A DNA stretch of 64,000 nucleotides, taken from NCBI RefSeq assembly GCF_035917675.1, contig NZ_CP109104.1, positions 1,488,001 through 1,552,000 on the forward strand, read 5' to 3'. This document shows positions 1-64,000 of this stretch, in pieces (the first letter of the stretch is position 1; every line of letters begins with the position of its first letter). Source of the stretch: Streptomyces sp. NBC_01775 (GTDB lineage: Bacteria > Actinomycetota > Actinomycetes > Streptomycetales > Streptomycetaceae). The position numbers and the translations under genes were made by a program. The notes under the pieces were generated by a model that was given only the letters and a program-made list of their open reading frames with translations, did no database searches and was not told the DNA's origin.

Positions 1-408
1 CCACTGTTCGGCTCCGGCGCGCAGCAGCCCGACGGCTTCCTCGGCGCGGCCCTCGCGCGCGGCGTGGCGGCCGTGTGCCACCAGGTCGCGGAAGCGCAGC
101 AGGTCCAGCGCGTCGCGGCCGGCGCGCAGCGCGTAGCCGGAGGGGCGGGTCTCCACCACCTCGCCCGCGCCGGTCTCGGCCAGCCGTCTGCGCAGACCCG
201 AGACGCAGATCCACACCTGCCCCTTGGCCGAGGCCGGGGGCCGCTCGCCCCAGATCCCGTCGATGAGCCGCGGGACGGGCACGGCCCGGTCGGCCTCCAG
301 GGCGAGCAGCGTCAGCAAGATCCGCTGCCGGAGCCCGCCCACGCGGACGGCATCACCCGCGTGTTCGACCTCCAGCGGCCCCAGGACGCGGAATTGCGTT
401 CCCCCCAT
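1..408 (-). CDS. SARP-family transcriptional activator (partial, C-terminus beyond window)
   Basis: The N-terminal 136 residues are visible; the rest lies beyond the left edge. They begin MGGTQFRVLGPLEV, the usual opening of the OmpR-like winged-helix DNA-binding domain of Streptomyces antibiotic regulatory proteins. It continues with GLRQRILLTLLALEADRAV, then DGIWGERPP, and at about residues 100-136 enters the bacterial transcriptional activation domain (LLRFRDLVAHG). SARPs activate secondary-metabolite genes by binding heptameric direct repeats near promoters. It sits just downstream of, and on the same strand as, the tyrosinase-like gene, as expected for a pathway-specific activator of the pigment cluster (a GriR-like role is inferred). 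Total length is unknown, so a small SARP or a large AfsR-type protein with an ATPase domain are both possible. Confidence 0.88.
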   Translation of the reverse strand, partial: MGGTQFRVLGPLEVEHAGDAVRVGGLRQRILLTLLALEADRAVPVPRLIDGIWGERPPASAKGQVWICVSGLRRRLAETGAGEVVETRPSGYALRAGRDALDLLRFRDLVAHGRHAAREGRAEEAVGLLRAGAEQW

Positions 409-544
409 GTGCCCCTCCCAAGTCGACGGCGAGTGGCCTCACCGCGTAGGGCTTCAGCCTCTCCGTTCGGGGAGGGCGGGCACATCACGTACTTCCGGGA
501 TACGGGGCGCACTCGCGGGCCCGCGGCCCGGACAGGGCTGCGCT

Positions 545-1465
545 TCAGCCGGCGTAGCGGTAGAACTTCGTGTGGTCGAGCAGGTCCGCCGGGGCCATGG
601 TGCGCCAGGGCGGCAGCTTGGTCCGCAGCGAGGGCACGTCGGCGGTGTCGTCGGCGGGCAGGTAGTGCGGGACACCGGGGTGCAGCCGCTGCCAGTCGGC
701 CCAGATCTTGTCGATGAAGCAGTGGTGCAGGAAGAAGACGGGGTCGTTGGGCGAGCCGATGTAGAGCATGTGGCCGCCGATCCAGGTGTGCCCGGCGCCG
801 TGCAGCTTGCCCAGGTTGGCCTCCCAGGAGAACTTGGCGTAGCCCTCCAGGTGGTTGCGGAAGCTGTCGTACGGCGCCTCCGAGCCGGAGGTGTAGTTCC
901 ACGGCGGGCAGTCGTAGACGGTCAGCGCCATCGTGTCGGACAGTTCCTTGGGCGTGGGCAGGGCGGGAATGAGCGAGCCCAGTTCGCGGACGAGGAAGTC
1001 GCGGTCGTCCTGGGTGTAGTGGCCGTTCAAGGAGGGGTGTTCGTCGCCGACGGGCACCACGCTGTTGCGCAGGACCCAGCCGTTGTCCCGGGCGAAGGGC
1101 CCGGTCATCACGCGCCGGTCGCCGGGCCGCCCGTTGCCGCCCATGAACTCCTCGTCCCACAGCGGGGAGTCGGCTCCCTGGTCGGTGGTCCAGTCCCAGT
1201 AGGGCAGGGTGACGCGGGGGTCGACGCGGCGCAGCGCGGACTCGAAACGCAGCAGGTATTGGCGGTGCCAGGGAAAGAACCCGGGATTGATGTGCCCGAA
1301 CCTCTTTCCGGTGTCCTTGTCGATGTAGTCGGCGGAATTGATCAGGATATGGATCCGGACGAGTTCGTCGTATGTCCCGCGGCGTTTGATCTCCTTGACG
1401 GCGGCCACGAATCTGCGTTTTTCCTCGGCCGTCAGGTCCAGGTGGTTCTTCCGTATGTGCGTCAC
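545..1465 (-). CDS. Tyrosinase-like dicopper oxidase (probable o-aminophenol oxidase)
   Basis: A 306-residue type-3 copper protein. CuA ligands are His39, His58 and His67 (the last in [12 protein letters not shown]). CuB ligands are His222, His226 and His248 (LHGAGHTW and NDPVFFLHH). The residue after the first CuB histidine is Gly223. Monophenolase tyrosinases of the MelC2 type have Asn there, so a diphenol/o-aminophenol oxidase is favoured over a true tyrosinase. The GTG start was chosen because it overlaps the chaperone stop as GTGA, has a GGGGAAGAG-like ribosome site, and the longer reading frame upstream is non-conserved. Neighbours are the copper chaperone and a carboxylic acid reductase pair, as in grixazone-type clusters, where GriF couples o-aminophenols to a phenoxazinone. 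No signal peptide; export or copper loading would depend on the chaperone. Confidence 0.9.
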
Positions 1466-1893
1466 GCGCTCTTCCCCTGTCTTCCATGCTGCCGGCCGCC
1501 GTGGCCCCGGCCGGAGCCGCCGGGGTGGGATTCGCTGTGGCCGAGGGGCAGGAGGTCGGCGCCGCGCAGTTCCTCGACCGCCCTGCGGGCCGCGAGCAGC
1601 GGGCTGGCGGCGAAGCCGTAGTGGCACATGGAGCTGAGGTAGGCGCCCTCGCCCAGCTTCATCAGGTGCAGTTCCCGGCCGTCTATCCGGACGGCCTCGG
1701 CGCCCTCGTGGCCGGTGACCTCGATGGTCCTGCCCCGGTACTTCTCCTTGTGCGCCGGGGCCGCCGCGCTCTTGACCGCCTGCTCCTCGCCGGGCGATCC
1801 GTCGGCCGAGACCATCACGGCCCCGGCGGCGCCCGTCAGCGTGACGCCCGCCGCGATGCCAGTGGTGGCCTTCACCATGTCGCGTCGTCTCAT
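1462..1893 (-). CDS. Tyrosinase copper chaperone (MelC1/GriE-like), Tat-exported
   Basis: A 143-residue protein with a twin-arginine signal ([12 protein letters not shown] followed by a hydrophobic Ala/Gly stretch to about residue 28). The core carries the MelC1 family signatures [24 protein letters not shown] and the [23 protein letters not shown] block. In MelC1 an equivalent tyrosine plugs the oxidase active site while copper is delivered. Here a Cys directly precedes the His-Tyr pair. The C-terminus is a His/Gly-rich tail ([16 protein letters not shown]) likely to bind copper. The stop overlaps the oxidase start by four bases, so the two are translationally coupled and probably form a complex that is secreted by Tat. 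The GGGGAG site lies just before the ATG. Confidence 0.88.
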
Positions 1894-1916
1894 ATCGCTC
1901 CCCGTTCCGGTGGTCT

Positions 1917-3287
1917 TCACTGAAGGTGCTCGCCGACGACGCCCTTGGGCTCCAGCAGGAAGCCCGTGAAGCTGCCGTCGTGCGGGATGCCCGGTGCGGT
2001 GCTCCAGGGCGGCACGGTGCCCGTGGTCACCTTGCGGACGCTGGGCTCGCCCACCGCGCCGGCCAGCAGCCCTGGCCGGTCCGTCAGGAGGTTGAGGGCC
2101 AGCGAGTCGCGCAGCGGCGCCGTGCCGTCCGCCGGCTCCCACGGAGCGACGATCACGAAGGGGAACGGCAGTTCGGCACCGACGGAGGGATGGTCGTGGC
2201 CGGCCGCCGAGAGGACCACGGGGCGCGGGCAGTACGAGCCGTCCGCCAGCTCGACCGCGAGGGGGCGGGCATCGAACCGCGCGCTGTGGTCGGTCAGCCC
2301 GCCGGCCAGCCGCTCGACCTGCGCGGCGAGCTGCCCGGCGCGCTCCCGGCCCGTCACCGGCAACACGGCGGCCGGGTCCGTCACCGGCAGCGCGGGCAGC
2401 GCGCCGAGCCGCTCGGCCAGCTTGTCGGCGGCCTGGGCCACGGGCCCGCTCGTCAGCAGCACGGACACATTGGTGCAGCGGGTGCCGCCGTCGAAGGCGA
2501 CGGTGTGGGCGAGGTGTTCGAGGACGTCGTCGGTCAGCTGGACGTCCAGCAGAGCCTTGGCCCGGCCCGGTCCGCGTACGGCCATGGTGGTGTGCCCGCG
2601 CCAGCGTCCGACGGCGCTCTCGCCGCCGTAGACGATGCCCAGGTCGGCGGCGTCGAGCAGGAATTCGCCCACCTGGTGCGCGCTGGGCAGCAGGGCGAGG
2701 CGCCCGGCGGGCAGTCCGGCGGCCAGGAGTGCGGCGGCCAGTCTCCTGGGCGTCCAGGGGTCCCGGCCGCCGGGGCGCACCAGCACGCTGTAGCCGTGGA
2801 ACAGCGCCTGCGCCCAGGCGCCGTGCGGGGCCGGGTGGTTGCTGGCCATGACGGCGGCGAAGATCCTGCCCCGGGGCACCCAGCGGGTGCGGAACCCCCC
2901 GCCCAGGTCGCCGCCCGGCAGCTCGGCCGCCGTCGTCTGCGCCAACTCCCTCAGTTCGGCCGCGAGTTCACCGAGGGCGTTGCGCACGGCGGAGACCGCG
3001 AGCCCGGTGCTCAGCGCGACCCGCCGGGTGTAGTCCTCCGGGGTCTCGTCGCCGAGGGTGCCCTCGGCGAGCAGCTTGGCCGCCCGGCGGAAGAGCGCGG
3101 GGTCGGGCGCCTCGCCGGTCGCCGCGGCGCGGAGGGCGTTGACCGCGCTCTGGGCCATCAGCCGGGGGGCCAGTCCGACATCGGCGAGCGCCTTGCCGTG
3201 GACGCCGCTCAGCGTGGTCCGATCGGCGCTGGCCAGGACATCGCCGGCCACCAGCGGGTCGATGACGACGGGGTCTTCGCCGGTCAT
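1917..3287 (-). CDS. LuxC/aldehyde-dehydrogenase-type acyl reductase (GriD-like subunit of aryl acid reductase)
   Basis: A 456-residue member of the aldehyde dehydrogenase superfamily. Visible features are an ANHPAPHG-like segment ([13 protein letters not shown]) in the NAD(P)-binding half, the [11 protein letters not shown] segment, and a catalytic cysteine in GGTRCTN at about residue 275. The LuxC branch reduces an enzyme-bound or CoA thioester to an aldehyde. It follows the AMP-ligase gene with a one-base stop/start overlap (TGATG), so the two should act together: the ligase activates a carboxylate and this protein reduces it. In grixazone biosynthesis the GriC/GriD pair reduces 3-amino-4-hydroxybenzoate to the aldehyde; that substrate is inferred here from context, not seen in the sequence. 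Confidence 0.82.
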
Positions 3288-4345
3288 CAGTAGACCCCCT
3301 CGACGATGTCGCGGGCCCCGGCCTCACGGTGGGGCCGGAGGTCGGCCAGCCCGTCGCGCCGGGCGCCCGGGGCAGCCCGGACGCGGACGGCGGTGTCGCG
3401 CTCCAGCACGTTCGGCAGGAACATCTCCTCGCTGACCAGGTGGAGCCGCACCCGGCCCCGCTCCCCGTACGGCACCACGGCGCCCGCCTCGTCCACGGGT
3501 TCGACCAGCGTGGTGTCCGGGTGCGTCTCGAAGACGCAGGCGTGGGTGTCGCCCGGGGCCGGTGGCCGCTGGGGCGCCAGGCCCATCAGCGTGTTGCCGT
3601 AGACCCCGATGAGCCGCGCTTCGGGGAAGTAGACCTCGTCGAGCTGGCGCAGGGTCTCGGGCGAGGCCGAGGTGCCGCTCCAGATGATGGCGCGCACGCT
3701 CCGCCGGACGCGCTCCAGGAGCGCGGGGCGCCCGCACAGGCTCTCCAGGAGCGGCGGTGTCGTGCTGAGTACCTCGATGTGCTGGGATTCCAGCACGGTC
3801 TCCGCCTGGTCGAGCAGGTGCTGGACGTAGGCGTCGGCCAGGTCGCCGCGCCCCTGGGTGACGGCGCGTTTGACCCAGCGCGGGTCCAGGTCGACGGTGT
3901 GGCACAGCCCGCCTCCCATGGCGGCGTGCCGCTGGACGTCGGCGCCCACTATGTGCGGTCCGCTCGGCCCCAGACAGAGCCAGTCCCCGGCCGGGGGCAG
4001 CCCGCCCGCCAGCAGCACCTCGCGGGCCCAGCGCAGCATGTGCAGCCGCCCCTCGCCCGCCACGACGCGCGCGGGCGCGCCGGTGGTGCCGCCCGACTCG
4101 TGGACGCGGAAGTGCCGGTCGGCCAGTCCCCGGGGAATGAGGTCCCGTACGGGGACGGTGCGCAGTTCGGCGCTCAGATCGGGGAACCGCACCAGGCCGT
4201 CGGCTCCCTGGATGTCGGCGACCGGGTCGAAGCCCAGGCTCTGCCGCTTGCCGAGCCAGAACGCCGACCCTGTCCCCGGATCGAAGTGCCAGGCCAGCGA
4301 CTTGCGCACATGGCTGTCGAAGTCCGCTGCCGCGTCCGCGTCCAT
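3287..4345 (-). CDS. AMP-dependent acyl ligase/transferase (GriC/LuxE/PaaK-like)
   Basis: A 352-residue adenylate-forming enzyme. The phosphate-binding loop VHESGGTTGAPARVV is at about residues 85-100, and IIWSGTSASPETL, GVYGNTLMG and the ERGRVRLHLVSEEMFLPN region match the PaaK/LuxE branch. It is shorter than phenylacetate-CoA ligase (about 430), lacking much of the C-terminal lid. The ATG chosen is preceded by GGAAGGA at good spacing; a longer frame adds 17 low-complexity residues. It is coupled to the downstream reductase, and the two are inferred to form an ATP-dependent aryl carboxylic acid reductase. An alternative is activation of an amino-hydroxybenzoate for amide formation. Confidence 0.8.
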   Translation of the reverse strand: MDADAAADFDSHVRKSLAWHFDPGTGSAFWLGKRQSLGFDPVADIQGADGLVRFPDLSAELRTVPVRDLIPRGLADRHFRVHESGGTTGAPARVVAGEGRLHMLRWAREVLLAGGLPPAGDWLCLGPSGPHIVGADVQRHAAMGGGLCHTVDLDPRWVKRAVTQGRGDLADAYVQHLLDQAETVLESQHIEVLSTTPPLLESLCGRPALLERVRRSVRAIIWSGTSASPETLRQLDEVYFPEARLIGVYGNTLMGLAPQRPPAPGDTHACVFETHPDTTLVEPVDEAGAVVPYGERGRVRLHLVSEEMFLPNVLERDTAVRVRAAPGARRDGLADLRPHREAGARDIVEGVY

Positions 4346-4458
4346 GGTGCTGAGTCCTTCCGGTGGGCCGCTTGTGCTTGCCGTGCCGCTGGCCATGGTG
4401 GCCGCCGCGCCTATTCGTGGGTTTTCGTCGGGCTATCGTCCGGCGGCCTGCCGTCGGG

Positions 4459-5937
4459 CTATCGTCCGGCGGCCTGCTGCGGCGCCGGGGGCTGCTGGCC
4501 CGGCTGTTGTCCCGACTGCTGCTGCCCGGGGTGTTGCTGCCCCGGCTGCTGCTGCGTCGGAGGCTGCTGAGCGGGGGGCTGCTGGGCCGGGCGGGGCAGG
4601 GTCAGCGCGACCACGGCGCCCAGCAGGGGCAGCAGGGCGATGAATCCCAGCACGGTGGTCAGCGCGTAGTTCTTGGCGAGCGCGCCCGCCAGCGCCGATC
4701 CGACGCCGCCGCCCACGAAGAAGGTGAGGTTCAGCAGCGCGATCGCGCCGCCGCGCCGCATCGGGGGGATCAGACCGGACATCAGCCCGGTGGTGACCAC
4801 CTGGGTGACGGCGAAGGAGGCGAAGCCGAGCGAGGCGCCGGTGACGATCAACGCGGGCCCGCCCGGCAGCACTCCGACCAGTCCCAGCACCAGCGCGGCG
4901 GCTCCCGCCGTGCCCGCCAGCAGCCTGTTGCCGCCGCTGCCGGCGGTGAACCGGGACGCGGCGCGCGAGGCGACGGCGCCCACGGCCGCTCCGGGCAGCA
5001 GCCAGGCGCCGACCGAGAGCACGCTCCAGCCGTGTCCGCCCACCAGCGCCTGCGGCACCGCGTACATGGCGCCGAACAGTCCCGCGTAGACCCCGGCGCC
5101 GACGAGCGAGGCGCGCAGGAAGGCGCCGTTGGTGGCCAGTTCGCGCGGGACGAAGCCGTCGGCCTTGCGCACGACGCGCAGCGCGAGCCCGGCTGCGGAC
5201 AGCACCAGCAGCGCGGCGAGCAGCAGGGTGAGCGCGGTGCCCAGCTCCAGCGCGGAGGACTGGACCAGGAGGAGCAAGGAGGCGGCGGTGACGGTCAGCA
5301 GCGCCGCTCCGGTCAGGTCGGGCGCCTTGCCCGAGCCGGGGCGCGCCGCGGCCATCCGCAGGCAGAAGGGCACGGCCAGCACCGAGAGCGCGGGCAGCAC
5401 GAGGGCGCCCCGCCAGTGGATCCAGTCGGTGACCAGCCCGCCTGCGAGGGTCGCTCCGGCGGAGAAGATCGCCATGGTGGCGCCGAAGATCGCCAGGATT
5501 CTCGGACGCGCGGCGGGTTCGGAGGACGCGGCGAGCGCGAGCGCGCTGGAGGACATCGCGCCGGAGCCCGCCGCCAGGACGAACCGGCCAGCGACCAGCG
5601 TGCCCAGGTTGGGCGCCGTCAGGCAGAGCACGGTTCCCAGCAGCAGCGCGATCGTCCCGGCGAGGAGCGTGGTCTTGATGCCCCAGGTGTCGGACAGGCG
5701 CCCGGACAGGGCGGTGCCGACGCCGAGCGCGAGGGCGTGCGCGGTCAGCACCCAGGCCGCGCCCGCGGGGGTGGCGTGCAGGGCGGCGGCGACGTTAGGC
5801 AGGGCGACGCCCGCCGCGGTGACGCCGAAGATCGCGGGGCCGAACAGCGCCCCCAGCCGGACGCCGGTGGAGCGGGCACTGAGCATGGCGCCTGGAGACC
5901 CCTGCATGGGGGCCGGCGCCGGGGAGTTGGCTGTCAT
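4459..5937 (-). CDS. MFS efflux transporter with Gln/Pro-rich C-terminal tail
   Basis: A 492-residue major facilitator protein with about 12 hydrophobic segments. The loop LSGRLSDTWGIKTTLL after the second segment is the MFS motif A region, and WVLTAHALALG fits the DHA family. The last 45 residues are an odd hydrophilic tail of repeating Gln and Pro (PAQQPPAQQPPTQQQPG and similar). The gene lies in the same direction between the FAD oxidoreductase and the AMP-ligase, so export of the pigment or its precursor is the likely role; substrate is inferred from context only. The start ATG has a GAGGA site upstream. Confidence 0.85.
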   Translation of the reverse strand: MTANSPAPAPMQGSPGAMLSARSTGVRLGALFGPAIFGVTAAGVALPNVAAALHATPAGAAWVLTAHALALGVGTALSGRLSDTWGIKTTLLAGTIALLLGTVLCLTAPNLGTLVAGRFVLAAGSGAMSSSALALAASSEPAARPRILAIFGATMAIFSAGATLAGGLVTDWIHWRGALVLPALSVLAVPFCLRMAAARPGSGKAPDLTGAALLTVTAASLLLLVQSSALELGTALTLLLAALLVLSAAGLALRVVRKADGFVPRELATNGAFLRASLVGAGVYAGLFGAMYAVPQALVGGHGWSVLSVGAWLLPGAAVGAVASRAASRFTAGSGGNRLLAGTAGAAALVLGLVGVLPGGPALIVTGASLGFASFAVTQVVTTGLMSGLIPPMRRGGAIALLNLTFFVGGGVGSALAGALAKNYALTTVLGFIALLPLLGAVVALTLPRPAQQPPAQQPPTQQQPGQQHPGQQQSGQQPGQQPPAPQQAAGR

Positions 5938-5970
5938 GTGAGAGTCCTCGTCCTGGTGAGAGCGGGAGAG

Positions 5971-7386
5971 TCAGTCGGAAGGGGCCGGGGCCGGGGGGAT
6001 GTTGTGGTTGAGGCGGAAGACGTTGTGCGGGTCGTAGGCCGCCTTGACCTGCGCGAGCCGGGTGTAGGTCGCGCTGTCGTAGGCCGCGGGCACGCAGTCC
6101 GCCGTGTCGGACCCGGCAAGGAAGTTGGCGTACTTGAGCCCGGTGCCCCACGGCGCCATCGCGTCCGTCAGCGGCTCGGGCCGCCGCTCGCCGGGGGCCG
6201 CGGGCGGCGAGATGGTGGTGAGCGCGAAGCCCGCGTCGCGGTGCCCCACCGCGCTCGGCTGGGCGGGGGCGCGTCCGGCGGCGCCGCCGAGGTGCCGCAG
6301 CTCCACGACGTAGTCGTCGCAGGCGGCGCCGTGGCCGGCCAGGGCGAGCAACTGCTGGGCCGCGTCGAAGCTCAGGTCGGCGAGCATGAGCGAGTTCTGG
6401 TGGTACTCCTGCGGCCCCTCGGGGTCCATGTGGATGTCGCCGACGGCGGTGTACGGGATGTCCGCGACGGTGTCCAGCATCGGCGTCAGCGTCGTGCGCA
6501 GCGGTTCGACGAGCCGCGCGCCCTCGTCCGGCGGGCCCGCGTAGGCCACGCGCACATGGACGGTGAGCCGGCCGCGCAGCGGTTCGGGCGTCTCGGGGAC
6601 GTCGGGCAGCCGCAGCAGGGCCAGCGAGGAGGTCATCTCCTCGGGCAGCGTGCGGGTCCAGCCCCGCCACAGGTGCACGGCCTCGGCCGCCAGCTCCCCC
6701 GGGTAGAACAGGCCGCCGCCGTACAGCCGGGGTACGGGCACGAGCCCGAACTCCAGGGCCGTGACCACGCCGAAGTTGCCCTTGCCGCCGCGCAGCGCCC
6801 AGAACAGCCCGGGGTCCTGCGTCGGGGTCACCGTGCGGTGCTCCCCGTCCGCCGTGACGACCTCGATCCGGCTCACGTGGTCGGCGGCGTAGCCGTACTT
6901 GCGCACCATGAGCCCGAGCCCGCCGCCCAGGGTGTAGCCGACCACTCCCGCTGTCGGCGAGGAGCCGTTGAGCGGCGCCAGCCCGTGATGGGCCGCCGAG
7001 GCGATGACCTGGTGCCACTGGGCACCGGCGGCGGCGCGGGCCGTCCTGGAGACCGGGTCGACGCTGACGGAGCGCATGTGGCGGGTGCTGAGGAGCAGGC
7101 CCCCGGCGGTGTCGGCGGCGGGCCCGTGGCCGGTGGCCTGCACGCCGACGGGCAGCCCCCAGGCGCGGGCGAACTCGACGGCGACCCGGACGTGTTCGTC
7201 ACTCAGGGCGACGACGATGAGCGCCGGACGATGGCCGGATATCCGGTTGTACCCGGCGAGTTCGGTGTCGTATGCGCGGTCCTGCGGGCGCAGCACCTGT
7301 CCGCGCACATGCTCCATGAGCCCGGCGACCGCCTCCTGCGGGGGTGCTTCCCACTCCGGTATCGGGTGCTCCCTGGTTGACGGCAC
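5971..7386 (-). CDS. FAD-linked oxidoreductase (berberine-bridge-enzyme type)
   Basis: A 471-residue FAD_binding_4 plus BBE-domain oxidase. The N-terminal FAD domain shows VQATGHGPAADTAGG, where the His of GHG is the usual 8-alpha-histidyl flavin link, followed by GVVGYTLGGGLGLMVRKYG. The C-terminal BBE signature is YDPHNVFRLNHNI. The longer frame to 7566 was rejected: a GTG at 7386 has a strong GAGGAGG site and the preceding 60 residues are unlike the family. There is no Tat or Sec signal, so it works in the cytoplasm. As the first gene of the minus-strand pigment operon it may oxidise a phenolic or aminophenol intermediate; a similar flavin enzyme occurs in some o-aminophenol clusters, but this role is inferred. 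Confidence 0.87.
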   Translation of the reverse strand: MPSTREHPIPEWEAPPQEAVAGLMEHVRGQVLRPQDRAYDTELAGYNRISGHRPALIVVALSDEHVRVAVEFARAWGLPVGVQATGHGPAADTAGGLLLSTRHMRSVSVDPVSRTARAAAGAQWHQVIASAAHHGLAPLNGSSPTAGVVGYTLGGGLGLMVRKYGYAADHVSRIEVVTADGEHRTVTPTQDPGLFWALRGGKGNFGVVTALEFGLVPVPRLYGGGLFYPGELAAEAVHLWRGWTRTLPEEMTSSLALLRLPDVPETPEPLRGRLTVHVRVAYAGPPDEGARLVEPLRTTLTPMLDTVADIPYTAVGDIHMDPEGPQEYHQNSLMLADLSFDAAQQLLALAGHGAACDDYVVELRHLGGAAGRAPAQPSAVGHRDAGFALTTISPPAAPGERRPEPLTDAMAPWGTGLKYANFLAGSDTADCVPAAYDSATYTRLAQVKAAYDPHNVFRLNHNIPPAPAPSD

Positions 7387-7592
7387 TGACGCCTCCTCGC
7401 GGTGTCCGGGACGAATCGCCGCAATCCTCTGCGGGACGCGCGCCGGGCGACATCCCTCATCTGAGGGGGATGCCACAACAGCGCCCACGGGGGTCACATC
7501 GTGAGACACGGATTCCGCCAGGGGCCGGTACGCAGCGACGATGACCCGGCTGCGGACGAACAGCACTCGTCAGGCCCGACAGGAGAAGAACG
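7387..7592. promoter_or_regulatory. Divergent promoter region
   Basis: This 206-base gap separates the minus-strand pigment operon from the plus-strand GntP gene and must hold both promoters. No convincing -35/-10 pair or SARP-type heptamer repeat could be picked out by eye. Confidence 0.4.
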
Positions 7593-8948
7593 ATGGGAAA
7601 CGCGGCACCTCTGGTGCATACGGCCACCGCCATCGCGGCGGTGGTCCTGCTCATCCTCAAGGCGAAGGTCAATCCGGCCCTCGCGCTGGTGCTCGGCGCC
7701 GTGTACCTCGGTCTGGCGGGCGGGCTCGGCGTCGAGCGCACCCTGGAGACCGTCAACAAGGGCTTCGGGAACCTCATGGCCGAGGTGGGCCTGCTCATCG
7801 TCCTCGGCGTGCTGCTGGGCCAGCTGCTCTCCGCGCTCGGCGCGATCGAGAAGCTGGTGACCCTGCTGCTGCGGGTGCTCGGACCCCGGCGGCTGCCCTA
7901 CTCCTTCGCCGTGACGATGGGCACGGTGCTCCAGTCGATCTACGCCGACGTGCTGCTGGTGATGACCGCGCCGCTGGCCCGCTCCCTGGGCACGAGGATC
8001 GGCCCGCACGGCGTCGCGCGCATGGCGGCGGCCATGGCGCTGGGGGTGGAGGTGGGCATCGCCCTGGCGGTGCCCGGCATCGGCGCGCTCGCCCTCGCAG
8101 GGCTGCTGCACATACCGCTGGGCATCATGCTGCTGTACGGCTTCCCGCTGGCCGCCGTGACGATCGTCTTGACGCTGCTGCTCTTCAGCGCCCTGATCAA
8201 GCGGGGCTTCTGGAACCCGGAGCGGGACGAGAGCGCCCAGGCGCCGGAAGAAGCGGCCCCGCAGCCGGAGGCGGACAGCGAGGAGGCGGCCGATGCCGTC
8301 GCCACCCCTCCCCTGGCGCTGTCCCTCGCGCCGCTGCTGCTGGCGCTCGTGATGATCGCCACCGGTGCCTTCGCCGAGGTCGCCGGGTGGCGCTCCCCGG
8401 TGGTCACGTTTCTGGGCAACCCGGTCATCGGGCTGCTGACGGGCCTGATCCTCGCCTGCCTGGTGGCCCGTCGCAGCCTGCCGGCCGGCGGGGTCGGCGA
8501 GACGTTCGGGCAGGGTTTCCGTACGAGCGGCCAGATCCTGGTGCTGACCGGGGTGGGCGGTTCGCTGGCCGCCATGGTGGAGGCCGTGGGGCTGGGCGAT
8601 CTCGTCAAGGACTCGTTCTCGGCGAGCACCTGGGCACCGCTGGCGCTGGTGTGGCTGATCGCCGCCGTGCTGCACATGGCGATCGGCTCGGTCACCACCT
8701 CGGCGATCACCGCCGCCGGCATCCTGGCCCCGGTGGCGCCGCAGCTGGATGTGCAGCCGGTGTTGATCGCGCTGGCGGCCGGGGCCGGTTCCCTGTTCGC
8801 GATCCACGCGACGAGCAACACCTTCTGGCTGTTGCAGACGCTGCTCGGGCAGACGACCAGAGGGACGCTGAAGACGGTGACGGTCACCGTCTCGGGCGCC
8901 TCGGTGATCGCGCTGGGCCTGATCCAGACGGCGAGCCTGGTGCTGTGA
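7593..8948 (+). CDS. GntP-family gluconate:H+ symporter
   Basis: A 451-residue membrane protein with 12 or more hydrophobic segments and a hydrophilic, Glu/Ala/Pro-rich central loop at about residues 205-240. Family features include the N-terminal LLILKAKVNPALALVLGA, GFGNLMAEVGLLIVLG and the C-terminal AIHATSNTFWLLQTLLGQTTRGTLKT. GntP proteins import gluconate or related sugar acids with protons. An AGGAGAAG site lies eight bases before the ATG. It stands alone, divergent from the pigment cluster and convergent with the GH87 genes; no gluconate kinase is nearby, so the substrate could also be another hydroxy acid. Confidence 0.9.
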   Translation: MGNAAPLVHTATAIAAVVLLILKAKVNPALALVLGAVYLGLAGGLGVERTLETVNKGFGNLMAEVGLLIVLGVLLGQLLSALGAIEKLVTLLLRVLGPRRLPYSFAVTMGTVLQSIYADVLLVMTAPLARSLGTRIGPHGVARMAAAMALGVEVGIALAVPGIGALALAGLLHIPLGIMLLYGFPLAAVTIVLTLLLFSALIKRGFWNPERDESAQAPEEAAPQPEADSEEAADAVATPPLALSLAPLLLALVMIATGAFAEVAGWRSPVVTFLGNPVIGLLTGLILACLVARRSLPAGGVGETFGQGFRTSGQILVLTGVGGSLAAMVEAVGLGDLVKDSFSASTWAPLALVWLIAAVLHMAIGSVTTSAITAAGILAPVAPQLDVQPVLIALAAGAGSLFAIHATSNTFWLLQTLLGQTTRGTLKTVTVTVSGASVIALGLIQTASLVL

Positions 8949-8951
8949 GCC

Positions 8952-9007
8952 ATGCGGTGAACCGGATGCTGCGAATCTGATGCCGTGAGCCGGATGCTGC
9001 GAGTCTG
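8952..9007. repeat. Two tandem 28-bp repeats just after the gntP-like stop
   Basis: Two adjacent 28-base units (8952-8979 and 8980-9007) share the core CCGGATGCTGCGA and differ at three positions. The first begins three bases after the stop codon and each carries a TGA. They directly precede the terminator hairpin. Confidence 0.85.
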
Positions 9008-9008
9008 C

Positions 9009-9036
9009 AGGTGCCCCCGGCAGGCCGGGGGCACCT
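9009..9036. terminator. Bidirectional terminator hairpin
   Basis: A perfect 12-base stem (AGGTGCCCCCGG paired with CCGGGGGCACCT) with a four-base loop lies between two convergent genes. No U-tract follows, as is usual for Streptomyces terminators. Confidence 0.8.
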
Positions 9037-9077
9037 CTCAGGCCGGTGGGTGGCGTCGGTTCGAGCTGGTGGGGGTG

Positions 9078-10895
9078 TCAGTCCGCCGAGCCGCGCTTCG
9101 GCCAGCTGTCGCAGTTCTCCCACAGGCCGTCCCAGCCCGAGTTGCCGCCGCCGTCCTCGACGGTGAAGGTGCCGCTGCCCTTCGGGAAGGGGCAGTTGTA
9201 GACGCCGGTGACGCCGACGCCGGTGGCCTTGACGCCGCTGAACCTGGCCGACCCCGGGGTCTCGGCCTGGACGGCCACGGTGCCAGCCTTCTCGATCGTG
9301 GCGCCGTCCACGGTCACGTTCTTCACGGGGTGCCCGGCGCCGCCGCCCGAGACGAGCTCGAAGACGCTGTAGGGACTGTCGGCGGCCGTGGTGTCGGTGA
9401 TGCTGACCTGCGCCTCGATGGCGGAGTCGTAGGAGTCGACGCGCAGCGCGCCCATCGGATGCTGCCAGTTGGGGTTCATCGCGCCGGTGCGCACCAGGGC
9501 GTTCCCGTCGGCCTTGACCGTCCCGGCGAGCGGGAAGAACGGCTCGGCGAACTTCTGGTTGGACAGCGCGATGCCGCTGCCGAGCGCGTTGGTGTCCAGC
9601 ACCAGGTTGTCGCTGACCGTGATGTCCCGGCCGCCGTAGATGGCGATGCCGTTGGCCAGGTTGGGCTGGGTGACGGTGTTGTTCTTGAAGGTGCTGGAGG
9701 AGTTGGTGGTGTTCAGCGACCACATGGCCAGGGCGTCGTCCCCGGTGTTGCGCAGGAAGTTGTCGCTGACGGTGATGTTCTTGGCGCCTCCGTTGAGGTT
9801 GAGGCCGTCGGCCGTCATGTCCAGGAAGCGATTGCCGCTGACGGTGAGGTTGTCGTTGTCGCCCATCAGCCACAGGCCGACCTTGAGGTGCTGAAGCCAC
9901 ATCCCGGAGACCGACGAGTCGGGGCCGAGGGCGCCGTTGACGAAGTTGTCGGGGTTGCTGTCGACGCGCTCGGTGACCTCGCCGAGGACCGCGAAGTCCT
10001 TCAGGTGGACCTTGCCGGAGGAGGACTGCTGGTCGATGAAGCGGGAGCTGTGCACCTCCGAGTACCAGCTTCCGGCGCCCCGGAGCGTCACGTTCTGCAC
10101 GCCGCTCAGCTCCGAGGTCAGCTTGAAGTCGCCCTCGGGGATCCAGACGGTGCCGCCCTCGGCATCCGCGACGGCCTGGCGGAACGCCTGGGTGGAGTCG
10201 CCCTCGCCGCTGGGGTCGGCGCCCTTGTCGACGACGGAGACGGAGCCCTCGGGCCGCTGGGCCGGGCCGCTGATCTGCTCGAAGTCGGCGACGTCGAGCG
10301 TGGTCTCGCCGTCGGCCTCCAGCCGCACCTTGTCGCCCTGCTTGAGGTCCTTGCCGAGCGCGACGCGGGCGTTGTCGAGCAGGTGGTGCGTCTTGGACCC
10401 GGTGATCCAGGGGGTGTCGACATAGCTGTACTTGGAGGTGAGGGCGAGCTTCTTGTCGGTCTTCTCGCCGTTGACGTACACCGCGAGGGAGCCGCTGCGG
10501 CCGTCGGGCACGCTGTAGGCGACGTTCACGGCGTTGGCCGCCGAGGGCAGGGTGAACTCCACCCCCTGGCCCGCGCCCAGCTTGACCGCCTGCCTGCCGG
10601 AGGACTCGGAGGCCACGGTGCCCTGGGTGTGGTCGGGCCCGATCTTCTGGCCTTCGCTCGCGGCGTCCTCCGCCTCCAGCGAGGTGAACGGCAGCGTGGC
10701 GCCCGCCTGGGCGACGCGCGCGTAGGCGGACTTGGCCTTTCCGGCGCCGGAGCCGGTGCCGGGCTCGGCGGCCCGCGAGAGCGGTACGACGGCGACGGCC
10801 GCCGCGCACGCGGTGGCGGCTGCCGCGGCCACCACCGCGCGCCTGCGCCGTCTGCTGCCGCGGCTTACTTCCTTGATCCTGTCGTACTGGAACAT
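9078..10895 (-). CDS. Secreted beta-helix glucanase, GH87 (alpha-1,3-glucanase/mycodextranase) type
   Basis: A 605-residue protein. An Arg-rich N-terminus and hydrophobic Ala/Val stretch (about residues 15-43) form a signal peptide. Residues 69-210 (LPFTSLEAEDAAS onward) look like a CBM6/CBM35 carbohydrate-binding module. From about 217 (SVSVVDKGADPSGEGDST) it is a pectate-lyase-like right-handed beta helix. Asp363 (TADG) and the pair Asp386-Asp387 (NTGDDALAMW) have the 23-residue spacing recalled for the catalytic Asp triad of GH87 enzymes such as Agl-KA. It would cut alpha-1,3-glucan (fungal wall, nigeran) outside the cell. It is the last gene of the importer operon and is paralogous to the upstream GH87 gene. 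Family assignment is by motif, not by search. Confidence 0.75.
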   Translation of the reverse strand: MFQYDRIKEVSRGSRRRRRAVVAAAAATACAAAVAVVPLSRAAEPGTGSGAGKAKSAYARVAQAGATLPFTSLEAEDAASEGQKIGPDHTQGTVASESSGRQAVKLGAGQGVEFTLPSAANAVNVAYSVPDGRSGSLAVYVNGEKTDKKLALTSKYSYVDTPWITGSKTHHLLDNARVALGKDLKQGDKVRLEADGETTLDVADFEQISGPAQRPEGSVSVVDKGADPSGEGDSTQAFRQAVADAEGGTVWIPEGDFKLTSELSGVQNVTLRGAGSWYSEVHSSRFIDQQSSSGKVHLKDFAVLGEVTERVDSNPDNFVNGALGPDSSVSGMWLQHLKVGLWLMGDNDNLTVSGNRFLDMTADGLNLNGGAKNITVSDNFLRNTGDDALAMWSLNTTNSSSTFKNNTVTQPNLANGIAIYGGRDITVSDNLVLDTNALGSGIALSNQKFAEPFFPLAGTVKADGNALVRTGAMNPNWQHPMGALRVDSYDSAIEAQVSITDTTAADSPYSVFELVSGGGAGHPVKNVTVDGATIEKAGTVAVQAETPGSARFSGVKATGVGVTGVYNCPFPKGSGTFTVEDGGGNSGWDGLWENCDSWPKRGSAD

Positions 10896-11016
10896 GAGCG
10901 TGGCTCTGCCTCTCTTTGTGGGGGGTGGAGCTTTTTTGTGGGGAATTGCCGCGTGGGGAATCGGCGTGCGGGAACGGCGTGCGGAACAGCTGCCGTGCTC
11001 CGTGGGGCGGTGCGGG

Positions 11017-12978
11017 TCACCTGGCGCGGTGAGGTGCGCGGGCCGGGGCGGCGGGGTCCGGCCACTCCCCGCAGTACGTAGCGGGCAGCTTCTCGTTCCA
11101 GCCGGAGTTGCCGCCCTCGTCGGTGAGCGTGAAGTTCGGGCCCAGGCAGCCGTAGACCGGCTCCCGGAAGCCGACGCGGGTGGCCGTCACATTCTTGAAG
11201 GAGGCGGCGCCCGGGTCGTTGAGCTGGAGGGCGAAGGTGCCGGTCTCGTCGATCCGTACGTCCCGCAGGCGCACGCCCTTGGTGGTGCCCGAGACGAAGT
11301 GGACGGCCGCGTAGGAGCTGTCCAGGATGTCGGTGTCGGTCACCTGGATGTCGGCCTTGTCGATGGGGCTGTTGCGCGCGTCGAACCAGAGCGCGCCCAC
11401 CGGGAAGGGCCAGCCGTAGTCGGTGTTGCCCGCTCTGAGCAGTGTGTTGCGGGCGAGCGTGAAGGTGCCCCGCACATCGGTGCCCTGGCCCGGGGACACG
11501 CCGGGGTAGCGGTTGCCGACGTGCAGGCCGCCGCCGTTGGTGAGGTTCTCACCCGCGACGTTGTCGGTGACGGAGATGTCCTTGCCGCCGTATACCGCCA
11601 CCGCGTTGGCCAGGATCGGCAGCACCACCGTGTTCCCGGTGAAGGAGTTGGCCTCGTTCGTCTTGGTGTCGGCCCACATCGCGAGGCCGTCGTCTCCGGT
11701 GTTGCGCACGAAGGTGTTCTCCACGGAGGAGCCGGTGACGCCCCAGTGGAAGTTCACGCCGTCGGCGGTCTGGTCGAGGATACGGCTGTTCTTGATCGTG
11801 AAGTTGTCCATCGGGCCGTCCATCCAGGCTCCGACCTTGGTGTGCTGCATCCACACGTTGTCCACGGTCGAGTCGCTCATCGCGCCGCCGATCGCGTTGA
11901 CCTGGTCGTCGTCGACCCGGTCCGTGATCTCCCCGAGGATCGCGAAGTCCTTCAGCGTGACGCCCCTGCTGGGCCCGCCCGCCTCGTGCGGCCGTATCTC
12001 GCCCTCGTAGCCGCCGCCTTCGGCGTACTTGCCGTAGATTCCGGCGGCGCGCCTGCGGTCGGTGGGGTGACGGCCCGTCAGGACGCTGTACCAGGGGCCC
12101 GCGCCACGGAGCGTGACCTGGTCGACGACGACGTGGTCGGTCAGCTCGAAGGTGCCGCGCGGAATCCACACCTCTTTGCCCTGCGCCTTGCCAGCGTCCA
12201 CGGCCTCCTGGAAGGCGGAGGTGGAGTCCTGGCCGCCGCTCGCGTCGGCGCCGAAGTCGGTCACCGACAGCGACCCGGCGGGCTGTGCGGCCGGTTCGGG
12301 CACCAGCTCGAAGTCGGCCAGATCCACCACCGCCCAGTCGGCCACCCGGGTCGAGGGCAGTGTGACCCGCACCTTGGTCCCGGCCTTCAGGGTCTTGCCG
12401 AGGAGAGCCCGGGTCTCGTCGTAGAAGTGGTGCGGGTTCTCACCCGGGGTGTTGGTGAAGGGGTAGCTCCCGTAGAACCAGCCGTACTTCGAGGTCAGCT
12501 CCAGGTCCTTCAGCCGCTGCCCGTCCGCGCTCAGTCCGGCGGGCGCGGTGAGCCCTGTGCCCTGCGCGCTGTCGGGGACGGCGTAGCGCAGGGTGAGCGC
12601 GTTGGCCTCCTTGGGCAGCGTGAACTCGACGTACTCCCCTGCCGCGTCGAGCCGTACGGCGCTGCGGCCCGACGCTTCCGAGGGCAGGGTCGTATAGGTG
12701 CGGTCGGGCCCGATGACGGAGCCGTTGGTGGCCGCCTCTTCCGCCTCCAGCTCGGTGAAGGGGACGGTGGCGCCCCGGCCGGCGACGTCGAGCGCCGACT
12801 TCGCAGCCGACGCGGCCGTCGCCCCGGCCCGCGCGGACGGCTCGGCGGGCGCCTCGGCGGACGACTGTCCGGGCGCCGCTCCCGCCACGGGCGCCGTGGC
12901 GCCGAGAGCCAGCACGCAGACGAGCGCCGCCAGGCCGCGTAACACGGTCGCGAGCGGTGGTGGACCATGGTGTGTCAT
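11017..12978 (-). CDS. Secreted beta-helix glucanase, GH87 type (second paralogue)
   Basis: A 653-residue paralogue of the downstream enzyme, with the same plan: signal peptide (hydrophobic LRGLAALVCVLALGATAPVAG), a CBM6/35-like module starting at VPFTELEAEEAAT, then a beta helix from SLSVTDFGADASGGQDST. The catalytic signature is kept: Asp in QTADGVNFHWG and Asp-Asp in NTGDDGLAMW, again 23 residues apart. It differs by insertions (for example an Arg-rich RHPTDRRRAAGIYGKYAEGG loop and VGNRYPGVSPGQGTD). That suggests a different cleavage pattern or chain-length preference, such as alternating alpha-1,3/1,4 nigeran versus pure alpha-1,3-glucan. A good AAGGGA site precedes the ATG. The gap of 121 bases to the next gene may hold a second promoter. 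Confidence 0.75.
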   Translation of the reverse strand: MTHHGPPPLATVLRGLAALVCVLALGATAPVAGAAPGQSSAEAPAEPSARAGATAASAAKSALDVAGRGATVPFTELEAEEAATNGSVIGPDRTYTTLPSEASGRSAVRLDAAGEYVEFTLPKEANALTLRYAVPDSAQGTGLTAPAGLSADGQRLKDLELTSKYGWFYGSYPFTNTPGENPHHFYDETRALLGKTLKAGTKVRVTLPSTRVADWAVVDLADFELVPEPAAQPAGSLSVTDFGADASGGQDSTSAFQEAVDAGKAQGKEVWIPRGTFELTDHVVVDQVTLRGAGPWYSVLTGRHPTDRRRAAGIYGKYAEGGGYEGEIRPHEAGGPSRGVTLKDFAILGEITDRVDDDQVNAIGGAMSDSTVDNVWMQHTKVGAWMDGPMDNFTIKNSRILDQTADGVNFHWGVTGSSVENTFVRNTGDDGLAMWADTKTNEANSFTGNTVVLPILANAVAVYGGKDISVTDNVAGENLTNGGGLHVGNRYPGVSPGQGTDVRGTFTLARNTLLRAGNTDYGWPFPVGALWFDARNSPIDKADIQVTDTDILDSSYAAVHFVSGTTKGVRLRDVRIDETGTFALQLNDPGAASFKNVTATRVGFREPVYGCLGPNFTLTDEGGNSGWNEKLPATYCGEWPDPAAPARAPHRAR

Positions 12979-13029
12979 GTCGATCCCTTTCCAGGTGTGG
13001 GGCCTGTGGTGCGGGATGCCGTGGTGTGC

Positions 13030-14625
13030 TCAGACGCGCAGCCACACCGCCGTGTCCGGGGGCAGCAGACCGTCCCCGTCCAGGGGGGCGCTGGCCAGCA
13101 GCAGTGCGTGGTGGGGCGGCGGGGCGACGGGGCGGCCGGTGAAGTTGACGGCGCAGACCACGGACTCCCCCCGGGCGAAGGCGAGTACGCCTTCGGGCGC
13201 CGGCAGCCAGCGCATGTCCTGGCCGCCGAAGCCGGACTCGCTCCGGCGCAGCCGCAGCGCCGCGCGGTAGAGGCTGAGCATCGAGCCGGGGTCGCGTTCT
13301 TGGACGTCGGCCGCGTACCGCTCCCAGCCGGCGGGCTGCGGCAGCCATGGCTCCCGCGCCGAGCCGAATCCGCAATGCGGCGCCCCCGCCGCCCAGGGCA
13401 GCGGGACCCGGCACCCGTCCCTGCCCGGGTCGGTGCCGCCGGAGCGCGCGTGCATCGGGTCCTGGATGCGGTCGAGGGGAATGTCGGCCTCGGGCAGGCC
13501 CAGTTCCTCCCCCTGGTAGAGGTAGGCGGTGCCGGGCAGCGCCAGCGACAGCAGCGCGGCGGCGCGGGCCCGGCGGGTGCCGAGGGCCAGGTCGGTGGGG
13601 GTGCCGAAGGTCTTGGCCGCGAAGTCGAAGCCGCTGTCGGCGCGGCCGTAGCGGGTGACCGTACGGGTCACGTCGTGGTTGCACAGCACCCAGGTCGCGG
13701 GGGCGCCGACGGGGGCGTGGGCCGCGAGGGTCTCGTCGATGGAGGCCCGTAGCCGGGCGGGGTCCCAGGGGCGGGCGAGAAAGTCGAGGTTGAAGGCGGT
13801 GTGCAGCTCGTCGGGGCGCAGGTACCGGGAGAAGCGCTCGTGGTCGGGCAGCCACACCTCGCCGACGAAGATGCCGCCGTACTCGTCGGCGACGGCGCGC
13901 CAGGAGCGGTAGATCTCGTGCAGCTCGTCCCGGTCGATATAGGGGTGGGGGGCGCCCTCGGTGAGGTCGGGCAGCCCCGGAGCCTTGACGGGCAGTGCCG
14001 CCGAGTCGATCCGTACGCCCGCGACACCTCGCTCGAACCAGAAGCGCAGCACCTCCTCGTGCTCCTGGCGCACGGCCGGGTGGGCCCAGTTGAGGTCGGG
14101 CTGCCCGGGGGCGAACAGGTGGAGGTACCACTCGCCGTCCGCGACCCGGGTCCAGGCGCAGCCCCCGAACTCGCTGCGCCAGTCGTTGGGCGGCAGCTCG
14201 CCGCTCCCGCCGCGCCCCTCACGGAAGTGGAAGAGGGCCCGCTCGGGGCTGCGGGGCCCGGCGGCGAGCGCGGCCCGGAACCAGCTGTGCTGGTCGGAGA
14301 CGTGGTTGGGCACGATGTCGACCAGGGTGCGCAGACCCATCCCGCGCGCCTCGCTGATCACCTTCTCGGCCTCGGTGAGCGTGCCGAAGGCGGGGTCGAT
14401 GACACGGTAGTCGGTGACGTCGTAACCGCCGTCGGCCATCGGCGAGAGGTACCAGGGCGTGAACCACAGGGCGTCGATGCCGAGTTCGGCAAGGTAGGGC
14501 AGCCGCTCGCGGACGCCGGTGAGATCCCCGGTGCCGTCCCCGTCGCCGTCGGCGAAGCTGCGGACGTACACCTGGTAGATGACGGCCGAGCGCCACCAGT
14601 CCGCGGCGGCCTGGCTGCCTTCCAT
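13030..14625 (-). CDS. GH13 alpha-glucosidase
   Basis: A 531-residue cytoplasmic GH13 enzyme without a signal peptide. All four classical regions are visible: LVDIVPNHVS (region I), GVRIDSAAL with the Asp nucleophile (II), IFVGEVWLP with the acid/base Glu (III) and WVLCNHDVTRT with the third Asp (IV). The start VIYQVYVRSFADGDGDGTGDL is typical of oligo-1,6-glucosidase and alpha-glucosidase subfamilies of Streptomyces. It would hydrolyse imported alpha-gluco-oligosaccharides to glucose. Placement right after the permeases and before two GH87 enzymes suggests nigero- or malto-oligosaccharides as substrates. A GAAAGGAA site precedes the ATG. Confidence 0.9.
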   Translation of the reverse strand: MEGSQAAADWWRSAVIYQVYVRSFADGDGDGTGDLTGVRERLPYLAELGIDALWFTPWYLSPMADGGYDVTDYRVIDPAFGTLTEAEKVISEARGMGLRTLVDIVPNHVSDQHSWFRAALAAGPRSPERALFHFREGRGGSGELPPNDWRSEFGGCAWTRVADGEWYLHLFAPGQPDLNWAHPAVRQEHEEVLRFWFERGVAGVRIDSAALPVKAPGLPDLTEGAPHPYIDRDELHEIYRSWRAVADEYGGIFVGEVWLPDHERFSRYLRPDELHTAFNLDFLARPWDPARLRASIDETLAAHAPVGAPATWVLCNHDVTRTVTRYGRADSGFDFAAKTFGTPTDLALGTRRARAAALLSLALPGTAYLYQGEELGLPEADIPLDRIQDPMHARSGGTDPGRDGCRVPLPWAAGAPHCGFGSAREPWLPQPAGWERYAADVQERDPGSMLSLYRAALRLRRSESGFGGQDMRWLPAPEGVLAFARGESVVCAVNFTGRPVAPPPHHALLLASAPLDGDGLLPPDTAVWLRV

Positions 14626-14683
14626 AGTGGTTCCTTTCAGCTGTACGGACAGGACGGAACGGGACTGCGGACCAGGCGGCGGC

Positions 14684-15577
14684 TCAGCCCTTCGTACTGC
14701 CCGCGCTGATACCGGCGATGATGTGGCGCTGGAAGACCAGGAACATCACGAGCATGGGGATGCTGGCGATGACCATCGCCCCGATCAGCACGGTCAGCGG
14801 CACGTTCTGGGAGAGCTGGACCAGGGCGACGCTGATGGGCTGCTTGTCGGTCTGCGAGAAGACCATCAGCGGCCACAGGAAGTCCTGCCAGACGGCTACC
14901 AGCGCGAAGATGGAGACGACGCCGAGGACCGGCCGGGACATCGGCAGCACGATCGACCACAGGGTGCGCAGCCGCCCGGCGCCGTCGATCTCGGCCGCCT
15001 CGATGACATCGCGGGGTATCTGGTCGAAGAACCGCTTGAGGAGATACAGGTTGAAGGCGTTGGCCACCGCCGGCAGCCAGATGGCCAGCGGGTCGTTGAG
15101 CAAGCTGGTGTGGACGAAGGGCAGGTCGGCGACGGTCAGGTACTTGGGTACGACCAGCGCCTGGACCGGCACCATCAAGGTGGCGAGGATCCCGCCGAGG
15201 ATGACCCGGCCGAAGACGGGCTTCAGCTTGGAGAGCGCGTAGGCGGCGGCGGTGCAGAAGACGATCTGGAGCACCCAGGCGCCGGATGCCTGGACGACGG
15301 TGTTCCACAGGTGGGTGGGCAGGTCCATCAGGTCCCAGGCGCCGGTGTAGCCGTCGGTGTGCCACCGGTCGGGGATCAGGGTGGGCGGGGTGCGCACGAG
15401 TTCGTCGGGCGACTTCATGGCGCCCGTTACCATCCAGTAGACGGGGAAGAGGAAGGCCAGCGCGAACAGCACCACCACGCCGGTGAACACGGCCCAGTAG
15501 GCGGCCTTGCCGCGCGGCCCGGCCAAGGTGAGCGGGGAGACGAGCGTACGCACGCGGGGCGTGGCCGTCCGGGTCAT
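14684..15577 (-). CDS. ABC sugar transporter permease (MalG/CUT1 type)
   Basis: A 297-residue inner-membrane permease with six hydrophobic segments. The cytoplasmic EAA loop is clear: IEAAEIDGAGRLRTLWSIVLPMSRPVLG. It starts with YWAVFTGVVVLFALAFLFPVYWM and ends with the usual FLVFQRHIIAGISAGSTKG. It pairs with the upstream permease to form the channel of a CUT1 importer. No ATPase gene is present in the operon; in Streptomyces such importers commonly share the MsiK ATPase encoded elsewhere. Confidence 0.92.
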   Translation of the reverse strand: MTRTATPRVRTLVSPLTLAGPRGKAAYWAVFTGVVVLFALAFLFPVYWMVTGAMKSPDELVRTPPTLIPDRWHTDGYTGAWDLMDLPTHLWNTVVQASGAWVLQIVFCTAAAYALSKLKPVFGRVILGGILATLMVPVQALVVPKYLTVADLPFVHTSLLNDPLAIWLPAVANAFNLYLLKRFFDQIPRDVIEAAEIDGAGRLRTLWSIVLPMSRPVLGVVSIFALVAVWQDFLWPLMVFSQTDKQPISVALVQLSQNVPLTVLIGAMVIASIPMLVMFLVFQRHIIAGISAGSTKG

Positions 15578-15590
15578 GGCGCCACCCTCC

Positions 15591-16547
15591 TCAGTCGTCG
15601 GTGCGGGTGAGCCGCAGGTAGAGGGCGGAGAAGGCGCTGAGCAGGAGCAGCAGCATGACGCTCAGGGCACAGGCGCCGCCGAAGTCGTTGTAGAGGAAGG
15701 CGTACTTGTAGATGAGGTAGAGCACGGTGACGGTGGAGTTCTCCGGCCCGCCGCCGGTGATGACGAAGGGCTCCGTGAAGATCTGCATCGTGGCGATGAT
15801 CTGGAGCAGCATCAGCATCAGGATGATGAAGCGGGTCTGCGGGACGGTGACGTGCCGGATGCGCTGGAGCAGTCCGGCGCCGTCCAGTTCGGCCGCCTCG
15901 TACAGCTCGCCGGGGATGCCCTGGAGCGCGGCGAGGTAGACCAGCACGGTGCCGCCCATGTTGGCCCAGGTGGCAACGAGGACGAGGGAGACGAGCGCGG
16001 TGTCGGCGCCGTTGGACCAGTTCGAGGTCGGCAGGTGGGCGAAGCGCAGCGCCTCGTTGGCCAGTCCGGCTCCCGGGTCGTAGAACCACTTCCACAGCAG
16101 GGAGCTGACCACCGGCGGAATCATCACCGGCAGGTAGACCAGGACCCGGAAGAGCCCCTTGGCGTGCCGGAGTTCGTTGAGCACCAGCGCCATGAGGAAG
16201 GGCACGGCGAAGCCGATGAACAGCGCCAGCAGGGTGAAGGTGAGTGTGTTGCGCCAGGCGGCGGCGAACTCGGGGTCGTCGAGGACCCGGGTGAAGTTGG
16301 CCGTGCCCACCCACTCGGGCTCGGAGCCCGGGGTGTACTTCTGGAACGCGATGATCACGGAGCGGATAGCCGGGTACCAGGAGAACAGCGCGAAGCAGAG
16401 CACGCCGCCCAGCAGGAAGCCGTAGGCTCTGGCCTGGTCGCCCAGTTTGCGGCGCAGGGGTGTCCCGGGCCCGGCGCTGCCGGTGACTCGCGTCGGTGCG
16501 GGCCTCTCGGTGCCGGCTGCGGAGGGGGGTTTGGCCGCCGTCGTCAT
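15591..16547 (-). CDS. ABC sugar transporter permease (MalF/CUT1 type)
   Basis: A 318-residue permease with six hydrophobic segments after a Pro/Ala-rich N-terminus. The EAA loop reads LYEAAELDGAGLLQRIRHVTVPQ. The start is seven bases after the binding-protein stop and the end is 13 bases before the next permease, so all three are co-transcribed. It forms the heterodimeric channel with the MalG-type subunit for import of an alpha-glucan-derived oligosaccharide. Confidence 0.92.
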   Translation of the reverse strand: MTTAAKPPSAAGTERPAPTRVTGSAGPGTPLRRKLGDQARAYGFLLGGVLCFALFSWYPAIRSVIIAFQKYTPGSEPEWVGTANFTRVLDDPEFAAAWRNTLTFTLLALFIGFAVPFLMALVLNELRHAKGLFRVLVYLPVMIPPVVSSLLWKWFYDPGAGLANEALRFAHLPTSNWSNGADTALVSLVLVATWANMGGTVLVYLAALQGIPGELYEAAELDGAGLLQRIRHVTVPQTRFIILMLMLLQIIATMQIFTEPFVITGGGPENSTVTVLYLIYKYAFLYNDFGGACALSVMLLLLLSAFSALYLRLTRTDD

Positions 16548-16554
16548 CGCCGCC

Positions 16555-17916
16555 TCAGCCCCGGGCGAGGATTCCGTCGATCTTCCCGGAGGCGTCCTTC
16601 AGGAGCTGGTCGATGTCGGCGTCCTTCTTGGTGAGGACGGCGGAGACGGCTCCGTCAAGGACGGCGTAGAGCTGCTGGGCCTTGGGCGGCTCCAGCTTGA
16701 GGTCGAGCTTCTGGTTGGCCTCGGTGAAGGACGCGTAGTTCTTGACCGGCACGTTGGCACTCTTCTTCTTGAGTGCCCGGTCCTTGGCGTCGGTGGCGCC
16801 GGTGAACAGCCGGGGTTCGGGCAGGCCGACCGGGGAGCCGTCCTTGTCGAGGCGCTCGTAGTTGTTGACGAAGCCCCGGCCGGGGGTCAGGAAGGTCCAT
16901 TCGAGCCATCGGAGGCCTGCCTTGATCTTCTCGGGGCTCGCCTTCTTGTTGAACATGTAGCCGTCGCCGCCGATGAGGGTGCCCTTGCCGCCGGGCATGG
17001 GGGCGAAGGCGAGGTCCTTGTAGCTGCCGCCGGCCTCCTTGACGATGCGCGGGACGTTGTCGGGGGCTGCCATGTACATCCCGAGCTTGCCGGAGCCCAT
17101 CAGCTGGAGGGCGTCGTTCATGGTGAGCAGCTGCTTGGAGCCCATGGAGTCGTCCTGCCAGCGCATGTCCTTGAGGTTCCGGAGGACGTCCTTGCCCTCG
17201 GGGGTGTTCACCCGGGCCTTCTTGCCGTCGGAGCTGACGACGTCGCCGCCGCGTGCGTAGACCTGGGCGGTGAAGTGCCAGCCGCCCTGGTTCTGCGCGC
17301 TGTACTCGGCGTATCCGACGGTGCCCTTGCCGACCTTGGCGATCTTCTTGGCGGCGGAGCGGACCTCGTCCCAGGTGCCGGGCGGCTTGTCGGGGTCGAG
17401 CCCGGCCTTGGTGAACAGCTTGCGGCTGTAGAGCAGGCCCATCGAGTAGTTGGTGCGCGGGATGCCGTAGATCCTGCCGTCCACGGTGTAGGCGTCGCGC
17501 AGCGCCTTTTGGATGTCCTGGTAGCCCTTGAGGTCCTTGACGTAGGGGGTGATGTCGGCGGCCTGGTTGATGTCGACGACATGCTTGGTGTCGGTGAAGT
17601 ACGTGTAGAAGACGTCTTCCATCTGGCCGCCGGCGAGCTTGGCGTCGAAGGTCTTGGGGTCCTGGCACGGGTAGGCGTCGTGCGCGGTGATGTCGATCTT
17701 GGGGTGCTGCTTCTCGAACGCCTTGACGTCCTCGCCGAAGCGCTTGTGGTCGATCTTCGCGCTGGGCTGGGGCCGGCAGTTGACCGTGAGGTGCGTCTTG
17801 CCGTCCGCGGCCTCGTCACCGCCCGAACCGCAGGCGGTCAGCGCCGTGAGCGCGACGAGGGCGAAGGCGGCTGCTGCGGCGAGGGTGCTGGTGCGGCGGT
17901 ATCTGGAGCGGCTCAT
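16555..17916 (-). CDS. ABC transporter sugar-binding lipoprotein
   Basis: A 453-residue extracellular solute-binding protein (SBP_bac_1 family). The lipobox LTALTACGSGG places the lipid-modified Cys at about residue 30. Mature features include FEKQHPKIDITAHDAYPC, YGIPRTNYSMGLLYSRKLF and SGKLGMYMAAPDNVPRIV. Two cysteines (VNCRPQ and DAYPCQDP) may form a disulfide. The ATG at 17916 was chosen over a 38-residue upstream extension because the signal peptide begins there. It captures the oligosaccharide and delivers it to the two permeases. Sequence details do not match the usual Streptomyces MalE closely, which supports a non-maltose substrate. Confidence 0.9.
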   Translation of the reverse strand: MSRSRYRRTSTLAAAAAFALVALTALTACGSGGDEAADGKTHLTVNCRPQPSAKIDHKRFGEDVKAFEKQHPKIDITAHDAYPCQDPKTFDAKLAGGQMEDVFYTYFTDTKHVVDINQAADITPYVKDLKGYQDIQKALRDAYTVDGRIYGIPRTNYSMGLLYSRKLFTKAGLDPDKPPGTWDEVRSAAKKIAKVGKGTVGYAEYSAQNQGGWHFTAQVYARGGDVVSSDGKKARVNTPEGKDVLRNLKDMRWQDDSMGSKQLLTMNDALQLMGSGKLGMYMAAPDNVPRIVKEAGGSYKDLAFAPMPGGKGTLIGGDGYMFNKKASPEKIKAGLRWLEWTFLTPGRGFVNNYERLDKDGSPVGLPEPRLFTGATDAKDRALKKKSANVPVKNYASFTEANQKLDLKLEPPKAQQLYAVLDGAVSAVLTKKDADIDQLLKDASGKIDGILARG

Positions 17917-18025
17917 CGGAGGCCCCCTTGGGCGAGACCGGGGAAGCCGCACGGCAACCCGCCGTGCGGCGCGGGTCATACCCAAGCACCGCGCCCCAAA
18001 GAGCCGCAATATCTCGCGCAGAATT

Positions 18026-18035
18026 CGCAAAAATT
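18026..18035. promoter_or_regulatory. Putative LacI-regulator operator upstream of the importer operon
   Basis: On the minus strand this reads AATTTTTGCG followed by AATTCTGCG. The same ten bases, followed by another TGCG, occur just upstream of the LacI gene. It lies in the 125-base gap between the regulator stop and the binding-protein start, the expected place for the importer promoter. Confidence 0.5.
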
Positions 18036-18041
18036 CGACTA

Positions 18042-19061
18042 TCAGTCGGCTGTCCGCGACGCCGGCCGCCCCGTGGAGCCCCGCACGACCAGTTCGGGCT
18101 CGAACAGCAGCTCCTCCGAGGCCGTCGCACCACCCTGGATCTGCACCGAGAGCAGCTCGACGGCGGCCCGCCCCATGGCCTCGATGGGCTGCCGCACGGT
18201 GGTCAGCGGGGGCTCGGTGCAGTTCATGAACGCCGAGTCGTCGTAGCCGACGACCGACACCTGGCCCGGGACCGACAGCCCGCGCCGCCGCGCCGCGCGC
18301 ACCACGCCGAGCGCGAGCGGGTCACTGGCGCAGATGAAGCCCGTCACCCCGTGCTCCAGCAGCCGCGCCGCCGCCGACTGGCCGCCCTCCAGCGAGAACA
18401 TCGCCCGCGCCACCCGCTCCTCGGGCAGCGCGCCGCCCGCCGCCTCGGCCATGGCACGCGCGGCGGCCAGCTTGCGCTGCGAGGGCATATGGTCGGCGGG
18501 GCCCAGCACCAGGCCGACGCGCTCGTGCCCGAGCGAGGCCAGATGGCGCCACGCCTGCTCGACGGCGACCGTGTCGTCGCAGGACACACAGGGGAAGCCG
18601 AGCTTCCCTATCGGCGCGTTGATCAGCACGACGGGGACCTTGCGCCGGGTGAGCAGCCGGTAGTGGTCGTGCGGCGCGTCGGCCTGCGCGTACAGCCCGC
18701 CGGCGAACACCACGCCGGACACCTGCTGTTCCAGCAGCAGCTGCACATAGTCGGCCTCGGTCACCCCGCCCTTGGACTGGGTGCACAGGACGGGGGTGAG
18801 GCCCTGCTGGGCGAGGGCGCCGCCGATCACCTCGGCGAACGCGGGGAAGATCGGGTTCTGGAGCTCGGGCAGCACCAGGCCCACAAGCCTGGCCCGCTCG
18901 CCGCGCAGCTGCGTCGGACGCTCGTAGCCGAGGACGTCCAGCGCGGTCAGCACCGACTGGCGGGTCGCCTCGGAGACGCCGGGCTTCCCGTTCAGCACCC
19001 GGCTGACGGTGGCCTCGCTGACACCAACCTTCTTCGCCACTTGAGCAAGTCGTCGCGTCAT
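18042..19061 (-). CDS. LacI-family transcriptional regulator
   Basis: A 339-residue repressor. Residues 1-55 form the LacI helix-turn-helix and hinge (LAQVAKKVGVSEATVSRVLNGKPGVSEATR). Residues 60-335 are the periplasmic-binding-protein-like sensor domain (LVGLVLPELQNPIFPAFAE, VVFAGGLYAQAD, GYDDSAFMNCTEPPLTTVRQP). It is the first gene of the minus-strand sugar locus, 125 bases upstream of the binding-protein gene, and is likely to repress that operon until its sugar is imported. An inverted repeat in front of its own start suggests autoregulation. It resembles MalR-type regulators in context, but the ligand cannot be read from sequence. Confidence 0.92.
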   Translation of the reverse strand: MTRRLAQVAKKVGVSEATVSRVLNGKPGVSEATRQSVLTALDVLGYERPTQLRGERARLVGLVLPELQNPIFPAFAEVIGGALAQQGLTPVLCTQSKGGVTEADYVQLLLEQQVSGVVFAGGLYAQADAPHDHYRLLTRRKVPVVLINAPIGKLGFPCVSCDDTVAVEQAWRHLASLGHERVGLVLGPADHMPSQRKLAAARAMAEAAGGALPEERVARAMFSLEGGQSAAARLLEHGVTGFICASDPLALGVVRAARRRGLSVPGQVSVVGYDDSAFMNCTEPPLTTVRQPIEAMGRAAVELLSVQIQGGATASEELLFEPELVVRGSTGRPASRTAD

Positions 19062-19075
19062 GCGCGCAAGGCTAA

Positions 19076-19088
19076 CGCAATTTTTGCG
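19076..19088. promoter_or_regulatory. Inverted-repeat operator upstream of lacI-type gene
   Basis: A perfect inverted repeat, CGCAA-TTT-TTGCG, 14 bases before the regulator start codon, with a further TTGCG at about 19095. The spacing and AT-rich centre fit a LacI-family operator, and it shares AATTTTTGCG with the site upstream of the importer operon. Confidence 0.6.
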
Positions 19089-19322
19089 CTGTGCTTGCGT
19101 AGAGGTCGGGCCGACGCGGACGGGCCGACGCGGGCCTGGGGCGGACCGCCTGTCCAGGGATGCTCACCTGTGACACAGACGAGACAGGGGATCGACTGAC
19201 TCGCCTTCGAACGTGCTCGATAGTGTCTACGCAACTGCAGGGGAACGCGCATTTAGTCAGAGCCACCATCTTCCCCGCAGGTCAGCGCCCAGCACCGGGC
19301 GCCGAGAACCAGGAGGGGAGCC

Positions 19323-20360
19323 ATGTCACACCCGAGGCCGCCCGAGAGCCCCGGCAGCGCCGGGCCGTACGGGCAGCAGCCCCAGCATGGGGGGTGGCAG
19401 CAAGGTCAGACGCCGGGGCAGGCACAGGGCCAGGGCAGCGTCCCGCCGCCGATGCCACCGGCACCGCCGTCGATGCCACCGGGTGCACCTGGTCCGCCCG
19501 GCGCCCCCGGTCCCCACGGCTTCCCCGGTCAGCAGGGTCCCCCCGGCATGGCACCCGGTATGGCCCACGGCATGCCGCACGCGCCATTGCCCCTCCCCCC
19601 GAAGAAGAACACCGGCCGCACCTGCCTGAGTGCCTTCCTCGGCGTCGTCGGCGGCCTCGCGCTGCTGGGCGGCGGCGCGCTCACCGCACACACGTTCTCC
19701 AACGCGGCCCAGGACGTGCCCAACCGCAGCGGCTACGGCCCCACGATGTGGCGCAACCTGCCGGCGGAGAAGCTCTTCCCCAAGACCCTGGGCCCGAAGA
19801 TGAACTCCCAGGCCGGCGCCACCGACCCCAAGCACGCCGAGTGGCACCGCGTGGGCATCTTCCAGAAGACCGGCTGCGCCGACTCCCTGACCGGGGCCAC
19901 GCTGGCCGAGGCGAAGAAGAAGGGCTGCAAGGCGGTGCTGCGCGCCACCTATGTGGACCCCACGGGCAACGTCCTCGGCACCGTCGGGCTCATCGTCCTG
20001 CCCGAGACCGACTCGGCCGAGGAAGGAATGGCCACCTTCTTCGACGCGGAGAAGGAGAAGCGGAATCCGAAGCCCGGCGTGAAGGCCATGGGCGTTCCGC
20101 GCACCATCGCCGCCGGCTGGAAGGACGGCAACCGCAACGGGTCCGAGGGCCTCCAGGCCACCAGCTTGGACATGTCCTACGCGTATGTGGCCACCACCGG
20201 CTCGGTGGACGGCCGCAAGGCCGGGCACCTGCCGGGCGAGTGGGGCGAGACGAGCCTCGACGCGAAGTCGGACCGGGGCCCGTGGCGGGAGGCCGCCGCA
20301 TCCCTCGCCAACGATCTGAACCTGTACCACGGCGACCTGCTGCTGGAGGAGACCTCATGA
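19323..20360 (+). CDS. Membrane-anchored protein with Pro/Gly-rich N-terminus
   Basis: A 345-residue protein of unknown function. Residues 1-95 are a cytoplasmic Pro/Gly/Gln-rich stretch with PPG and PGAPG repeats. A single membrane segment follows (about 102-125: SAFLGVVGGLALLGGGALTAH). The remaining 220 residues are predicted outside the cell and include paired cysteines (KTGCADSL and KKGCKAVL). The stop overlaps the S8 protease start as ATGA, so the two form a coupled pair. This architecture resembles proteins next to mycosin-like proteases in Streptomyces type VII secretion-like loci, but no ESX core genes are in the window. It may be a partner or substrate of the protease (inference). 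Confidence 0.8.
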   Translation: MSHPRPPESPGSAGPYGQQPQHGGWQQGQTPGQAQGQGSVPPPMPPAPPSMPPGAPGPPGAPGPHGFPGQQGPPGMAPGMAHGMPHAPLPLPPKKNTGRTCLSAFLGVVGGLALLGGGALTAHTFSNAAQDVPNRSGYGPTMWRNLPAEKLFPKTLGPKMNSQAGATDPKHAEWHRVGIFQKTGCADSLTGATLAEAKKKGCKAVLRATYVDPTGNVLGTVGLIVLPETDSAEEGMATFFDAEKEKRNPKPGVKAMGVPRTIAAGWKDGNRNGSEGLQATSLDMSYAYVATTGSVDGRKAGHLPGEWGETSLDAKSDRGPWREAAASLANDLNLYHGDLLLEETS

Positions 20361-21532
20361 GTATCCGGCGCATCGGCACCGCCGTCACTGCCGCCGGCCT
20401 CAGCTCGCTGCTGTGCGCGGTGGCCGCCACCCCGGCCCAGGCCGACACGCCCAGCAGCTGGGAGTCCCAGGCACTCGGCCTCTCCTCGGCGCACCGCACC
20501 AGCCAGGGGCAAGGCGTCAAGGTCGCCGTGCTGGACAGCGGCGTCGAGAAGGACCACCCCGCGCTCGCGGGCAAGGTGACCACCGGCCCCGACTTCCTCA
20601 AGGACGGCCTCCAGCCGGGCGATCCGCGCTGGGGCGGCCACGGCACCGCGATGGCCTCGGACGTCCTCAAGGTCGCCCCGAAGGCCAGCATCCTGTCGGT
20701 GCGGGTCATCGACGACAAGAAGGAGCACGAGGGGCTCCAGTCCGGGCCGAGCCCGGTCGCCAAGGGCATCAACTACGCCGTCGACCACGACGCCGACGTC
20801 ATCTCCATGTCGCTGGGCGGCGACTCCTTCGGGAGCAGCTTCAACGACGAGGACACCGCGGCACTGGCACGCGCCGCCCACGCGGGCGTCACGGTCATCG
20901 CCTCGGCGGGCAACGACGGTGACATCTTCAACGACTCCTCCTACCCCGCGGGCTACCCCGGCGTCATCGCCGTCGCCGCCGTCCAGAAGGGCGGCAGCCG
21001 GGCGGAGTTCTCCACCGTGCGGAGCTACAACACGGTGGCGGCGCCGGGCGTGGGCATCGTCAGCGCGAAGAACACCGGTGGCTACGCGGCCGTCAATGGC
21101 ACCTCGCCGGCCGCCGCCCTCACCTCCGGTGTCGCCGCGCTGCTGCTCGCCAAGAACGACAAGCTGCGGCCGTACCAGGTCCGTGAGCTGCTCGCCAAGA
21201 CGGCGGCGCACCCCTCGGGCGGATGGAACGCGCTGGTCGGGCACGGGCCGGTCAACGCCGCCGCCGCGCTGCGGGCCGTCGCCAAGTCCCCGGCCGACCG
21301 GGCGGCACCGAGCGCGTACAAGGGCAAGGAGCACCTGGCCTCCCCGGACGGCACCTCCCCCATCCAGCACCCGGAGATGGAGACCATGTCCCTGGTGGTC
21401 GGGTTGAGCGCGGCGGGCGTGGGGCTGCTGATGGTGATCGGCGCGATCCTCGTCAACCGCGCGGGCCGCCGCCGCGGCGCGAACGCCACACCCGCGCCGG
21501 CCGGTCCCGGGCTCCCGGGCCCGCGGCACTGA
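20357..21532 (+). CDS. S8 serine protease, mycosin-like, membrane anchored
   Basis: A 391-residue subtilase. Signal peptide covers about residues 1-29 (cut after TPAQA). The catalytic triad is Asp60 (VAVLDSG), His95 (GGHGTAMA) and Ser250 (NGTSPAAA), with the oxyanion Asn in ASAGNDGD. A C-terminal hydrophobic segment near 350-372 followed by GRRRG anchors it, as in type VII secretion mycosins (MycP). The ATG is set by its overlap with the upstream stop. The last residues and stop codon are part of a 23-base tandem repeat. Its role is likely processing of cell-surface proteins, possibly including its operon partner. Confidence 0.9.
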   Translation: MSIRRIGTAVTAAGLSSLLCAVAATPAQADTPSSWESQALGLSSAHRTSQGQGVKVAVLDSGVEKDHPALAGKVTTGPDFLKDGLQPGDPRWGGHGTAMASDVLKVAPKASILSVRVIDDKKEHEGLQSGPSPVAKGINYAVDHDADVISMSLGGDSFGSSFNDEDTAALARAAHAGVTVIASAGNDGDIFNDSSYPAGYPGVIAVAAVQKGGSRAEFSTVRSYNTVAAPGVGIVSAKNTGGYAAVNGTSPAAALTSGVAALLLAKNDKLRPYQVRELLAKTAAHPSGGWNALVGHGPVNAAAALRAVAKSPADRAAPSAYKGKEHLASPDGTSPIQHPEMETMSLVVGLSAAGVGLLMVIGAILVNRAGRRRGANATPAPAGPGLPGPRH

Positions 21533-21555
21533 GGCTCCTGGGCCCGCGGCACTGA
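21510..21555. repeat. Two tandem 23-bp repeats spanning the protease stop codon
   Basis: Units 21510-21532 and 21533-21555 differ by a single base (C to T). The first ends with the protease TGA; the second repeats the final codons and a stop in the untranslated region. Confidence 0.88.
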
Positions 21556-21597
21556 GCCGAGGCCCACACGGCAGAAGCGGGCAGGAGCGGAGCGGTT

Positions 21598-21629
21598 TGT
21601 GACGCCGGAGCACAGGCTCCGGCGTCACA
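21598..21629. terminator. Bidirectional terminator hairpin
   Basis: A perfect 14-base stem (TGTGACGCCGGAGC paired with GCTCCGGCGTCACA) with loop ACAG lies between the convergent S8 protease and S33 peptidase genes. Confidence 0.9.
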
Positions 21630-21645
21630 GCCGTTCAACGCCGGA

Positions 21646-23268
21646 TCACTTCCCGCCGCCCCCCGTGTCCTTCCCGCTACTCGCCGGGTCCTTCTCGCAG
21701 GTGGTGTCCTTCGCCGGGAGGGTGCCGGTGCGCAGGTAGTCGTTCACCTGCCGGTACACACAGCGGTTGGGGTACATGCCGTAGACCCCGTGCACCTGCG
21801 CCTTGAGGGTGATCAGACGCGAGTGGGGCATCTTGCGGTGCAGGCCCTGGCCGTTGCCGTAGGACGTCCGCGGGTCGCCCGTCGCCTGAACGATCAGTCC
21901 CGGCAGGTCATTTCCGCTGGTCACGGGTTTCTCCAGCGGCTTGTTCGGCCACAGCGCGCAGGGGCTCACGCCGTTGAACACCGGCCCGTAGAGCGGGCTT
22001 CGGGCGCGGCTGCGCTCCACGTTGCGGCGGTACCAGGACAGGTCGTGGGGTGCCTCGCGATCGGCGCACAGCAGGGCCAGCTGGAGGGAGTTCTGGTTGT
22101 CCGCCTCGGCACTCGGCTTGTCCAGCGCCTCCACCAGATCCTCCGTAGGCTCGACGGGCCTGCCCAGCGAGGCCTCGTGCAGGACCTTGATGTTCTTGCC
22201 CGCCCGCTCGAACTCCCTGTCGTCGGCCATCATCATCGCCAGCGCCTGCGGCACCTGCTGGCCGTCTGCGGTGTACTTCCCCACCTTCAGCGGCTCGCGT
22301 GCCGCCTGGCGTGCGATGCCGTCGACCGTGGCGCGCACCTCGCGGGGCGTGTCGCCCAGGCCGTAGGTGCCGTTCCGCCGGGCCGCCCATGCCGACCAGG
22401 TGTCCAGGAATTCCTCGTTGGCCCGGGTCGCGTCGCGGAAGGCCTCCACATGCCAGCGCGCCGGGTCGAGGGCGCTGTCCAGCAGCAGCCGGTCCACGCT
22501 GCCGGGGAACATCTTGGCGTAGGCGGCGCCGAGGTAGGTGCCGTAGGAGATGCCGAAGTAGGAGGTCTTGCGCTCGCCGAGGACGGCACGCAGCAGATCC
22601 ATGTCGCGGGCTGTGTTGCGCGTGGTGAAGTGCCGCAGATACGCCATGTCCTTGCCGTAGACCCGCTGACAGCTGTTGACCAGATCGGCCTCGTAGGCGG
22701 TCTGGGCGCGGAAGCCCTTCTCGTCGTACCCGGCCGAGCGCAGCCAGTGGCCCTTCGTCCCGCAGTGGAGCGCGCTGCTGCGGCCCACGCCGCGTGGGTC
22801 CATGCCGATCAGGTCGTAGCGCGCCGCCAGCTTCTTGCCCATCGCGGGCTCGTCCATCAGCGGCATGTCGAGGGTGATGCCGCCGGGGCCGCCGGAGTTG
22901 TGCATCATCAAGCCGATGCGGTGCTCGGTGTCCTTGGCCTTGATACGGGAGAAGCCGATGGTCAGGGTGCGTCCCTCCGGCTTGCGGTAGTCCAGCGGCA
23001 CGCGTATGCGCGCGCAGAGCGCCCCGGCCGCGTCCAGTTCCTTGACGCCGCACTTCTCGTAGTGGGGGCGCTGGTGGACGAAGCGGCCGAGCGCGGCGGT
23101 CTCTTCGGCGGTCTTCGCGCTTCCCCCCGGGTCCGCGCTCTTCGTGGCACTCGCGGGGCGCGTCGTATCGGCCACGCCGCCCTGGGCCGTGAGGGGCGGG
23201 GCGGCGAGGAGCACGGCCACTGCCAGGGCTCCGGCGGTCGCGGTGCGGTACAGCGTCGCTCGTCTCAT
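21646..23268 (-). CDS. Secreted S33-family alpha/beta-hydrolase peptidase (tripeptidyl aminopeptidase-like)
   Basis: A 540-residue exported enzyme with a signal peptide of about 29 residues (AGALAVAVLLAAPPLTAQG). The alpha/beta-hydrolase fold shows the HNSGGPGG oxyanion region, the nucleophile elbow GISYGTYLG with Ser241, an Asp in VQATGDPRTS and the His in QVHGVYG, with the C-terminal TAP-like domain. Cysteines in KCGV, LCARI, HCGT, NSCQ and NRCVY suggest disulfides. Streptomyces homologues release N-terminal tripeptides from secreted proteins. Its ATG overlaps the stop of the upstream beta-lactamase-like gene (ATGA), so they are coupled. Confidence 0.88.
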   Translation of the reverse strand: MRRATLYRTATAGALAVAVLLAAPPLTAQGGVADTTRPASATKSADPGGSAKTAEETAALGRFVHQRPHYEKCGVKELDAAGALCARIRVPLDYRKPEGRTLTIGFSRIKAKDTEHRIGLMMHNSGGPGGITLDMPLMDEPAMGKKLAARYDLIGMDPRGVGRSSALHCGTKGHWLRSAGYDEKGFRAQTAYEADLVNSCQRVYGKDMAYLRHFTTRNTARDMDLLRAVLGERKTSYFGISYGTYLGAAYAKMFPGSVDRLLLDSALDPARWHVEAFRDATRANEEFLDTWSAWAARRNGTYGLGDTPREVRATVDGIARQAAREPLKVGKYTADGQQVPQALAMMMADDREFERAGKNIKVLHEASLGRPVEPTEDLVEALDKPSAEADNQNSLQLALLCADREAPHDLSWYRRNVERSRARSPLYGPVFNGVSPCALWPNKPLEKPVTSGNDLPGLIVQATGDPRTSYGNGQGLHRKMPHSRLITLKAQVHGVYGMYPNRCVYRQVNDYLRTGTLPAKDTTCEKDPASSGKDTGGGGK

Positions 23269-24623
23269 GACGGGGTGTCACCTTCCTGTCGCGGGGATGT
23301 CCGCGGGCCGCGCGGGACGTGCCGGAAGATCCGCTCGACGGTGTCCACCACGGCCTGCGAGGCGTCCTCGGCCGGTGCCAGCTCGTTGACCGCGATCAGT
23401 ACGGCTCTGCCGTCGGCGGTGATCCCGCCCCGGGTCCTGGTGCCCGCGACGCTGCCGCCGTGGCCCCAGTAGCCGGTGGCTCCCGTGCCCTCGCCGAGCG
23501 GGTAGCGGGCCAGGCCCAGTCCGTAGGCGGCGCCGCGCGCGATGTCGGCGGGCAGGGTGTGCTTCATCTGCGCGAGCTGTGCGGGCGGCAGCAGCTCGCC
23601 GTCCAGCAGCCGCCGGTAGAACTCCGTCAGCTCCTGTGCGGTGGATATCAGCGCCCCGGCGGCGCCGATCACGGAGGTGTTGATGAAGGTGACCTCGCGA
23701 TGGCCGCCGTCCTTCGTCCGCTGGTACGCCTTCGCGTGCGGCCCGCGCAGCCGCTGTTCGGGCCAGCGCGGCCAGTAGGTCTCCGCCAGCCCGAGCCGCG
23801 CGATCACCCGCCGCCGCACCTCGTGCTCGACCGGGCGCCCGGTGACCCGCTCGATCAGCATGCCGAGCAGGAGATAGCCGAGATTGCAGTACGACCACCG
23901 CTCGCCGGGCGGGAAGAGCGGCGGCTGGCGCAGCGACTCTGCCACGACGCGCTCGGCCGTGTGGTGGCCGGGAGTGTGCTCGTCGAACTCCTCCGCGAAT
24001 TCGGGGAGCCCGCTGGTGTGCTGGAGGAGCTGGTGCACGCTGATGCGGCGGCCGTCGTTCCCTCCCCCGCGCACCACGCCGGGCAGATAGCGCTCGACGG
24101 GCGCGGACAGCTCCACCTTCCCGGCGGCGACGAGCTGCAACAACGCGGTGGCCACGAAGGACTTGGTGTGGCTGGCTATGCGCAGCCGGGCCCGGTGCGG
24201 ATACGGGCGCCCGGTGGCCAGGTCACCCGCGCCGGCCGACACCTCGACGACCCGTCCGCGCGCGTCGGTGATGACGGCCTGGGCGCCGGGGAGGTGCTGC
24301 TCCGCGACGAGCCCGGCCAGCGCGCGGCGGACGGCTTCGGTGTCGACGCCGCCCTGACCGGCACCGACCGCGGCAGGGGCCCCGGCGCCGGACGCGTGCG
24401 GGAGTGCCGTACGCGGGGCGGCGTACGCGGTGCCCGTGGCGCCCGTCGCTCCGGCCAGCAGCGGGGCCGCGGCCAGGAGAGCCGAACCGCGGGCGAAGCG
24501 CCGTCTGCTCAGCGACGCCACCGGCGCCCCGGACGGAGGCGACGGAGGCGACGGGGGCAGTGAGGGAGAGGGCGGGCGGACTGTGGCCATGGCACCCGGG
24601 GGTGCCGACGGATTCCTCGTCAT
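23265..24623 (-). CDS. Serine beta-lactamase-family hydrolase (D-Ala-D-Ala carboxypeptidase/class C-like), Tat-exported
   Basis: About 450 residues. A Tat-like signal LSRRRFARGSALLAAAPLLAG follows a Pro/Ser-rich leader. The catalytic SxxK is SHTK in RIASHTKSFVATALL, the YxN motif is YCNLGY, and the third box is GHGG. This is the profile of Streptomyces R61-type DD-carboxypeptidases and esterases. The start is uncertain: the ATG at 24623 sits in the loop of a long hairpin and lacks a clear ribosome site, and 24590 (MATV) is an alternative. It is coupled to the downstream S33 peptidase and both act outside the cell, possibly in wall or peptide turnover. Confidence 0.85.
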   Translation of the reverse strand: MTRNPSAPPGAMATVRPPSPSLPPSPPSPPSGAPVASLSRRRFARGSALLAAAPLLAGATGATGTAYAAPRTALPHASGAGAPAAVGAGQGGVDTEAVRRALAGLVAEQHLPGAQAVITDARGRVVEVSAGAGDLATGRPYPHRARLRIASHTKSFVATALLQLVAAGKVELSAPVERYLPGVVRGGGNDGRRISVHQLLQHTSGLPEFAEEFDEHTPGHHTAERVVAESLRQPPLFPPGERWSYCNLGYLLLGMLIERVTGRPVEHEVRRRVIARLGLAETYWPRWPEQRLRGPHAKAYQRTKDGGHREVTFINTSVIGAAGALISTAQELTEFYRRLLDGELLPPAQLAQMKHTLPADIARGAAYGLGLARYPLGEGTGATGYWGHGGSVAGTRTRGGITADGRAVLIAVNELAPAEDASQAVVDTVERIFRHVPRGPRTSPRQEGDTPS

Positions 24624-24650
24624 GGGTCACAAGGATTCCGTCGGCACCCC
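24599..24650. promoter_or_regulatory. Long hairpin around the beta-lactamase-like start codon
   Basis: A 19-base stem with one mismatch (24599-24617 with 24632-24650; GGGGTGCCGACGGA against its complement) and a 14-base loop containing the candidate ATG at 24621-24623. It could terminate the upstream CapA transcript, or control translation of the downstream gene by hiding its start region. Confidence 0.7.
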
Positions 24651-24740
24651 GCCCCGACCATGGAGCCCGCCCCCCTCCTGAAGCAGGGGCACCCCTCCCG
24701 CAAAAGGTAGAGCGAGCACCATTGCACCCCGACCGGCGGG

Positions 24741-26039
24741 CTACGGAACCATGCGCAGCCCGTCCTTGGCGGCGCCCCTGCTGAGCACGACCTTGCGGAT
24801 GGAGGCGTATGCCGTGTCCTGCTGGCTGTCGCCCGCGCGCCTGCTCTCCTTGGAGGCGAGGTTGACCAGGGTGAACCGGGGCTCGTTCGCCATCATGAAG
24901 GGCGTGAACCCCGCCTTTTCGACGGTCCATTCACCGTGGCCGCGCTTGGCGGGAGGCGCGAAGCGGAAGCGCGCCGCGGTGCCCATGCTGCCGCGCGGGT
25001 CGTTCATCTTGCCCGCGATCTGGTCGCCCATGCCGTACACGACCCAGGTCCCGTTGACCTTCTCGTACGCCTGCGGCACGTGCGCGTGGGTGCCGATGAT
25101 CAGGTCGAGGTCACGGCGCCCGCCCGAGCGCGAGGCGGTGAGCTTCTCGGCGACGGAGCGCTGGAGGGAGTCGGGGTCCTCCTGCCACTCCGTGCCCCAG
25201 TGCACGCTCGCCACGACGACATCGGCACCGGCTCGGCGGGCGGCACGGGCATCCGCGATGATCTGCTTGGGGTCGATGAGGTTGACCAGCCACGGCTTCC
25301 CCTCGGGCACCGGAATGCCGTTGGTGCCGTAGGTGTAGGCGAGCTGAGCGACCTTGGCGCCGCCGGCCCGCAGCATCGCCGGCCGCTTCCGCTCGGCGGC
25401 CGACCGTGCGGAGCCCACGTGCTCAAGACCGGCCGCGTCCATCGCCTTGAGCGTGCGGCTCACACCCTCGGAACCCGCGTCCAGAGTGTGGTTGGACGCG
25501 GTCGAACAGGAGTCGTAGCCCGTGTCCTTGACGGAGCGCGCGAGCTGCGGCGGCGTCTTGAAGAGCGGGTATCCGGTGAACGGCCCGCCGTCGGGCCCGT
25601 AGACGGTCTCCATATGACAGATCGCCAGGTCGGCGCCGCGCGCCATGGGCTTGGCCCCGGCGATCATCCGGCGGAAGTCGTAGTCCGAGCCGCCCGCGTC
25701 GGAGCGGGCCTGCCGGATGATCGAGTCGTGGACCAGCAGGTCGCCGGTGGCCACCAGCGAGAAGCCGCGCGCCGCCCGCTTGCCCCGGTGCCCCTGGGGC
25801 AGGGCCCGGCCGTGCTTGCCGGTCTCCCCGCTTCCCTGCGCCGCGGCCCCGCCGTCCTTCTGCTTCTCGTGCCCGGTCCCGGTGTACTTCGGCCCGCCGT
25901 GCTGCGGCGGCTGGGACGAACTGCCACAGCCGGCGAGCCCTCCCAGCAGGGCAGCAGCCGCCACCGCGCCCGCCACGCGGCGGGTGGCGGCCGAGGGCCG
26001 GGATCTGTGGACGGCGCGTGTTCTCTGACGGTGCTTCAC
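24741..26039 (-). CDS. CapA-family lipoprotein (poly-gamma-glutamate synthesis-type metallophosphatase fold)
   Basis: A 432-residue protein, GTG start. The lipobox is LLGGLAGCGSSS at about residues 31-42, followed by a Gly/Lys/His-rich linker to about residue 90. The CapA (PGA_cap) domain shows FSLVATGDLLVHDSI, the metal-site segments ADLAICHMETV and STASNHTLDAG, VVASVHWGTEW, and the distal LIIGTHAHVPQAYE. In Bacillus CapA is part of polyglutamate capsule export, but no capBC genes are here. In Streptomyces such proteins are usually orphan lipoproteins with a calcineurin-like fold, so function is open. Confidence 0.87.
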   Translation of the reverse strand: MKHRQRTRAVHRSRPSAATRRVAGAVAAAALLGGLAGCGSSSQPPQHGGPKYTGTGHEKQKDGGAAAQGSGETGKHGRALPQGHRGKRAARGFSLVATGDLLVHDSIIRQARSDAGGSDYDFRRMIAGAKPMARGADLAICHMETVYGPDGGPFTGYPLFKTPPQLARSVKDTGYDSCSTASNHTLDAGSEGVSRTLKAMDAAGLEHVGSARSAAERKRPAMLRAGGAKVAQLAYTYGTNGIPVPEGKPWLVNLIDPKQIIADARAARRAGADVVVASVHWGTEWQEDPDSLQRSVAEKLTASRSGGRRDLDLIIGTHAHVPQAYEKVNGTWVVYGMGDQIAGKMNDPRGSMGTAARFRFAPPAKRGHGEWTVEKAGFTPFMMANEPRFTLVNLASKESRRAGDSQQDTAYASIRKVVLSRGAAKDGLRMVP

Positions 26040-26613
26040 GGGGCACTCCAGGGGGCTCAGTCACAGGAACCGGTCAGATAAGTGCGATAAACGCACTGGT
26101 TGCTCAGCGATCCCCGCTCTTGACCCGCCACACCGCGGATACCGGCCATACGGCCCAGAAGGTGCACCCGGTAGATCGTTCGATGTACCCGCGGATCATC
26201 ACGCGAGACGAGGCCCCGGCCCCTTCGGAAACCGGAGAATGAGCAGGTGAGCGGGGGCGGCAGGACAGGCAGCCCCGTCGGGGCGCGCTTGGAGCGGGCC
26301 GCCTCGGCCGCGCGGTGCGACTCGGCAGCGCGGGCCGGGTCACTGCGCGGTCCGCTGTGACCATGCGGGTCGGCGGTGGGGGCGGTGGCGGTCGGTGGGG
26401 ACGACGGGGTCCCACCGACCGCCACCGCCCCATCGGCCCCGCCGGGGCCACCGAGCGGTCGGCGCGACGGGCGACGCGCCCGCACCCGTGTCCACGTTCC
26501 CGATCGCATCCACGTCGGCGCCCGCGCCAGGAAGCCGGGCACGGGCGCGCTTCGGCACCCGGCGCCCGCTCACCGCGGACGACCCCTGACGACGACCCCT
26601 GACGGAGGAACAC
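26040..26613. other. Divergent intergenic region, no gene seen
   Basis: This 574-base gap lies between the CapA gene (minus) and the CPBP gene (plus). Open frames in it are low-complexity and lack family features. It contains one long inverted repeat, annotated separately, and must hold the two promoters. Confidence 0.5.
26379..26431. repeat. Perfect 21-bp inverted repeat
   Basis: Arms 26379-26399 and 26411-26431 (GGGGCGGTGGCGGTCGGTGGG and its exact complement, 21 bases each) flank an 11-base loop. It would make a very stable hairpin. It lies between divergent genes, so it is not an ordinary terminator for either. Confidence 0.85.
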
Positions 26614-27576
26614 GTGACCGAGCTTCATTCCAGGCCAGGGCGCGCGGTGCGGCGCGCGGTGGCCGCAGCGCTGACGATGGCCGTGGCGCTGGGCGTCGGC
26701 ACCGGGGCCGGGCCCGCGCTCGCACGGGGGCTGGGCCTGGGCGCCTCGGGTACGGGCGGGCGGCTGGTGGGGGCCGGGCTCGTGGCCGTCGTCGCCGTGC
26801 TCCCGGTGCTGTACGCACTGCGCCGCTTCGGGCTGCCGCCCGCTCGGGCCGGTTTCGGGGGCGCGGGTGCGAGCGTCCGCGCCCTGCTGACGGGCGTCGG
26901 CGTGACGGGCGGGGCCGCCGCGCTCGTGCTGGGGCTGGGCACGGCTGCGGGCATGCTGCGCTGGGCGCGCCCCGACCTCGGCACGCTGGCCTGGTTCCTC
27001 GTCACCAATTCGGTGATCGCCCTGCTCCTGGAGGCCCTGCCGGAGGAGACGACGCTTCGCGGCTTCGCCTGGTCCTCACTGCGCGCGTCCTTCGGCGGCG
27101 GGATCGCGGCGCTCGGGACGACGGCGGTCTTCTTGCTGGTCCCGGGGACCTCGACGGTGGTGGGCGCAGGGGCCGCGCGGCTCGTCGGGGACAGCGACGG
27201 CCCCCGGATCGGCCTGGTCCCCGAAGGGCAGCACCCGGCGGACTATCTGGTCCTGCTGACCGTCTTCGGCCTCACCCTGGTCGCGGCGCGCACGGCCCTG
27301 CGCCACGCCCCGCTGTGGACGGCGATCGGCACCCACCTCACCTTTTTGACGGTCAACCGTATTGCCCTGGAGGGCGAACGACGTGGCGCGGGCTGGTCGG
27401 CCACCGACCTCTCCCCCGAGGTCCCGCTGCTGGTTCCGGTCTACCTCCTGCTGGCCGCCGCCGTCTTCCTGGTGCTGGGACGCAGGACGCGGCGCGCCGA
27501 CGCCACCGTCGCCGCCAACGCCAACGCCAACGCCACAGCGTCCCGCGCGACCGCTCAGCCGTGGCTGAGGGTGTAG
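26614..27576 (+). CDS. CPBP-family intramembrane protease-like protein
   Basis: A 320-residue GTG-started protein with GGAGG eight bases upstream. About eight hydrophobic segments are visible. The CPBP/ABI signature is ALPEETTLRGFAW (EExxxR), followed by a second motif with His in TAIGTHLTFLTVN. CPBP proteins are membrane metal-independent Glu proteases related to CAAX processing and bacteriocin immunity. The C-terminus has a short ANANANA repeat. Its last 22 bases overlap the 3' end of the convergent prenyl synthase gene. Substrate is unknown. Confidence 0.82.
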   Translation: MTELHSRPGRAVRRAVAAALTMAVALGVGTGAGPALARGLGLGASGTGGRLVGAGLVAVVAVLPVLYALRRFGLPPARAGFGGAGASVRALLTGVGVTGGAAALVLGLGTAAGMLRWARPDLGTLAWFLVTNSVIALLLEALPEETTLRGFAWSSLRASFGGGIAALGTTAVFLLVPGTSTVVGAGAARLVGDSDGPRIGLVPEGQHPADYLVLLTVFGLTLVAARTALRHAPLWTAIGTHLTFLTVNRIALEGERRGAGWSATDLSPEVPLLVPVYLLLAAAVFLVLGRRTRRADATVAANANANATASRATAQPWLRV

Positions 27577-28652
27577 CGGAACAGGGTGCGCAGCGTGGTG
27601 TGGGTGGCGGGGGGCAGGCCCGCCTCGTCCAGCCGGGCCAGGGCCTCTGTCAGCTGCCAGGCGGAGATCTCGTGCGCCGCCGCCCGTCCTCCCGCGTGTT
27701 CGATGAGCGCGACCAGCTCGTCGGGTGGCGGAGGGCAGGCGGGGCCGCCACCCAGTGATTCGGCCAGGGTGCGCGCCGCCGGGTTCCCGGCATGCAGTGC
27801 CGCGATCAGCGGCAGACTGGGCCCGCCCTCGCGCAGCCCGCTCATGACCGGCTTGCCCGTCAGCGACGTACCCGACCACAGGTCCTCGATGTCCCGGGAC
27901 GCGCGCCAGGCGATGCCCAGGTGGTGGCCCGCGCGGGTCAGGGCCGTGACCATCCGCTCGTCCGCGCCGCCCAGCAGCGCGCCGCCCGCCAGCGCGCACT
28001 CCAGCAGGGCGCTGCTGCGCGCCGCGGCAACCGCCGCGTACTCCTCCACGCTGACACCCGCTGGTGCCCTGCGGCGCAGGGCGAGTTCGGCGGAACGGCC
28101 CCCGACGAGCCGGGAGGTCGTACGGGCGGCCAGCCGCAGCGCGGCGGTTCCGTGCTCGTCCATCGCCAGCAGGAGGCGGTGCGCGGCGCCCAGCAGCGCG
28201 TCCCCGGCGAGGATGGCCCAGCCCGTCCCGTACACCGCCCACACGGCGGCGCGGCCTCGCCGCAGCGCGTCGCCGTCCATCACGTCGTCGTGCAGCGCCG
28301 ACCAGTTGTAGATGAGTTCCACGGCGGCGGCCCCCGGCAGCGCGGCGGCGACGGCCTCTTCCGCCTCGGCCGTCCCCGCCGCGGCGCGGGTGCCCGCGCT
28401 CGCGGCGTGCAGGGCCAGCGCGGCACGCAGGCAGACGCCCGGGGTGACCCCGTGGGTGGGGCTGCCGTCGGGCTGGGTCCAGCCGAAGTGGTAGCCGCAC
28501 ACGCGGCGCAGCTCCGGCTGGAGGGTGCCGACGACTTCTCGCAGGACCGGTTCGGTCCGCTCGTTGGCGTGGTGCAGCAAGGAGGGGGCGACGGGCACGG
28601 AAAGTGGAGCGGTGGCCGTCGCTGACGCGGCGAAAAGGTCCTGACTCGTCAT
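27555..28652 (-). CDS. Polyprenyl diphosphate synthase family protein (atypical)
   Basis: A 365-residue all-alpha isoprenoid synthase-like protein. The first Asp-rich motif is intact (LHDDVMDGDALRRG). The second is degenerate (WRASRDIEDLWSGTSLTGKP, in place of DDxxD). The usual N-terminal GKxxRP motif, whose Lys and Arg bind isopentenyl diphosphate, reads PGVCLRAAL here, so the Lys is absent. The YHFGWTQPDGSP stretch is typical of the actinobacterial branch found beside terpene cyclases. The ATG at 28652 was chosen; the longer frame is Arg-rich and unlike the family. It stands alone. It may make a diphosphate of unusual length or have lost chain-elongation activity. Confidence 0.8.
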   Translation of the reverse strand: MTSQDLFAASATATAPLSVPVAPSLLHHANERTEPVLREVVGTLQPELRRVCGYHFGWTQPDGSPTHGVTPGVCLRAALALHAASAGTRAAAGTAEAEEAVAAALPGAAAVELIYNWSALHDDVMDGDALRRGRAAVWAVYGTGWAILAGDALLGAAHRLLLAMDEHGTAALRLAARTTSRLVGGRSAELALRRRAPAGVSVEEYAAVAAARSSALLECALAGGALLGGADERMVTALTRAGHHLGIAWRASRDIEDLWSGTSLTGKPVMSGLREGGPSLPLIAALHAGNPAARTLAESLGGGPACPPPPDELVALIEHAGGRAAAHEISAWQLTEALARLDEAGLPPATHTTLRTLFRYTLSHG

Positions 28653-29047
28653 GGCGGAGCGGCTTCTCCCTTCTCCCGGAGCGGGGCGCCGGGCGCTGAT
28701 GTGCGCGAAGCGTGGGGAGCGATGCGCTCTCCGTAATCGGCTTTCCCGCGCGACTGCCTCTCGACTCCCGCACTCGCGTCGTTGTCCGAAGCACATGGGG
28801 CGCAGGGGCCCGCACAGGGGGCGGGCCGGTGCCCGTGAGCCTGCCGCGCCCGCCCGCTGTGCGACCCGTCGAGGGCTGCCCGCCGTGCGACCCGCCGGGG
28901 ACCGCCGCTGGGCGACCCCGTCCACCGCGCCGTGCGAGGGCCACATCCGGCCCGGACCAATCGGACCGGATCGAGCTGTGTGAGGAGGCCCCAACGGTGA
29001 AACCCGGGACCGGACGCTCCGAAAGCCCCGAATCCCGGGAGGGAGAC
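28653..29047. other. Divergent intergenic region, no gene seen
   Basis: Between the prenyl synthase and the SRPBCC gene. It carries three loosely repeated GTGCGACCCG-like blocks at about 28858-28920 but no credible reading frame. Promoters of both flanking genes must lie here. Confidence 0.4.
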
Positions 29048-29497
29048 ATGACACAGGTAGAGGAATCCATCGAGGTGGCCGTCCCGGTCACGACGGCCTA
29101 CAACCAGTGGACACAGTTCGAAGAGTTCCCCCGGTTCATGGACGGTGTCGAGCGCGTCGAGCAGCGCACCCCGAGGCTGACGCACTGGGTCACCAGCGTG
29201 GCGGGCGCCCGGCGTGAGTTCGACGCGGAGATCACCGAGCAGATCCCCGACGAGCGGGTCGCCTGGACCACCGTGGAGGGCGAGGTACGCCAGGCCGGGG
29301 TGGTCACCTTCCACCGGCTGGACGAACACCGCTCCAAGGTGATGCTCCAGCTCGAACACGACCCGCAGAGCATCACCGACTCGGTCGGCGACAAGCTCGG
29401 CTTCGTCACCCGGCAGGCCCAGGGAGACCTCAAGCGCTTCAAGTCCTACATCGAGCGGCGCGGCGCGGAGACCGGCGCCTGGCGCGGCACTCTCTGA
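29048..29497 (+). CDS. SRPBCC-family (polyketide cyclase/dehydrase-like) protein
   Basis: A 149-residue START/SRPBCC fold protein. It opens MTQVEESIEVAVPVTTAYNQW and continues FEEFPRFMDGVERVEQ and ITEQIPDERVAWTTVEG, the standard sequence of the Streptomyces stress-associated cyclase-like family (Polyketide_cyc). The fold has a hydrophobic pocket; these small proteins are not usually in polyketide clusters and their ligands are unknown. A GGGAGGGAG ribosome site precedes the ATG. A strong terminator follows directly, so it is monocistronic. Confidence 0.88.
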   Translation: MTQVEESIEVAVPVTTAYNQWTQFEEFPRFMDGVERVEQRTPRLTHWVTSVAGARREFDAEITEQIPDERVAWTTVEGEVRQAGVVTFHRLDEHRSKVMLQLEHDPQSITDSVGDKLGFVTRQAQGDLKRFKSYIERRGAETGAWRGTL

Positions 29498-29511
29498 GCG
29501 ACGGCCGAAGG

Positions 29512-29549
29512 TGGGGCCGGGGCCCGTGCGCGCACGGGCCCCGGCCCCA
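29512..29549. terminator. Terminator: 38-bp perfect palindrome
   Basis: TGGGGCCGGGGCCCGTGCG is followed immediately by its exact complement, giving a 19-base stem 14 bases after the SRPBCC stop codon. Confidence 0.9.
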
Positions 29550-29689
29550 GCAGCGAGCAGTACGCCGAGCCCTACCAGCCCTTACGAGCCGCTGCGGGCC
29601 GCGCTCGCCGGCTCAGGCGAGACCGGCATCGCCACGTTCGTGACGGGGAACAAGGGACCTCGTGGCGCCGCGCACCGAGGACCCAGCGA

Positions 29690-30030
29690 CACCTACGAGG
29701 AACGGGTGCGCGGCCCGGGCTCGGGCCCGGACGGCCCCCCTGCGGCGGCCCCGCGGCGGCAGCGTCCCGCCCGCCTCGCGCACCGCCTCGCAGGCGGCAG
29801 CGATGTCCTCGGCGGGACAGGCGAGGTGCTGCCGCCCCAGGTCGCGCGGGAGCGCGGCCTCACGCTGGCGGGCCCCGGTACTCGAACAGTTCGATCCTGG
29901 CCCGTCCGGCAGGCGCGGCATGCGCACCGCGACCCGTTCGGTGCCCCACGGCACGTCCGAGCGCTCTAAAGACCGTGGCGGCCTCGATATCGGGCTCGGG
30001 GACGCCGACGTGATCAATTCCCCGGACCAT
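29690..30030 (-). pseudogene. Decayed VOC (glyoxalase/bleomycin-resistance-like) gene
   Basis: Reading the minus strand in three alternating frames recovers a methylmalonyl-CoA-epimerase/lactoylglutathione-lyase-like protein in correct order: IDHVGVPEPDIEAATVF, then TERVAVRMPRLPDGPG, then RIELFEYRGP, then ALPRDLGRQHLACPAEDIAAA with EAVREAGGTLPP, then PSGPEPGPRTRSS and a stop. At least four frame changes and an internal deletion after the first block (about 40-50 residues missing relative to the family) separate these pieces. No single frame can give a functional product. The residual metal ligands His (DHVG), Glu (ELFEY) and His (RQHLA) are still visible. It is an old, inactivated gene, not a sequencing slip. 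Confidence 0.8.
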
Positions 30031-30217
30031 TTTCCAGTGCGCTCCTTCTGCCTCCGGGCTTCTTCCGCTCCAGGAAGGCCGCGGGGATGAAGTCCCGCAC
30101 GCGGGTGGGTTTCACTGGAGCGGCGTCTTCCTCTGGAGGGGCCGCCGGAGGGGCCACATCTCGGTGGAGAGGGCCGCTTCTCGGAGGGGCCGCTTCTCCC
30201 GGCGGGGGCCGCTTCCG

Positions 30218-30640
30218 CTAGAGAGGGAGGTGCGCCTGAATGATCTTTCCGCCGTTGTGCCTCAGCCGGATGGTGAGATCGCTCGCGAGGTGCCGGACGA
30301 TCGGCCAGCCGAATCCGCCGTTCTCCGCCTCGTCAAAGCTGCCCGGCACGCGTTCTGCCGGAAGTACGGAGCTGGAATCCCCGACTTCGACAGTGAGGGT
30401 GCTGTGTGTGCAGCCGAGGTGGAAATCCGTCACTCCGCTCGCGTGCCGCAGCGCGTTGGTCACCAGCTCGGAGACAACGAGGAGCACGGTCTCCGTCGCC
30501 TCGGGCGAGGGCGGCGGGGAGAGGGTGGACAGAAAGCCGCGGGTGATCTGCCGGGCTTGAAAGCTGCTGCACAAGTAGGGGGCGTGGGTCATGGCGACTG
30601 CTTCCGCTTCACCATTTCGTATAGCCGTTGCGTTGTTCAT
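30218..30640 (-). CDS. HATPase_c anti-sigma-factor-like serine kinase (RsbW type)
   Basis: A 140-residue GHKL ATPase. The N box is VVSELVTNALRHA, the G1 region is VEVGDSSSVLP, and the G2-like region is GGFGWPIVRHLAS. Streptomyces encodes many such small kinases that bind sigma factors or phosphorylate STAS-domain antagonists. A STAS-domain gene lies 1.2 kb away on the other strand, so a partner-switch pair is plausible. The G1 Asp-x-Gly is DSS, a mild departure from consensus. No sigma factor gene is adjacent. Confidence 0.82.
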   Translation of the reverse strand: MNNATAIRNGEAEAVAMTHAPYLCSSFQARQITRGFLSTLSPPPSPEATETVLLVVSELVTNALRHASGVTDFHLGCTHSTLTVEVGDSSSVLPAERVPGSFDEAENGGFGWPIVRHLASDLTIRLRHNGGKIIQAHLPL

Positions 30641-31023
30641 CTGCGTCTCCCGTCTCCGCCAGGTGAATTACTACAGGAGCGGGCCAGAATCAGGCTGTCC
30701 CTGCGACTGCCGGCCTCTCCTTCCCACAGCCTGGCCGCGTATTCGTTGCCGTTCGCTTTTGGTGAACGGTGACGGTTTCCGCTGCCTCACCACGGGCCGA
30801 ACGGCTCTGGGGAAATTGTCGAACGATGCAGTCTCAGTTACCCGGCACTTTCGTCTTCATGCATGCTCCGGAGCGGGCGGGATGCCGCCCGGAAGGAAGC
30901 CGCCAGGAGGGAGCGCCGCCGAGCGTCTCAGGAGTTGTGTGCGGCGGCACCGTTCCCCCTCGCGCGAACGGGAGGCAGGCTGTCTCTCACCGGGCGACAG
31001 CCGTACTTCATCCAGGAGTCCCT
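30641..31023. other. Divergent intergenic region, no gene seen
   Basis: This 383-base gap separates the HATPase gene (minus) from the Asp23 gene (plus). It is less G+C-rich than its surroundings in places (30655-30680, 30820-30860), as promoter DNA often is. No confident promoter or small gene was identified. Confidence 0.4.
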
Positions 31024-31524
31024 ATGACGTCCCAGCAGATCTCCACCCCCGCGGAGAGTACGGCCGGCGCGGCGCAGGCCGGGCCCGGAGCCGGCTCCAC
31101 CACGGTGAGCGGCGGGGCGCGCGGCGCGGACGAACCCGCCGCCACGCGTGGCAAGACCTCGATCGCGGATGTCGTGGTCGTCAAGATCTCGGGAATGGCC
31201 GCCCGCGAGATCCCCGGGGTCCACGACATGGGCGGCGGCCTCTCCCGCACCCTGGGGGCCGTCCGGGACCGCGTGCCGGGCGGCAGGCCGAATGTGCGCC
31301 GGGGCGTCAAGGTCGAGGTCGGCGAGCGCCGGACCGCCGTCGATCTGGACCTGGTGCTGGAGTACGGCGTGCCGGTCATGGAGGTGGCCCGCGACGTCCG
31401 GGAGAACGTCATCGCCGCCGTGGAGCGGATCACCGGGCTGGAGGTGGTGGAGGTCAACATCGCCGTCAACGACATCCACCTGCCCGACGAGGAGGAGACG
31501 ACGCCGGACACCCGCGTGGAGTGA
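31024..31524 (+). CDS. Asp23/Gls24-family envelope stress protein
   Basis: A 166-residue protein. Residues 1-42 are a Ser/Ala/Gly-rich linker. The DUF322 (Asp23) domain starts at KTSIADVVVVKISGMAAREIPGVHDMG and continues VKVEVGERRTAVDLDLVLEYG, VARDVRENVIAAVERITGLEVVEVNI and VNDIHLPDEE. In Gram-positives Asp23 proteins associate with the membrane and respond to alkaline or envelope stress; Streptomyces often has several in a cluster, here only one. The ATG has AGGAG upstream. Confidence 0.92.
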   Translation: MTSQQISTPAESTAGAAQAGPGAGSTTVSGGARGADEPAATRGKTSIADVVVVKISGMAAREIPGVHDMGGGLSRTLGAVRDRVPGGRPNVRRGVKVEVGERRTAVDLDLVLEYGVPVMEVARDVRENVIAAVERITGLEVVEVNIAVNDIHLPDEEETTPDTRVE

Positions 31525-31822
31525 GGGTGACCTCTCTTTCACTCCCCCCTCCGGGCTCCCCGGGGCCTGGCCGGCAACTCACGGGGGCCGGGCGTCCCGT
31601 GGCCCCCACAATCCGTCACGAGATCTGCCCGGGACGTACGATCACTCTGCACGGGACCAGAGTGAGCTGTCCGAAAGACGCCGACATATACGCGGCGTCC
31701 CGCTCAGGGGAGGCATGTTCGCATGGCGTGGTTTGGGATACTCGGGCAGTGTGGGCCCGGAAACAGAAGATCGGCGTGACAAGCCTCATGGCACCGGCGC
31801 CTCGCCGGGGGACGGAGGAGGA

Positions 31823-32320
31823 GTGAGGTCGCGGGAAGACGACCGGCTGGCCATCACCCCGCTCACCGTCAAGGACGAGTGCGCGGTGCTGCGCTTCAGC
31901 GGCGAACTGGACCAGGGGTCGGAGCAGTTCTACCTCGACCGCATCGGCGCCGTGGTCGCCACGGGCTACCGCCACCTCGTCCTCGATGTGACGGCCCTGG
32001 TCTTCTGCGACTCCCGGGGCCTCAACTGCCTGCTCGCGCTGCGCTGGCTGCTGCACCGCAGGGAAGGCAGCCTTCTGCTGGCGTGCGTGGGGCGCCGGCT
32101 GGCCGCCGTGCTCTCACTGACGGGGAGCACCGAGGTGCTGCCGGTCTACTCCAGCGTCAGCCAGGCACTGCGCACCCTCCCCGCCGACCAGCGGCCCGAC
32201 TGGCCGCCCACCGGCGACACCGCCCCGGGGATCCCGCTGCACAACCCCGAGCCGCTGGAGGCCGCCTGGCAGCGGGAGGACAACCCGCATCTGCCGCTGG
32301 ACCCGCGCGCCCAGGACTGA
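31823..32320 (+). CDS. STAS-domain anti-sigma factor antagonist
   Basis: A 165-residue SpoIIAA/RsbV-like protein with a GTG start directly after GGAGGAG. Residues 10-110 form the STAS domain: ECAVLRFSGELDQGSE, YRHLVLDVTALVFCDSRGLNCLL, with the Ser of DSRG the likely phosphorylation site. The 50-residue tail is Pro-rich (RPDWPPTGDTAPGIP). It would bind an RsbW-like kinase when unphosphorylated; candidates in the window are the HATPase at 30218-30640 as kinase and the PP2C at 36117-37256 as phosphatase. A longer frame exists upstream but lacks a ribosome site. Confidence 0.85.
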   Translation: MRSREDDRLAITPLTVKDECAVLRFSGELDQGSEQFYLDRIGAVVATGYRHLVLDVTALVFCDSRGLNCLLALRWLLHRREGSLLLACVGRRLAAVLSLTGSTEVLPVYSSVSQALRTLPADQRPDWPPTGDTAPGIPLHNPEPLEAAWQREDNPHLPLDPRAQD

Positions 32321-32829
32321 GCCGACCGCCGAGTACCGGACAGGGCGCGCCGAGTTGTGAATCTTTCGTGCCCACCGCACGCATCCGCGCCGCAGTTCAC
32401 ACCGGGGCACCGTGATCGGCTTCCGATATCCAACTCACACCTGTGCGCGCAGAGTTATGCCCACAGCGGCCCTCCGGGCGCGGCCACACCATCCGGACCC
32501 TGGTGTTCCGTATCCCGGAGATCATCCGCCATGACGCTGTGTGACGAGATTCGGCGGGCCTCGCGTCACTCGTCCGCCCCCGAAACCCCCCACGCCCAGG
32601 GCCGTCTGAGGGGCCCTCACCTCTCGGGGGCATGTCCGGGGGGCATGTGCGAACGATGATCACATGCAGCTATGCTGCGACGGGCTCGGAGAGTTGGGGC
32701 GGGCATCGCCCCAGGCCACCCCTGACCTGAAGCCGCCTCGGGTCCGCGTGTACGGCGGTCCCGACGGCTTTGTCACGGTGCCAAGCATCCCTTGTCCTGA
32801 CGTGATCTCCCGATGATTTGAGGATGCTG
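32321..32829. promoter_or_regulatory. Conservon upstream region with GCATGT repeats
   Basis: No gene is seen in these 509 bases. At 32630-32635 and 32643-32648 the hexamer GCATGT is repeated directly, and its complement ACATGC is at 32662-32667. The latter two sit in a perfect seven-base inverted repeat GCATGTG/CACATGC. A TATGCT -10-like element follows at 32671-32676. This is a likely regulated promoter for cvnABCD. Confidence 0.45.
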
Positions 32830-34584
32830 ATGGTTCGTAGTGAATCGTCACCCGGAGGTATACCGTCGCGCTCCGTCGCGGCGTGGGCGGTGCCCGCCGT
32901 CGTCACGGCCGTGGCGACCGCGGTCGCCGCGGTGCTGGTACCCGAGCAGGCGCGCGTCGCTGTCGCGCTGTGCGGCGGCGTCGCCACGATCGCCCTGGCT
33001 CTGCTCACCGCCGAGGTGGCCCGGCGCGGAAGGGCGTTGGAGGCGCTGCGCGCCGCCAACGAGGAGCGCGTGTCCGCGCTCCAGTACCGGCTCGACCTCC
33101 AGGAGGCCAGCACGGTACAGCTCTCCAAGGAGCGGCTTCCCGAGGCGGTGGCCCGGCTCCAGGAGGGCGAGTTCGCCGAGGACGTACTGATGTCCATGCG
33201 GCCGGAGGGCCAGGGCCTCAGCCCGCAGTTCCAGGCCGCGCACGAGGCGCTGCTGCGCTCGGTCATCGACGCGGTGGGGGCCGAGGAGAGCATGCGGGAC
33301 TCGGCGCAGCGCGGTGTGGTCAACATCGCCCGCCGGGTGCAGGCGATCGTCCACCAGCAGGCCACCGACCTGCGGGGCATGGAGGACCGGCACGGCCAGC
33401 GGCCCGAGTTCTTCGCCGACCTGCTCCGGCTCGACCACGGCACGGCCCTGATCGGCCGCCTCGCCGACAGCATCGCCGTCCTCGGTGGCGCCCGCCCCGG
33501 GCGCCAGTGGGGCAAGGCCGTCCCGCTCTACAGCGTGCTGCGCGGCGCCATGTCGCGGATCCTGGACTACCAGCGGGTCGAGCTGCACTCGGTCGCCGAC
33601 GTGGCCGTGGTCGGTCCGGCGGTGGAGCCGCTCATCCACGCGCTCGCCGAGCTGCTGGACAACGCCACGCGCTACTCGCCGCCCAAGGCGCGCGTCCATC
33701 TGACCGCCGGCGAGGTGCACGTGGGCATCGCCATCGAGATCGAGGACGGCGGCGTCGGGCTGAGCGAGGAGGCGCGCGCCCGTGCCGAGCGCATGCTCAG
33801 CGAGGCGCGGGCCGGGATCGACCTCAACGACCTGGGAGAGTCGCCGCGCCTCGGGCTCGCCGTCGTCGGCCGGGTCGCGCAGGCGTACGACTTCCAGGTG
33901 TCCCTTCCGCCGTCCGCCTACGGCGGTGTGCGCGCGGTGCTGTGTGTGCCGAAGAACCTGATCACGACCGCGCCCGCGACCGGCAGGGCCCACGGCATCG
34001 GCGCGGCATCCGGCCCCCGGCAGGCGCCCCGCCCCGGGCGCGAGTCCTCGGCGCCCGCCGACCCCCGGGCGATCTCCGCGTCGCGGCCGGCCGAGCCCTG
34101 GGAGGAGCCGCAGGTACCGGCGGTGGAAGCGCCCAAGGCGGCACACTCCACACCGGATGCCGCGTCCGCGCAGGACTTCACGCTGGCCGCCCCGGCAGGC
34201 CCGGAGACGGCCCAGGCCCATCCGGACACCGCGCCGACGGCGGGGGAGACGGCGCGGGCCCGGGTCCCGTACGCCGGACAGGCGGACTTCGCGGCGCCGG
34301 ACGGCGCGGCAGGTCCCCCGCCCGACGAAGACGAGGAGGCCCCGCCCGTGACCGAACGCACGGCCGGCGGGCTGCCACAGCGGCGCCGCCGCAGCCCCGA
34401 CCCCAGCGCCCGTGGGGCCTTCGGAACACAACGCCCGGTGCCTCAACCGGGCCCCGCCGCCACCGCGTCGGAGGAACCGGCGCCCGGAGTGTGGATGGCC
34501 GAGTTGCAAAGTGGACTGTCCGGCGGAAAGCCGAAGCCGACGCCGACTCGCGGTAGTAGCGACACGTCAGACAAGGATGAGTAG
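32830..34584 (+). CDS. cvnA: CvnA: conservon sensor histidine-kinase-like membrane protein
   Basis: A 584-residue protein. Two membrane segments lie at about residues 15-36 and 42-62, followed by a coiled region (EALRAANEERVSALQYRLDLQEAS). The GHKL ATPase domain has the N box HALAELLDNATRYSPPKARV, G1 EIEDGGVGL and G2 GLAVVGRVAQAYD. The DHp-like region has no clear phospho-acceptor His. The last 220 residues are a disordered Pro/Ala/Glu-rich tail. CvnA starts the four-gene conservon, which in S. coelicolor forms a membrane-associated complex resembling eukaryotic G-protein-coupled systems. The ATG at 32830 was preferred because GAGG lies seven bases upstream. Confidence 0.93.
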   Translation: MVRSESSPGGIPSRSVAAWAVPAVVTAVATAVAAVLVPEQARVAVALCGGVATIALALLTAEVARRGRALEALRAANEERVSALQYRLDLQEASTVQLSKERLPEAVARLQEGEFAEDVLMSMRPEGQGLSPQFQAAHEALLRSVIDAVGAEESMRDSAQRGVVNIARRVQAIVHQQATDLRGMEDRHGQRPEFFADLLRLDHGTALIGRLADSIAVLGGARPGRQWGKAVPLYSVLRGAMSRILDYQRVELHSVADVAVVGPAVEPLIHALAELLDNATRYSPPKARVHLTAGEVHVGIAIEIEDGGVGLSEEARARAERMLSEARAGIDLNDLGESPRLGLAVVGRVAQAYDFQVSLPPSAYGGVRAVLCVPKNLITTAPATGRAHGIGAASGPRQAPRPGRESSAPADPRAISASRPAEPWEEPQVPAVEAPKAAHSTPDAASAQDFTLAAPAGPETAQAHPDTAPTAGETARARVPYAGQADFAAPDGAAGPPPDEDEEAPPVTERTAGGLPQRRRRSPDPSARGAFGTQRPVPQPGPAATASEEPAPGVWMAELQSGLSGGKPKPTPTRGSSDTSDKDE

Positions 34585-34587
34585 CCG

Positions 34588-34992
34588 ATGGAACAGCGCG
34601 CGGACATGGACTGGATGCTTAAGGATCTCGCCGAAAGCGTCCCGCAGACCCGGCACATCGTGGTGCTGTCCTCGGACGGCTTGTGCATGGCCCGGTACGA
34701 CACGGACATGGACGCCGCCGACCGGCTGGCGGCCATCGGCTCGGGTCTGCAGAGTCTCTCCGTAGCGGTCGCCTCCGAGTTCCCGCACAGCGACGGCCGG
34801 ATGCGGATGGTCGTGATCGAGGTCAGCGGCGGCTTCATGTATCTGATGGCCGCGGGCTCCGGTGCGCACCTCGCGGTGCTGGCCGACGAGGGCGTGGACG
34901 CGGGCCTGGTCGGCCAGTGCATGCGCGACCTGGTGGCCCGGATCGGTGCCCACCTGACCAGCCCGCCCCGCAACGACGGACAGGTTCCGTGA
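34588..34992 (+). CDS. cvnB: CvnB: roadblock/LC7-domain protein
   Basis: A 134-residue roadblock/LC7 protein: LKDLAESVPQTRHIVVLSSDGLCMARYD, then LSVAVASEFPHSDGRMRMVVIEVSGGFMYLMAAGSG and VLADEGVDAGLVGQCMRDLV. In conservons this family acts with the CvnD GTPase as a regulatory (MglB-like) partner. It begins three bases after the CvnA stop and ends in a four-base GTGA overlap with cvnC. Confidence 0.95.
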   Translation: MEQRADMDWMLKDLAESVPQTRHIVVLSSDGLCMARYDTDMDAADRLAAIGSGLQSLSVAVASEFPHSDGRMRMVVIEVSGGFMYLMAAGSGAHLAVLADEGVDAGLVGQCMRDLVARIGAHLTSPPRNDGQVP

Positions 34993-35342
34993 GCGAGTCC
35001 GACGGGGTCTGGGACGGAGGCAGCCCGGAGCGGCTGTATGTGATCACCGGCGGGCGGGTCGACTCGTCCGAGCAGGCGGGTCTCGACCTGGTGACGCTGA
35101 TCGTCTCCCTCCAGGAGCCGAAGGTGGGCATGCAGCCCGAGCTGGCCCAGATCCTGCGGATCTGCCGCTCGCCGCTCTCCGTCGCCGAGATCTCCGCTTA
35201 TCTGGTCCTCCCCCCGAGCCTGATCAGCGTGCTGCTCACCGATCTGCTGGCCGACGGACGGGTCGAGGCCCGCTCGCCCGACCCGTCGCTCCCCGACATT
35301 GCACTGATAGAGGCGGTAATCCATGGACTCGAGAAGCTCTGA
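34989..35342 (+). CDS. cvnC: CvnC: DUF742 winged-helix-like protein
   Basis: A 117-residue DUF742 protein. The signature is RLYVITGGRVDSSEQAGLDLVTLI and the helix-turn-helix-like ILRICRSPLSVAEISAYLVLPPSLISVLLTDLLADGRVE. GTG start overlapping the cvnB stop. It bridges the other conservon members; a DNA-binding role has not been established for the family. Confidence 0.95.
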   Translation: MSESDGVWDGGSPERLYVITGGRVDSSEQAGLDLVTLIVSLQEPKVGMQPELAQILRICRSPLSVAEISAYLVLPPSLISVLLTDLLADGRVEARSPDPSLPDIALIEAVIHGLEKL

Positions 35343-35943
35343 GACGGTCGTCGGGCCTCGGAGTGAGGACCGGCTTCCGTCCTCCGCCGCCTCCGCGGTC
35401 AAGATCGTGATCGTGGGCGGATTCGGAGTCGGCAAGACCACCCTGGTCCGCTCCGTCAGCGAGATCAGGCCGCTGACGACCGAGGAGACGATGACGCAGG
35501 CCAGCGCCGGCGTCGACTCCCTCGCCGGGGTCGAGCGCAAGACCGCGACGACCGTGGCGATGGACTTCGGGCGTATCAGCCTGAGTGACGAGCTGGTGCT
35601 GTACCTGTTCGGCACACCGGGCCAGCAGCGCTTCTGGTTCCTGTGGAACGGCCTGTTCGACGGGGCGTTGGGCGCGATCGTGCTGGTCGACACCCGCCGG
35701 CTGGAGGTCAGCTTCGATGTGATCGGGCGGCTGGAGGAGGCCGGGGTGCCCTTCGTGGTGGCCGTCAACGCCTTCCCCGATGCCGTCTCCTACCCCACCG
35801 AGGAGCTTCGGGCGGCGCTCGACCTGCCGCAGAACGTCCCGATCGTCACCTGTGACGCGCGCCTGCGCGAGTCCAGCCGGGACGTGCTGATCTCCCTGAT
35901 GCGCTACCTGCGTTCCGTCGCCCTGGCCCCCGAGCCGAGCTAG
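35323..35943 (+). CDS. cvnD: CvnD: small Ras-like GTPase
   Basis: A 206-residue GTPase of the MglA/conservon type. Walker A is GGFGVGKTT (residues 32-40), the G3 region is LYLFGTPGQQRFWFLW (with GTPGQ in place of DxxG), and the guanine-specificity region is VAVNAFPDA. It overlaps cvnC by 20 bases. With CvnA-C it completes the four-gene conservon. No cytochrome P450 or terpene cyclase, which follow some conservons, is present downstream; a terminator follows instead. Confidence 0.96.
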   Translation: MDSRSSETVVGPRSEDRLPSSAASAVKIVIVGGFGVGKTTLVRSVSEIRPLTTEETMTQASAGVDSLAGVERKTATTVAMDFGRISLSDELVLYLFGTPGQQRFWFLWNGLFDGALGAIVLVDTRRLEVSFDVIGRLEEAGVPFVVAVNAFPDAVSYPTEELRAALDLPQNVPIVTCDARLRESSRDVLISLMRYLRSVALAPEPS

Positions 35944-35973
35944 TTCCGAAGCCGGCGCGGTTCCCAGCCCGGA

Positions 35974-36015
35974 CGACGGCCCGGCCCCGAATAATTGTTC
36001 GGGGCCGGGCCGTCG
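35974..36015. terminator. Conservon terminator hairpin
   Basis: A perfect 18-base stem (CGACGGCCCGGCCCCGAA with its complement) and a six-base AT-rich loop, 30 bases after the cvnD stop. Confidence 0.92.
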
Positions 36016-36116
36016 CCGTGTCAACTCCCCCGCCATGGGGGATGGTGTCGCGCCCGGTGGCCGGCGCGGGGCGGGTGAGGATGGACGGGTCTCAGCCCCG
36101 CACCTAGGAACGGGCC

Positions 36117-37256
36117 ATGGAGCAGCAACAGGAACCGGGCACGGAGCAGCCGAAGTCCCTGTCCAACCGTGCCTTCCTGCTGTGGAGCCTGGGCCTGACC
36201 CTGCTGGTCATCGGGCTCAGCCTGGTGGCGGGCTCGGAGGTGCGGCTGATCGGGCTGCTGATCTTCCTGCCCGCCGTCGCGTCGAGCGTGGGCACCGTAC
36301 GGCAGACGGTCGCCGCCTCGTGCTGGGCCACGACGGGCGCGGTCGTCTCCACGGCCCGGGCGCCCCAGTACCGGTTCGACGACGGCGTGCTGCTGGTGGT
36401 GCTCACCGCGCTCTTCTCGGTGCTCGCCGTCTACGGCTGTCACTGGCGGGTCGCACGGGAGCGGGAGGTGCTGCGGCTGCGCTCGGCGGCAGCCGTGGTC
36501 CAGCGGCACATCCTGCACCCGCTGCCCGAGCTGACGGCCCAGGCCCTGGTGGAGGGCGTCTACGAACCCGTGCAGGAGGACAAGCTGTTCGGCGGCGACA
36601 TCTACGACGTCGCCGACACCCCCTACGGCACCCGGGTCCTCATCGGCGACGTACAGGGCAAGGGCCTCTCGGCGGTGGGCGCCGTCTTCGCCGTCCTGGG
36701 TGCCTTCCGCGAGGCGGCACACCGCGAGCAGACGCTGACGGGGCTGGTGGAGTCGCTGGAGACCTCCGTCGTCCGGCACAACGCCTACGCGCGCAGCTCG
36801 GGCGAGCCGGAGCGGTTCGTGACCGCGCTGGTGCTCGGCGTCGACGCCGTGGACGAGGAGACGGCCCAGGCCGTCAACTGCGGCCATCTCGCGCCCTATC
36901 TGCTGGGCCTGCCCGGCGGCCCCCAACAGGTGCGGCCCGGTGCCGTCAACGTGCCGCTGGGGCTGGCCTCGCTGGTCGCCGAGCCGCGCACCGCCGGCTG
37001 GTTCACCTTCCCGCCCGGCACGACGCTGCTCCTCTACACCGACGGGCTGTCCGAGGCGCGGGGCGAGGGGGGCACCTACTATCCGGTGGAGCGCCGGCTG
37101 GCCGAGCTGACCGGCCCCGGCGACGGCTCGGCCCTCTCCCCCGGCTCCCTTGTCCAGGCGCTGTGGGAGGACGTGCGCGACTTCAGCCGCCCCCAGCAGC
37201 AGGACGACCTCGCCATCCTCACCGTCCACCGCTCCCCCACGGCAGAGCGGGTCTGA
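36117..37256 (+). CDS. SpoIIE-type PP2C phosphatase, membrane bound
   Basis: A 379-residue protein. Hydrophobic segments at about 20-38, 42-60, 64-80 and 92-110 place the N-terminal third in the membrane. The phosphatase domain has the SpoIIE/RsbU motifs FGGDIYDVADTPYGTRVLIGDVQGKGL (metal Asp residues), VNCGHLAPYLL, LLLYTDGLSEARG and QQQDDLAILTVHR. This family dephosphorylates STAS antagonists and so activates sigma factors. The nearby STAS protein is a candidate substrate. The start lacks a clear ribosome site; AGGAACGGGCC precedes the ATG. Confidence 0.92.
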   Translation: MEQQQEPGTEQPKSLSNRAFLLWSLGLTLLVIGLSLVAGSEVRLIGLLIFLPAVASSVGTVRQTVAASCWATTGAVVSTARAPQYRFDDGVLLVVLTALFSVLAVYGCHWRVAREREVLRLRSAAAVVQRHILHPLPELTAQALVEGVYEPVQEDKLFGGDIYDVADTPYGTRVLIGDVQGKGLSAVGAVFAVLGAFREAAHREQTLTGLVESLETSVVRHNAYARSSGEPERFVTALVLGVDAVDEETAQAVNCGHLAPYLLGLPGGPQQVRPGAVNVPLGLASLVAEPRTAGWFTFPPGTTLLLYTDGLSEARGEGGTYYPVERRLAELTGPGDGSALSPGSLVQALWEDVRDFSRPQQQDDLAILTVHRSPTAERV

Positions 37257-37292
37257 CGCGCCGAGCGCGCCGTGTGCGGGTGGCGCCGGCCG

Positions 37293-37910
37293 TCACAGCG
37301 CGCCGGCCAGCAGGCTCGTGCCGAGGGCGGCCATGGTCGCGGCGATCAGGATGTCCAAGGTCCGCCAGGCGGTGGGGCGGGCGAAGAAGGGGGTCAGGAG
37401 GCGGGCGCCGTAGCCGAGCGCGGCGAACCAGCACACGCTGCCCAGTACGGCGCCGAGGCCGAATTCCCAGCGCAGGGCGCCGTGCCCGGCGGCCAGCGAG
37501 CCGAGCAGCAGCACGGTGTCGAGATAGACGTGCGGGTTGAGCCAGGTCAGGGCCAGGCAGGCGAGCAGCGCCCGGCGGGGAGAGCCGGCGCTCGCGCCCT
37601 CGGTGGTCATCGCCGACGGACGGAGCGCGCGGCGCGCGGCGAGAGCGGCGTAGCACAGCAGGAACCCGCCGCCCGCCAGCCCCGCGAGGGTCAGCAGGGG
37701 CGGCCAGGCGGCGACCGCGGCGCCGATACCGGCGACGCCCGCCACGATCAGCACCAGGTCCGAGGCGGCGCAGACCGCCACCACGGGAAGCACCGCCTCG
37801 CGTCGGATGCCCTGACGCAGCACGAAGGCGTTCTGCGAGCCGATGGCGACGATGAGCGAGAGGCCGGTGCCGAATCCGGCGGCCGTCGAGGTCAGAGCAG
37901 CTGTTCCCAT
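37293..37910 (-). CDS. argO: LysE/ArgO-type amino acid exporter
   Basis: A 205-residue membrane protein with six hydrophobic segments. LysE-family signatures are GFGTGLSLIVAIGSQNAFVLRQGI at the N-terminus and CLALTWLNPHVYLDTVLLLG in the middle. It exports basic amino acids (Lys/Arg). It is divergent from a LysR regulator of the LysG/ArgP type, the usual arrangement. The ATG at 37910 was chosen because conserved sequence begins there; the very long upstream frame is an artefact of high G+C. Confidence 0.93.
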   Translation of the reverse strand: MGTAALTSTAAGFGTGLSLIVAIGSQNAFVLRQGIRREAVLPVVAVCAASDLVLIVAGVAGIGAAVAAWPPLLTLAGLAGGGFLLCYAALAARRALRPSAMTTEGASAGSPRRALLACLALTWLNPHVYLDTVLLLGSLAAGHGALRWEFGLGAVLGSVCWFAALGYGARLLTPFFARPTAWRTLDILIAATMAALGTSLLAGAL

Positions 37911-37965
37911 GCGGACGACGCTAGGAAGCGCACGATCATAAGTACAGTTATGGTTTCTCACGTAA

Positions 37966-37982
37966 CTTAAGTAGTGCTTAAG
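37966..37982. promoter_or_regulatory. LysR-type operator between exporter and regulator genes
   Basis: Two CTTAAG palindromes spaced by five bases form a larger inverted repeat in an unusually AT-rich divergent intergenic segment. The site overlaps a possible upstream GTG of the regulator, which argues for the ATG at 37992 as the true start. Confidence 0.6.
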
Positions 37983-37991
37983 ATTGTGCCT

Positions 37992-38903
37992 ATGCCAGTC
38001 TCCGACCTTCCCCTTGATCAGGTGCGCACCTTGCTGGCCGTGGTGGACGAGGGAACCTTCGACGCGGCGGCCACGGCGCTGCATCTGACGCCGTCGGCGG
38101 TGAGTCAGCGCGTCAAGGCCCTGGAGAGCAGGACGGGCCGGGTGCTGCTGACGCGGACCAAACCGGTGCGGCCGACCGATTCGGGCCAGGCCGTGGTGCG
38201 CTTCGCCCGGCAGGTGGCCCGGCTGGAGCGGGACGCGCGCGCCGAGCTGGGGGCCAGCGGCCCGGACGAGCCGGCGCCGGTGCCCGTCGCGGTGAACGCG
38301 GACTCGCTGGCGACCTGGTTCCTGCCCGCGCTGACGCGGGTGCCCGAGGAGCTGCGGCTGTGCTTCGAGCTGCGCCGCGAGGACGAGTTCCACACCACCG
38401 AGCTGCTGCGGGAGGGCGTGGTGATGGCGGCGGTGACCTCCTCCGCCGAGGCGGTGGCCGGGTGTTCGGTGCGGCGGCTGGGCCGGATGCGCTATCTGCC
38501 GGTGGCCGCGCCCGGGTTCATCGGGCGGCACCTGCCCGGGTGGCCCCGGGCGCCGCTCGGGGAGCTGCTGCCGCAGGCGCCCGTCGTGGTCTTCGACCGG
38601 CGCGACTCCCTCCAGGACCAGTTCGTCCGCGAGCTGACCGGTGGTCGCGGCGCCGGGCCGCTGCGCCAGCACGTGCCCACCTCGGAGGGCTTCGCCGAGG
38701 CGGTCGAGGCCGGGATGGGCTGGGGGCTGGTGCCCGAACCCCAGGCCCGGCCGCGCCTGCGCGCGGGGACGCTCGCCTTGCTGGCGCCGGAGCGCGGCAA
38801 GGATGTCCCCCTGTTCTGGCAGCAGTGGAAGCTGGACTCCCCGCCCCTGGCCGCCACCACCGAGGCGGTCCTGGCCGCCGCGGCCGAGTCGCTGTATCCC
38901 TGA
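37992..38903 (+). CDS. LysR-family regulator of basic amino acid export (LysG/ArgP type)
   Basis: A 303-residue LysR protein. The winged helix is LPLDQVRTLLAVVDEGTFDAAATALHLTPSAVSQRVKALES (residues 5-45). The effector domain includes VAVNADSLATWFLPAL and HVPTSEGFAEAVEAGMGWGLVPE, close to ArgP/LysG. It should activate the divergent argO gene when Lys, Arg or His accumulates. The start at 37992 avoids the operator-like palindromes. Confidence 0.92.
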   Translation: MPVSDLPLDQVRTLLAVVDEGTFDAAATALHLTPSAVSQRVKALESRTGRVLLTRTKPVRPTDSGQAVVRFARQVARLERDARAELGASGPDEPAPVPVAVNADSLATWFLPALTRVPEELRLCFELRREDEFHTTELLREGVVMAAVTSSAEAVAGCSVRRLGRMRYLPVAAPGFIGRHLPGWPRAPLGELLPQAPVVVFDRRDSLQDQFVRELTGGRGAGPLRQHVPTSEGFAEAVEAGMGWGLVPEPQARPRLRAGTLALLAPERGKDVPLFWQQWKLDSPPLAATTEAVLAAAAESLYP

Positions 38904-38957
38904 CCGGGCCCCCGACGCCCGCCGTCCTCCGGGGGGGGCGCCCCGTAACATCCGTGT

Positions 38958-40280
38958 ATGAGACCAGCTTTCTACAGCGACGACGACCTGGAGCAGCACT
39001 CGCTGGGCCGCAGGGTGCGGGACGACGGGCAGCGCACGGCCTTCGAGCACGACGTCGACCGCATCACGTACTCCACCCAGTGGCGGGCGCTGGCGGGCAA
39101 GAGCCAGGTCGTGGCCAGCGGGGAGCTGGGCGCGTACCACACGCGGCTGACCCATTCCATGAAGGTCGCCCAGCTCGGCAGGCGGATGGCCGAGCGGCTG
39201 ATGCGCGAGTACGGCGGGCCCGATCCCGCGCTGGTGGAGGCGGCCTGCATGGCGCACGACATCGGCCATCCGCCCTTCGGGCACGCGGGCGAGACGGCAC
39301 TGCGCGCCACCATGGACGAACTCCGCTTCGCCGAGGGCTCCCTGGACAGCTTCGAGGGCAACGCGCAGACGCTGCGGGTCATCAGCTACCTGGCCGCGCA
39401 CAAGTACGCCGGCCACCGGGGGCTGCACATGACGCGGGCCTGCATGGACGCCTCCGTCAAGTACCCGTGGGAGCGCGCCCCGCTGGACCGGAGCGCGCTG
39501 CGGCACGCCAAGTGGGGCGTCTACGTCGCCGACCGGGAGACCTTCGCCTGGCTGCGGAACGGCAGGAGCGACACCGAGGTCCCCGTCGAGGAGCAAGTGA
39601 TGGACTGGGCCGACGATGTCACCTACGCCTGCCACGACGTGGAGGACTTCTACCGCACCGGCCTCATCCCCCTGGCCGCGCTGTTCCCCTCGGACGGGGT
39701 GGCGGGCGCCGAGACAGCGAGGGAGACCACGCGCTTCTTGGACTACGTGGAGGCCAAACAGCGCGCCGAGGGCAACGGGTTCGACCGTACGGGCGCCCAC
39801 GAGCTGCTCGCGGATCTCGGCAAGCGGCTGGCCTCCGCGCCGTACGCGGCCACCCACTCCGACGCGGTCGCGGTCAACCGGCGCACCTCCGACCTCATCG
39901 ACTACCTCACGCGCGGCATCACGCTGGAGGTCTCGGGAGAGGCGGCGATCCGCTACGGTGCGCGGCTGCACGTTCCCGCCGGACTGCGCGCGGCCTGCGA
40001 CCTGTTGAAGGAGCTGGTGTGGTGCTACGTCATCGACCGCCCGGCGCTGCGCACCCAGCAGCACGGCAAGCGCCGCATCGTCGGCGAACTGCTGCGCTGG
40101 AACCACGAGTCGCCCTCGCTGCTGCCGCCGGAGCGCGCCGAGGAGCTGGAGTCGCACGGCGACACGCTGCGGGCCTCGGCCGACCACATCGCCTCGCTCA
40201 CCGAGGCCCAGGCCCTGGCGCTGCACCGCAAGCTCTCCGGGACGGGGCTGGGCTCGGTCAGCGACAACGTCGTCCTGTGA
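38958..40280 (+). CDS. dgt: Deoxyguanosinetriphosphate triphosphohydrolase (dGTPase)
   Basis: A 440-residue HD-domain enzyme that cleaves dGTP to deoxyguanosine and triphosphate. It shows the dGTPase signature RTAFEHDVDRITYSTQWRALAGKSQV, the metal ligands YHTRLTHSMKV and CMAHDIGHPPFGHAGE (HD pair), and DWADDVTYACHDVEDF. Length is normal. A TAACAT box ends seven bases before the ATG with no ribosome site, so the transcript may be leaderless. It may serve in dNTP pool control. Confidence 0.95.
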   Translation: MRPAFYSDDDLEQHSLGRRVRDDGQRTAFEHDVDRITYSTQWRALAGKSQVVASGELGAYHTRLTHSMKVAQLGRRMAERLMREYGGPDPALVEAACMAHDIGHPPFGHAGETALRATMDELRFAEGSLDSFEGNAQTLRVISYLAAHKYAGHRGLHMTRACMDASVKYPWERAPLDRSALRHAKWGVYVADRETFAWLRNGRSDTEVPVEEQVMDWADDVTYACHDVEDFYRTGLIPLAALFPSDGVAGAETARETTRFLDYVEAKQRAEGNGFDRTGAHELLADLGKRLASAPYAATHSDAVAVNRRTSDLIDYLTRGITLEVSGEAAIRYGARLHVPAGLRAACDLLKELVWCYVIDRPALRTQQHGKRRIVGELLRWNHESPSLLPPERAEELESHGDTLRASADHIASLTEAQALALHRKLSGTGLGSVSDNVVL

Positions 40281-40350
40281 GTGCCCTGCGGCGCGGGCCG
40301 GTTGAGAACGCGTTATCGTCGGCCCGGACGATCGGAGGGAGGATCGCGCG

Positions 40351-41244
40351 ATGACACCCGGCCCGTCCGGCACACCCGGCGCATCCGGCCGGGGCCGCCT
40401 TCTCGCGGTGAGCGATCTGCATGTGGGGGTGGCGGACAACCGTCCCCTCATCGAGTCGCTGCGCCCCTCCTCCGAGGAGGACTGGCTGATCGTCGCCGGG
40501 GACGTGGCGGAGGTCGCCCGCGATGTGGAGTGGGGCCTGCGACTGCTCGCGGACCGGTTCGCCCGGGTGATCTGGACGCCGGGGAACCACGAGCTGTGGA
40601 CACCCCGGCAGGACCCCCACCAACTGCGCGGCACCGCGCGCTACACACACCTGGTTCAGCTGTGCCGCGAGATCGGGGTGGCGACTCCCGAGGACCCGTA
40701 TCCGGTGTGGCGGGGTCCTGGCGGGCCGGTGGCCATCGCCCCGGTGTTCGTGCTGTACGACTACACCTTCCGGGTGGCCGGCACGGCGACGAAGGAGGAG
40801 TCGCTGGCCCGCGCCTACGAGGCGGGGGTCGTGTGCACGGACGAGTATCTGCTGCACCCCGACCCGTACCCCACCATCGACGCCTGGTGCGGGGCGCGGG
40901 TGGCCGAGACGCGGCGGCGGCTCGACGAGCATGACCCGCAGGTCCCGCTGGTGCTGGTGAGCCACTGGCCGCTGGTGCGGGAGCCGACCTCGGTGATGTG
41001 GTATCCGGAGTTCGCGCAGTGGTGCGGTACGGAGCTGACGGCCGACTGGCACACGCGGTACAACGTGGCGGCCTCGGTCTACGGCCATCTGCACATCCCC
41101 CGCACCACCCACTACGACGGCGTCCGCTTCGAGGAGGTCTCGATCGGATACCCGCGGGAGTGGCGAAGGCGGGGCCATCCGCGCGGCCTGCTGCGGCAGA
41201 TCCTCCCCGAGCCGCCGCAGGAAGCCGAGTCCGCGAAGGCGTAG
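40351..41244 (+). CDS. Calcineurin-like metallophosphoesterase
   Basis: A 297-residue dimetal phosphoesterase without a signal peptide. Motifs: AVSDLHVG (D, H), VAGDVAEV (GD), WTPGNHELW (GNHE), VSHWPLV (H) and VYGHLHIPRT (GHxH). Streptomyces homologues often sit beside phosphopantetheinyl transferase genes, but none is here. Substrate is unknown. It lies 70 bases after dgt and may share its transcript. The stop is 31 bases from the convergent ABC-exporter gene. Confidence 0.9.
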   Translation: MTPGPSGTPGASGRGRLLAVSDLHVGVADNRPLIESLRPSSEEDWLIVAGDVAEVARDVEWGLRLLADRFARVIWTPGNHELWTPRQDPHQLRGTARYTHLVQLCREIGVATPEDPYPVWRGPGGPVAIAPVFVLYDYTFRVAGTATKEESLARAYEAGVVCTDEYLLHPDPYPTIDAWCGARVAETRRRLDEHDPQVPLVLVSHWPLVREPTSVMWYPEFAQWCGTELTADWHTRYNVAASVYGHLHIPRTTHYDGVRFEEVSIGYPREWRRRGHPRGLLRQILPEPPQEAESAKA

Positions 41245-41275
41245 CGGTGCCGCGCCGCGGGCGGGCCCCCGGGCC

Positions 41276-43045
41276 TCAGCGCTTCGGCCCGCGCAGTTTT
41301 CCGGACAGCCGGTGGGCGGCCAGCAGCACCCCGGCCGGGAGAGCCAGCGCCGACGCGACGGCGTACGCCAGCGCCCCGCCCGACGGCTCCGGCCCGAGGG
41401 TGCCGCCCAGCGCGAGCGTCAGGCCGGTGACCGAGACCAGCGCGGGCGCGGTGTACCAGAGCGCGAAGACGAACGCGCTCGGGTCGCCGAAGGGCGTCGA
41501 GAGGCCGAGGAACAGCAGCTCGGTGCGCACCGGACCGCGCACCGCCGCGAGGATCGCGGCGGCGGCGAACGTCAGGGCGCACAGCGGCATCAGCGCCAGC
41601 GCGCGCGTCCCGCCGTTCAGCGCGAACGGTATGGCCGCGAGCAGCGCGAGCAGCGCCCCCGCCAGCGCCGGTACGAGCGCGTGGTGCAGCATCAGCGTCG
41701 CGAAGCGGAAGGGCGACCAGGAGGAGCGCCGCAGGTCGTCGGCCTCCAGCCGGGCCGGTTCCGCCAGCTTGCCGACGGCTAGGTAGCCGAGCAGCAGCGC
41801 GGCGGCCAGCAGCACGGTCCGGCCGCCCGCCGAGTGGAGCGAGGCGGCGAGCCCCGCGCCTCCCGCGCCCGCCCCCGTCCACAGCGCGGCGCCGGCGAGC
41901 CTGCCGGGCGCCCGCAGGAGGGCCACCGCGTCGCGCCACACCACCACCAGGTGCCGGTGGCGCGGAATCGGCAGCAGCCTGCGCCGTGCCCGGCCCCCGT
42001 GCCCGCCCACCGCGTCGGAGACCGCGAGCCGGGCCGCGCGCAGCTCGATCGACCACAGCACGGAGGCGACCGTCGCGGCGGTCGCTGCCCGCACCCTCAA
42101 CAGCCTGGTCGGAACGCTCGCCGCCACCACATGGGCGTGCCAGAGCGCCGCGAGGGTGCCGGCCACCAGCAGCGCGACCGCCACGGGCCAGGCACCGGCC
42201 GCACCGCTCGCCGGGCCGCCCGTCGCGTGCACGACGGGCGCCGCGGCCCAGCCCCAGGGCCCGGACCACAGGAGGAACGCCTCCAGCACGCCCAGGCGCC
42301 GTCCGGCGGCGGCCGTCGCCGCCTGCGCGGCGAGCGCCATCAGGAGCAGCACCGCGCAGGGCGTCAGGGCCCGCACCCGGCGTGCCGACGAGGGGTGCCG
42401 CTCGACGCGGAGGGCCAGGGCCGCGGCGAGCAGCGGCAGGCAGACCCCGGCGGGCAGGCACAACGCGAGCGCCTCGCCCAGCGGCGTCAGCCCCGCCAGC
42501 CACAGCAGCGCGGACCCGACGGCGGCGCAGAGCACACCGGCGGCGAGCGCGAGGGAGGCGGTGAGCCGGAAGGCCGGACGCAGCACCCGGGCCCGGTCGA
42601 CGGGCTGGCCCAGCAGCCAGGCCACGTCGGGGCGCGGCACGATCACGGGTCCGCGCCACAGCGCGTCGCGCGCGGCGGCCAGCGCGAGGGCGAGGGCGAG
42701 CAGCACGAGGGCCGAGGGCAGTGCGCGGCGGAGGGCCTCCGCGGTGTCGCCCTGCGCTGCGGCGTATTCGAGCTGCCGCGCGAAGCGGTATCCGAATGTG
42801 CTGCCGTATCCGAGGACGAGCAGGAGCACCGTATAGCCGGCGAGGCCCAGTTCGCGGTTGCGCCTGCTGCGGTGGCCGCGGCGCAGCTCGCGCAGCCGGC
42901 GGAGCGTCTCGGGGGTCCGGTCGGACTCGGGGGTCCAGGCCGCGTCGTCCTCGGCCTCGCCCTCGCTTGTCTCGGCGTCGTCCAGCGCCCCCTCCGGTAT
43001 CTCCCCGGGCGCCTCGGAGGCCGCTTCCGTGGCTCGCTCGGTCAC
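41276..43045 (-). CDS. ABC exporter membrane protein (DUF6297-like)
   Basis: A 589-residue integral membrane protein. The first 80 residues are acidic and hydrophilic (Glu/Asp/Ala-rich). At least 12 hydrophobic segments follow, arranged as in two-subunit ABC-2 permeases. Its ATG overlaps the stop of the ATPase gene by four bases, so it is the channel of that transporter. No substrate is evident; similar pairs occur widely and uncharacterised in actinomycetes. Confidence 0.82.
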   Translation of the reverse strand: MTERATEAASEAPGEIPEGALDDAETSEGEAEDDAAWTPESDRTPETLRRLRELRRGHRSRRNRELGLAGYTVLLLVLGYGSTFGYRFARQLEYAAAQGDTAEALRRALPSALVLLALALALAAARDALWRGPVIVPRPDVAWLLGQPVDRARVLRPAFRLTASLALAAGVLCAAVGSALLWLAGLTPLGEALALCLPAGVCLPLLAAALALRVERHPSSARRVRALTPCAVLLLMALAAQAATAAAGRRLGVLEAFLLWSGPWGWAAAPVVHATGGPASGAAGAWPVAVALLVAGTLAALWHAHVVAASVPTRLLRVRAATAATVASVLWSIELRAARLAVSDAVGGHGGRARRRLLPIPRHRHLVVVWRDAVALLRAPGRLAGAALWTGAGAGGAGLAASLHSAGGRTVLLAAALLLGYLAVGKLAEPARLEADDLRRSSWSPFRFATLMLHHALVPALAGALLALLAAIPFALNGGTRALALMPLCALTFAAAAILAAVRGPVRTELLFLGLSTPFGDPSAFVFALWYTAPALVSVTGLTLALGGTLGPEPSGGALAYAVASALALPAGVLLAAHRLSGKLRGPKR

Positions 43046-43782
43046 GCGAGGCCGCCGTGGGGGTCGAGGATCGCGGCGGGTTCACCGGCCGCGATGACCT
43101 TGCCGTCCTCCAGGACGACGACGTGATCGGCCACAGCGTGGACGAGTTCGGCCTGGTGGGTGGCGAGCAGCACGGCGACGCCGTCGTCCTTCTCGCCGTT
43201 CAGCAGCTGGGCGAGGCGTGCGCGCGCGCCGGGGTCGAGGCGCTGTTCGGGCTCGTCGAGGACGAGCAGATCGCGGGGCCGTACGAGCGCGGCGGCGAGC
43301 ATGAGGGCCTGGGTCTGCCCGGAGGAGAGGGCCGAGGGCAGGTGGTGTGCGTGCCCGGCGAGCCCCCGGTCGGCCAGCACCTGGCCGATCCACGCGTCGG
43401 CACCGGCGACGTCGTGGGCCACGGTGATCAGTTCGAGGTGGTCGCGCACGGTCAGGTCCGGGTAGAAGGCGACGGTGTCGCCCGCGACGGCGACGCGGGC
43501 CCGCACTTCGGGGTCGTCCTCGTCGACGGGCCTGCCGTCGAACAGCGCCTGCCCGGTGCTCGGCAGGTCCCGGCCGACGGCGATGCGCAGCAGCGTGGAC
43601 TTGCCGGAGCCGTTGTGTCCGAACAGGGCGGTGCACGTTCCCTCGGCCACGTCCAGGTCCAGCGGGTGCAGTGCCTTCAGCTGTCCGTAGGCCCTGCTGA
43701 CCCCGCGCAGCCGCAGCAGCGCACCGCTCTCCTCCGCGCCGCCCTGGCGCCGGACGGCGGGGCCGGGGCCGGGCCTAGTCAC
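43042..43782 (-). CDS. ABC transporter ATPase
   Basis: A 246-residue nucleotide-binding subunit, GTG start. Walker A GHNGSGKST, Walker B DLLVLDEPEQRLD and the H-loop LLATHQ are normal. The signature reads LSSGQTQ rather than LSGGQ, a mild variation. It is coupled to the downstream membrane subunit. Its 5' end overlaps the end of the GNAT gene by eight bases, so the three may be one transcript. Confidence 0.93.
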   Translation of the reverse strand: MTRPGPGPAVRRQGGAEESGALLRLRGVSRAYGQLKALHPLDLDVAEGTCTALFGHNGSGKSTLLRIAVGRDLPSTGQALFDGRPVDEDDPEVRARVAVAGDTVAFYPDLTVRDHLELITVAHDVAGADAWIGQVLADRGLAGHAHHLPSALSSGQTQALMLAAALVRPRDLLVLDEPEQRLDPGARARLAQLLNGEKDDGVAVLLATHQAELVHAVADHVVVLEDGKVIAAGEPAAILDPHGGLA

Positions 43783-44302
43783 GGTGGCGGGTGTACACGG
43801 TGATGTCCTTGCCGAGGAAGGTGTCCTGGCGGGAGGGGGCGAAGCCGAGGCGTTCGGCGACGCGGGCCGAGCCGGTGTTGGCGGGGGCGATCATCGAGGT
43901 GAGGTAGGGGACGTCGAGGTGGGCGAAGCCCCACTCGACGCAGGCGCGGGCCGCCTCGGTGGCGTAGCCGTGCCCCCAGACGGCGGGCCGGAGGGTCCAG
44001 CCCGCCTCCACCTCGTCGAACTCCTCCCAGTGGTTGAGCCCGCAGCGGCCCAGGAACTCCCCGGTCTCCTTCAGTTCGACCGCACACAGGCCGTGCCCCC
44101 GGGTGGCCCACTGCCGCTCGATCCCCGCGAGCCGCTCGCGCGCCTGCTCGTGGGTGAAGGAGGGCGTGAACCGGTGGACGCGGGGGTCGGCTTGCAGTTC
44201 GACCAGAAGGTCCGTGTAGTCCAGGGTCAGTGGCCTCATGATCAGCCGCTCCGTGGTGATCACCGCATCGGGCCGGCTCTCGGGGGAGTTCATGGGCGCC
44301 AT
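43775..44302 (-). CDS. GNAT N-acetyltransferase (RimJ/RimL type)
   Basis: A 175-residue acetyltransferase: ITTERLIMRPLTLDYTDLLVELQ (N-terminal strand), EVEAGWTLRPAVWGHGYATEAARACVEWGF with the acetyl-CoA loop WGHGYATEA, and MIAPANTGSARVAERLGF. This branch acetylates small molecules or protein N-termini. It is the first gene upstream of the ABC exporter on the same strand; it could protect the same compound that the exporter removes, but this is speculative. An alternative start at 44293 would drop three residues. Confidence 0.9.
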   Translation of the reverse strand: MAPMNSPESRPDAVITTERLIMRPLTLDYTDLLVELQADPRVHRFTPSFTHEQARERLAGIERQWATRGHGLCAVELKETGEFLGRCGLNHWEEFDEVEAGWTLRPAVWGHGYATEAARACVEWGFAHLDVPYLTSMIAPANTGSARVAERLGFAPSRQDTFLGKDITVYTRHRD

Positions 44303-44371
44303 GCTCTCAAACGGCCCCGGAGCGGCCTCGGGCGGTCGGCAGCGGCCTCGGACCGCCGGTGGAAGGTGCCG

Positions 44372-45195
44372 TCAGTTGAAGGTGTCGGGGTCGGGGCCGG
44401 TGCGCAGGCCCTGGTCGAGCGCGGCGATGGCGTCGATGTCGGCGTCCGTCAGCTCGAAGCCGAAGACGTCGGGGTTTGCCGGATGCGCTCGGGGGTGACC
44501 GACTTGGGGATCACGACGTTGCCGGTCTGGAGGTGCCAGCGCAGCACGACCTGGGCGGGGGTGACGCCGTGCCGCGCGGCGATCGAGACGAGCGCCTCGT
44601 CCTGGAGCAGATACCCCTGGGCGAGCGGGCTCCAGGCTTCGGTGACGATGCCGCGCGCGGCGTGGAACGCGCGCAGCTGGGCCTGCTGGAGGCCGGGATG
44701 CAGCTCGATCTGGTTGACGGCCGGCACGATGCCGGAGTGCTCCAGCAGCCGCCGCAGGTGTTCGGTCTGGAAGTTGGAGACGCCGATGGCCCGGGTGCGG
44801 CCGTCGGCGAGCAGCTCCTCGAAGGCGTGCCAGGTGTCGAGGTAGGTGTCGCGGGCGGGCAGGGGCCAGTGGATGAGGTAGAGGTCCACGTGGTCGAGGC
44901 CCAGCTTGTCCAAGGAGGCGTCGAAGGCGGCGAGGGTGGCGTCGTAGCCCTGGTCGTCGTTCCACAGCTTGGTGGTGACGAACAGCTCGTCGCGGGCCAG
45001 CCCGGAGGCGGCGAGGGCCTGGCCGACGCCGCGTTCGTTGCCGTAGACGGCGGCGGTGTCGATGCTGCGGTAGCCCGCTTCGAGGGCGGTGCTGACGGCG
45101 TCGGCGGTCTCGTCGTCGGGCACCTGGAAGACGCCGAAGCCCAGCTGCGGCATCGTCACGCCGTTGTTCAGCGGTACGTCGGGGATCGAGGGCAT
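44372..45195 (-). pseudogene. Aldo/keto reductase with single-base frameshift near the C-terminus
   Basis: The frame from 45195 encodes an AKR with intact tetrad: Asp and Tyr (SIDTAAVYGNE), Lys (VTTKLWN) and His (LIHWPLP), and the NADPH-binding VVIPKSVTPERIR. Just after PERIR the frame runs into a premature stop. The expected C-terminus (NPDVFGFELTDADIDAIAALDQG) is found in another frame and ends at 44372. Restoring one C to the CC at 44479-44480 rejoins them into a normal 274-residue protein. It is therefore either a very recent mutation or a sequencing error. AKRs of this 2,5-diketo-gluconate reductase group reduce aldehydes and ketones with NADPH. Confidence 0.85.
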
Positions 45196-45407
45196 GGGTG
45201 ATCCTTTCGGGGCGGATCGTGATTCGTGGCCGGTCGTGAGGCGGGCTCTCCGCCATGCGGCGGCTTCCCCGCACGAGGGTGGGCGGGACGGCGTCGTCCA
45301 CGCGCGGTGCCGCGCCGGAGCCGGCGGAGGCGCGCCCGGATGCCGTACCCGCACGGACTCCCCGCACGGACTCCCCGAGTCACTTGCACGCGCTGAATAC
45401 ATGCAAT

Positions 45408-45422
45408 CGCACTAAAAGTGCG
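45408..45422. promoter_or_regulatory. Inverted repeat upstream of the aldo/keto reductase
   Basis: CGCACT-AAA-AGTGCG, a perfect 15-base inverted repeat in an AT-rich patch of the 264-base gap between the EamA and AKR genes. It fits an operator; the cognate regulator is unknown. Confidence 0.45.
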
Positions 45423-45459
45423 CGGTCACGACACCGTTCTCGTCACGGCCACGGTGCGA

Positions 45460-46392
45460 TCAGCGCAAGGCCCTCGGCGGCGGCGCGGCCTTGGTACGAC
45501 GCGCGGGCCGTCGCCGACCGGTGCCCACGCAGACGGTGTTCGCCGCGACGATCACGACGATGGCCAGCGACGACGCCAGGTCGAGACGCTGATCGAGGAC
45601 CAGCAGGCCGACCAGTGCGGCGAACACCGGATTGACGCTCATGAAGACCCCGAAGAAGTGGGCGGGCACCCGGCGCAGGGCGAGCAGGTCGGCGAGGAAC
45701 GGCACGGCGGAGGACAGCGCGCCCGCCGCCAGCGCGCACAGCAGGGCACCGGGGGTGGGCCGGTGAAGCCACAGGACGACGATGCCGACGGGCAGGTAGA
45801 GCAGACCGGAGACGGCCGCGGCGGCGGCCGAACCCTGCACTCCGGGCAGGCGCTCGTCGACAGCCCGGTTGAGCAGGATGTAGCACCCCCAGCAGAGGGC
45901 GGCCAGCAGCGCCAGACCGATGCCGGGGTAGTCGGTGCTGGGGCCGGGACGGGCGAGGACCACCACCGCCACGGCAGCCGAGAGAGCACAGACCAGATCG
46001 GTACGGCGGCGGGAGGCCATCAGCGCCACCACGAGCGGGCCGAGGAATTCCAGGGTGACCGCGAGACCGAGCCCGATCCGGTCGATCGCCGCGTACAGCG
46101 CCAGGTTCATGGTCGCGAACACCGCGGCCAGCCCCAGCACAAGCCGCCACTGCGCGGCGGTGAAGGAGCGCAGCCTCGGCCGGCCCGCGCCCATCAGCAC
46201 CACGGCGGCCACCCACTGGCGCACCGCCACCACACCCACCGGCCCGAGGACCGGAAAGGCGAGCGCGGCGATGGACGCGCCAACCTGGTTGGACAGGCCG
46301 CTGCCCAGCATCAGCGCCATCCCCGGCCAGCGGGGAGAAGGTGCCTGGGCCTGGGCGGACGCCGTCGGCTCCGCGCGCGTGTCGATCGCCAT
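45460..46392 (-). CDS. EamA/DMT-family transporter (RhtA-like)
   Basis: About 310 residues with ten hydrophobic segments in two EamA repeats (MLGSGLSNQVGASIAALAFPVLGPVGVVAVRQW and GLALLAALCWGCYILLNRAV). The C-terminal part shows VPAHFFGVFMSVNPVFAALVGLLVLDQRL, typical of threonine/homoserine exporters of the RhtA type. It is divergent from a LysR regulator that probably controls it. The ATG at 46392 is preferred; 46410 would add six residues. Confidence 0.9.
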   Translation of the reverse strand: MAIDTRAEPTASAQAQAPSPRWPGMALMLGSGLSNQVGASIAALAFPVLGPVGVVAVRQWVAAVVLMGAGRPRLRSFTAAQWRLVLGLAAVFATMNLALYAAIDRIGLGLAVTLEFLGPLVVALMASRRRTDLVCALSAAVAVVVLARPGPSTDYPGIGLALLAALCWGCYILLNRAVDERLPGVQGSAAAAAVSGLLYLPVGIVVLWLHRPTPGALLCALAAGALSSAVPFLADLLALRRVPAHFFGVFMSVNPVFAALVGLLVLDQRLDLASSLAIVVIVAANTVCVGTGRRRPARRTKAAPPPRALR

Positions 46393-46460
46393 GGCCCGAC
46401 CATCCACCACACCGGCGCATACGAAAAATGCATCCGATGCCGTACCTATACGCTGGGCGC

Positions 46461-47330
46461 ATGGATGGTCATCCGGAGCTGGAACTGCGGCACCTGCGCT
46501 GCCTGGTCGCGATCGTCGACACCGGCAGCTTCACCGACGCGGCCATCGAGCTGGGCGTCTCCCAGGCGGCGGTCTCCCGCACACTGCTCGCGCTGGAGAG
46601 GGTCCTCGACGTGCGGCTGCTGCACCGCACCAGCCGCACCGTCACGCCCACCACCGCCGGCGTGCAGGTCCTCGCCCGCGCCAGACACCTGCTCACCGAG
46701 GCGGACAACCTGATACGCGAGGCCACGATCGGCCACACCCGGCTGCACATCGGTCACGCCTGGTCCGCGATGGGCCCGCACACCGCCGAGTTCCAGCGCC
46801 GCTGGCACACTCGCCACCCCGACATCGAACTCCGCCTGATCCGCCACAACTCCCCCACGGGCGGCCTCGCCGAGGGGTTGTGCGACCTCGCCGTCGTCCG
46901 CACAGCCATCGACACCCGCCGCTACGCCCACGCCCTCGTCGGCCAGGAGCGCCGCTTCGTCGCCCTCGCCTCCGACGACCCGTGGACCAGACGCCGCAGC
47001 ATCCGGCTGGCGGAGATCCGCGAGCGCACCGTGGCGGCGGACCGCCGCACCGGCACTACCACCTTGGACCTGTGGCCCGAAGGCGACCGCCCCGCGGTGG
47101 AGTACACCCACGACGTCGACGACTGGCTCGCCGCCATCGCCACCGGCCGCTGCGTCGGCGTCACCCCGCGGGCCACCGCGACCCAGTACCGCCGTGACGG
47201 CATCGCCTACCGCCCCGTGCGCGACGCCGACCCCGTTCCCGTCCACCTCATCTGGCGCCGCCACGACCCCCACCCCGCCACCCACTCCGCCGTCGCGCTG
47301 CTCGCCGACCTCTACCGTGAGCACGCCTGA
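46461..47330 (+). CDS. LysR-family transcriptional regulator
   Basis: A 289-residue LysR protein. The winged helix is LELRHLRCLVAIVDTGSFTDAAIELGVSQAAVSRTLLALERVL; the effector domain begins near HTRLHIGHAW. The start follows a TATACG-like -10 box by only about eight bases with no ribosome site, so a leaderless transcript is likely. The short divergent region (46393-46460) contains two ATGC repeats and would hold its operator. Confidence 0.92.
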   Translation: MDGHPELELRHLRCLVAIVDTGSFTDAAIELGVSQAAVSRTLLALERVLDVRLLHRTSRTVTPTTAGVQVLARARHLLTEADNLIREATIGHTRLHIGHAWSAMGPHTAEFQRRWHTRHPDIELRLIRHNSPTGGLAEGLCDLAVVRTAIDTRRYAHALVGQERRFVALASDDPWTRRRSIRLAEIRERTVAADRRTGTTTLDLWPEGDRPAVEYTHDVDDWLAAIATGRCVGVTPRATATQYRRDGIAYRPVRDADPVPVHLIWRRHDPHPATHSAVALLADLYREHA

Positions 47331-47402
47331 CGACAGAGCGGGGGGATCAGGTGCAGGGGCGGGGCTCCTGAGCAAGCGCCGGGCCGAGGCGCCCGGCGCG
47401 GC

Positions 47403-47870
47403 TCAGCCGCCGAGGCGGGTGGTGGCCTCCGTGACGAAGGCGGAGATCAGCTCCTTCGTCTCCCGCCGTCGCCGGTCCAACTCGGCGCGCTCCTCCGTCC
47501 TCGGCAGCTCCTCGATGGCGTCGAGGACGCCCGTCGCCCGCGCGCCCAGCGCCCCGTCGCTCAGCATCCGCACGCGGAACAGCGCCTCCTGTGCCTCGCT
47601 GCGCAGGTCGTAGGAGCGCGTCCGGGCCTCGCCCGGGTCGGCGGGCGGCGGGTCCTCGTGCTCGCAGAACCAGCGGTGCACCAGCGCGCGGCGGTAGTTG
47701 AGGAGGGCGCTGGCGTAGCGGCCGAAGACCTCCAGCCGCTCCTGCCGCAGCCGCTCCCGGCGGGCGAACTCCTCGGTGCGCGCGACGGTGCGCTGCTGGA
47801 AGGCGTGGGTCAGGCCCGCTCCGAGGAGTGTTCCGAGAACGGCTACGGCGCTCGCGATGACGGCTTCCAC
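47403..47870 (-). CDS. Small membrane-anchored protein of unknown function
   Basis: A 155-residue protein, GTG start. One N-terminal membrane segment (VIASAVAVLGTLLGAGLTHAF) is followed by a strongly charged, probably coiled-coil body rich in Arg and Glu (QRTVARTEEFARRERLRQERLEVF and similar). Similar short proteins are common in Streptomyces without known function. It is convergent with the LysR gene. Confidence 0.75.
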   Translation of the reverse strand: MEAVIASAVAVLGTLLGAGLTHAFQQRTVARTEEFARRERLRQERLEVFGRYASALLNYRRALVHRWFCEHEDPPPADPGEARTRSYDLRSEAQEALFRVRMLSDGALGARATGVLDAIEELPRTEERAELDRRRRETKELISAFVTEATTRLGG

Positions 47871-47927
47871 GCGGGCCAGTCGATCACACCTCGCTCAGCC
47901 GGTCACCCGGCCGCCCGCACCGGTCCC

Positions 47928-50192
47928 TCAGCCGGTGAACGAGGCGAGGAGCGCGGCGGCGAGTGCCGAGCGGGTCACCATGCCGGAGACGGTGGCGTGT
48001 TCGGAGCGGGCGTGGGCGCCGCCGCCGACGGCGCCGAGGCCGTCGAGCACAGGAGTGCCCGCCGACTGGGCGAAGTTGCCGTCGCTGGCGCCGCCGACCG
48101 AGGCCTCGCGCAGGTCGAGCCCCAGGGGCGCGGCGCAGCGGTGGGCCAGGTCGTAGAGGGCGGCGACCTCCGGCGTCCGCTCGAAGACGGGACGGTTCCA
48201 GCCGCCCGTCAGCGTCAGGCGCGTGCCCGGCAACGCGGGCTCCAGGGCGGCGAGCGCGTCGGCGATCCGGCGCTGTTCGTCCGCGTGGGCGACCCGTACG
48301 TCGAGGTCGGCGACGGCTTCGCCGGCCGTGACGTTGCTGCGCGTCCCGCCGTGCAGGACACCGACGTTGACGCTGGTACCGGCGTCGTGATCGGCGAGCG
48401 CGGCGAGCCGCAGGGTCTGGTGCGCCGCCTCGTGGACGGCGCTCGCGCCCGCCGTGGGGTCGAGTCCGGCGTGCGCCTCCTCGCCGTGCACGGTCAGCCG
48501 GAAGAGACCGACGCCCTTGCGTGCCGTCTTGAGCGCGCCGCCGTCGGCGCTCGCCTCGAAGACGAGCGCCGCGCGGGAGCGGCGGGCCTCGGCGGCGATC
48601 GCCTCGCTGGAGGCCAGGCTGCCCGTCTCCTCGTCGCCGTTCAGTAGCAACGTGCAGGCGGGGCGCGGCAGTCCGAGCGCGTCCAGGGCCCGCAGCGCCC
48701 ACACCAGCTGCACCAGCCCGCCCTTCATGTCGAAGACGCCGGGCCCGCTCAGCACGTCGCCCTCGCGGGTGAAGGGCCACTCGGCGAGGGTGCCGGCGGG
48801 CCAGACGGTGTCGTAGTGGCACAGCAGCAGCAGGGGCGGCTCAACTCCGCGCTCCCCGGGCCCGGTTGCCGCGTACCGGCGCAGGAGGATGTCGCCCGCG
48901 CCGTCCCTCGGGAGCAGTTCCTCCTCCTGCGGGGCGCCGAGCGCGTCGTCCAGCCAGCCTCGCAGCCAGGTCAGGCAGGCCTCCAGTGCGGCGGGGTCGT
49001 CACTGGGGCTCTCCAGCGCGGTGTAGGCGGCCAGATCGGCGACCATGTCCTCCTGGCGCGCCTCCAGCCAGGTGTGCACCTCGCGGGTCTGCTCCTCGGT
49101 GAGGAGGGCGCGTCCGGGGAGGGCCGGAGCCTCCCGCCGGCCGCCCTCTGCGAGCCGGTCGAGCGCGTCGAGCCGGGATTCGGCCATGCGCTCGGGGTGG
49201 CCCTCCAACTCCCTTAGTCCGGCTATCACTTCGCGCAGTACGGGGGTCCCGACGCCGGCCTTGGCCGCCTCTTGGAAGACGGTCTCGTAGTGGGTGGTGA
49301 CCTCGACGGGGCGGTGGCGGACGGCCAGGTCCCGCCAGATGCCGCTGCGGTCCTTGGCCTGGGTGCGCAGCCACGCGGTGAGGCGGCCGGCGGCCTCCTC
49401 GCGCTCCCCCCTCCCGGCGCCGGCGCGGAAGGCGAGGGCCTCGAACGCGTCGAAGGGCTCCAGCCGGATACCGAGCGCGTCCGCGACGTCGAAGACCTCG
49501 CGGGCCGCCGCGTACATCGCCGGGCGGTGCCGGTCGATCAGGTCGGCCATCGCGTCGTCGGCGAGCGCGGTCACGGCGAGCATCGCGCCGAAGCCCGCCT
49601 TGGCCCACAGATAGCCCTCGACGTTGTCGCTGGCCACGGCCCCGGTGCCGGGACGCAGGACCTCGACCAGCTCCCGGACCCGCTCGCCGGCCGGGGCGCC
49701 GCCCACCTCGCCGAGCACGAGGGCGCCGGGGCCGCCGTCGCGGATGACGCCGGGGCTCTGGACGTCGGCGAAGATGTTCACGAACGCGGCGACGGTGCGC
49801 TCCGCGCCGATGTGCTGGGCGATCAGCGGCTCGTTGAAGCCGTTCTGCACGGACACGACGAAGCCGTCCGCCGCCAGGCGCGGCGCGATCCAGCCGATCG
49901 CCTTCTCGGTGGCCTGTGCCTTGACGGCGAGCAGCACCCGCCGCAGCGGCGGCCCGTCGAACTCCTCGGGGGTGCGGGCGTCCACTTCCACCACGTCGCT
50001 CCCGCCGTCGGGGCGCAGCACCCGCAGTCCGTGCGCGCGGAGGGCGGCGACGTGGGCCGGGTCGGCGTCGATGAGGGTGACGGGACGCCCGGCGCGGACC
50101 AGCGCGTGGGCGAGGGTGCCGCCGATGGCACCACCCCCGACCACGATGATGACGTCGGAGACGTCAGAGGTCTCAGAGGTGTCGGCGGTCAT
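47928..50192 (-). CDS. Fusion: ketopantoate-reductase-like (ApbA/PanE) domain + M20 metallopeptidase
   Basis: A 754-residue two-domain protein. Residues 12-340 are an ApbA/PanE reductase: Rossmann loop VVGGGAIGGTLAHAL, LLAVKAQATEKAI, NGFNEPLIAQHIG and the catalytic-Lys region LWAKAGFGAML. From about 375 to the end it is an M20 carboxypeptidase-G2-like enzyme with the dizinc ligands LLCHYDTVWP, GPGVFDMKGG, GDEETGS and the last His in GAHARSEHAT, plus a lid domain. The domains meet at ALPGRALLTEEQTREV. ATG at 50192 has AAAGGA upstream; the longer frame runs through non-coding tandem repeats. It ends the minus-strand operon with SDR, MHS transporter and imidase-like genes. A single polypeptide that oxidises or reduces a 2-oxo/hydroxy acid and cleaves an amide bond is inferred. 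Confidence 0.88.
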   Translation of the reverse strand: MTADTSETSDVSDVIIVVGGGAIGGTLAHALVRAGRPVTLIDADPAHVAALRAHGLRVLRPDGGSDVVEVDARTPEEFDGPPLRRVLLAVKAQATEKAIGWIAPRLAADGFVVSVQNGFNEPLIAQHIGAERTVAAFVNIFADVQSPGVIRDGGPGALVLGEVGGAPAGERVRELVEVLRPGTGAVASDNVEGYLWAKAGFGAMLAVTALADDAMADLIDRHRPAMYAAAREVFDVADALGIRLEPFDAFEALAFRAGAGRGEREEAAGRLTAWLRTQAKDRSGIWRDLAVRHRPVEVTTHYETVFQEAAKAGVGTPVLREVIAGLRELEGHPERMAESRLDALDRLAEGGRREAPALPGRALLTEEQTREVHTWLEARQEDMVADLAAYTALESPSDDPAALEACLTWLRGWLDDALGAPQEEELLPRDGAGDILLRRYAATGPGERGVEPPLLLLCHYDTVWPAGTLAEWPFTREGDVLSGPGVFDMKGGLVQLVWALRALDALGLPRPACTLLLNGDEETGSLASSEAIAAEARRSRAALVFEASADGGALKTARKGVGLFRLTVHGEEAHAGLDPTAGASAVHEAAHQTLRLAALADHDAGTSVNVGVLHGGTRSNVTAGEAVADLDVRVAHADEQRRIADALAALEPALPGTRLTLTGGWNRPVFERTPEVAALYDLAHRCAAPLGLDLREASVGGASDGNFAQSAGTPVLDGLGAVGGGAHARSEHATVSGMVTRSALAAALLASFTG

Positions 50193-50308
50193 GCGAAGGT
50201 CCTTTCTCTGCGCGGGCCGCGGTGCTGCGAGTCGCGGTGCTGCGGGAGTCGTACGAGTGGTGCGAAAACCGTGCGGGCCCCCGCTCGGGGACGAGAGGTG
50301 TGCCGTAC

Positions 50309-50397
50309 GCGGAGGGGGCGTACCGACCGGTCGTCGTGCGCGGAGGGCGTACCGACCGGTCGTCATGTGTGGAGGGCGTGCCGACCGGTCGTCGTGC
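50309..50397. repeat. Three 29-bp repeats with palindromic core CGACCGGTCG
   Basis: The ten-base palindrome CGACCGGTCG occurs at 50324, 50353 and 50382, exactly 29 bases apart, each preceded by a GGAGGGCGT-like segment. It fills the 227-base gap upstream of the fusion gene. Regular phasing near three helical turns suggests a multi-site operator; a decayed simple repeat is the alternative. Confidence 0.85.
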
Positions 50398-50419
50398 GCG
50401 AAGGGGCAGGTCGGCGAGA

Positions 50420-51367
50420 TCAGCCCCGCGCGTGGGTACCGCCGGAGGGCGAGGGGACGGGGTCATCCGCCGCCTTTGGCGGCCACAGCCTCGGCAGGTG
50501 GCTCGCGCCGGTGCTGGAGCCGCCGTCGACGCGCAGGACCTCGCCGGTGATCCACGCGGCGTCGGGCCCCGCGATCCAGCGGACGGCGCGCGCGATGTCG
50601 GCGGGGGTGCCGGGGCGGCCCAGCGGGTTGGCGGAGACGGCCGCGGCGTATTCCGGCGCGACGGGGTTGACGTCGCTGTCGACGGGGACGAAGCCGGGGC
50701 TGACGGCGTTGACGCGGATGCCGTGCGGGCCGAGTTCGAGGGCCGCCGCACGGGTGGCCGTCTCCAGCGCGGCCTTGGTCGCGGCGTACGGCCCGCCGCC
50801 GGGGCGGGCCCGCAGCGCGGCACCCGAGGAGATGTTGACGACCGAGGCGCCGCGCCCCGACGCGACGGCCCGGCGGGCGAGTTCGGCCGTGGCGAGCACG
50901 GGGGCGCGGGTGTTGAGCGCGAAGAGCCGGTCCCAGCCGTCGGCGGTGACCTCCAGCATGTCGATCGAGGGGTAGGCCCCGGCCGCGTTGACCAGGATGT
51001 CGACCGGGCCGTGGGCCTCCCAGGCGCGGGCGACGGCGGTGGCCGGGCCCTCGGCGCCGGCCAGGTCCACGGTGTCGGCGGCGGTGACGACGCCCCCTTC
51101 CACCGGGCGGCCCCCTTCCCCCGGGCGGCCCGCCTCCACCGAGCCCGTCTCCCCCAGTTCGCGTGCCGTCCGCGTCAGCCGTTCGCCGTCCAGGTCCACC
51201 AGCGACAGCACCCCGCCGCCCGGCCCCTCCTGGGCGAGGGCGCGCGCGAACTCCTCGGCCACGGCCCTGCCGATGCCGCGTGCCGCACCGGTGACCAGGA
51301 CGTGCGGCGCCCCCGCCGCTGCCCTCTCCTGTCCGGCTGTGTCCTTCGCCGTTCCGGATGGCGCCAT
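50420..51367 (-). CDS. Short-chain dehydrogenase/reductase (SDR)
   Basis: A 315-residue classical SDR. NAD(P) site VLVTGAARGIGRAVAEEF, the NAAGAYPS segment, catalytic Ser in VVNISSGAA, and Tyr-Lys in GPYAATKAAL, then LGPHGIRVNAVSPGFV. Between the first and second strands there is a 20-residue insertion of six-residue repeats (GRPGEGGRPVEGG) encoded by three 18-base tandem repeats. Its ATG overlaps the MHS transporter stop by one base (TGATG). It likely oxidises an alcohol intermediate of the compound imported by that transporter. Confidence 0.9.
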   Translation of the reverse strand: MAPSGTAKDTAGQERAAAGAPHVLVTGAARGIGRAVAEEFARALAQEGPGGGVLSLVDLDGERLTRTARELGETGSVEAGRPGEGGRPVEGGVVTAADTVDLAGAEGPATAVARAWEAHGPVDILVNAAGAYPSIDMLEVTADGWDRLFALNTRAPVLATAELARRAVASGRGASVVNISSGAALRARPGGGPYAATKAALETATRAAALELGPHGIRVNAVSPGFVPVDSDVNPVAPEYAAAVSANPLGRPGTPADIARAVRWIAGPDAAWITGEVLRVDGGSSTGASHLPRLWPPKAADDPVPSPSGGTHARG

Positions 51368-52698
51368 CAGTCGAACTCCTTGTCCTTGGTCTCGGGCATC
51401 GTCAGATAGACCACGAGCGAGATCAGCGAGGCGACCGAGACGTACAGCCACAGCCAGTCGCGGAGTCCGGCCTCGTTGAGCCAGGTGGTGAGGTAGGGCG
51501 CGGTGCCGCCGAAGAGGGCGACGGCCAGCGCGTAGGGCAGGGCGATGCCGGTGGCGCGCACCTCGGGCGGGAACTGCTCGGCCATGATGACCGCGCAGTT
51601 CGCTGAGTATCCGAGGATCAGCAGCATGCCGACGAGCTGGACGAGGAAGACGCTGAGGAAGCTGTCGCCCATCAGGTGCAGCAGCGGCCACGACAGCAGG
51701 ACGAAGCCGCCGGCGAAGACCGCCATGGTCGGCTTGCGCCCCACCCGGTCCGAGAGCCGCCCCGCGAAGGGCAGCAGCACCACGAAGACGATCAGACACA
51801 GGGTCTGCGACAGCAGCGCCTGGTTGAGGGGGATGCCGGTGGCGAGGTTGGCGTAGGTGGGCAGGTAGTTGACCCAGATGTAGTAGGTCAGCGTCCCCGC
51901 GACGGTGATGCCCGCGACGCGCAGCGCCGCCGCCGGGTGCTCGGTGAACATCGCCTTGAGGGGGTTGGACCGGGACCGGCCCTGGCCGTGCGCCTTGGTG
52001 AAGGACTCGGTGTCCTCGACGGAGACCCGCAGCCACAGGCCGAGCAGCCCCAGCAGCCCGCCGACGACGAACGCGGCCCGCCAGCCCCAGGTGTGCAGCG
52101 CCTCGTCCCCCAGCAGCGAGGTGACGAGGGTGCCCAGCAGCGAGGCGATGAGCACCCCGCCACCGACCGAGACCTGCTGCCAGGACCCGGCGAAGGCGCG
52201 CCCGCCGGGGGCCGCCGACTCCACCAGGAAGGCCGAGGAGGAGCCGAACTCGCCGCCCGCCGAGAAGCCCTGCACCAGCCGGGCCAGCAGCAGGACGACC
52301 GGCGCCGCGATGCCGATCGTCTCGTAGCCGGGGGTGAGGGCGATGACGAAGGAGGCGCCCGCCATCAGCGCGATGGTCAGCGTGAGGCCCTTCTTGCGGC
52401 CGTGCCGGTCGGCGTAGGCGCCGAGGAAGGCGGCGCCGACCGGGCGCATCACGAAGCCGACGGCGAAGACCGCGAGGGTGGCCAGCAGGGCGACGGCACC
52501 CTCGGACTTCGCGAAGAAGACATCCGCGATGATCTTGGCAAAGATCGAGTAGAGCGCCCAGTCGACCCACTCGACGGTGTTGCCGATGGTCCCGGCGACG
52601 ATCGCCTTGCGCTGGGACTTGGTGAGCTTGGGCGCCGGGCCGGTGGCGGCGGGCACCGCCGAGGGGGTGCCAGGTGTGTCAGGTATGCCGGATTTCAT
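51367..52698 (-). CDS. MHS-family (metabolite:H+ symporter) MFS importer
   Basis: A 443-residue importer with 12 hydrophobic segments. It has the MHS signatures AGTIGNTVEWVDWALYSIFA, FVMRPVGAAFLGAYADRHGRKKGLTLTI and LVQGFSAGGEFGSSSAFLVE. Members take up dicarboxylates, betaines, shikimate or aromatic acids. The start overlaps the imidase-like stop by four bases and the stop overlaps the SDR start. It brings in the substrate of the operon; a dicarboxylate-like or cyclic imide/hydantoin compound is a reasonable guess from the neighbours. Confidence 0.92.
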   Translation of the reverse strand: MKSGIPDTPGTPSAVPAATGPAPKLTKSQRKAIVAGTIGNTVEWVDWALYSIFAKIIADVFFAKSEGAVALLATLAVFAVGFVMRPVGAAFLGAYADRHGRKKGLTLTIALMAGASFVIALTPGYETIGIAAPVVLLLARLVQGFSAGGEFGSSSAFLVESAAPGGRAFAGSWQQVSVGGGVLIASLLGTLVTSLLGDEALHTWGWRAAFVVGGLLGLLGLWLRVSVEDTESFTKAHGQGRSRSNPLKAMFTEHPAAALRVAGITVAGTLTYYIWVNYLPTYANLATGIPLNQALLSQTLCLIVFVVLLPFAGRLSDRVGRKPTMAVFAGGFVLLSWPLLHLMGDSFLSVFLVQLVGMLLILGYSANCAVIMAEQFPPEVRATGIALPYALAVALFGGTAPYLTTWLNEAGLRDWLWLYVSVASLISLVVYLTMPETKDKEFD

Positions 52699-53645
52699 CG
52701 TCCGTCCTCCCCCGGGGTGCCGGTGAGCTGTGCGCGTGCGGCCTCCGCGAGCTGTGCGTGGGTGGCCCACCAGACGTCGGGGTGGCCGCCGATGTGGTCC
52801 AGCAGCTCCCGCAGGACCACCATCCGGGAGCGGTGCCCGATCACATGCGGGTGCAGGGTGAGCTGGAAGACGCCGCCGGTCCGGTACGCCTCGTCGAATT
52901 CGTCGCGCCAGATCTCCAGCACGTCGCGGGGCCGGGTGTGGGGGCGCACGGAGCCGTAACGGTCCATGGTGAAGTACGGCGCGTCGTCGCGGATCCAGTC
53001 GACGGGTATCTCGACCAGCCCGGTCCGGCCGCCTTCGGCCAGCACCTCGTAGGGCTCGTCGTCGGCCATCAGCGAGGAGTCGTAGGCGAAGCCGAGGTCG
53101 AGGACCGTGCCGAGGGTGGAGTCGGAGAAGTCCCACGAGGGGGTGCGGATCCCGGTGGGCCGGGTGCCGGTGAGGTCGGTGAGGGTGTCCAGGGCGCGGC
53201 GTATCAGGTCGCGCTCGTCCTCGGCGGCCAGCAGGGTGTTGCGCTCGTGGATCCAGCCGTGCACCGCGACCTCGTGACCGTCCTCGGCGTAGCCGCGTGC
53301 CTCGTCGGGGTGGAGCAGGGCCGAGACCGCCGGCATGAAGAAGGTCGCAGGGACGCCGCGCCGCCGCAGCAGTTCCCGGATCCGTACGGCGCCGACCCGC
53401 GCGCCGTACTCGCCCTGCGCGAGCCTGCCGGGGCTGGTCTCCCCGTCGCGCAGCGGGATGGTCTCGTGGTCGGAGTCGAAGGACAGCGCGACGGCGGCAC
53501 GCGCGCCGCCGGGCCAGCGGGCCGGGGTGAGCGCGCGCCCGGCGCGTACGGCCTCGACGTGCCCGCGCCACACGGACTCGGGCCACTGCCAGGAGGGGGA
53601 GGGCGGCGGCGCGGACACGGGGGTACCGGGATCGGATGTCGGCAT
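52695..53645 (-). CDS. Cytoplasmic polysaccharide-deacetylase-fold amidohydrolase (imidase/allantoinase-like)
   Basis: A 316-residue NodB-fold hydrolase without signal peptide or membrane segment. Motifs: ALSFDSDHETIPL (metal Asp), EVAVHGWIHERN (HxxxH-type), GIRTPSWDFSDSTL and LTLHPHVIGHRSR. This profile matches the PuuE/HpPgdA-like branch, which includes metal-dependent cyclic imide hydrolases and PuuE allantoinases, more than secreted chitin or peptidoglycan deacetylases. A cytoplasmic role next to an MHS importer fits hydrolysis of a small imide, ureide or N-acyl compound. It leads the tight part of the operon, 87 bases after the Lrp gene. Confidence 0.86.
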   Translation of the reverse strand: MPTSDPGTPVSAPPPSPSWQWPESVWRGHVEAVRAGRALTPARWPGGARAAVALSFDSDHETIPLRDGETSPGRLAQGEYGARVGAVRIRELLRRRGVPATFFMPAVSALLHPDEARGYAEDGHEVAVHGWIHERNTLLAAEDERDLIRRALDTLTDLTGTRPTGIRTPSWDFSDSTLGTVLDLGFAYDSSLMADDEPYEVLAEGGRTGLVEIPVDWIRDDAPYFTMDRYGSVRPHTRPRDVLEIWRDEFDEAYRTGGVFQLTLHPHVIGHRSRMVVLRELLDHIGGHPDVWWATHAQLAEAARAQLTGTPGEDGR

Positions 53646-53732
53646 GGGACCTCTCCGGAGGAAGGAGGGAGGAAGGGGAGAAAGAGGAGGGGAGCGGGGA
53701 ACGAGGCAGAGCCGAAGGAGGGGACGAAAGGG

Positions 53733-54737
53733 TCAGACGAACTGGTCCAGGCGCGTCCACGCGCCCTTGAGGGTGACCAGGTGGAGGGTGATGTCGGAGG
53801 CGACGAGACCGGGGAGGGCCCCGATGACGTCGTCGGTGTAGCGGAACAGGTCGGTGCGGCGCGGCAGCACCATGTGCCCGACCAGGTTGAAGCGGCCGGT
53901 GGCGGCGGCCAGGAACTTCGTCCCCGGATGCTCGGCCAGCTGCCGTCCGGCCGCCTCCAGACGGCCGGGCTCGATCGACAGCCAGAGCATGAACTCCGCC
54001 TCGTAGCCCAGCAGCGCCGGCTCGACCAGGGTGCGGAAGTGCAACATGCCCCGCGCGACCATCCGGTCCAGCGCGCGGGCGACACTGGACTCGCCGCGCC
54101 CGAGCGTCCTGGCGAGGGTGCTGACGGGCAGCCGTCCGTCCTTGGCGAGTTCGCCGACGACGGCGCTCTCCAGCTCGGTCAGCGGCGTCGGCGCCTGGTC
54201 CCAGCCGGCCCGCTCGTAGGGCAGGGTGCGCCCGGGGCGCAGGTCGGCCACGGCCTCCGGCGGGAGCAGGCCGGTGTCCCACAGCGCCGCCGAGGTGAAG
54301 GTGCGGATCACCGCGACATGTTCCGTGCTGGTGATCAGGTGCGCGCCCGGCAGATCGGTGTAGAGCAGGCGCAGCAGTTCCTCGTTGTCGTGGGCGACGA
54401 AGTCGACGATCAGGTCGGCCGTGCCCGTGACGAGGGCGAGGAAGCGGACCTCCGGGCGCTCGGCCAGCAGCTCCGCCAGCTCCAGGCCCTTGCCGGGCCT
54501 GGCCTGCACCCGTACGAGCATGGAGGAGCCCGAGCCCGTACGGTCCAGCTCGACGGCGCCGACCACGTGCAGCAGCCGACGCTCGCGCAGGGAGTTGAAC
54601 CGGCGCTGTGCCGTCGATTCGCTCGTCCCCGCCCAGCGGGCGATACCGCTCCACGGCGCACGGCCGTTGAGCTGGACCGCCGCGATGATGCGGCGATCCA
54701 GCGCATCGATCATCTCGGCACTCGCTCGCGGGATCAT
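53733..54737 (-). CDS. Double-length Lrp/AsnC-family regulator
   Basis: A 334-residue protein with two Lrp units. Unit 1: HTH DALDRRIIAAVQLNGRAPWSGIARWAGTSESTAQRR and RAM domain to about 160. Unit 2: LTELESAVVGELAKDGRLPVSTLARTLGRGESSVARALDRM and RAM domain to the end (FLAAATGRFNLVGHM). Ordinary Lrp proteins have about 150 residues and one unit. It lies directly upstream of, and in the same direction as, the imidase/MHS/SDR/fusion operon and probably controls it in response to an amino-acid-like effector. Confidence 0.9.
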   Translation of the reverse strand: MIPRASAEMIDALDRRIIAAVQLNGRAPWSGIARWAGTSESTAQRRFNSLRERRLLHVVGAVELDRTGSGSSMLVRVQARPGKGLELAELLAERPEVRFLALVTGTADLIVDFVAHDNEELLRLLYTDLPGAHLITSTEHVAVIRTFTSAALWDTGLLPPEAVADLRPGRTLPYERAGWDQAPTPLTELESAVVGELAKDGRLPVSTLARTLGRGESSVARALDRMVARGMLHFRTLVEPALLGYEAEFMLWLSIEPGRLEAAGRQLAEHPGTKFLAAATGRFNLVGHMVLPRRTDLFRYTDDVIGALPGLVASDITLHLVTLKGAWTRLDQFV

Positions 54738-55180
54738 GGCCGAGACGGTAGGCAGCGCGTCACACAGCCGTCAATGCCGGAATCCCGCAGATCGAGGTAA
54801 TGGACTCGTGAAATCCCGCGCGTGAAGGGGATTGGCAGGGGATTTCCCCCATGTCGTGCGCGGGGTCGGCCGGAGTCCGGCCGTGCGGGATCCCGTCGCG
54901 GCGGGGTACGGAAAAGACCGGCGGGGTGCGGAGGCGGGAAGACGGGGCGGGGGTGGAGACGGGGCGGGGGTGGAGACGGGGCGGGCCGGGCATCTGGCGG
55001 AGCCCGTCGCCAAGAGCACCGGCACCGGCAGCACTCTGAAGAGCTAACGCTCAGCGCGCCTGCCGCCGGGCCGCGGGGCCGCCGGTCGATGCTGCTCGAC
55101 GTGTCTGTCCGCACCCGCGCGCGAGTCGCGTGAGTGGTGCGGCACCTGCCACGCGTCTCTCCGGAAGGCGGTTCATTGCG
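54738..55180. other. Divergent intergenic region with G-rich repeats
   Basis: Between the Lrp gene (minus) and the prenyl synthase operon (plus). No credible gene. AT-richer promoter-like sequence near 54795-54835 lies upstream of the Lrp gene. A G-rich tandem repeat occupies 54938-54986. Confidence 0.5.
54938..54986. repeat. Tandem 17-bp G-rich repeats
   Basis: Two 17-base units (54938-54954, 54955-54971; GGAGACGGGGCGGGGGT) and a partial third. The plus strand has many runs of three or more G and could fold into a quadruplex, about 200 bases upstream of the meroterpenoid-like operon. Confidence 0.8.
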
Positions 55181-56383
55181 ATGCGGCTCACCCGTGCGGG
55201 AGGACCTGAGCCCCCGCTTGCCGAGTTGCGAGACGCCGTCGAGGAGGGGGTCGAGCGCTGGCTGGCCGCCTCCGGCGACGTGCGGCTGGAGGACGTGCAC
55301 CGCTGGGCGCTGCTGCCCTCGGGCAAGCTGCTGCGCCCGCTGCTGCTGCTGACGTCCACGGGGGTGGTGGGCGGACGGTACGAGCAGGTGCTGCCGGTCG
55401 CCGTGGGGGTCGAACTCGCCCACGTGGCCAGCCTGGTGCACGACGACATCATCGACAACGACGACCTGCGGCGCGGGCGCGCCTCCGTGCGGCACCGCTT
55501 CGGCACGGCCCACGCGATCCTGGGCGCCGACTCCCTGTTCTTCGCCCTCTTCCAGCAACTCGGCGAGTGCCGCCGCCGGGGCGTGCCGAACCGGGCCGTC
55601 GTGGAGGTCATGGAGCTGCTGGCGCGGGCGGGCCGCGAGGCGGCGTCCGGCGTCGTACTGGAGATGGCCCTCAGCGGCCGGCCCGCCACCCCCACGGCAG
55701 CGGACGGGAACGACGGCCAGGCCCCGGGCAGGGGCGACGGCCAGGTCGCGGGCGCGGACGACGGACAGGCCGCGGGCGGGGACGGGGACGGCCAGGTCGC
55801 GGCCTATGTGGAGATGGTGCGGCTCAAGAGCGCCTCGCTCCTGCGCGCCGCCTGCCACGCCGGCGCCGTCCTCGGCGGCGCCACCCGGGCGCAGGCCGAG
55901 GTGCTGAGCCAGTACGGCCAGGCGCTGGGCATCGCCTTCCAGATCCGCGACGACCTGCTGCCCTACCGGCGCGGCCCGCGGCAGACCGACAAGCCGCCCG
56001 AGAGCGACCTGCGCAACCAGCGGCCCGCGCTGCCCCTGCTGCTCGCCCACCGCATGGGCACCCCCGCGGACCGTACGCTGCTGGCCGCGCTGGCGGACGA
56101 GTACGACGGGGCGGCGGAGGGCGAGGCGGGCGAAGAGCGCGCGCGGCACGAGCGCGTGCGCAGGCTCGTGGAGGAGACCGGCGCGCTCCAGGAGGCGCAC
56201 CGCATGGCCCAGGAGCACGTGGACGCGTGCCATCGCGCGCTGGCCGCGCTTCCCTCCGGCCGGGACCGCGACCTGCTGGCCTCGCTCGCCGAACAGCTCG
56301 CGGCCGAGGGCGACGCCGGGAGTGACATGGGCTCTTCTCCGGCGGCGCGGACCGGTGTCCGCGCGAAGACCCCGCTGTCATGA
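55181..56383 (+). CDS. Polyprenyl diphosphate synthase
   Basis: A 400-residue trans-isoprenyl synthase. The GKLLRP motif is intact (PSGKLLRPLLLL), as is the first Asp motif LVHDDIIDNDDLRRG. The second Asp motif reads FQIRDDLLPYRRG, with the distal Asp replaced. A 40-residue insertion after about residue 168 is made of DGQ-containing repeats (DGNDGQAPGRGDGQVAG and similar) encoded by imperfect DNA repeats; family members lack it. The ATG at 55181 was chosen, with GGAAGG upstream; a GTG at 55130 is possible. It would supply a prenyl diphosphate to the UbiA enzyme three genes downstream. Chain length cannot be set from sequence alone. Confidence 0.87.
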   Translation: MRLTRAGGPEPPLAELRDAVEEGVERWLAASGDVRLEDVHRWALLPSGKLLRPLLLLTSTGVVGGRYEQVLPVAVGVELAHVASLVHDDIIDNDDLRRGRASVRHRFGTAHAILGADSLFFALFQQLGECRRRGVPNRAVVEVMELLARAGREAASGVVLEMALSGRPATPTAADGNDGQAPGRGDGQVAGADDGQAAGGDGDGQVAAYVEMVRLKSASLLRAACHAGAVLGGATRAQAEVLSQYGQALGIAFQIRDDLLPYRRGPRQTDKPPESDLRNQRPALPLLLAHRMGTPADRTLLAALADEYDGAAEGEAGEERARHERVRRLVEETGALQEAHRMAQEHVDACHRALAALPSGRDRDLLASLAEQLAAEGDAGSDMGSSPAARTGVRAKTPLS

Positions 56384-57195
56384 CGTACGACATGCCCCGG
56401 GGCGGGCCCGAAGCTCCTTGGTGGGACCGGAAGTTCGAGACCGGCAGGGCCGAGTACATCGACCGCCCGGACAGCGGCGAGAAGTGCCGCCGGGCGCTGC
56501 ACGGCCTCGACCGCCTCCAGCGCCTGACGCTGGGCTACCGCACCGTCGCCCGGCACGCGCTCGCGCAGCTCGACGGGGTGAGCGCCCCGCGCGTCCTGGA
56601 GCTGGGCGCCGGGTACGGCCGGCTCGCGCAGCGGCTCCTCGCCCGCCACCCGACGGTGCGGATCACGGTGAGCGACGTCAATCCGCGCGTGGTCGAGGAG
56701 CTCGGCGCCGGGTCTCTCGGGCGGCACCCCCGGGTGACGACGGCGGTGCTGGACGCGACGGCCCTCGACGCGCCGGACGGCGCCTGGGACCTGGCGGTGT
56801 GCTCCACCACGGCGCACCACCTGCCGCCGGCGGGGGTGGCCGCGCTGCTGCGGGAGGGCACCCGGGTCGCCGGACGGCTGCTGATCGTCGACGGCTGGCG
56901 CTCTCCCCTGCTGCTCGCCGCCGCACCCCTGATGTTCCTCACCGGCGGCTGGGCCCACGCGCACGACGGCGTCATCAGCCTGCGCAAGGTCTACGGCCCC
57001 GCCGCGCTGCACGCGCTGGCCGAACGGTGCGGCGCGCCGGTGCGGCTGTGCACGCGCTTCGTCCCGCCTGGCTACCTCGTCGCCGTGGCGACCCGCCCGG
57101 CAGCGCGGCGGCCCGGAGCCGTTGAGCGTCACACGCCGGAAGGGACCCCGCGGGCCGGGCGGCCGACGGGACCACGGACAGGAGCGGAACGATGA
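56380..57195 (+). CDS. SAM-dependent methyltransferase (class I)
   Basis: A 271-residue methyltransferase. The SAM-binding motif I is VLELGAGYGRLAQRLL, motif II region ITVSDVNPRVVEEL, and the post-motif VCSTTAHHLPPAG. The N-terminus (WWDRKFETGRAEYIDRPDSGEKCRR) is not typical of UbiE/UbiG. Its ATG overlaps the prenyl synthase stop (ATGA) and its end overlaps the monooxygenase start. It probably methylates a hydroxyl or ring carbon of the prenylated aromatic product. Confidence 0.88.
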   Translation: MTYDMPRGGPEAPWWDRKFETGRAEYIDRPDSGEKCRRALHGLDRLQRLTLGYRTVARHALAQLDGVSAPRVLELGAGYGRLAQRLLARHPTVRITVSDVNPRVVEELGAGSLGRHPRVTTAVLDATALDAPDGAWDLAVCSTTAHHLPPAGVAALLREGTRVAGRLLIVDGWRSPLLLAAAPLMFLTGGWAHAHDGVISLRKVYGPAALHALAERCGAPVRLCTRFVPPGYLVAVATRPAARRPGAVERHTPEGTPRAGRPTGPRTGAER

Positions 57196-58457
57196 GCGGG
57201 GCACGGCGCCGGGTGCGCACTCAGGTGGGGATCGTCGGCGCGGGTCCCGCCGGGCTGGTGCTCGCCAACGTCCTGCTGGCCGCCGGGATCGACACCCACC
57301 TCGTTGAGGGCCGCTCGCGCGCGGAGGTCGAACAGCGGGCGCGCGCTGGGCTGTTGGAACATCAGGTGGTGGAGTACCTGCGTGCCCAGGGGCTCGCGGA
57401 CCGCCTCACGGCCGAGGGCACGCGGCACGGCTGGTGCGACTTCCTGTGCCTGGGTGAGCGGCTGCGGCTCGACTACGCGGCGCGCACGGGCGGCGCCCGG
57501 CACTGGGTCTACCCGCAGCAGTTCCTCGTACGGGACCTGATCGCGCGGCTGGAGGAGGCCGGGCACCCCCCTTCCTTCGCCCGGCCCGCCACGGCCGTCC
57601 ACGCCACCCCGGACCGCGCCCGCGCGCGGGTCGAGTGCGCGGAGCTGACCGTCGAGTGCGACTACGTGGTGGGGTGCGACGGCAGGCACGGGATCAGCCG
57701 CGCCGCCCTGCCCGGGGGGCTGCGCGGCGAGCTGACCCACCGCTACCCCTACGACTGGCTCACGCTGCTGACCGAGGTCGACCGGCCGGTCGAGGGCGTG
57801 CTGTACGCCGTGCACGAGGACGGGTTCGCCGGGGTGGTGCCGCGCACCGGCGGGCTCGCCCGGGTCTACCTCCAGGTCCCGGCCGGTGACGAGGCGGCCA
57901 GGTGGCCCGAGGCGCGGGTACGTGAGCGGCTGCGCTCGCGGCTGGCCGGCGCGGCGGACGCGCTGCCGCACATCGGCCGGGTGACCGATTCCGGGGTGCT
58001 GCGCATGCGCGGCGCCGTCGGCCGGCACCTCCAGCACGGACGGCTGTTCCTCGCGGGCGACGCGGCGCACCTGCTGACGCCCTCGGGCGCGAAGGGCATG
58101 AACCTCGCCGTCGCCGACGCCGCCGACCTCGCCCAGGCGCTCGTCCGCCGCTGCCGCGACGGCGACGCGGCGGAACTGGAGACGTACACGCGGCGGCGGC
58201 TGGAGCACGCGTGGCGTATCCAGGAGTTCTCCGACCGGCTGTTGCGGCTGCTGCATCTGTCCGCGTCGGAGGTGAGCGGCGCCCCGTTCACGCTGCGTCT
58301 GAAACGGGAGCGGATCCAGCGCCTGGTCGAGCCGGGGCCGGTGGGAGCGGCCTTCGCGCAGGAGTACGTGGGCTCCGGCACCGCGGTCCCGGGCCCGGCG
58401 GCATCTGTCTCCCCTTCGTCTGTCTCCCCTTCGTCCCTGGTGGAGGCGGTCCGGTGA
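57192..58457 (+). CDS. FAD-dependent aromatic monooxygenase, PobA-like
   Basis: A 421-residue group A flavoprotein hydroxylase. Motifs: GxGxxG in VGIVGAGPAGLVLANVLL, the DG motif VVGCDGRHGISR, and GRLFLAGDAAHLLTPSGAKGMNLAVADA. The ARAGLLEHQVVEYL segment is characteristic of 4-hydroxybenzoate 3-monooxygenase. PobA converts 4-hydroxybenzoate to protocatechuate with NAD(P)H and O2. Within a UbiA/prenyl-synthase operon it more likely tailors a hydroxybenzoate or its prenylated form. A C-terminal Ser/Pro repeat (SVSPSSVSPSS) is extra. Start and stop overlap the neighbours by four bases each. Confidence 0.88.
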   Translation: MSGARRRVRTQVGIVGAGPAGLVLANVLLAAGIDTHLVEGRSRAEVEQRARAGLLEHQVVEYLRAQGLADRLTAEGTRHGWCDFLCLGERLRLDYAARTGGARHWVYPQQFLVRDLIARLEEAGHPPSFARPATAVHATPDRARARVECAELTVECDYVVGCDGRHGISRAALPGGLRGELTHRYPYDWLTLLTEVDRPVEGVLYAVHEDGFAGVVPRTGGLARVYLQVPAGDEAARWPEARVRERLRSRLAGAADALPHIGRVTDSGVLRMRGAVGRHLQHGRLFLAGDAAHLLTPSGAKGMNLAVADAADLAQALVRRCRDGDAAELETYTRRRLEHAWRIQEFSDRLLRLLHLSASEVSGAPFTLRLKRERIQRLVEPGPVGAAFAQEYVGSGTAVPGPAASVSPSSVSPSSLVEAVR

Positions 58458-59368
58458 CGACGGCGGTCGAGCAGGTCAAGGCGCTGTACGGGCTCTCGCG
58501 GGGTACGCAGGCCGCGTTGAGCGTGGCCCAGCCGCTGGTCGGGATGCTGCTCGCGGACACCGAGCCCGCGCCGGGGCGGCTGGCGGCGGCCGTGGTGGGG
58601 GCCTTCGCGGGCTTCTTCGCTGTCTTCGCGGCCAACGACCTGCTGGACGCGCGCCTGGATCGCCGCCGCCCGGCAAGGGCGGACGGTCCCGGGGCGCCCG
58701 ACCTGGACGGCGCCGGGGCCCGGCATCCGCTGGCCGAGGAGCGGCTCTCGTTCGCGGTGGCCCTGGCGTGGGTGCTGGGGCTGAGCGCGGTGGCCCTGGT
58801 GGTGGCCGCCGCGCTGAGCTGGGTGTGCGTGGTGCTGTTCGTCGCGGCGGCGCTGCTGGAGGCCGTCTACTGCCGGCTGGCGACGGTCACCGCGTACAAG
58901 TGCGTGCTGAGCGGGGTGATGGTCGCGGTGGGGGCCTCGGCGGGCTGGTTCGCGTTCACCGACCGCGTCGACCCGCTGCGGCTGGGCCTGTTCGCGCTGT
59001 GGCTGGCCGCCTGGGAGGTCGGCGGGCGCAACATTCCCAACGACCTGGCCGACCTCGCCGAGGACGCCCCGATGGGCATCCGGACCGTGCCGGTCGTCCA
59101 CGGGCCCCGGCGGAGTGCGGTGCTGGCCTTCGCCCTCCTCGTCGTCGCGGCGCTGGCCGGCTACGCGCTGGCCGTGGTCGCGGTCGGGTCCTTCGGCACG
59201 CCAGGGCTGGTGGGCACGCTGCTGGCGGGGGCCTTCACCCTTGTCCTGCCGGGGCTGCGCCTGCTGCGCGCCCCGGATTCCGGCCACGCCCTGTCCCTGT
59301 TCAACCGGGCCAGCTTCCACCCTGTCTGCGTCCTCGTCGCCTTCACCGCGGCCCTCGCCCTGAGCTGA
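58454..59368 (+). CDS. UbiA-family prenyltransferase
   Basis: A 304-residue membrane enzyme with eight to nine hydrophobic segments, GTG start overlapping the monooxygenase stop. The two Asp-rich motifs that bind Mg-prenyl diphosphate are NDLLDARLDRRR (first) and NDLADLAED (second). UbiA proteins attach prenyl groups to aromatic acids or quinone precursors. With the prenyl synthase, methyltransferase and hydroxylase it forms a self-contained prenyl-aromatic pathway. Actinomycetes make menaquinone with MenA, so a dedicated secondary product is more likely than ubiquinone. Confidence 0.92.
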   Translation: MTTAVEQVKALYGLSRGTQAALSVAQPLVGMLLADTEPAPGRLAAAVVGAFAGFFAVFAANDLLDARLDRRRPARADGPGAPDLDGAGARHPLAEERLSFAVALAWVLGLSAVALVVAAALSWVCVVLFVAAALLEAVYCRLATVTAYKCVLSGVMVAVGASAGWFAFTDRVDPLRLGLFALWLAAWEVGGRNIPNDLADLAEDAPMGIRTVPVVHGPRRSAVLAFALLVVAALAGYALAVVAVGSFGTPGLVGTLLAGAFTLVLPGLRLLRAPDSGHALSLFNRASFHPVCVLVAFTAALALS

Positions 59369-59413
59369 CGTACCGTCACCCCGTCGCGGAGGGCCGCGGC
59401 CCGCGTTCCCTCG

Positions 59414-60403
59414 TCAGGCGCCGAAGCGCTCGACCAGCTTCTTCATGGTGTCGAAGGCGGGCTTGGGAGCGTAGTCATCGGTGGTGAGCCCGAACTGGTG
59501 GAACAGGCCCGGCTTCGCGCTGTCGGCGTCCCGCAGCGCGAAGTGCGTGTAACCGCTCAGGTGGAGCTGCTTCGAGTGGGCGGCGATCACCTCTGTCACG
59601 GTCTCGACGACGTCGGCCTGCCGCTGCGGGGGCCGGTCGGGTCCGGTGGGCCAGCCGTGCTCGGTGATGTGCAGCGGCAGGTGCCCCAGCCCGGCGGGTG
59701 CCAGCACCGAGTCGCGGTGATGGCGCAGCAGTCCCTCGACGGCGGACGCGAGCTCGGACGCGGCGACGGGCTGGAAGACGTCGGGGAAGAAGTCCAGACC
59801 CACGTAGTCCAGATCGGCGATGAAGTCCTTCCCGCCGAGTTCGGTCAGGCCGGTGACGAAGGAAGCGGCCGGTCCGAAGAGGGGCGTGGTGTTGAACCCC
59901 ACCCGCAGGTGGGTGTGCCCGAGTTCGCGTGCGCGCGCCTTGGCGACGGGCACCCCGCGGACGATCGCCTCGCGCACCTGCGGGTAATAGCCGTCCAGCA
60001 CCGGGTTCGTCGTGAGGTTGGGCTCTTCCGTCACTTGCAGCGTGCTGGTGATCGCGCCGTACTGCTCGACCAGTTCGCGCAGGAAGTCGCAGTAGCCGTC
60101 GACGTTCCCGGCGGTCGATTGGTACTGCGCCACCAGGTCCAGGCGGCGCTCCCCTACGGCGTACTGGGCCGCGTCGGCCGGTGTCGCGGTCGCGTGGGGG
60201 TCACCGAGGCGGGTGGCGTCGTCGAAGCCTGTGTAGGCGCGCACCAGGAACGGGCGATCCGGCCGGCCCTGGAGGCGGTCGAGCGCGCCCGACACGAGTG
60301 CCGGGTCGTCGGGCGGGCCGTCGGTCAGGCCCCCGGCGTCATCACCGGTGATTCCGCCCGGGTAGATCCCGAAGAGCATGCCGTCATGCGCTGTCAGCGT
60401 CAC
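59414..60403 (-). CDS. Intracellular glycoside-hydrolase-like TIM-barrel protein
   Basis: A 329-residue protein without signal peptide, GTG start with AGAGGA upstream. It looks like a clan GH-A barrel: LQVTEEPNLTTN carries a Glu in the position of the acid/base (NEP-like), and LHITEHGWPTGPDRP carries a Glu like the nucleophile of GH17/GH5-type enzymes. Other landmarks are LFGIYPGGITGDD at the start and SGYTHFALRDADSAKPGLFHQFGL near the end. It is convergent with the UbiA gene and 53 bases downstream of a PadR gene on the same strand. Substrate unknown; catalytic residues are proposed from motif shape only. Confidence 0.65.
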   Translation of the reverse strand: MTLTAHDGMLFGIYPGGITGDDAGGLTDGPPDDPALVSGALDRLQGRPDRPFLVRAYTGFDDATRLGDPHATATPADAAQYAVGERRLDLVAQYQSTAGNVDGYCDFLRELVEQYGAITSTLQVTEEPNLTTNPVLDGYYPQVREAIVRGVPVAKARARELGHTHLRVGFNTTPLFGPAASFVTGLTELGGKDFIADLDYVGLDFFPDVFQPVAASELASAVEGLLRHHRDSVLAPAGLGHLPLHITEHGWPTGPDRPPQRQADVVETVTEVIAAHSKQLHLSGYTHFALRDADSAKPGLFHQFGLTTDDYAPKPAFDTMKKLVERFGA

Positions 60404-60456
60404 GCGTTCGTTTCCTCTCGGTTCGGCGTTCGAGTTGGGTCGGCGTTCGGGTCGGG

Positions 60457-61062
60457 TCAGCGTTCCGGGGAGTGCGGGGAAGTGGTCGCCGCGTCGGCGG
60501 GCCATGTCAGCGAGCCGGTGCGGATGTCGTCGATGACCGAGTCGATCCATGCCGTCTCGGAGCGAGCGAGGCACAGCGCGTACTCGGCTTCGATGACGTG
60601 CAGGCGGGGCACGCCGGCCGCCAGGGCGTCCGCGAGGTGTCCCTCATCGGCTGCCGTGCGCTCCTGGAGGCGCCGGGCACGCTCGGTCAGGGCCTCCACC
60701 GCGCCGCTCGGCCCGAGGGCGCCGAGATAGGTGACGGCGCCCAGGAACTGTGAGAACTCCCGCTCCGGATTGCGGATCTGGGAATCCAGCCGCCGTACGA
60801 GTTCGCCGTGACCCGCCGGGGTGAGGGCGTAGACGGTCCTCTCCGGACGGTTTCCCGAGCGCTGCCGGCCTTGCGAGGCGAGCCATCCCGCTTCGGCCAG
60901 AGCGGCAACGGTGTTGTAGAGCGTGCCCCGGGTGATCGCGGCTGCGTGGTTGTCGCTGCGCTTCCGCAGTTCGGCAAGCATCTGGTGCGGGTGCGAGGGC
61001 TGTTCCAGCAGGAGGCCCAGCACTGCCAGAACGATCGGGTTGTCGAGAGCGCGACGTGGCAT
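60457..61062 (-). CDS. PadR-family transcriptional regulator
   Basis: A 201-residue PadR protein. The winged helix is LDNPIVLAVLGLLLEQPSHPHQMLAELRKRSDN followed by ITRGTLYNTVAALAEAGWL and ERTVYALTPAGHGEL. The C-terminal half is helical (dimer domain, Vir_act_alpha_C type). It is followed by the glycosidase-like gene on the same strand, which it may control. A six-base inverted repeat CATAGT...ACTATG (61060-61065 and 61088-61093) overlaps its start codon and could be its operator. Confidence 0.92.
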   Translation of the reverse strand: MPRRALDNPIVLAVLGLLLEQPSHPHQMLAELRKRSDNHAAAITRGTLYNTVAALAEAGWLASQGRQRSGNRPERTVYALTPAGHGELVRRLDSQIRNPEREFSQFLGAVTYLGALGPSGAVEALTERARRLQERTAADEGHLADALAAGVPRLHVIEAEYALCLARSETAWIDSVIDDIRTGSLTWPADAATTSPHSPER

Positions 61063-61119
61063 AGTCGAACTCTATCAGTCTAAATAAACTATGAGCTCGG
61101 CGCCGGACGGTTCGGCGTG

Positions 61120-61163
61120 AGGCCGGGGCCGGGGCCGGGGCCGGGGCCGGAGCCGGGGCCGGA
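61120..61163. repeat. GGGGCC hexanucleotide tandem repeat
   Basis: About seven consecutive GGGGCC/GGAGCC hexamers on the plus strand in the divergent gap between the PadR and IclR genes. Such a tract can form quadruplexes or R-loops and is prone to length change. Confidence 0.85.
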
Positions 61164-61274
61164 GCTCGGGCCGGGCGGGGTGACGCCGCTGGGGCTGACG
61201 TACGCCGTAGGGTCTGTCTCCGGCCACGGCCCCGGCATTGAGTACGGTGGCCCCAGATCCGTCACGGGGAGCCC

Positions 61275-62948
61275 ATGCCACCGATGCCACCGACCCGCGC
61301 CGGCACGCCCCCCGCCGAGGCTGTGGCGCCCCTGATGCGCGGGCTGAGCGTGCTGCGCCAACTCACCGACGCGCGGGGCACGCTGAGCCCCAGCGAGCTG
61401 GAGCGCGCCACCGGCCTGGCCCGCTCCACCGTCGACCGGGTGACCGCCACCCTGGCGCGCATGGGATACGTACGGCACGACGGGCGGACCGTCTCGCTGG
61501 CGCCCCGCCTGATGGAGGTGGGCAACGCCTACCTCGCGGCGCTCCGGCTGCCCGCGCTGCTCGGCGAGCGGGCGGACGCGCTGGCCGACACGCTCGATGA
61601 ATCGGTGTCCCTGGCCGTGCCGGACGGCGACGGCATCCGCTTCGTCCACCAGGCGACCCGGCGCCGGGCCATGTCGCTGAGCTTCCGCATCGGCGACCCG
61701 CTGCCCGCCGAACGCACCGCCGCGGGGCTGGTGTTCGCCGCCGGGTGGGACGAGACGGAGTGGCGGCGGTGGCGCGAGCGGCGGGCCGCCGACCCGGAGG
61801 ACCGGGGCTTCCCCGCCGTACCGCCGCGCGAGCGCCCGGCGGACGGCTCCGCGCGCGAACTGCGCGCGCTGGCCCGCGAGGTGGGCGAGCGGGGCTGGGC
61901 GCTGGACGATCAGCGCATCGAGCCGGGTCTGGTCGCGCTGGCCGTCCCGGTGCGCGCGCCGGACGGCGAGGTGACCTGCGCCGTGAGCGTCGTCAGCCAC
62001 ACCAGCCGGCACAGCGCGGCCTCGCTGCGGCGGACCGTACTGCCCCGGCTGCGCAAGGCCGCCGACGCGATGGAGCGGGCGCTGCGCGAGGCTCCGCCCC
62101 CCGAGGCGCCGCCCGCCGCTGCCGCCCGGCTGGCGGCGTGGACGGGGGCCTCCAAGCTGGAGCTGGGCCGGGAGTTCGTGGAGTCGCTGGCCCGGGGGCT
62201 GACCGTGCTCACCGCTTTCGGCGAGGAGCGTGGCACGCTGTCGCTGAGCGGGGTCGCCGAGGCCACGGGACTGTCCAGGGCGACGGCGCGACGCGCCCTC
62301 ATCACCCTGGAACACCTCGGCTATCTCACCGCGTCCGAGCGGGCCTTCCGGCTCACCCCGCGCGTGCTCGCTCTCGGCTTTCCCGTGCTGTCGCGGCTGA
62401 CGCTGCCGCAGATCGCGGCGCCGCACCTGACCTCGCTCGCCGAACGCGTCCACGACTCGGCGTCGATGGCGGTCCTCGCGGGTGACGACGTCCAGTACAC
62501 GGCGCGCGTGGCCACCGGCCGCGTCATGAGCGTCGACGTCACCCTCGGCACCCGCTTCCCCGCCTACGCCACCTCGCTGGGCCGCGTCATGCTGGCCGGC
62601 CTGCCGCCCGGGGAGCGCGAAGGGCGGCTCGCGGACGCGGATCCGCGCGCCCTCACCCCGCACACGGTCACCGCGCCCGCCCGGCTGGCCCGGCTGCTGG
62701 ACCGGGTGGCGGAGGACGGGTACGCGCTCGTCGACGAGGAGCTGGAAGACGGGCTGCGCTCGCTCGCGGTCCCGGTGCGCGAGCGGGGCGGGCGGGTCGT
62801 CGCGGCGGTCAACGTCGCCATGCACACCAGCCGCCGCACCCTGGAGGAGTGCGCCGGCGAGGTGCTCCCCGCGCTACGGGCAGCCGCGACGGCCATCGAG
62901 GCCGACCTCCACATCGCGGGCCGCTTCGCGCGCGTCCCGGCGGTCTGA
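61275..62948 (+). CDS. Tandem-duplicated IclR-family regulator (PcaR/PobR-like)
   Basis: A 557-residue protein made of two complete IclR units. Unit 1 (about 18-275): HTH LSPSELERATGLARSTVDRVTATLARMGYV and effector domain ending TVLPRLRKAADAME. Unit 2 (about 300-550): SLARGLTVLTAFGEERGTLSLSGVAEATGLSRATARRALITLEHLGYL and an effector domain closely like PcaR/PcaU/PobR (RVMSVDVTLGTRFPAYATSLGRVML, GYALVDEELEDGLRSLAVPV). Normal IclR proteins have about 260 residues. PobR-type regulators respond to 4-hydroxybenzoate or protocatechuate, which would fit the PobA-like gene 3 kb upstream; that link is an inference. Confidence 0.92.
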   Translation: MPPMPPTRAGTPPAEAVAPLMRGLSVLRQLTDARGTLSPSELERATGLARSTVDRVTATLARMGYVRHDGRTVSLAPRLMEVGNAYLAALRLPALLGERADALADTLDESVSLAVPDGDGIRFVHQATRRRAMSLSFRIGDPLPAERTAAGLVFAAGWDETEWRRWRERRAADPEDRGFPAVPPRERPADGSARELRALAREVGERGWALDDQRIEPGLVALAVPVRAPDGEVTCAVSVVSHTSRHSAASLRRTVLPRLRKAADAMERALREAPPPEAPPAAAARLAAWTGASKLELGREFVESLARGLTVLTAFGEERGTLSLSGVAEATGLSRATARRALITLEHLGYLTASERAFRLTPRVLALGFPVLSRLTLPQIAAPHLTSLAERVHDSASMAVLAGDDVQYTARVATGRVMSVDVTLGTRFPAYATSLGRVMLAGLPPGEREGRLADADPRALTPHTVTAPARLARLLDRVAEDGYALVDEELEDGLRSLAVPVRERGGRVVAAVNVAMHTSRRTLEECAGEVLPALRAAATAIEADLHIAGRFARVPAV

Positions 62949-62981
62949 GGTGCCACCGCTTCGCGCTGACCGCCCGGCGCC

Positions 62982-63052
62982 GGTGAGCCACCGTCAGGAA
63001 GGGCCGGTGAGCCAACGTCAGGAAGGGCCGGTGAGCCACCGGGTCAGGAAGG
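62982..63052. repeat. Three tandem 24-bp repeats at the 3' end of the hydrolase gene
   Basis: Units 62982-63005, 63006-63029 and a third of 26-ish bases from 63030. The third encodes the hydrolase C-terminus (TRWLTGPS); the middle copy holds its stop codon at 63018-63020 and the first repeats the end and stop again downstream. Confidence 0.88.
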
Positions 63053-63950
63053 TGAGATAGCCGGGCGCCAACCGGGTGCCGCTGTCCGTCCGGACGCGGT
63101 GGTCGGCGCCGGGGAACACCCGCGCGGTCAGCGTCGCGGCGGGATGGCGGCCGGGAGCGCAGGCCGTGGTGGTGAACAGCTGGACGCTCTCGGCGACGGG
63201 GACCAGCGGGTCGGCGCCGCCGAACAGCGCCAGGTGCGGACAGCGCAGACGCAGGGTGTCCGGAAGGGGGTCGTGGTCCTGCTTGCGGCCGAGGAACCGC
63301 CACATGCGCTCGTCCATCCCGGCCCAGTGGCCGTCCAGTGCGGGAGGCATCCCGGCGGACTCCACGAGCCGGGCCGCCTCGGCGAAACCGGCGCCACGCC
63401 GGGCCGCTTCGCAGACGCGGTCGTAGAGGGCGAGGGTCTCGTCCACGACCTGTTCGCTCGCCGCCGCATCCCGCAGGACGGTGGCCAGCGCGTGCCGTTC
63501 CTGGAGCGCGGGGGTCGTCCCCGGGCAGCTGTTGGTGACCACCCACGGCAGGTCGTCGCGGGCGGCAGCGGCGCGCAGAACGAGCCAGCCGCCCTCGCTG
63601 TGGCCGAACAGCCCCACCGCGTCGGCCCGCACCCCGGGCCGCGTGCGGAGGAAGCCCAGTGCGGCAGCGGCGTCGGCGGCCAGGTCGTCCATCGACGCCT
63701 CGCGCCAGTCGCCGGACGACCCGCCGACGCCGCGCTTGTCGTACGACAGCACGGCGAACCCCGCGTCCACCAGGTGGCGGCGGATCGGGGGGAAGTACGC
63801 GTCGTTGTGCCGGTCGCTCGGCCCTGACCCCCCGACCATCACCACGCCCGGGACCCCCGGCCCGTCCCGCTCGGGCACCGCCAGCGACCCCGTCAACACC
63901 CCGGCGCCGCCCGGGAACGAGACCTCGTACGGTTCCGGATCACTCGGCAT
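63018..63950 (-). CDS. Alpha/beta-hydrolase (dienelactone hydrolase/acyl-hydrolase type)
   Basis: A 310-residue cytoplasmic enzyme. The nucleophile elbow is VGLFGHSEGGWL (GHSEG), the Asp is in LFGGADPLVPV and the His in FPGADHRV. The VGGSGPSDRHND segment provides the oxyanion hole, and SYDKRGVGGSSGDW is typical of the family. Substrate unknown; likely an ester or lactone. The gene is convergent with the IclR regulator and its last codons lie in a tandem repeat. Confidence 0.88.
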   Translation of the reverse strand: MPSDPEPYEVSFPGGAGVLTGSLAVPERDGPGVPGVVMVGGSGPSDRHNDAYFPPIRRHLVDAGFAVLSYDKRGVGGSSGDWREASMDDLAADAAAALGFLRTRPGVRADAVGLFGHSEGGWLVLRAAAARDDLPWVVTNSCPGTTPALQERHALATVLRDAAASEQVVDETLALYDRVCEAARRGAGFAEAARLVESAGMPPALDGHWAGMDERMWRFLGRKQDHDPLPDTLRLRCPHLALFGGADPLVPVAESVQLFTTTACAPGRHPAATLTARVFPGADHRVRTDSGTRLAPGYLTFLTRWLTGPS

Positions 63951-64000
63951 CGGCCCAGTCTCGCAAAAGTCCGCCCGCGCGTGTTCGGGCGGGACGGCGG

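Follow-up and report, generated by a model that had tools for sequence, protein, structure and literature searches.

What compound is handled by the five genes between positions 47,928 and 54,737 of the window, the whole 64,000-nucleotide stretch of Streptomyces sp. NBC_01775 analysed here? With moderate confidence, sequence comparison points to a catabolic cassette of patchy distribution, under Lrp control, whose substrate is a small imide-type (or related cyclic amide) compound, probably carboxylated. All five genes are located on the minus strand with intact frames (Table 1), as the preliminary description had proposed for a co-directional run. The overlaps of 1-4 bp claimed there were found at two of the four junctions, HYD/MHS (4 nt) and MHS/SDR (1 nt), while a gap of 87 nt separates Lrp from HYD and one of 227 nt, carrying three copies of a 29-nt repeat, separates SDR from ApbA. 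According to gene-finder starts, SDR and ApbA overlap by 4 nt in 30 of the 42 named cassette loci drawn from the best 80 of 580 HYD relatives, and the nearest relative in that sample (L061) has a 51-nt gap. The family assignments of Lrp, HYD, SDR and ApbA-M20 were reproduced. That of the importer held in part, its match to the MHS family being full-length and below the family cut-off.

Table 1. Features of the cassette and its upstream region, in window positions; residues are numbered within each protein
Feature	Position	Strand	Details
Candidate lrp promoter/operator	54745..54789	-	TGCGGGATTCC; -35 TTGACG, 18-nt spacer, -10 TACCGT
Tandem Lrp/AsnC-type regulator, 334 aa	53733..54737	-	HTH_AsnC 9e-16, AsnC_trans_reg 4e-13, second HTH/Lrp-like half
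HYD, NodB-fold hydrolase of the imidase/PuuE/HpPgdA branch, 316 aa, probably cytoplasmic	52695..53645	-	Probable metal ligands D59, H129, H133
MHS-like metabolite/proton symporter, 443 aa	51367..52698	-	TIGR00883 2e-115, 385.8 bits, below 443.45 cut-off
SDR dehydrogenase, 315 aa	50420..51367	-	Tetrad N152, S181, Y194, K198
29-nt tandem repeat x3 with palindromic core, in SDR-ApbA spacer	50316..50405	-	
ApbA-M20 fusion, 754 aa	47928..50192	-	ApbA ~1-350; CPG2-like M20 ~366-754
ApbA domain residues of the fusion			K198, E297, D42
M20 domain residues of the fusion			H459, D461, D488, E521, E522, E546, H727; R667

The full five-gene set was present in 8 of 199 same-genus genomes, and decayed copies were found in 2. 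ApbA matches occurred in 10 of the 199, nine of them with an operon-type HYD (8 complete, 1 decayed) and the tenth in a decayed cassette lacking HYD. Gene order was kept in all seven other same-genus loci fetched with a HYD at least 77% identical, and because of this recurrence the five-gene linkage is beyond chance; an eighth locus, with a HYD 75% identical, is a decayed copy. In a class-wide ApbA search, MHS, SDR and ApbA were adjacent in all four matches besides the window. HYD relatives were sampled as the best 80 of 580, giving 77 named loci; MHS, SDR and ApbA were all within 7 kb of HYD in 42 of these, counts which are not independent since the HYD loci are related to one another. The cassette is also carried by S. 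albidoflavus NRRL B-1271 (L063). Four Streptomyces loci carry a HYD from another clade and a divergent, distant Lrp regulator, with MHS-SDR-ApbA/M20 as close to those of the window as in other Streptomyces; HYD was therefore retained despite its changed lineage. Pairwise identities of six modules correlated at 0.84-0.95 over 41 loci, which was not counted as evidence because species relatedness and repeated genomes could yield the same. The proposed conserved catabolic cassette is thus supported by recurring gene order and co-occurrence, and the earlier reservation that its neighbourhood might recur in no relative falls away. Downstream lies an EamA/LysR-type gene pair (45460-47330; the names are our own reading), of which a copy 78-79% identical stands beside the Streptoalloteichus cassette (L108). 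The EamA-type gene was found in 53 of the 199 genus genomes and the cassette ApbA in 10, and the pair was therefore set aside as probably unrelated.

In profile comparisons with solved structures, HYD gave 349 bits with 3rxz, 210 with HpPgdA and 151-163 with the PuuE group, and about 70 (at most 70.5) with the best peptidoglycan or chitin deacetylase. By these scores HYD groups with the imidase/PuuE/HpPgdA branch, far from the cell-wall deacetylases, in agreement with the imidase/allantoinase-branch hydrolase first proposed. D59, H129 and H133 were unchanged in all 13 aligned HYDs; among 32 HYD relatives D59 was invariant and both histidines were at least 90% conserved. These residues are probable Asp-His-His metal ligands, as in HpPgdA. 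Two points were counted against an imide substrate: no substrate was found for 3rxz or HpPgdA, its nearest relatives of solved structure, and the available part of one report describes HpPgdA as showing no activity on allantoin or acetylated compounds (PMC3084791).

HYD is repeatedly paired with an amide hydrolase, as had been suggested. Among the 77 named loci from the best 80 of 580 relatives, an M20, M20D or C45 gene was within 7 kb of HYD in 56 (38 of 42 cassette loci, all with M20, and 18 of 35 others); for comparison, PF01546 has 14 matches in the whole 9.34-Mb genome of this strain. In the same sample, the absence of M20 within 7 kb in 4 of the 42 cassette loci and of any seeded amidase type in 17 of the 35 non-cassette loci were counted against the imide reading. 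HYD adjoins M20 without the other modules in L080, L103 and L115. Three roseobacter loci carry ApbA of the same subfamily, SDR, HYD and an isoaspartyl peptidase in a row, and an SDR gene overlaps HYD or is at most 10 nt from it in 8 of 14 annotated plasmid regions viewed. Some proteobacterial HYDs have different neighbours, an observation likewise counted against the imide reading.

The importer matched TIGR00883 over the full model and below cut-off and is therefore a divergent MHS-like protein; the next family, TcuC-type, was also below its cut-off. D58 of the SDR suggests a preference for NAD. The fusion contains ApbA and ApbA_C domains, with TIGR00745 at 144.4 bits, slightly above the cut-off of 141.35. 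K198 and E297, which we take to be the catalytic Lys and Glu, were invariant in all 10 aligned subfamily members. None of these ten has an Asn within eight residues downstream of the catalytic Lys, unlike ketopantoate reductases, in which this Asn has a role in pantoate binding; 3hwr and 2ew2 have it at Lys+4, the 3hwr alignment being gapped by four residues there so that the exact counterpart is uncertain. This suggests that the label '2-dehydropantoate 2-reductase' is wrong for this ApbA subfamily. In the M20 half, H459, D488, E521, E522, E546 and H727, presumably metal ligands and catalytic Glu, were invariant in all 22 aligned fusions and matched to 1cg2, carboxypeptidase G2 (CPG2), the best match among solved structures. 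ApbA and M20 are separate genes outside Streptomyces, and their fusion within Streptomyces suggests consecutive steps. When the fusion was compared with plasmid records, the M20 half alone was matched in the 25 listed of 35 records.

For the favoured imide-type cassette, the ring compound would be imported by the MHS-like symporter. Oxidation of a hydroxyl, most likely a ring hydroxyl, by the probably NAD-dependent SDR would give a hydrolysable imide. HYD, probably metal-dependent, would open this to a half-amide or an N-acyl amino acid. On the opened product the ApbA domain may oxidise the alpha-hydroxyl, and cleavage of the remaining amide would fall to the M20 domain fused to it, with the products presumably entering central metabolism. 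Cassette and hydrolase branch agree with the earlier model of uptake, ring opening, oxidation and amide cleavage; its order may not, as the SDR step possibly precedes the opening of the ring, given the adjacency of SDR to HYD in the plasmid regions and the order of the fungal pathway discussed below. The usual substrates of M20 enzymes are N-acyl amino acids and not primary amides, which was counted against this scheme. A more specific version, rather unlikely in its exact form, makes the cassette the bacterial equivalent of the lower nicotinate route of fungi: after import, a piperidinone or pyrrolidinone carrying a hydroxyl would be converted by SDR to a 3-hydroxyglutarimide/malimide-type imide, by HYD to a 2-hydroxy-omega-amide, by ApbA to a 2-oxo-omega-amide and by M20 to 2-oxoglutarate or oxaloacetate. 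In the open-access literature searched, no account of a pathway with this gene set was found, and within that scope the claim of novelty stands; PMC3936707, considered as such a description, is unrelated as far as its available text goes, and a partly parallel fungal pathway exists according to the available sections of PMC9304392.

Among other explanations, salvage of N-acyl amino acids or isoaspartyl compounds is possible, though doubtful. Here an N-substituted succinimide, aspartimide or similar compound would yield an N-acyl (or beta-aspartyl) amino acid on ring opening by HYD, M20 (isoaspartyl peptidase in roseobacters) would free the amino acid, and SDR and ApbA would handle the acyl part. 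The M20 domain is CPG2-like and its R667 aligns with a CPG2 Arg presumed to bind carboxylate, but no lysine stands opposite CPG2 K208, which we take to bind the Glu side chain. The neighbourhoods are suggestive too: isoaspartyl peptidase next to HYD in the three roseobacter loci, ABC transporters near HYD (two annotated as oligopeptide/dipeptide type, the peptide type elsewhere being our own reading), an AbgT gene that separates ApbA from M20 in L112 and also L144 (seemingly the same strain), and an o-succinylbenzoate synthase/NSAR-type enolase with an amidohydrolase beside HYD and M20 in L090 and L115. The AbgT and NSAR contexts are rare, however, at 1 and 2 of the 77 named loci from the best 80 of 580 relatives, and salvage by itself leaves two conserved dehydrogenases unexplained. 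Hydantoins or ureides, named earlier as substrates, are favoured by nothing in particular, and a pathway with HYD as allantoinase or hydantoinase and M20 as carbamoylase ranks low as improbable. PuuE is the best NCBIfam family for HYD, but at 104.6 bits against a cut-off of 424.6, and profile alignments gave no counterparts of D59 and H133 in 1z7a and 3s6o of the PuuE group. HyuA/HyuB-type genes are near HYD and SDR on three proteobacterial plasmids; against this, M20 is closest to CPG2 and Alloyangia has a separate annotated puuE 5.7 kb from HYD.

Natural products with imide or lactam rings are known, and the cassette is patchy and decaying within the genus, which would suit detoxification of, or self-protection against, such a product, e.g. 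a glutarimide antibiotic, rather than nutrition. An importer-type protein is nonetheless a conserved member, and the families common to most cassette loci within 7 kb of HYD are those of the cassette itself, making this reading quite improbable. Breakdown of pantothenate or pantoate, with pantothenate cut by M20 and ApbA as a true ketopantoate enzyme, also ranks low and is very improbable: the ApbA domains and the TIGR00745 score agree with it, but the Asn is missing and the scheme gives HYD no role. Hardly credible is a cell-wall locus in which HYD deacetylates peptidoglycan or chitin, a reservation raised in the preliminary description. HYD is assigned to Pfam Polysacc_deac_1, but it is much nearer to imidase-branch structures, no secretion signal was seen in its N-terminal sequence read by eye, and its partners are metabolic enzymes and an importer.

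Regulation of the cassette would involve the Lrp protein, for which a double regulator had been proposed. A single tandem protein was found, with an N-terminal AsnC-type HTH and ligand domain; its second half, again HTH/Lrp-like, starts near residue 184. The TGCNGGATTCC-TTGACG promoter is the element upstream of this gene, and a similar operator-like element with TTGACG was found in 20 of 28 loci examined. We infer that this element acts as the lrp promoter, and likewise the transcription start. The start codon of lrp is just 7 nt past the -10 hexamer, so the transcript is probably leaderless. No second copy of the lrp operator was found between lrp and HYD in the 26 of 28 loci with a spacer there.

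Many genes annotated as 'polysaccharide deacetylase' and '2-dehydropantoate 2-reductase' are now tied to one catabolic unit. The identity of its substrate would annotate dozens of actinobacterial loci and some in roseobacters, and could expose in bacteria a route for imide-type compounds of a kind described to date in fungi.

Among known systems, carboxypeptidase G2 resembles the M20 domain in its metal-site residues and an Arg-Pro motif, but the M20 domain here is fused to ApbA. The PuuE allantoinase group (1z7a, 3cl6) shares the fold branch and a small cyclic substrate with HYD, differing in the residues and family score given above. HpPgdA/HP0310 (3qbu) is of the same branch, and its Asp and two His, presumably its metal ligands, align with D59, H129 and H133. 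It too lacks a signal peptide, while its neighbours are a polyamine importer and a D-Ala-D-Ala peptidase, as stated in the available part of PMC3084791. In the lower nicotinate pathway of Aspergillus nidulans, an OYE (HxnT) acts first, and SDR (HxnW), imidase (HxnM) and amide hydrolase (HxnN) follow in sequence (accessible portions of PMC9304392 and PMC8478523). HxnM, likened to HYD as a same-family enzyme by description and not by direct sequence comparison, was assigned as cyclic imide hydrolase from mutant metabolites; the accessible text also gives it 64% identity to the Pseudomonas putida cyclic imide hydrolase AAY98498, which ties the branch to imide hydrolysis, and calls two metabolites of the route new to any organism and several steps without prokaryotic equivalent (PMC9304392). 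The fungal route has no ApbA and its HxnN is FAAH-like, not M20; the cassette itself, unlike that route, includes no upstream ring hydroxylases, and no pyridine hydroxylases were recognised, from sequence starts alone, among recurring neighbour clusters. In many fungi hxnM and hxnW are conserved as a divergent pair, as far as the consulted extracts go. Among the 77 named loci from the best 80 of 580 HYD relatives, OYE-type genes are near HYD in 7, in L140 directly after M20, and the hxn-like trio of SDR, imidase-branch hydrolase and amide-hydrolase gene is present, as HYD and SDR with M20 and alongside MHS and ApbA, in 38.

The window covers bases 1,488,001-1,552,000 of contig 1 in a genome of 9.34 Mb. 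Its cassette encodes a tandem Lrp regulator, a NodB-fold hydrolase (HYD), an MHS-like importer (MHS), an SDR and an ApbA-M20 fusion. All five genes lie on the minus strand with intact frames, in agreement with the co-directional set of the preliminary description. The short overlaps claimed there were found at two of the four junctions (HYD/MHS, 4 nt; MHS/SDR, 1 nt), while gaps separate Lrp from HYD (87 nt) and SDR from ApbA (227 nt). A putative promoter element lies upstream of lrp in 20 of 28 loci (a set which excludes L043), with a TGCNGGATTCC-like sequence followed by TTGACG and a -10-like hexamer near the start codon. The window has the exact pattern once, along with a second site with two mismatches. 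TTGACG was absent from the stretch in seven of the eight remaining loci, and in L078 it is present without the TGCNGGATTCC-like element.

Protein families were assigned by Pfam and NCBIfam. The regulator is a tandem Lrp/AsnC protein and the SDR a classical one. HYD matched Polysacc_deac_1, with PuuE as top NCBIfam model yet far below cut-off, and the importer is an MHS-like symporter scoring below the TIGR00883 cut-off (NCBIfam). The fusion protein is one chain of ApbA and ApbA_C followed by Peptidase_M20 and M20_dimer. A HYD profile built from 32 relatives was compared with solved structures and scored 349 bits against 3rxz, 210 bits against 3qbu (HpPgdA), 151-163 bits against the PuuE group plus 3s6o and at most 70.5 bits against classical peptidoglycan/chitin deacetylases. 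D59, H129 and H133 are kept in HYD and correspond to an Asp and two His in 3qbu; the Asp and second His were absent from 1z7a and 3s6o in the same alignment output. By alignment, the SDR keeps the Asn-Ser-Tyr-Lys tetrad plus an Asp after the second strand; for this tetrad and the HpPgdA residues the familiar roles are assumed. ApbA keeps Lys198, Glu297 and an acidic residue after the second strand. In its solved relatives 3hwr and 2ew2 an Asn lies four residues past the counterpart of the catalytic Lys, and no Asn was found within eight residues after Lys198 in any of the 10 aligned members, where the 3hwr alignment is gapped by four residues. The Lys and Glu presumably act as in ketopantoate reductase, where the Asn after the Lys serves in pantoate binding. 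In M20, the residues of the metal site and the catalytic Glu are conserved by alignment to carboxypeptidase G2 (CPG2), and we take their roles to be the same.

In the genus set of 199 genomes, HYD was found above threshold (E <= 1e-30) in 24, and eight, the window's own among them, have an orthologue of at least 79% identity. All seven other loci at this identity show the Lrp-HYD-MHS-SDR-ApbA/M20 order, fusion included, and their flanking genes differ, except in the related pair L046/L047. Among the 20 stretches fetched, the cassette was absent around the remaining HYDs (66-72% and 31-42% identity). ApbA is present in 10 of the 199 genomes, namely the eight cassette genomes and G149 and G150, both with decayed copies. 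Two cassettes, L053 and L184, are decayed: fragments of Lrp, HYD, SDR and ApbA remain in one, and just a frame-broken ApbA with M20 in the other, whose flanks resemble those of L047. An EamA-type/LysR-type pair flanks the cassettes of both the window and L108, a link which is probably accidental because the EamA-type gene occurs widely in the genus (53/199). In a class-wide sample of 394 genomes, ApbA (E <= 1e-60) was found in the window and four others, and MHS and SDR precede it in all four. The window and L142 have ApbA fused to M20; in L143 and L145 the next gene is a separate M20, and in L144 it is an AbgT-type gene, with no M20 before the end of the stretch.

Coordinates of features in the window and other loci
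Locus	Position	Feature
Window	50316-50405	29-nt repeat, three copies, CGACCGGTCG core, in the 227-nt SDR-ApbA spacer
Window	45460-47330	EamA-type/LysR-type pair
L108	14230-16103	EamA-type/LysR-type pair
L051	9506-10441 (C1:162256-163122)	Second HYD of own genome, 69% identical; adjoins HAD-like gene (named by eye) and M20-family gene; like layout in L048, L050
L090	712-6385	o-Succinylbenzoate synthase/NSAR-type enolase adjoining HYD and M20; also amidohydrolase and protein without family match (families scanned here)
L115	5068-8685	As L090 (families scanned in L090 only)
L112	14102-15622	Nocardioides iriomotensis; ApbA and M20 separated by AbgT-type transporter gene; second AbgT and M20D-cluster gene upstream
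L054	5530-10316	Run of permease-like, SDR-like and agmatinase-family genes ending in distant HYD (about 38-39%)
L055	5784-10495	Like run (agmatinase family scanned in L054 only)
L056	10514-11398	HYD paralogue lacking both metal-site His, adjoining apparently complete HYD

The scan of named genomes gave at least 580 HYD relatives, of which the best 80 were kept, so that the sample is skewed to close relatives; the closest of these 80 are from Streptomyces. L097, L137 and L139, where the gene finder called no HYD, were left out. In the resulting 77 loci from the best 80, MHS, SDR and ApbA lie within 7 kb of HYD in 42, and M20 also in 38 of these (all except L091, L096, L108 and L116). The genera represented are Streptomyces, Saccharopolyspora, Nonomuraea, Aeromicrobium, Actinoallomurus, Pseudonocardia, Curtobacterium, Streptoalloteichus, Nocardioides, Amycolatopsis and Agrococcus, among others. 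By gene-finder starts, 30 of the 42 have a 4-nt overlap at the SDR-ApbA junction instead of a spacer; in L061, the nearest relative, the gap is 51 nt. The ApbA-M20 fusion was found in 29 loci including the window, every one Streptomyces or a same-genus genome, a number which is not a species count because some loci are the same strain. The two are separate genes in two Streptomyces (L081, L106) and unfused in other-genus loci having both. Among the 35 non-cassette loci of this best-80 sample, M20, M20D or C45 lies within 7 kb of HYD in 18, and none of the seeded amidase types was found within that distance in 17. HYD and M20 are adjacent in L080, L103 and L115, with no further cassette modules.

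HYD and regulator look replaced in L109, L118, L122 and L132, judging from sequence and, for HYD alone, a tree, because their HYDs form an own clade (support 100/97) outside the window's (100/98) and they have, as regulator, a divergent Lrp that is more distant, while MHS, SDR and ApbA-M20 are no farther from the window's than in other Streptomyces. A plasmid survey gave 314 records with a match; 18 regions were viewed, four of them unannotated (L153, L157, L162, L163), with genes called by gene finder. Alphaproteobacterial plasmids of Sagittula, Sulfitobacter and Alloyangia carry GntR, creatininase family, ApbA, SDR, HYD (about 60% identity) and isoaspartyl peptidase genes in this order, with an ABC transporter alongside. 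Caballeronia has consecutive MHS-, ApbA-, SDR- and HYD-like matches. Genes of the creatininase family and for isoaspartyl peptidase are close to HYD and SDR in Agrobacterium and a Rhizobium, and HyuA/HyuB-type genes in Roseomonas, Paroceanicella and Methylobacterium. Counter to this pattern, HYD is in other company in Antarctobacter, Thermomicrobium, Roseicitreum, Paraburkholderia, Rhizobium etli and R. jaguaris, some of these loci having SDR genes.

HYD recurs near several amide hydrolase classes (M20, M20D, C45, isoaspartyl peptidase), which would be expected if it yields an amide that needs a second enzyme's cut. M20-family matches number 14 in the 9.34-Mb own genome, a chance expectation of about 0.02 per 15-kb stretch; the loci are related and no probability is attached. 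Consecutive action of ApbA and M20 is suggested by their fusion. For substrate and step order we infer import, oxidation by SDR, opening of an imide-type ring by HYD, oxidation by ApbA and amide cleavage by M20. Human omega-amidase is reported to accept omega-amides of such a type, with a 2-hydroxy or 2-oxo group (PMC5485471). Alternatively, the cassette may serve salvage, the ring being an N-substituted succinimide, aspartimide or similar which would open to an N-acyl or beta-aspartyl amino acid. The CPG2-like M20, the Nocardioides AbgT gene and the NSAR-type neighbours (L090, L115) point rather to N-acyl amino acids and would favour salvage.

An OYE-type gene is present near HYD in 7 of the 77 named loci (best 80 of at least 580 relatives), in L140 directly after M20; the own genome has nine OYE-family matches. 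The Microvirga locus L157 has a gene judged OYE-like by eye close to SDR and HYD. A literature search on such a gene set or imide chemistry, covering few subscription journals, found the fungal nicotinate route alone. In that route, an OYE precedes HxnW (SDR), HxnM (imidase) and HxnN (amidase), and the closest structure to HxnM is HpPgdA; the HxnW-HxnM-HxnN series is a described parallel to the cassette (PMC9304392).
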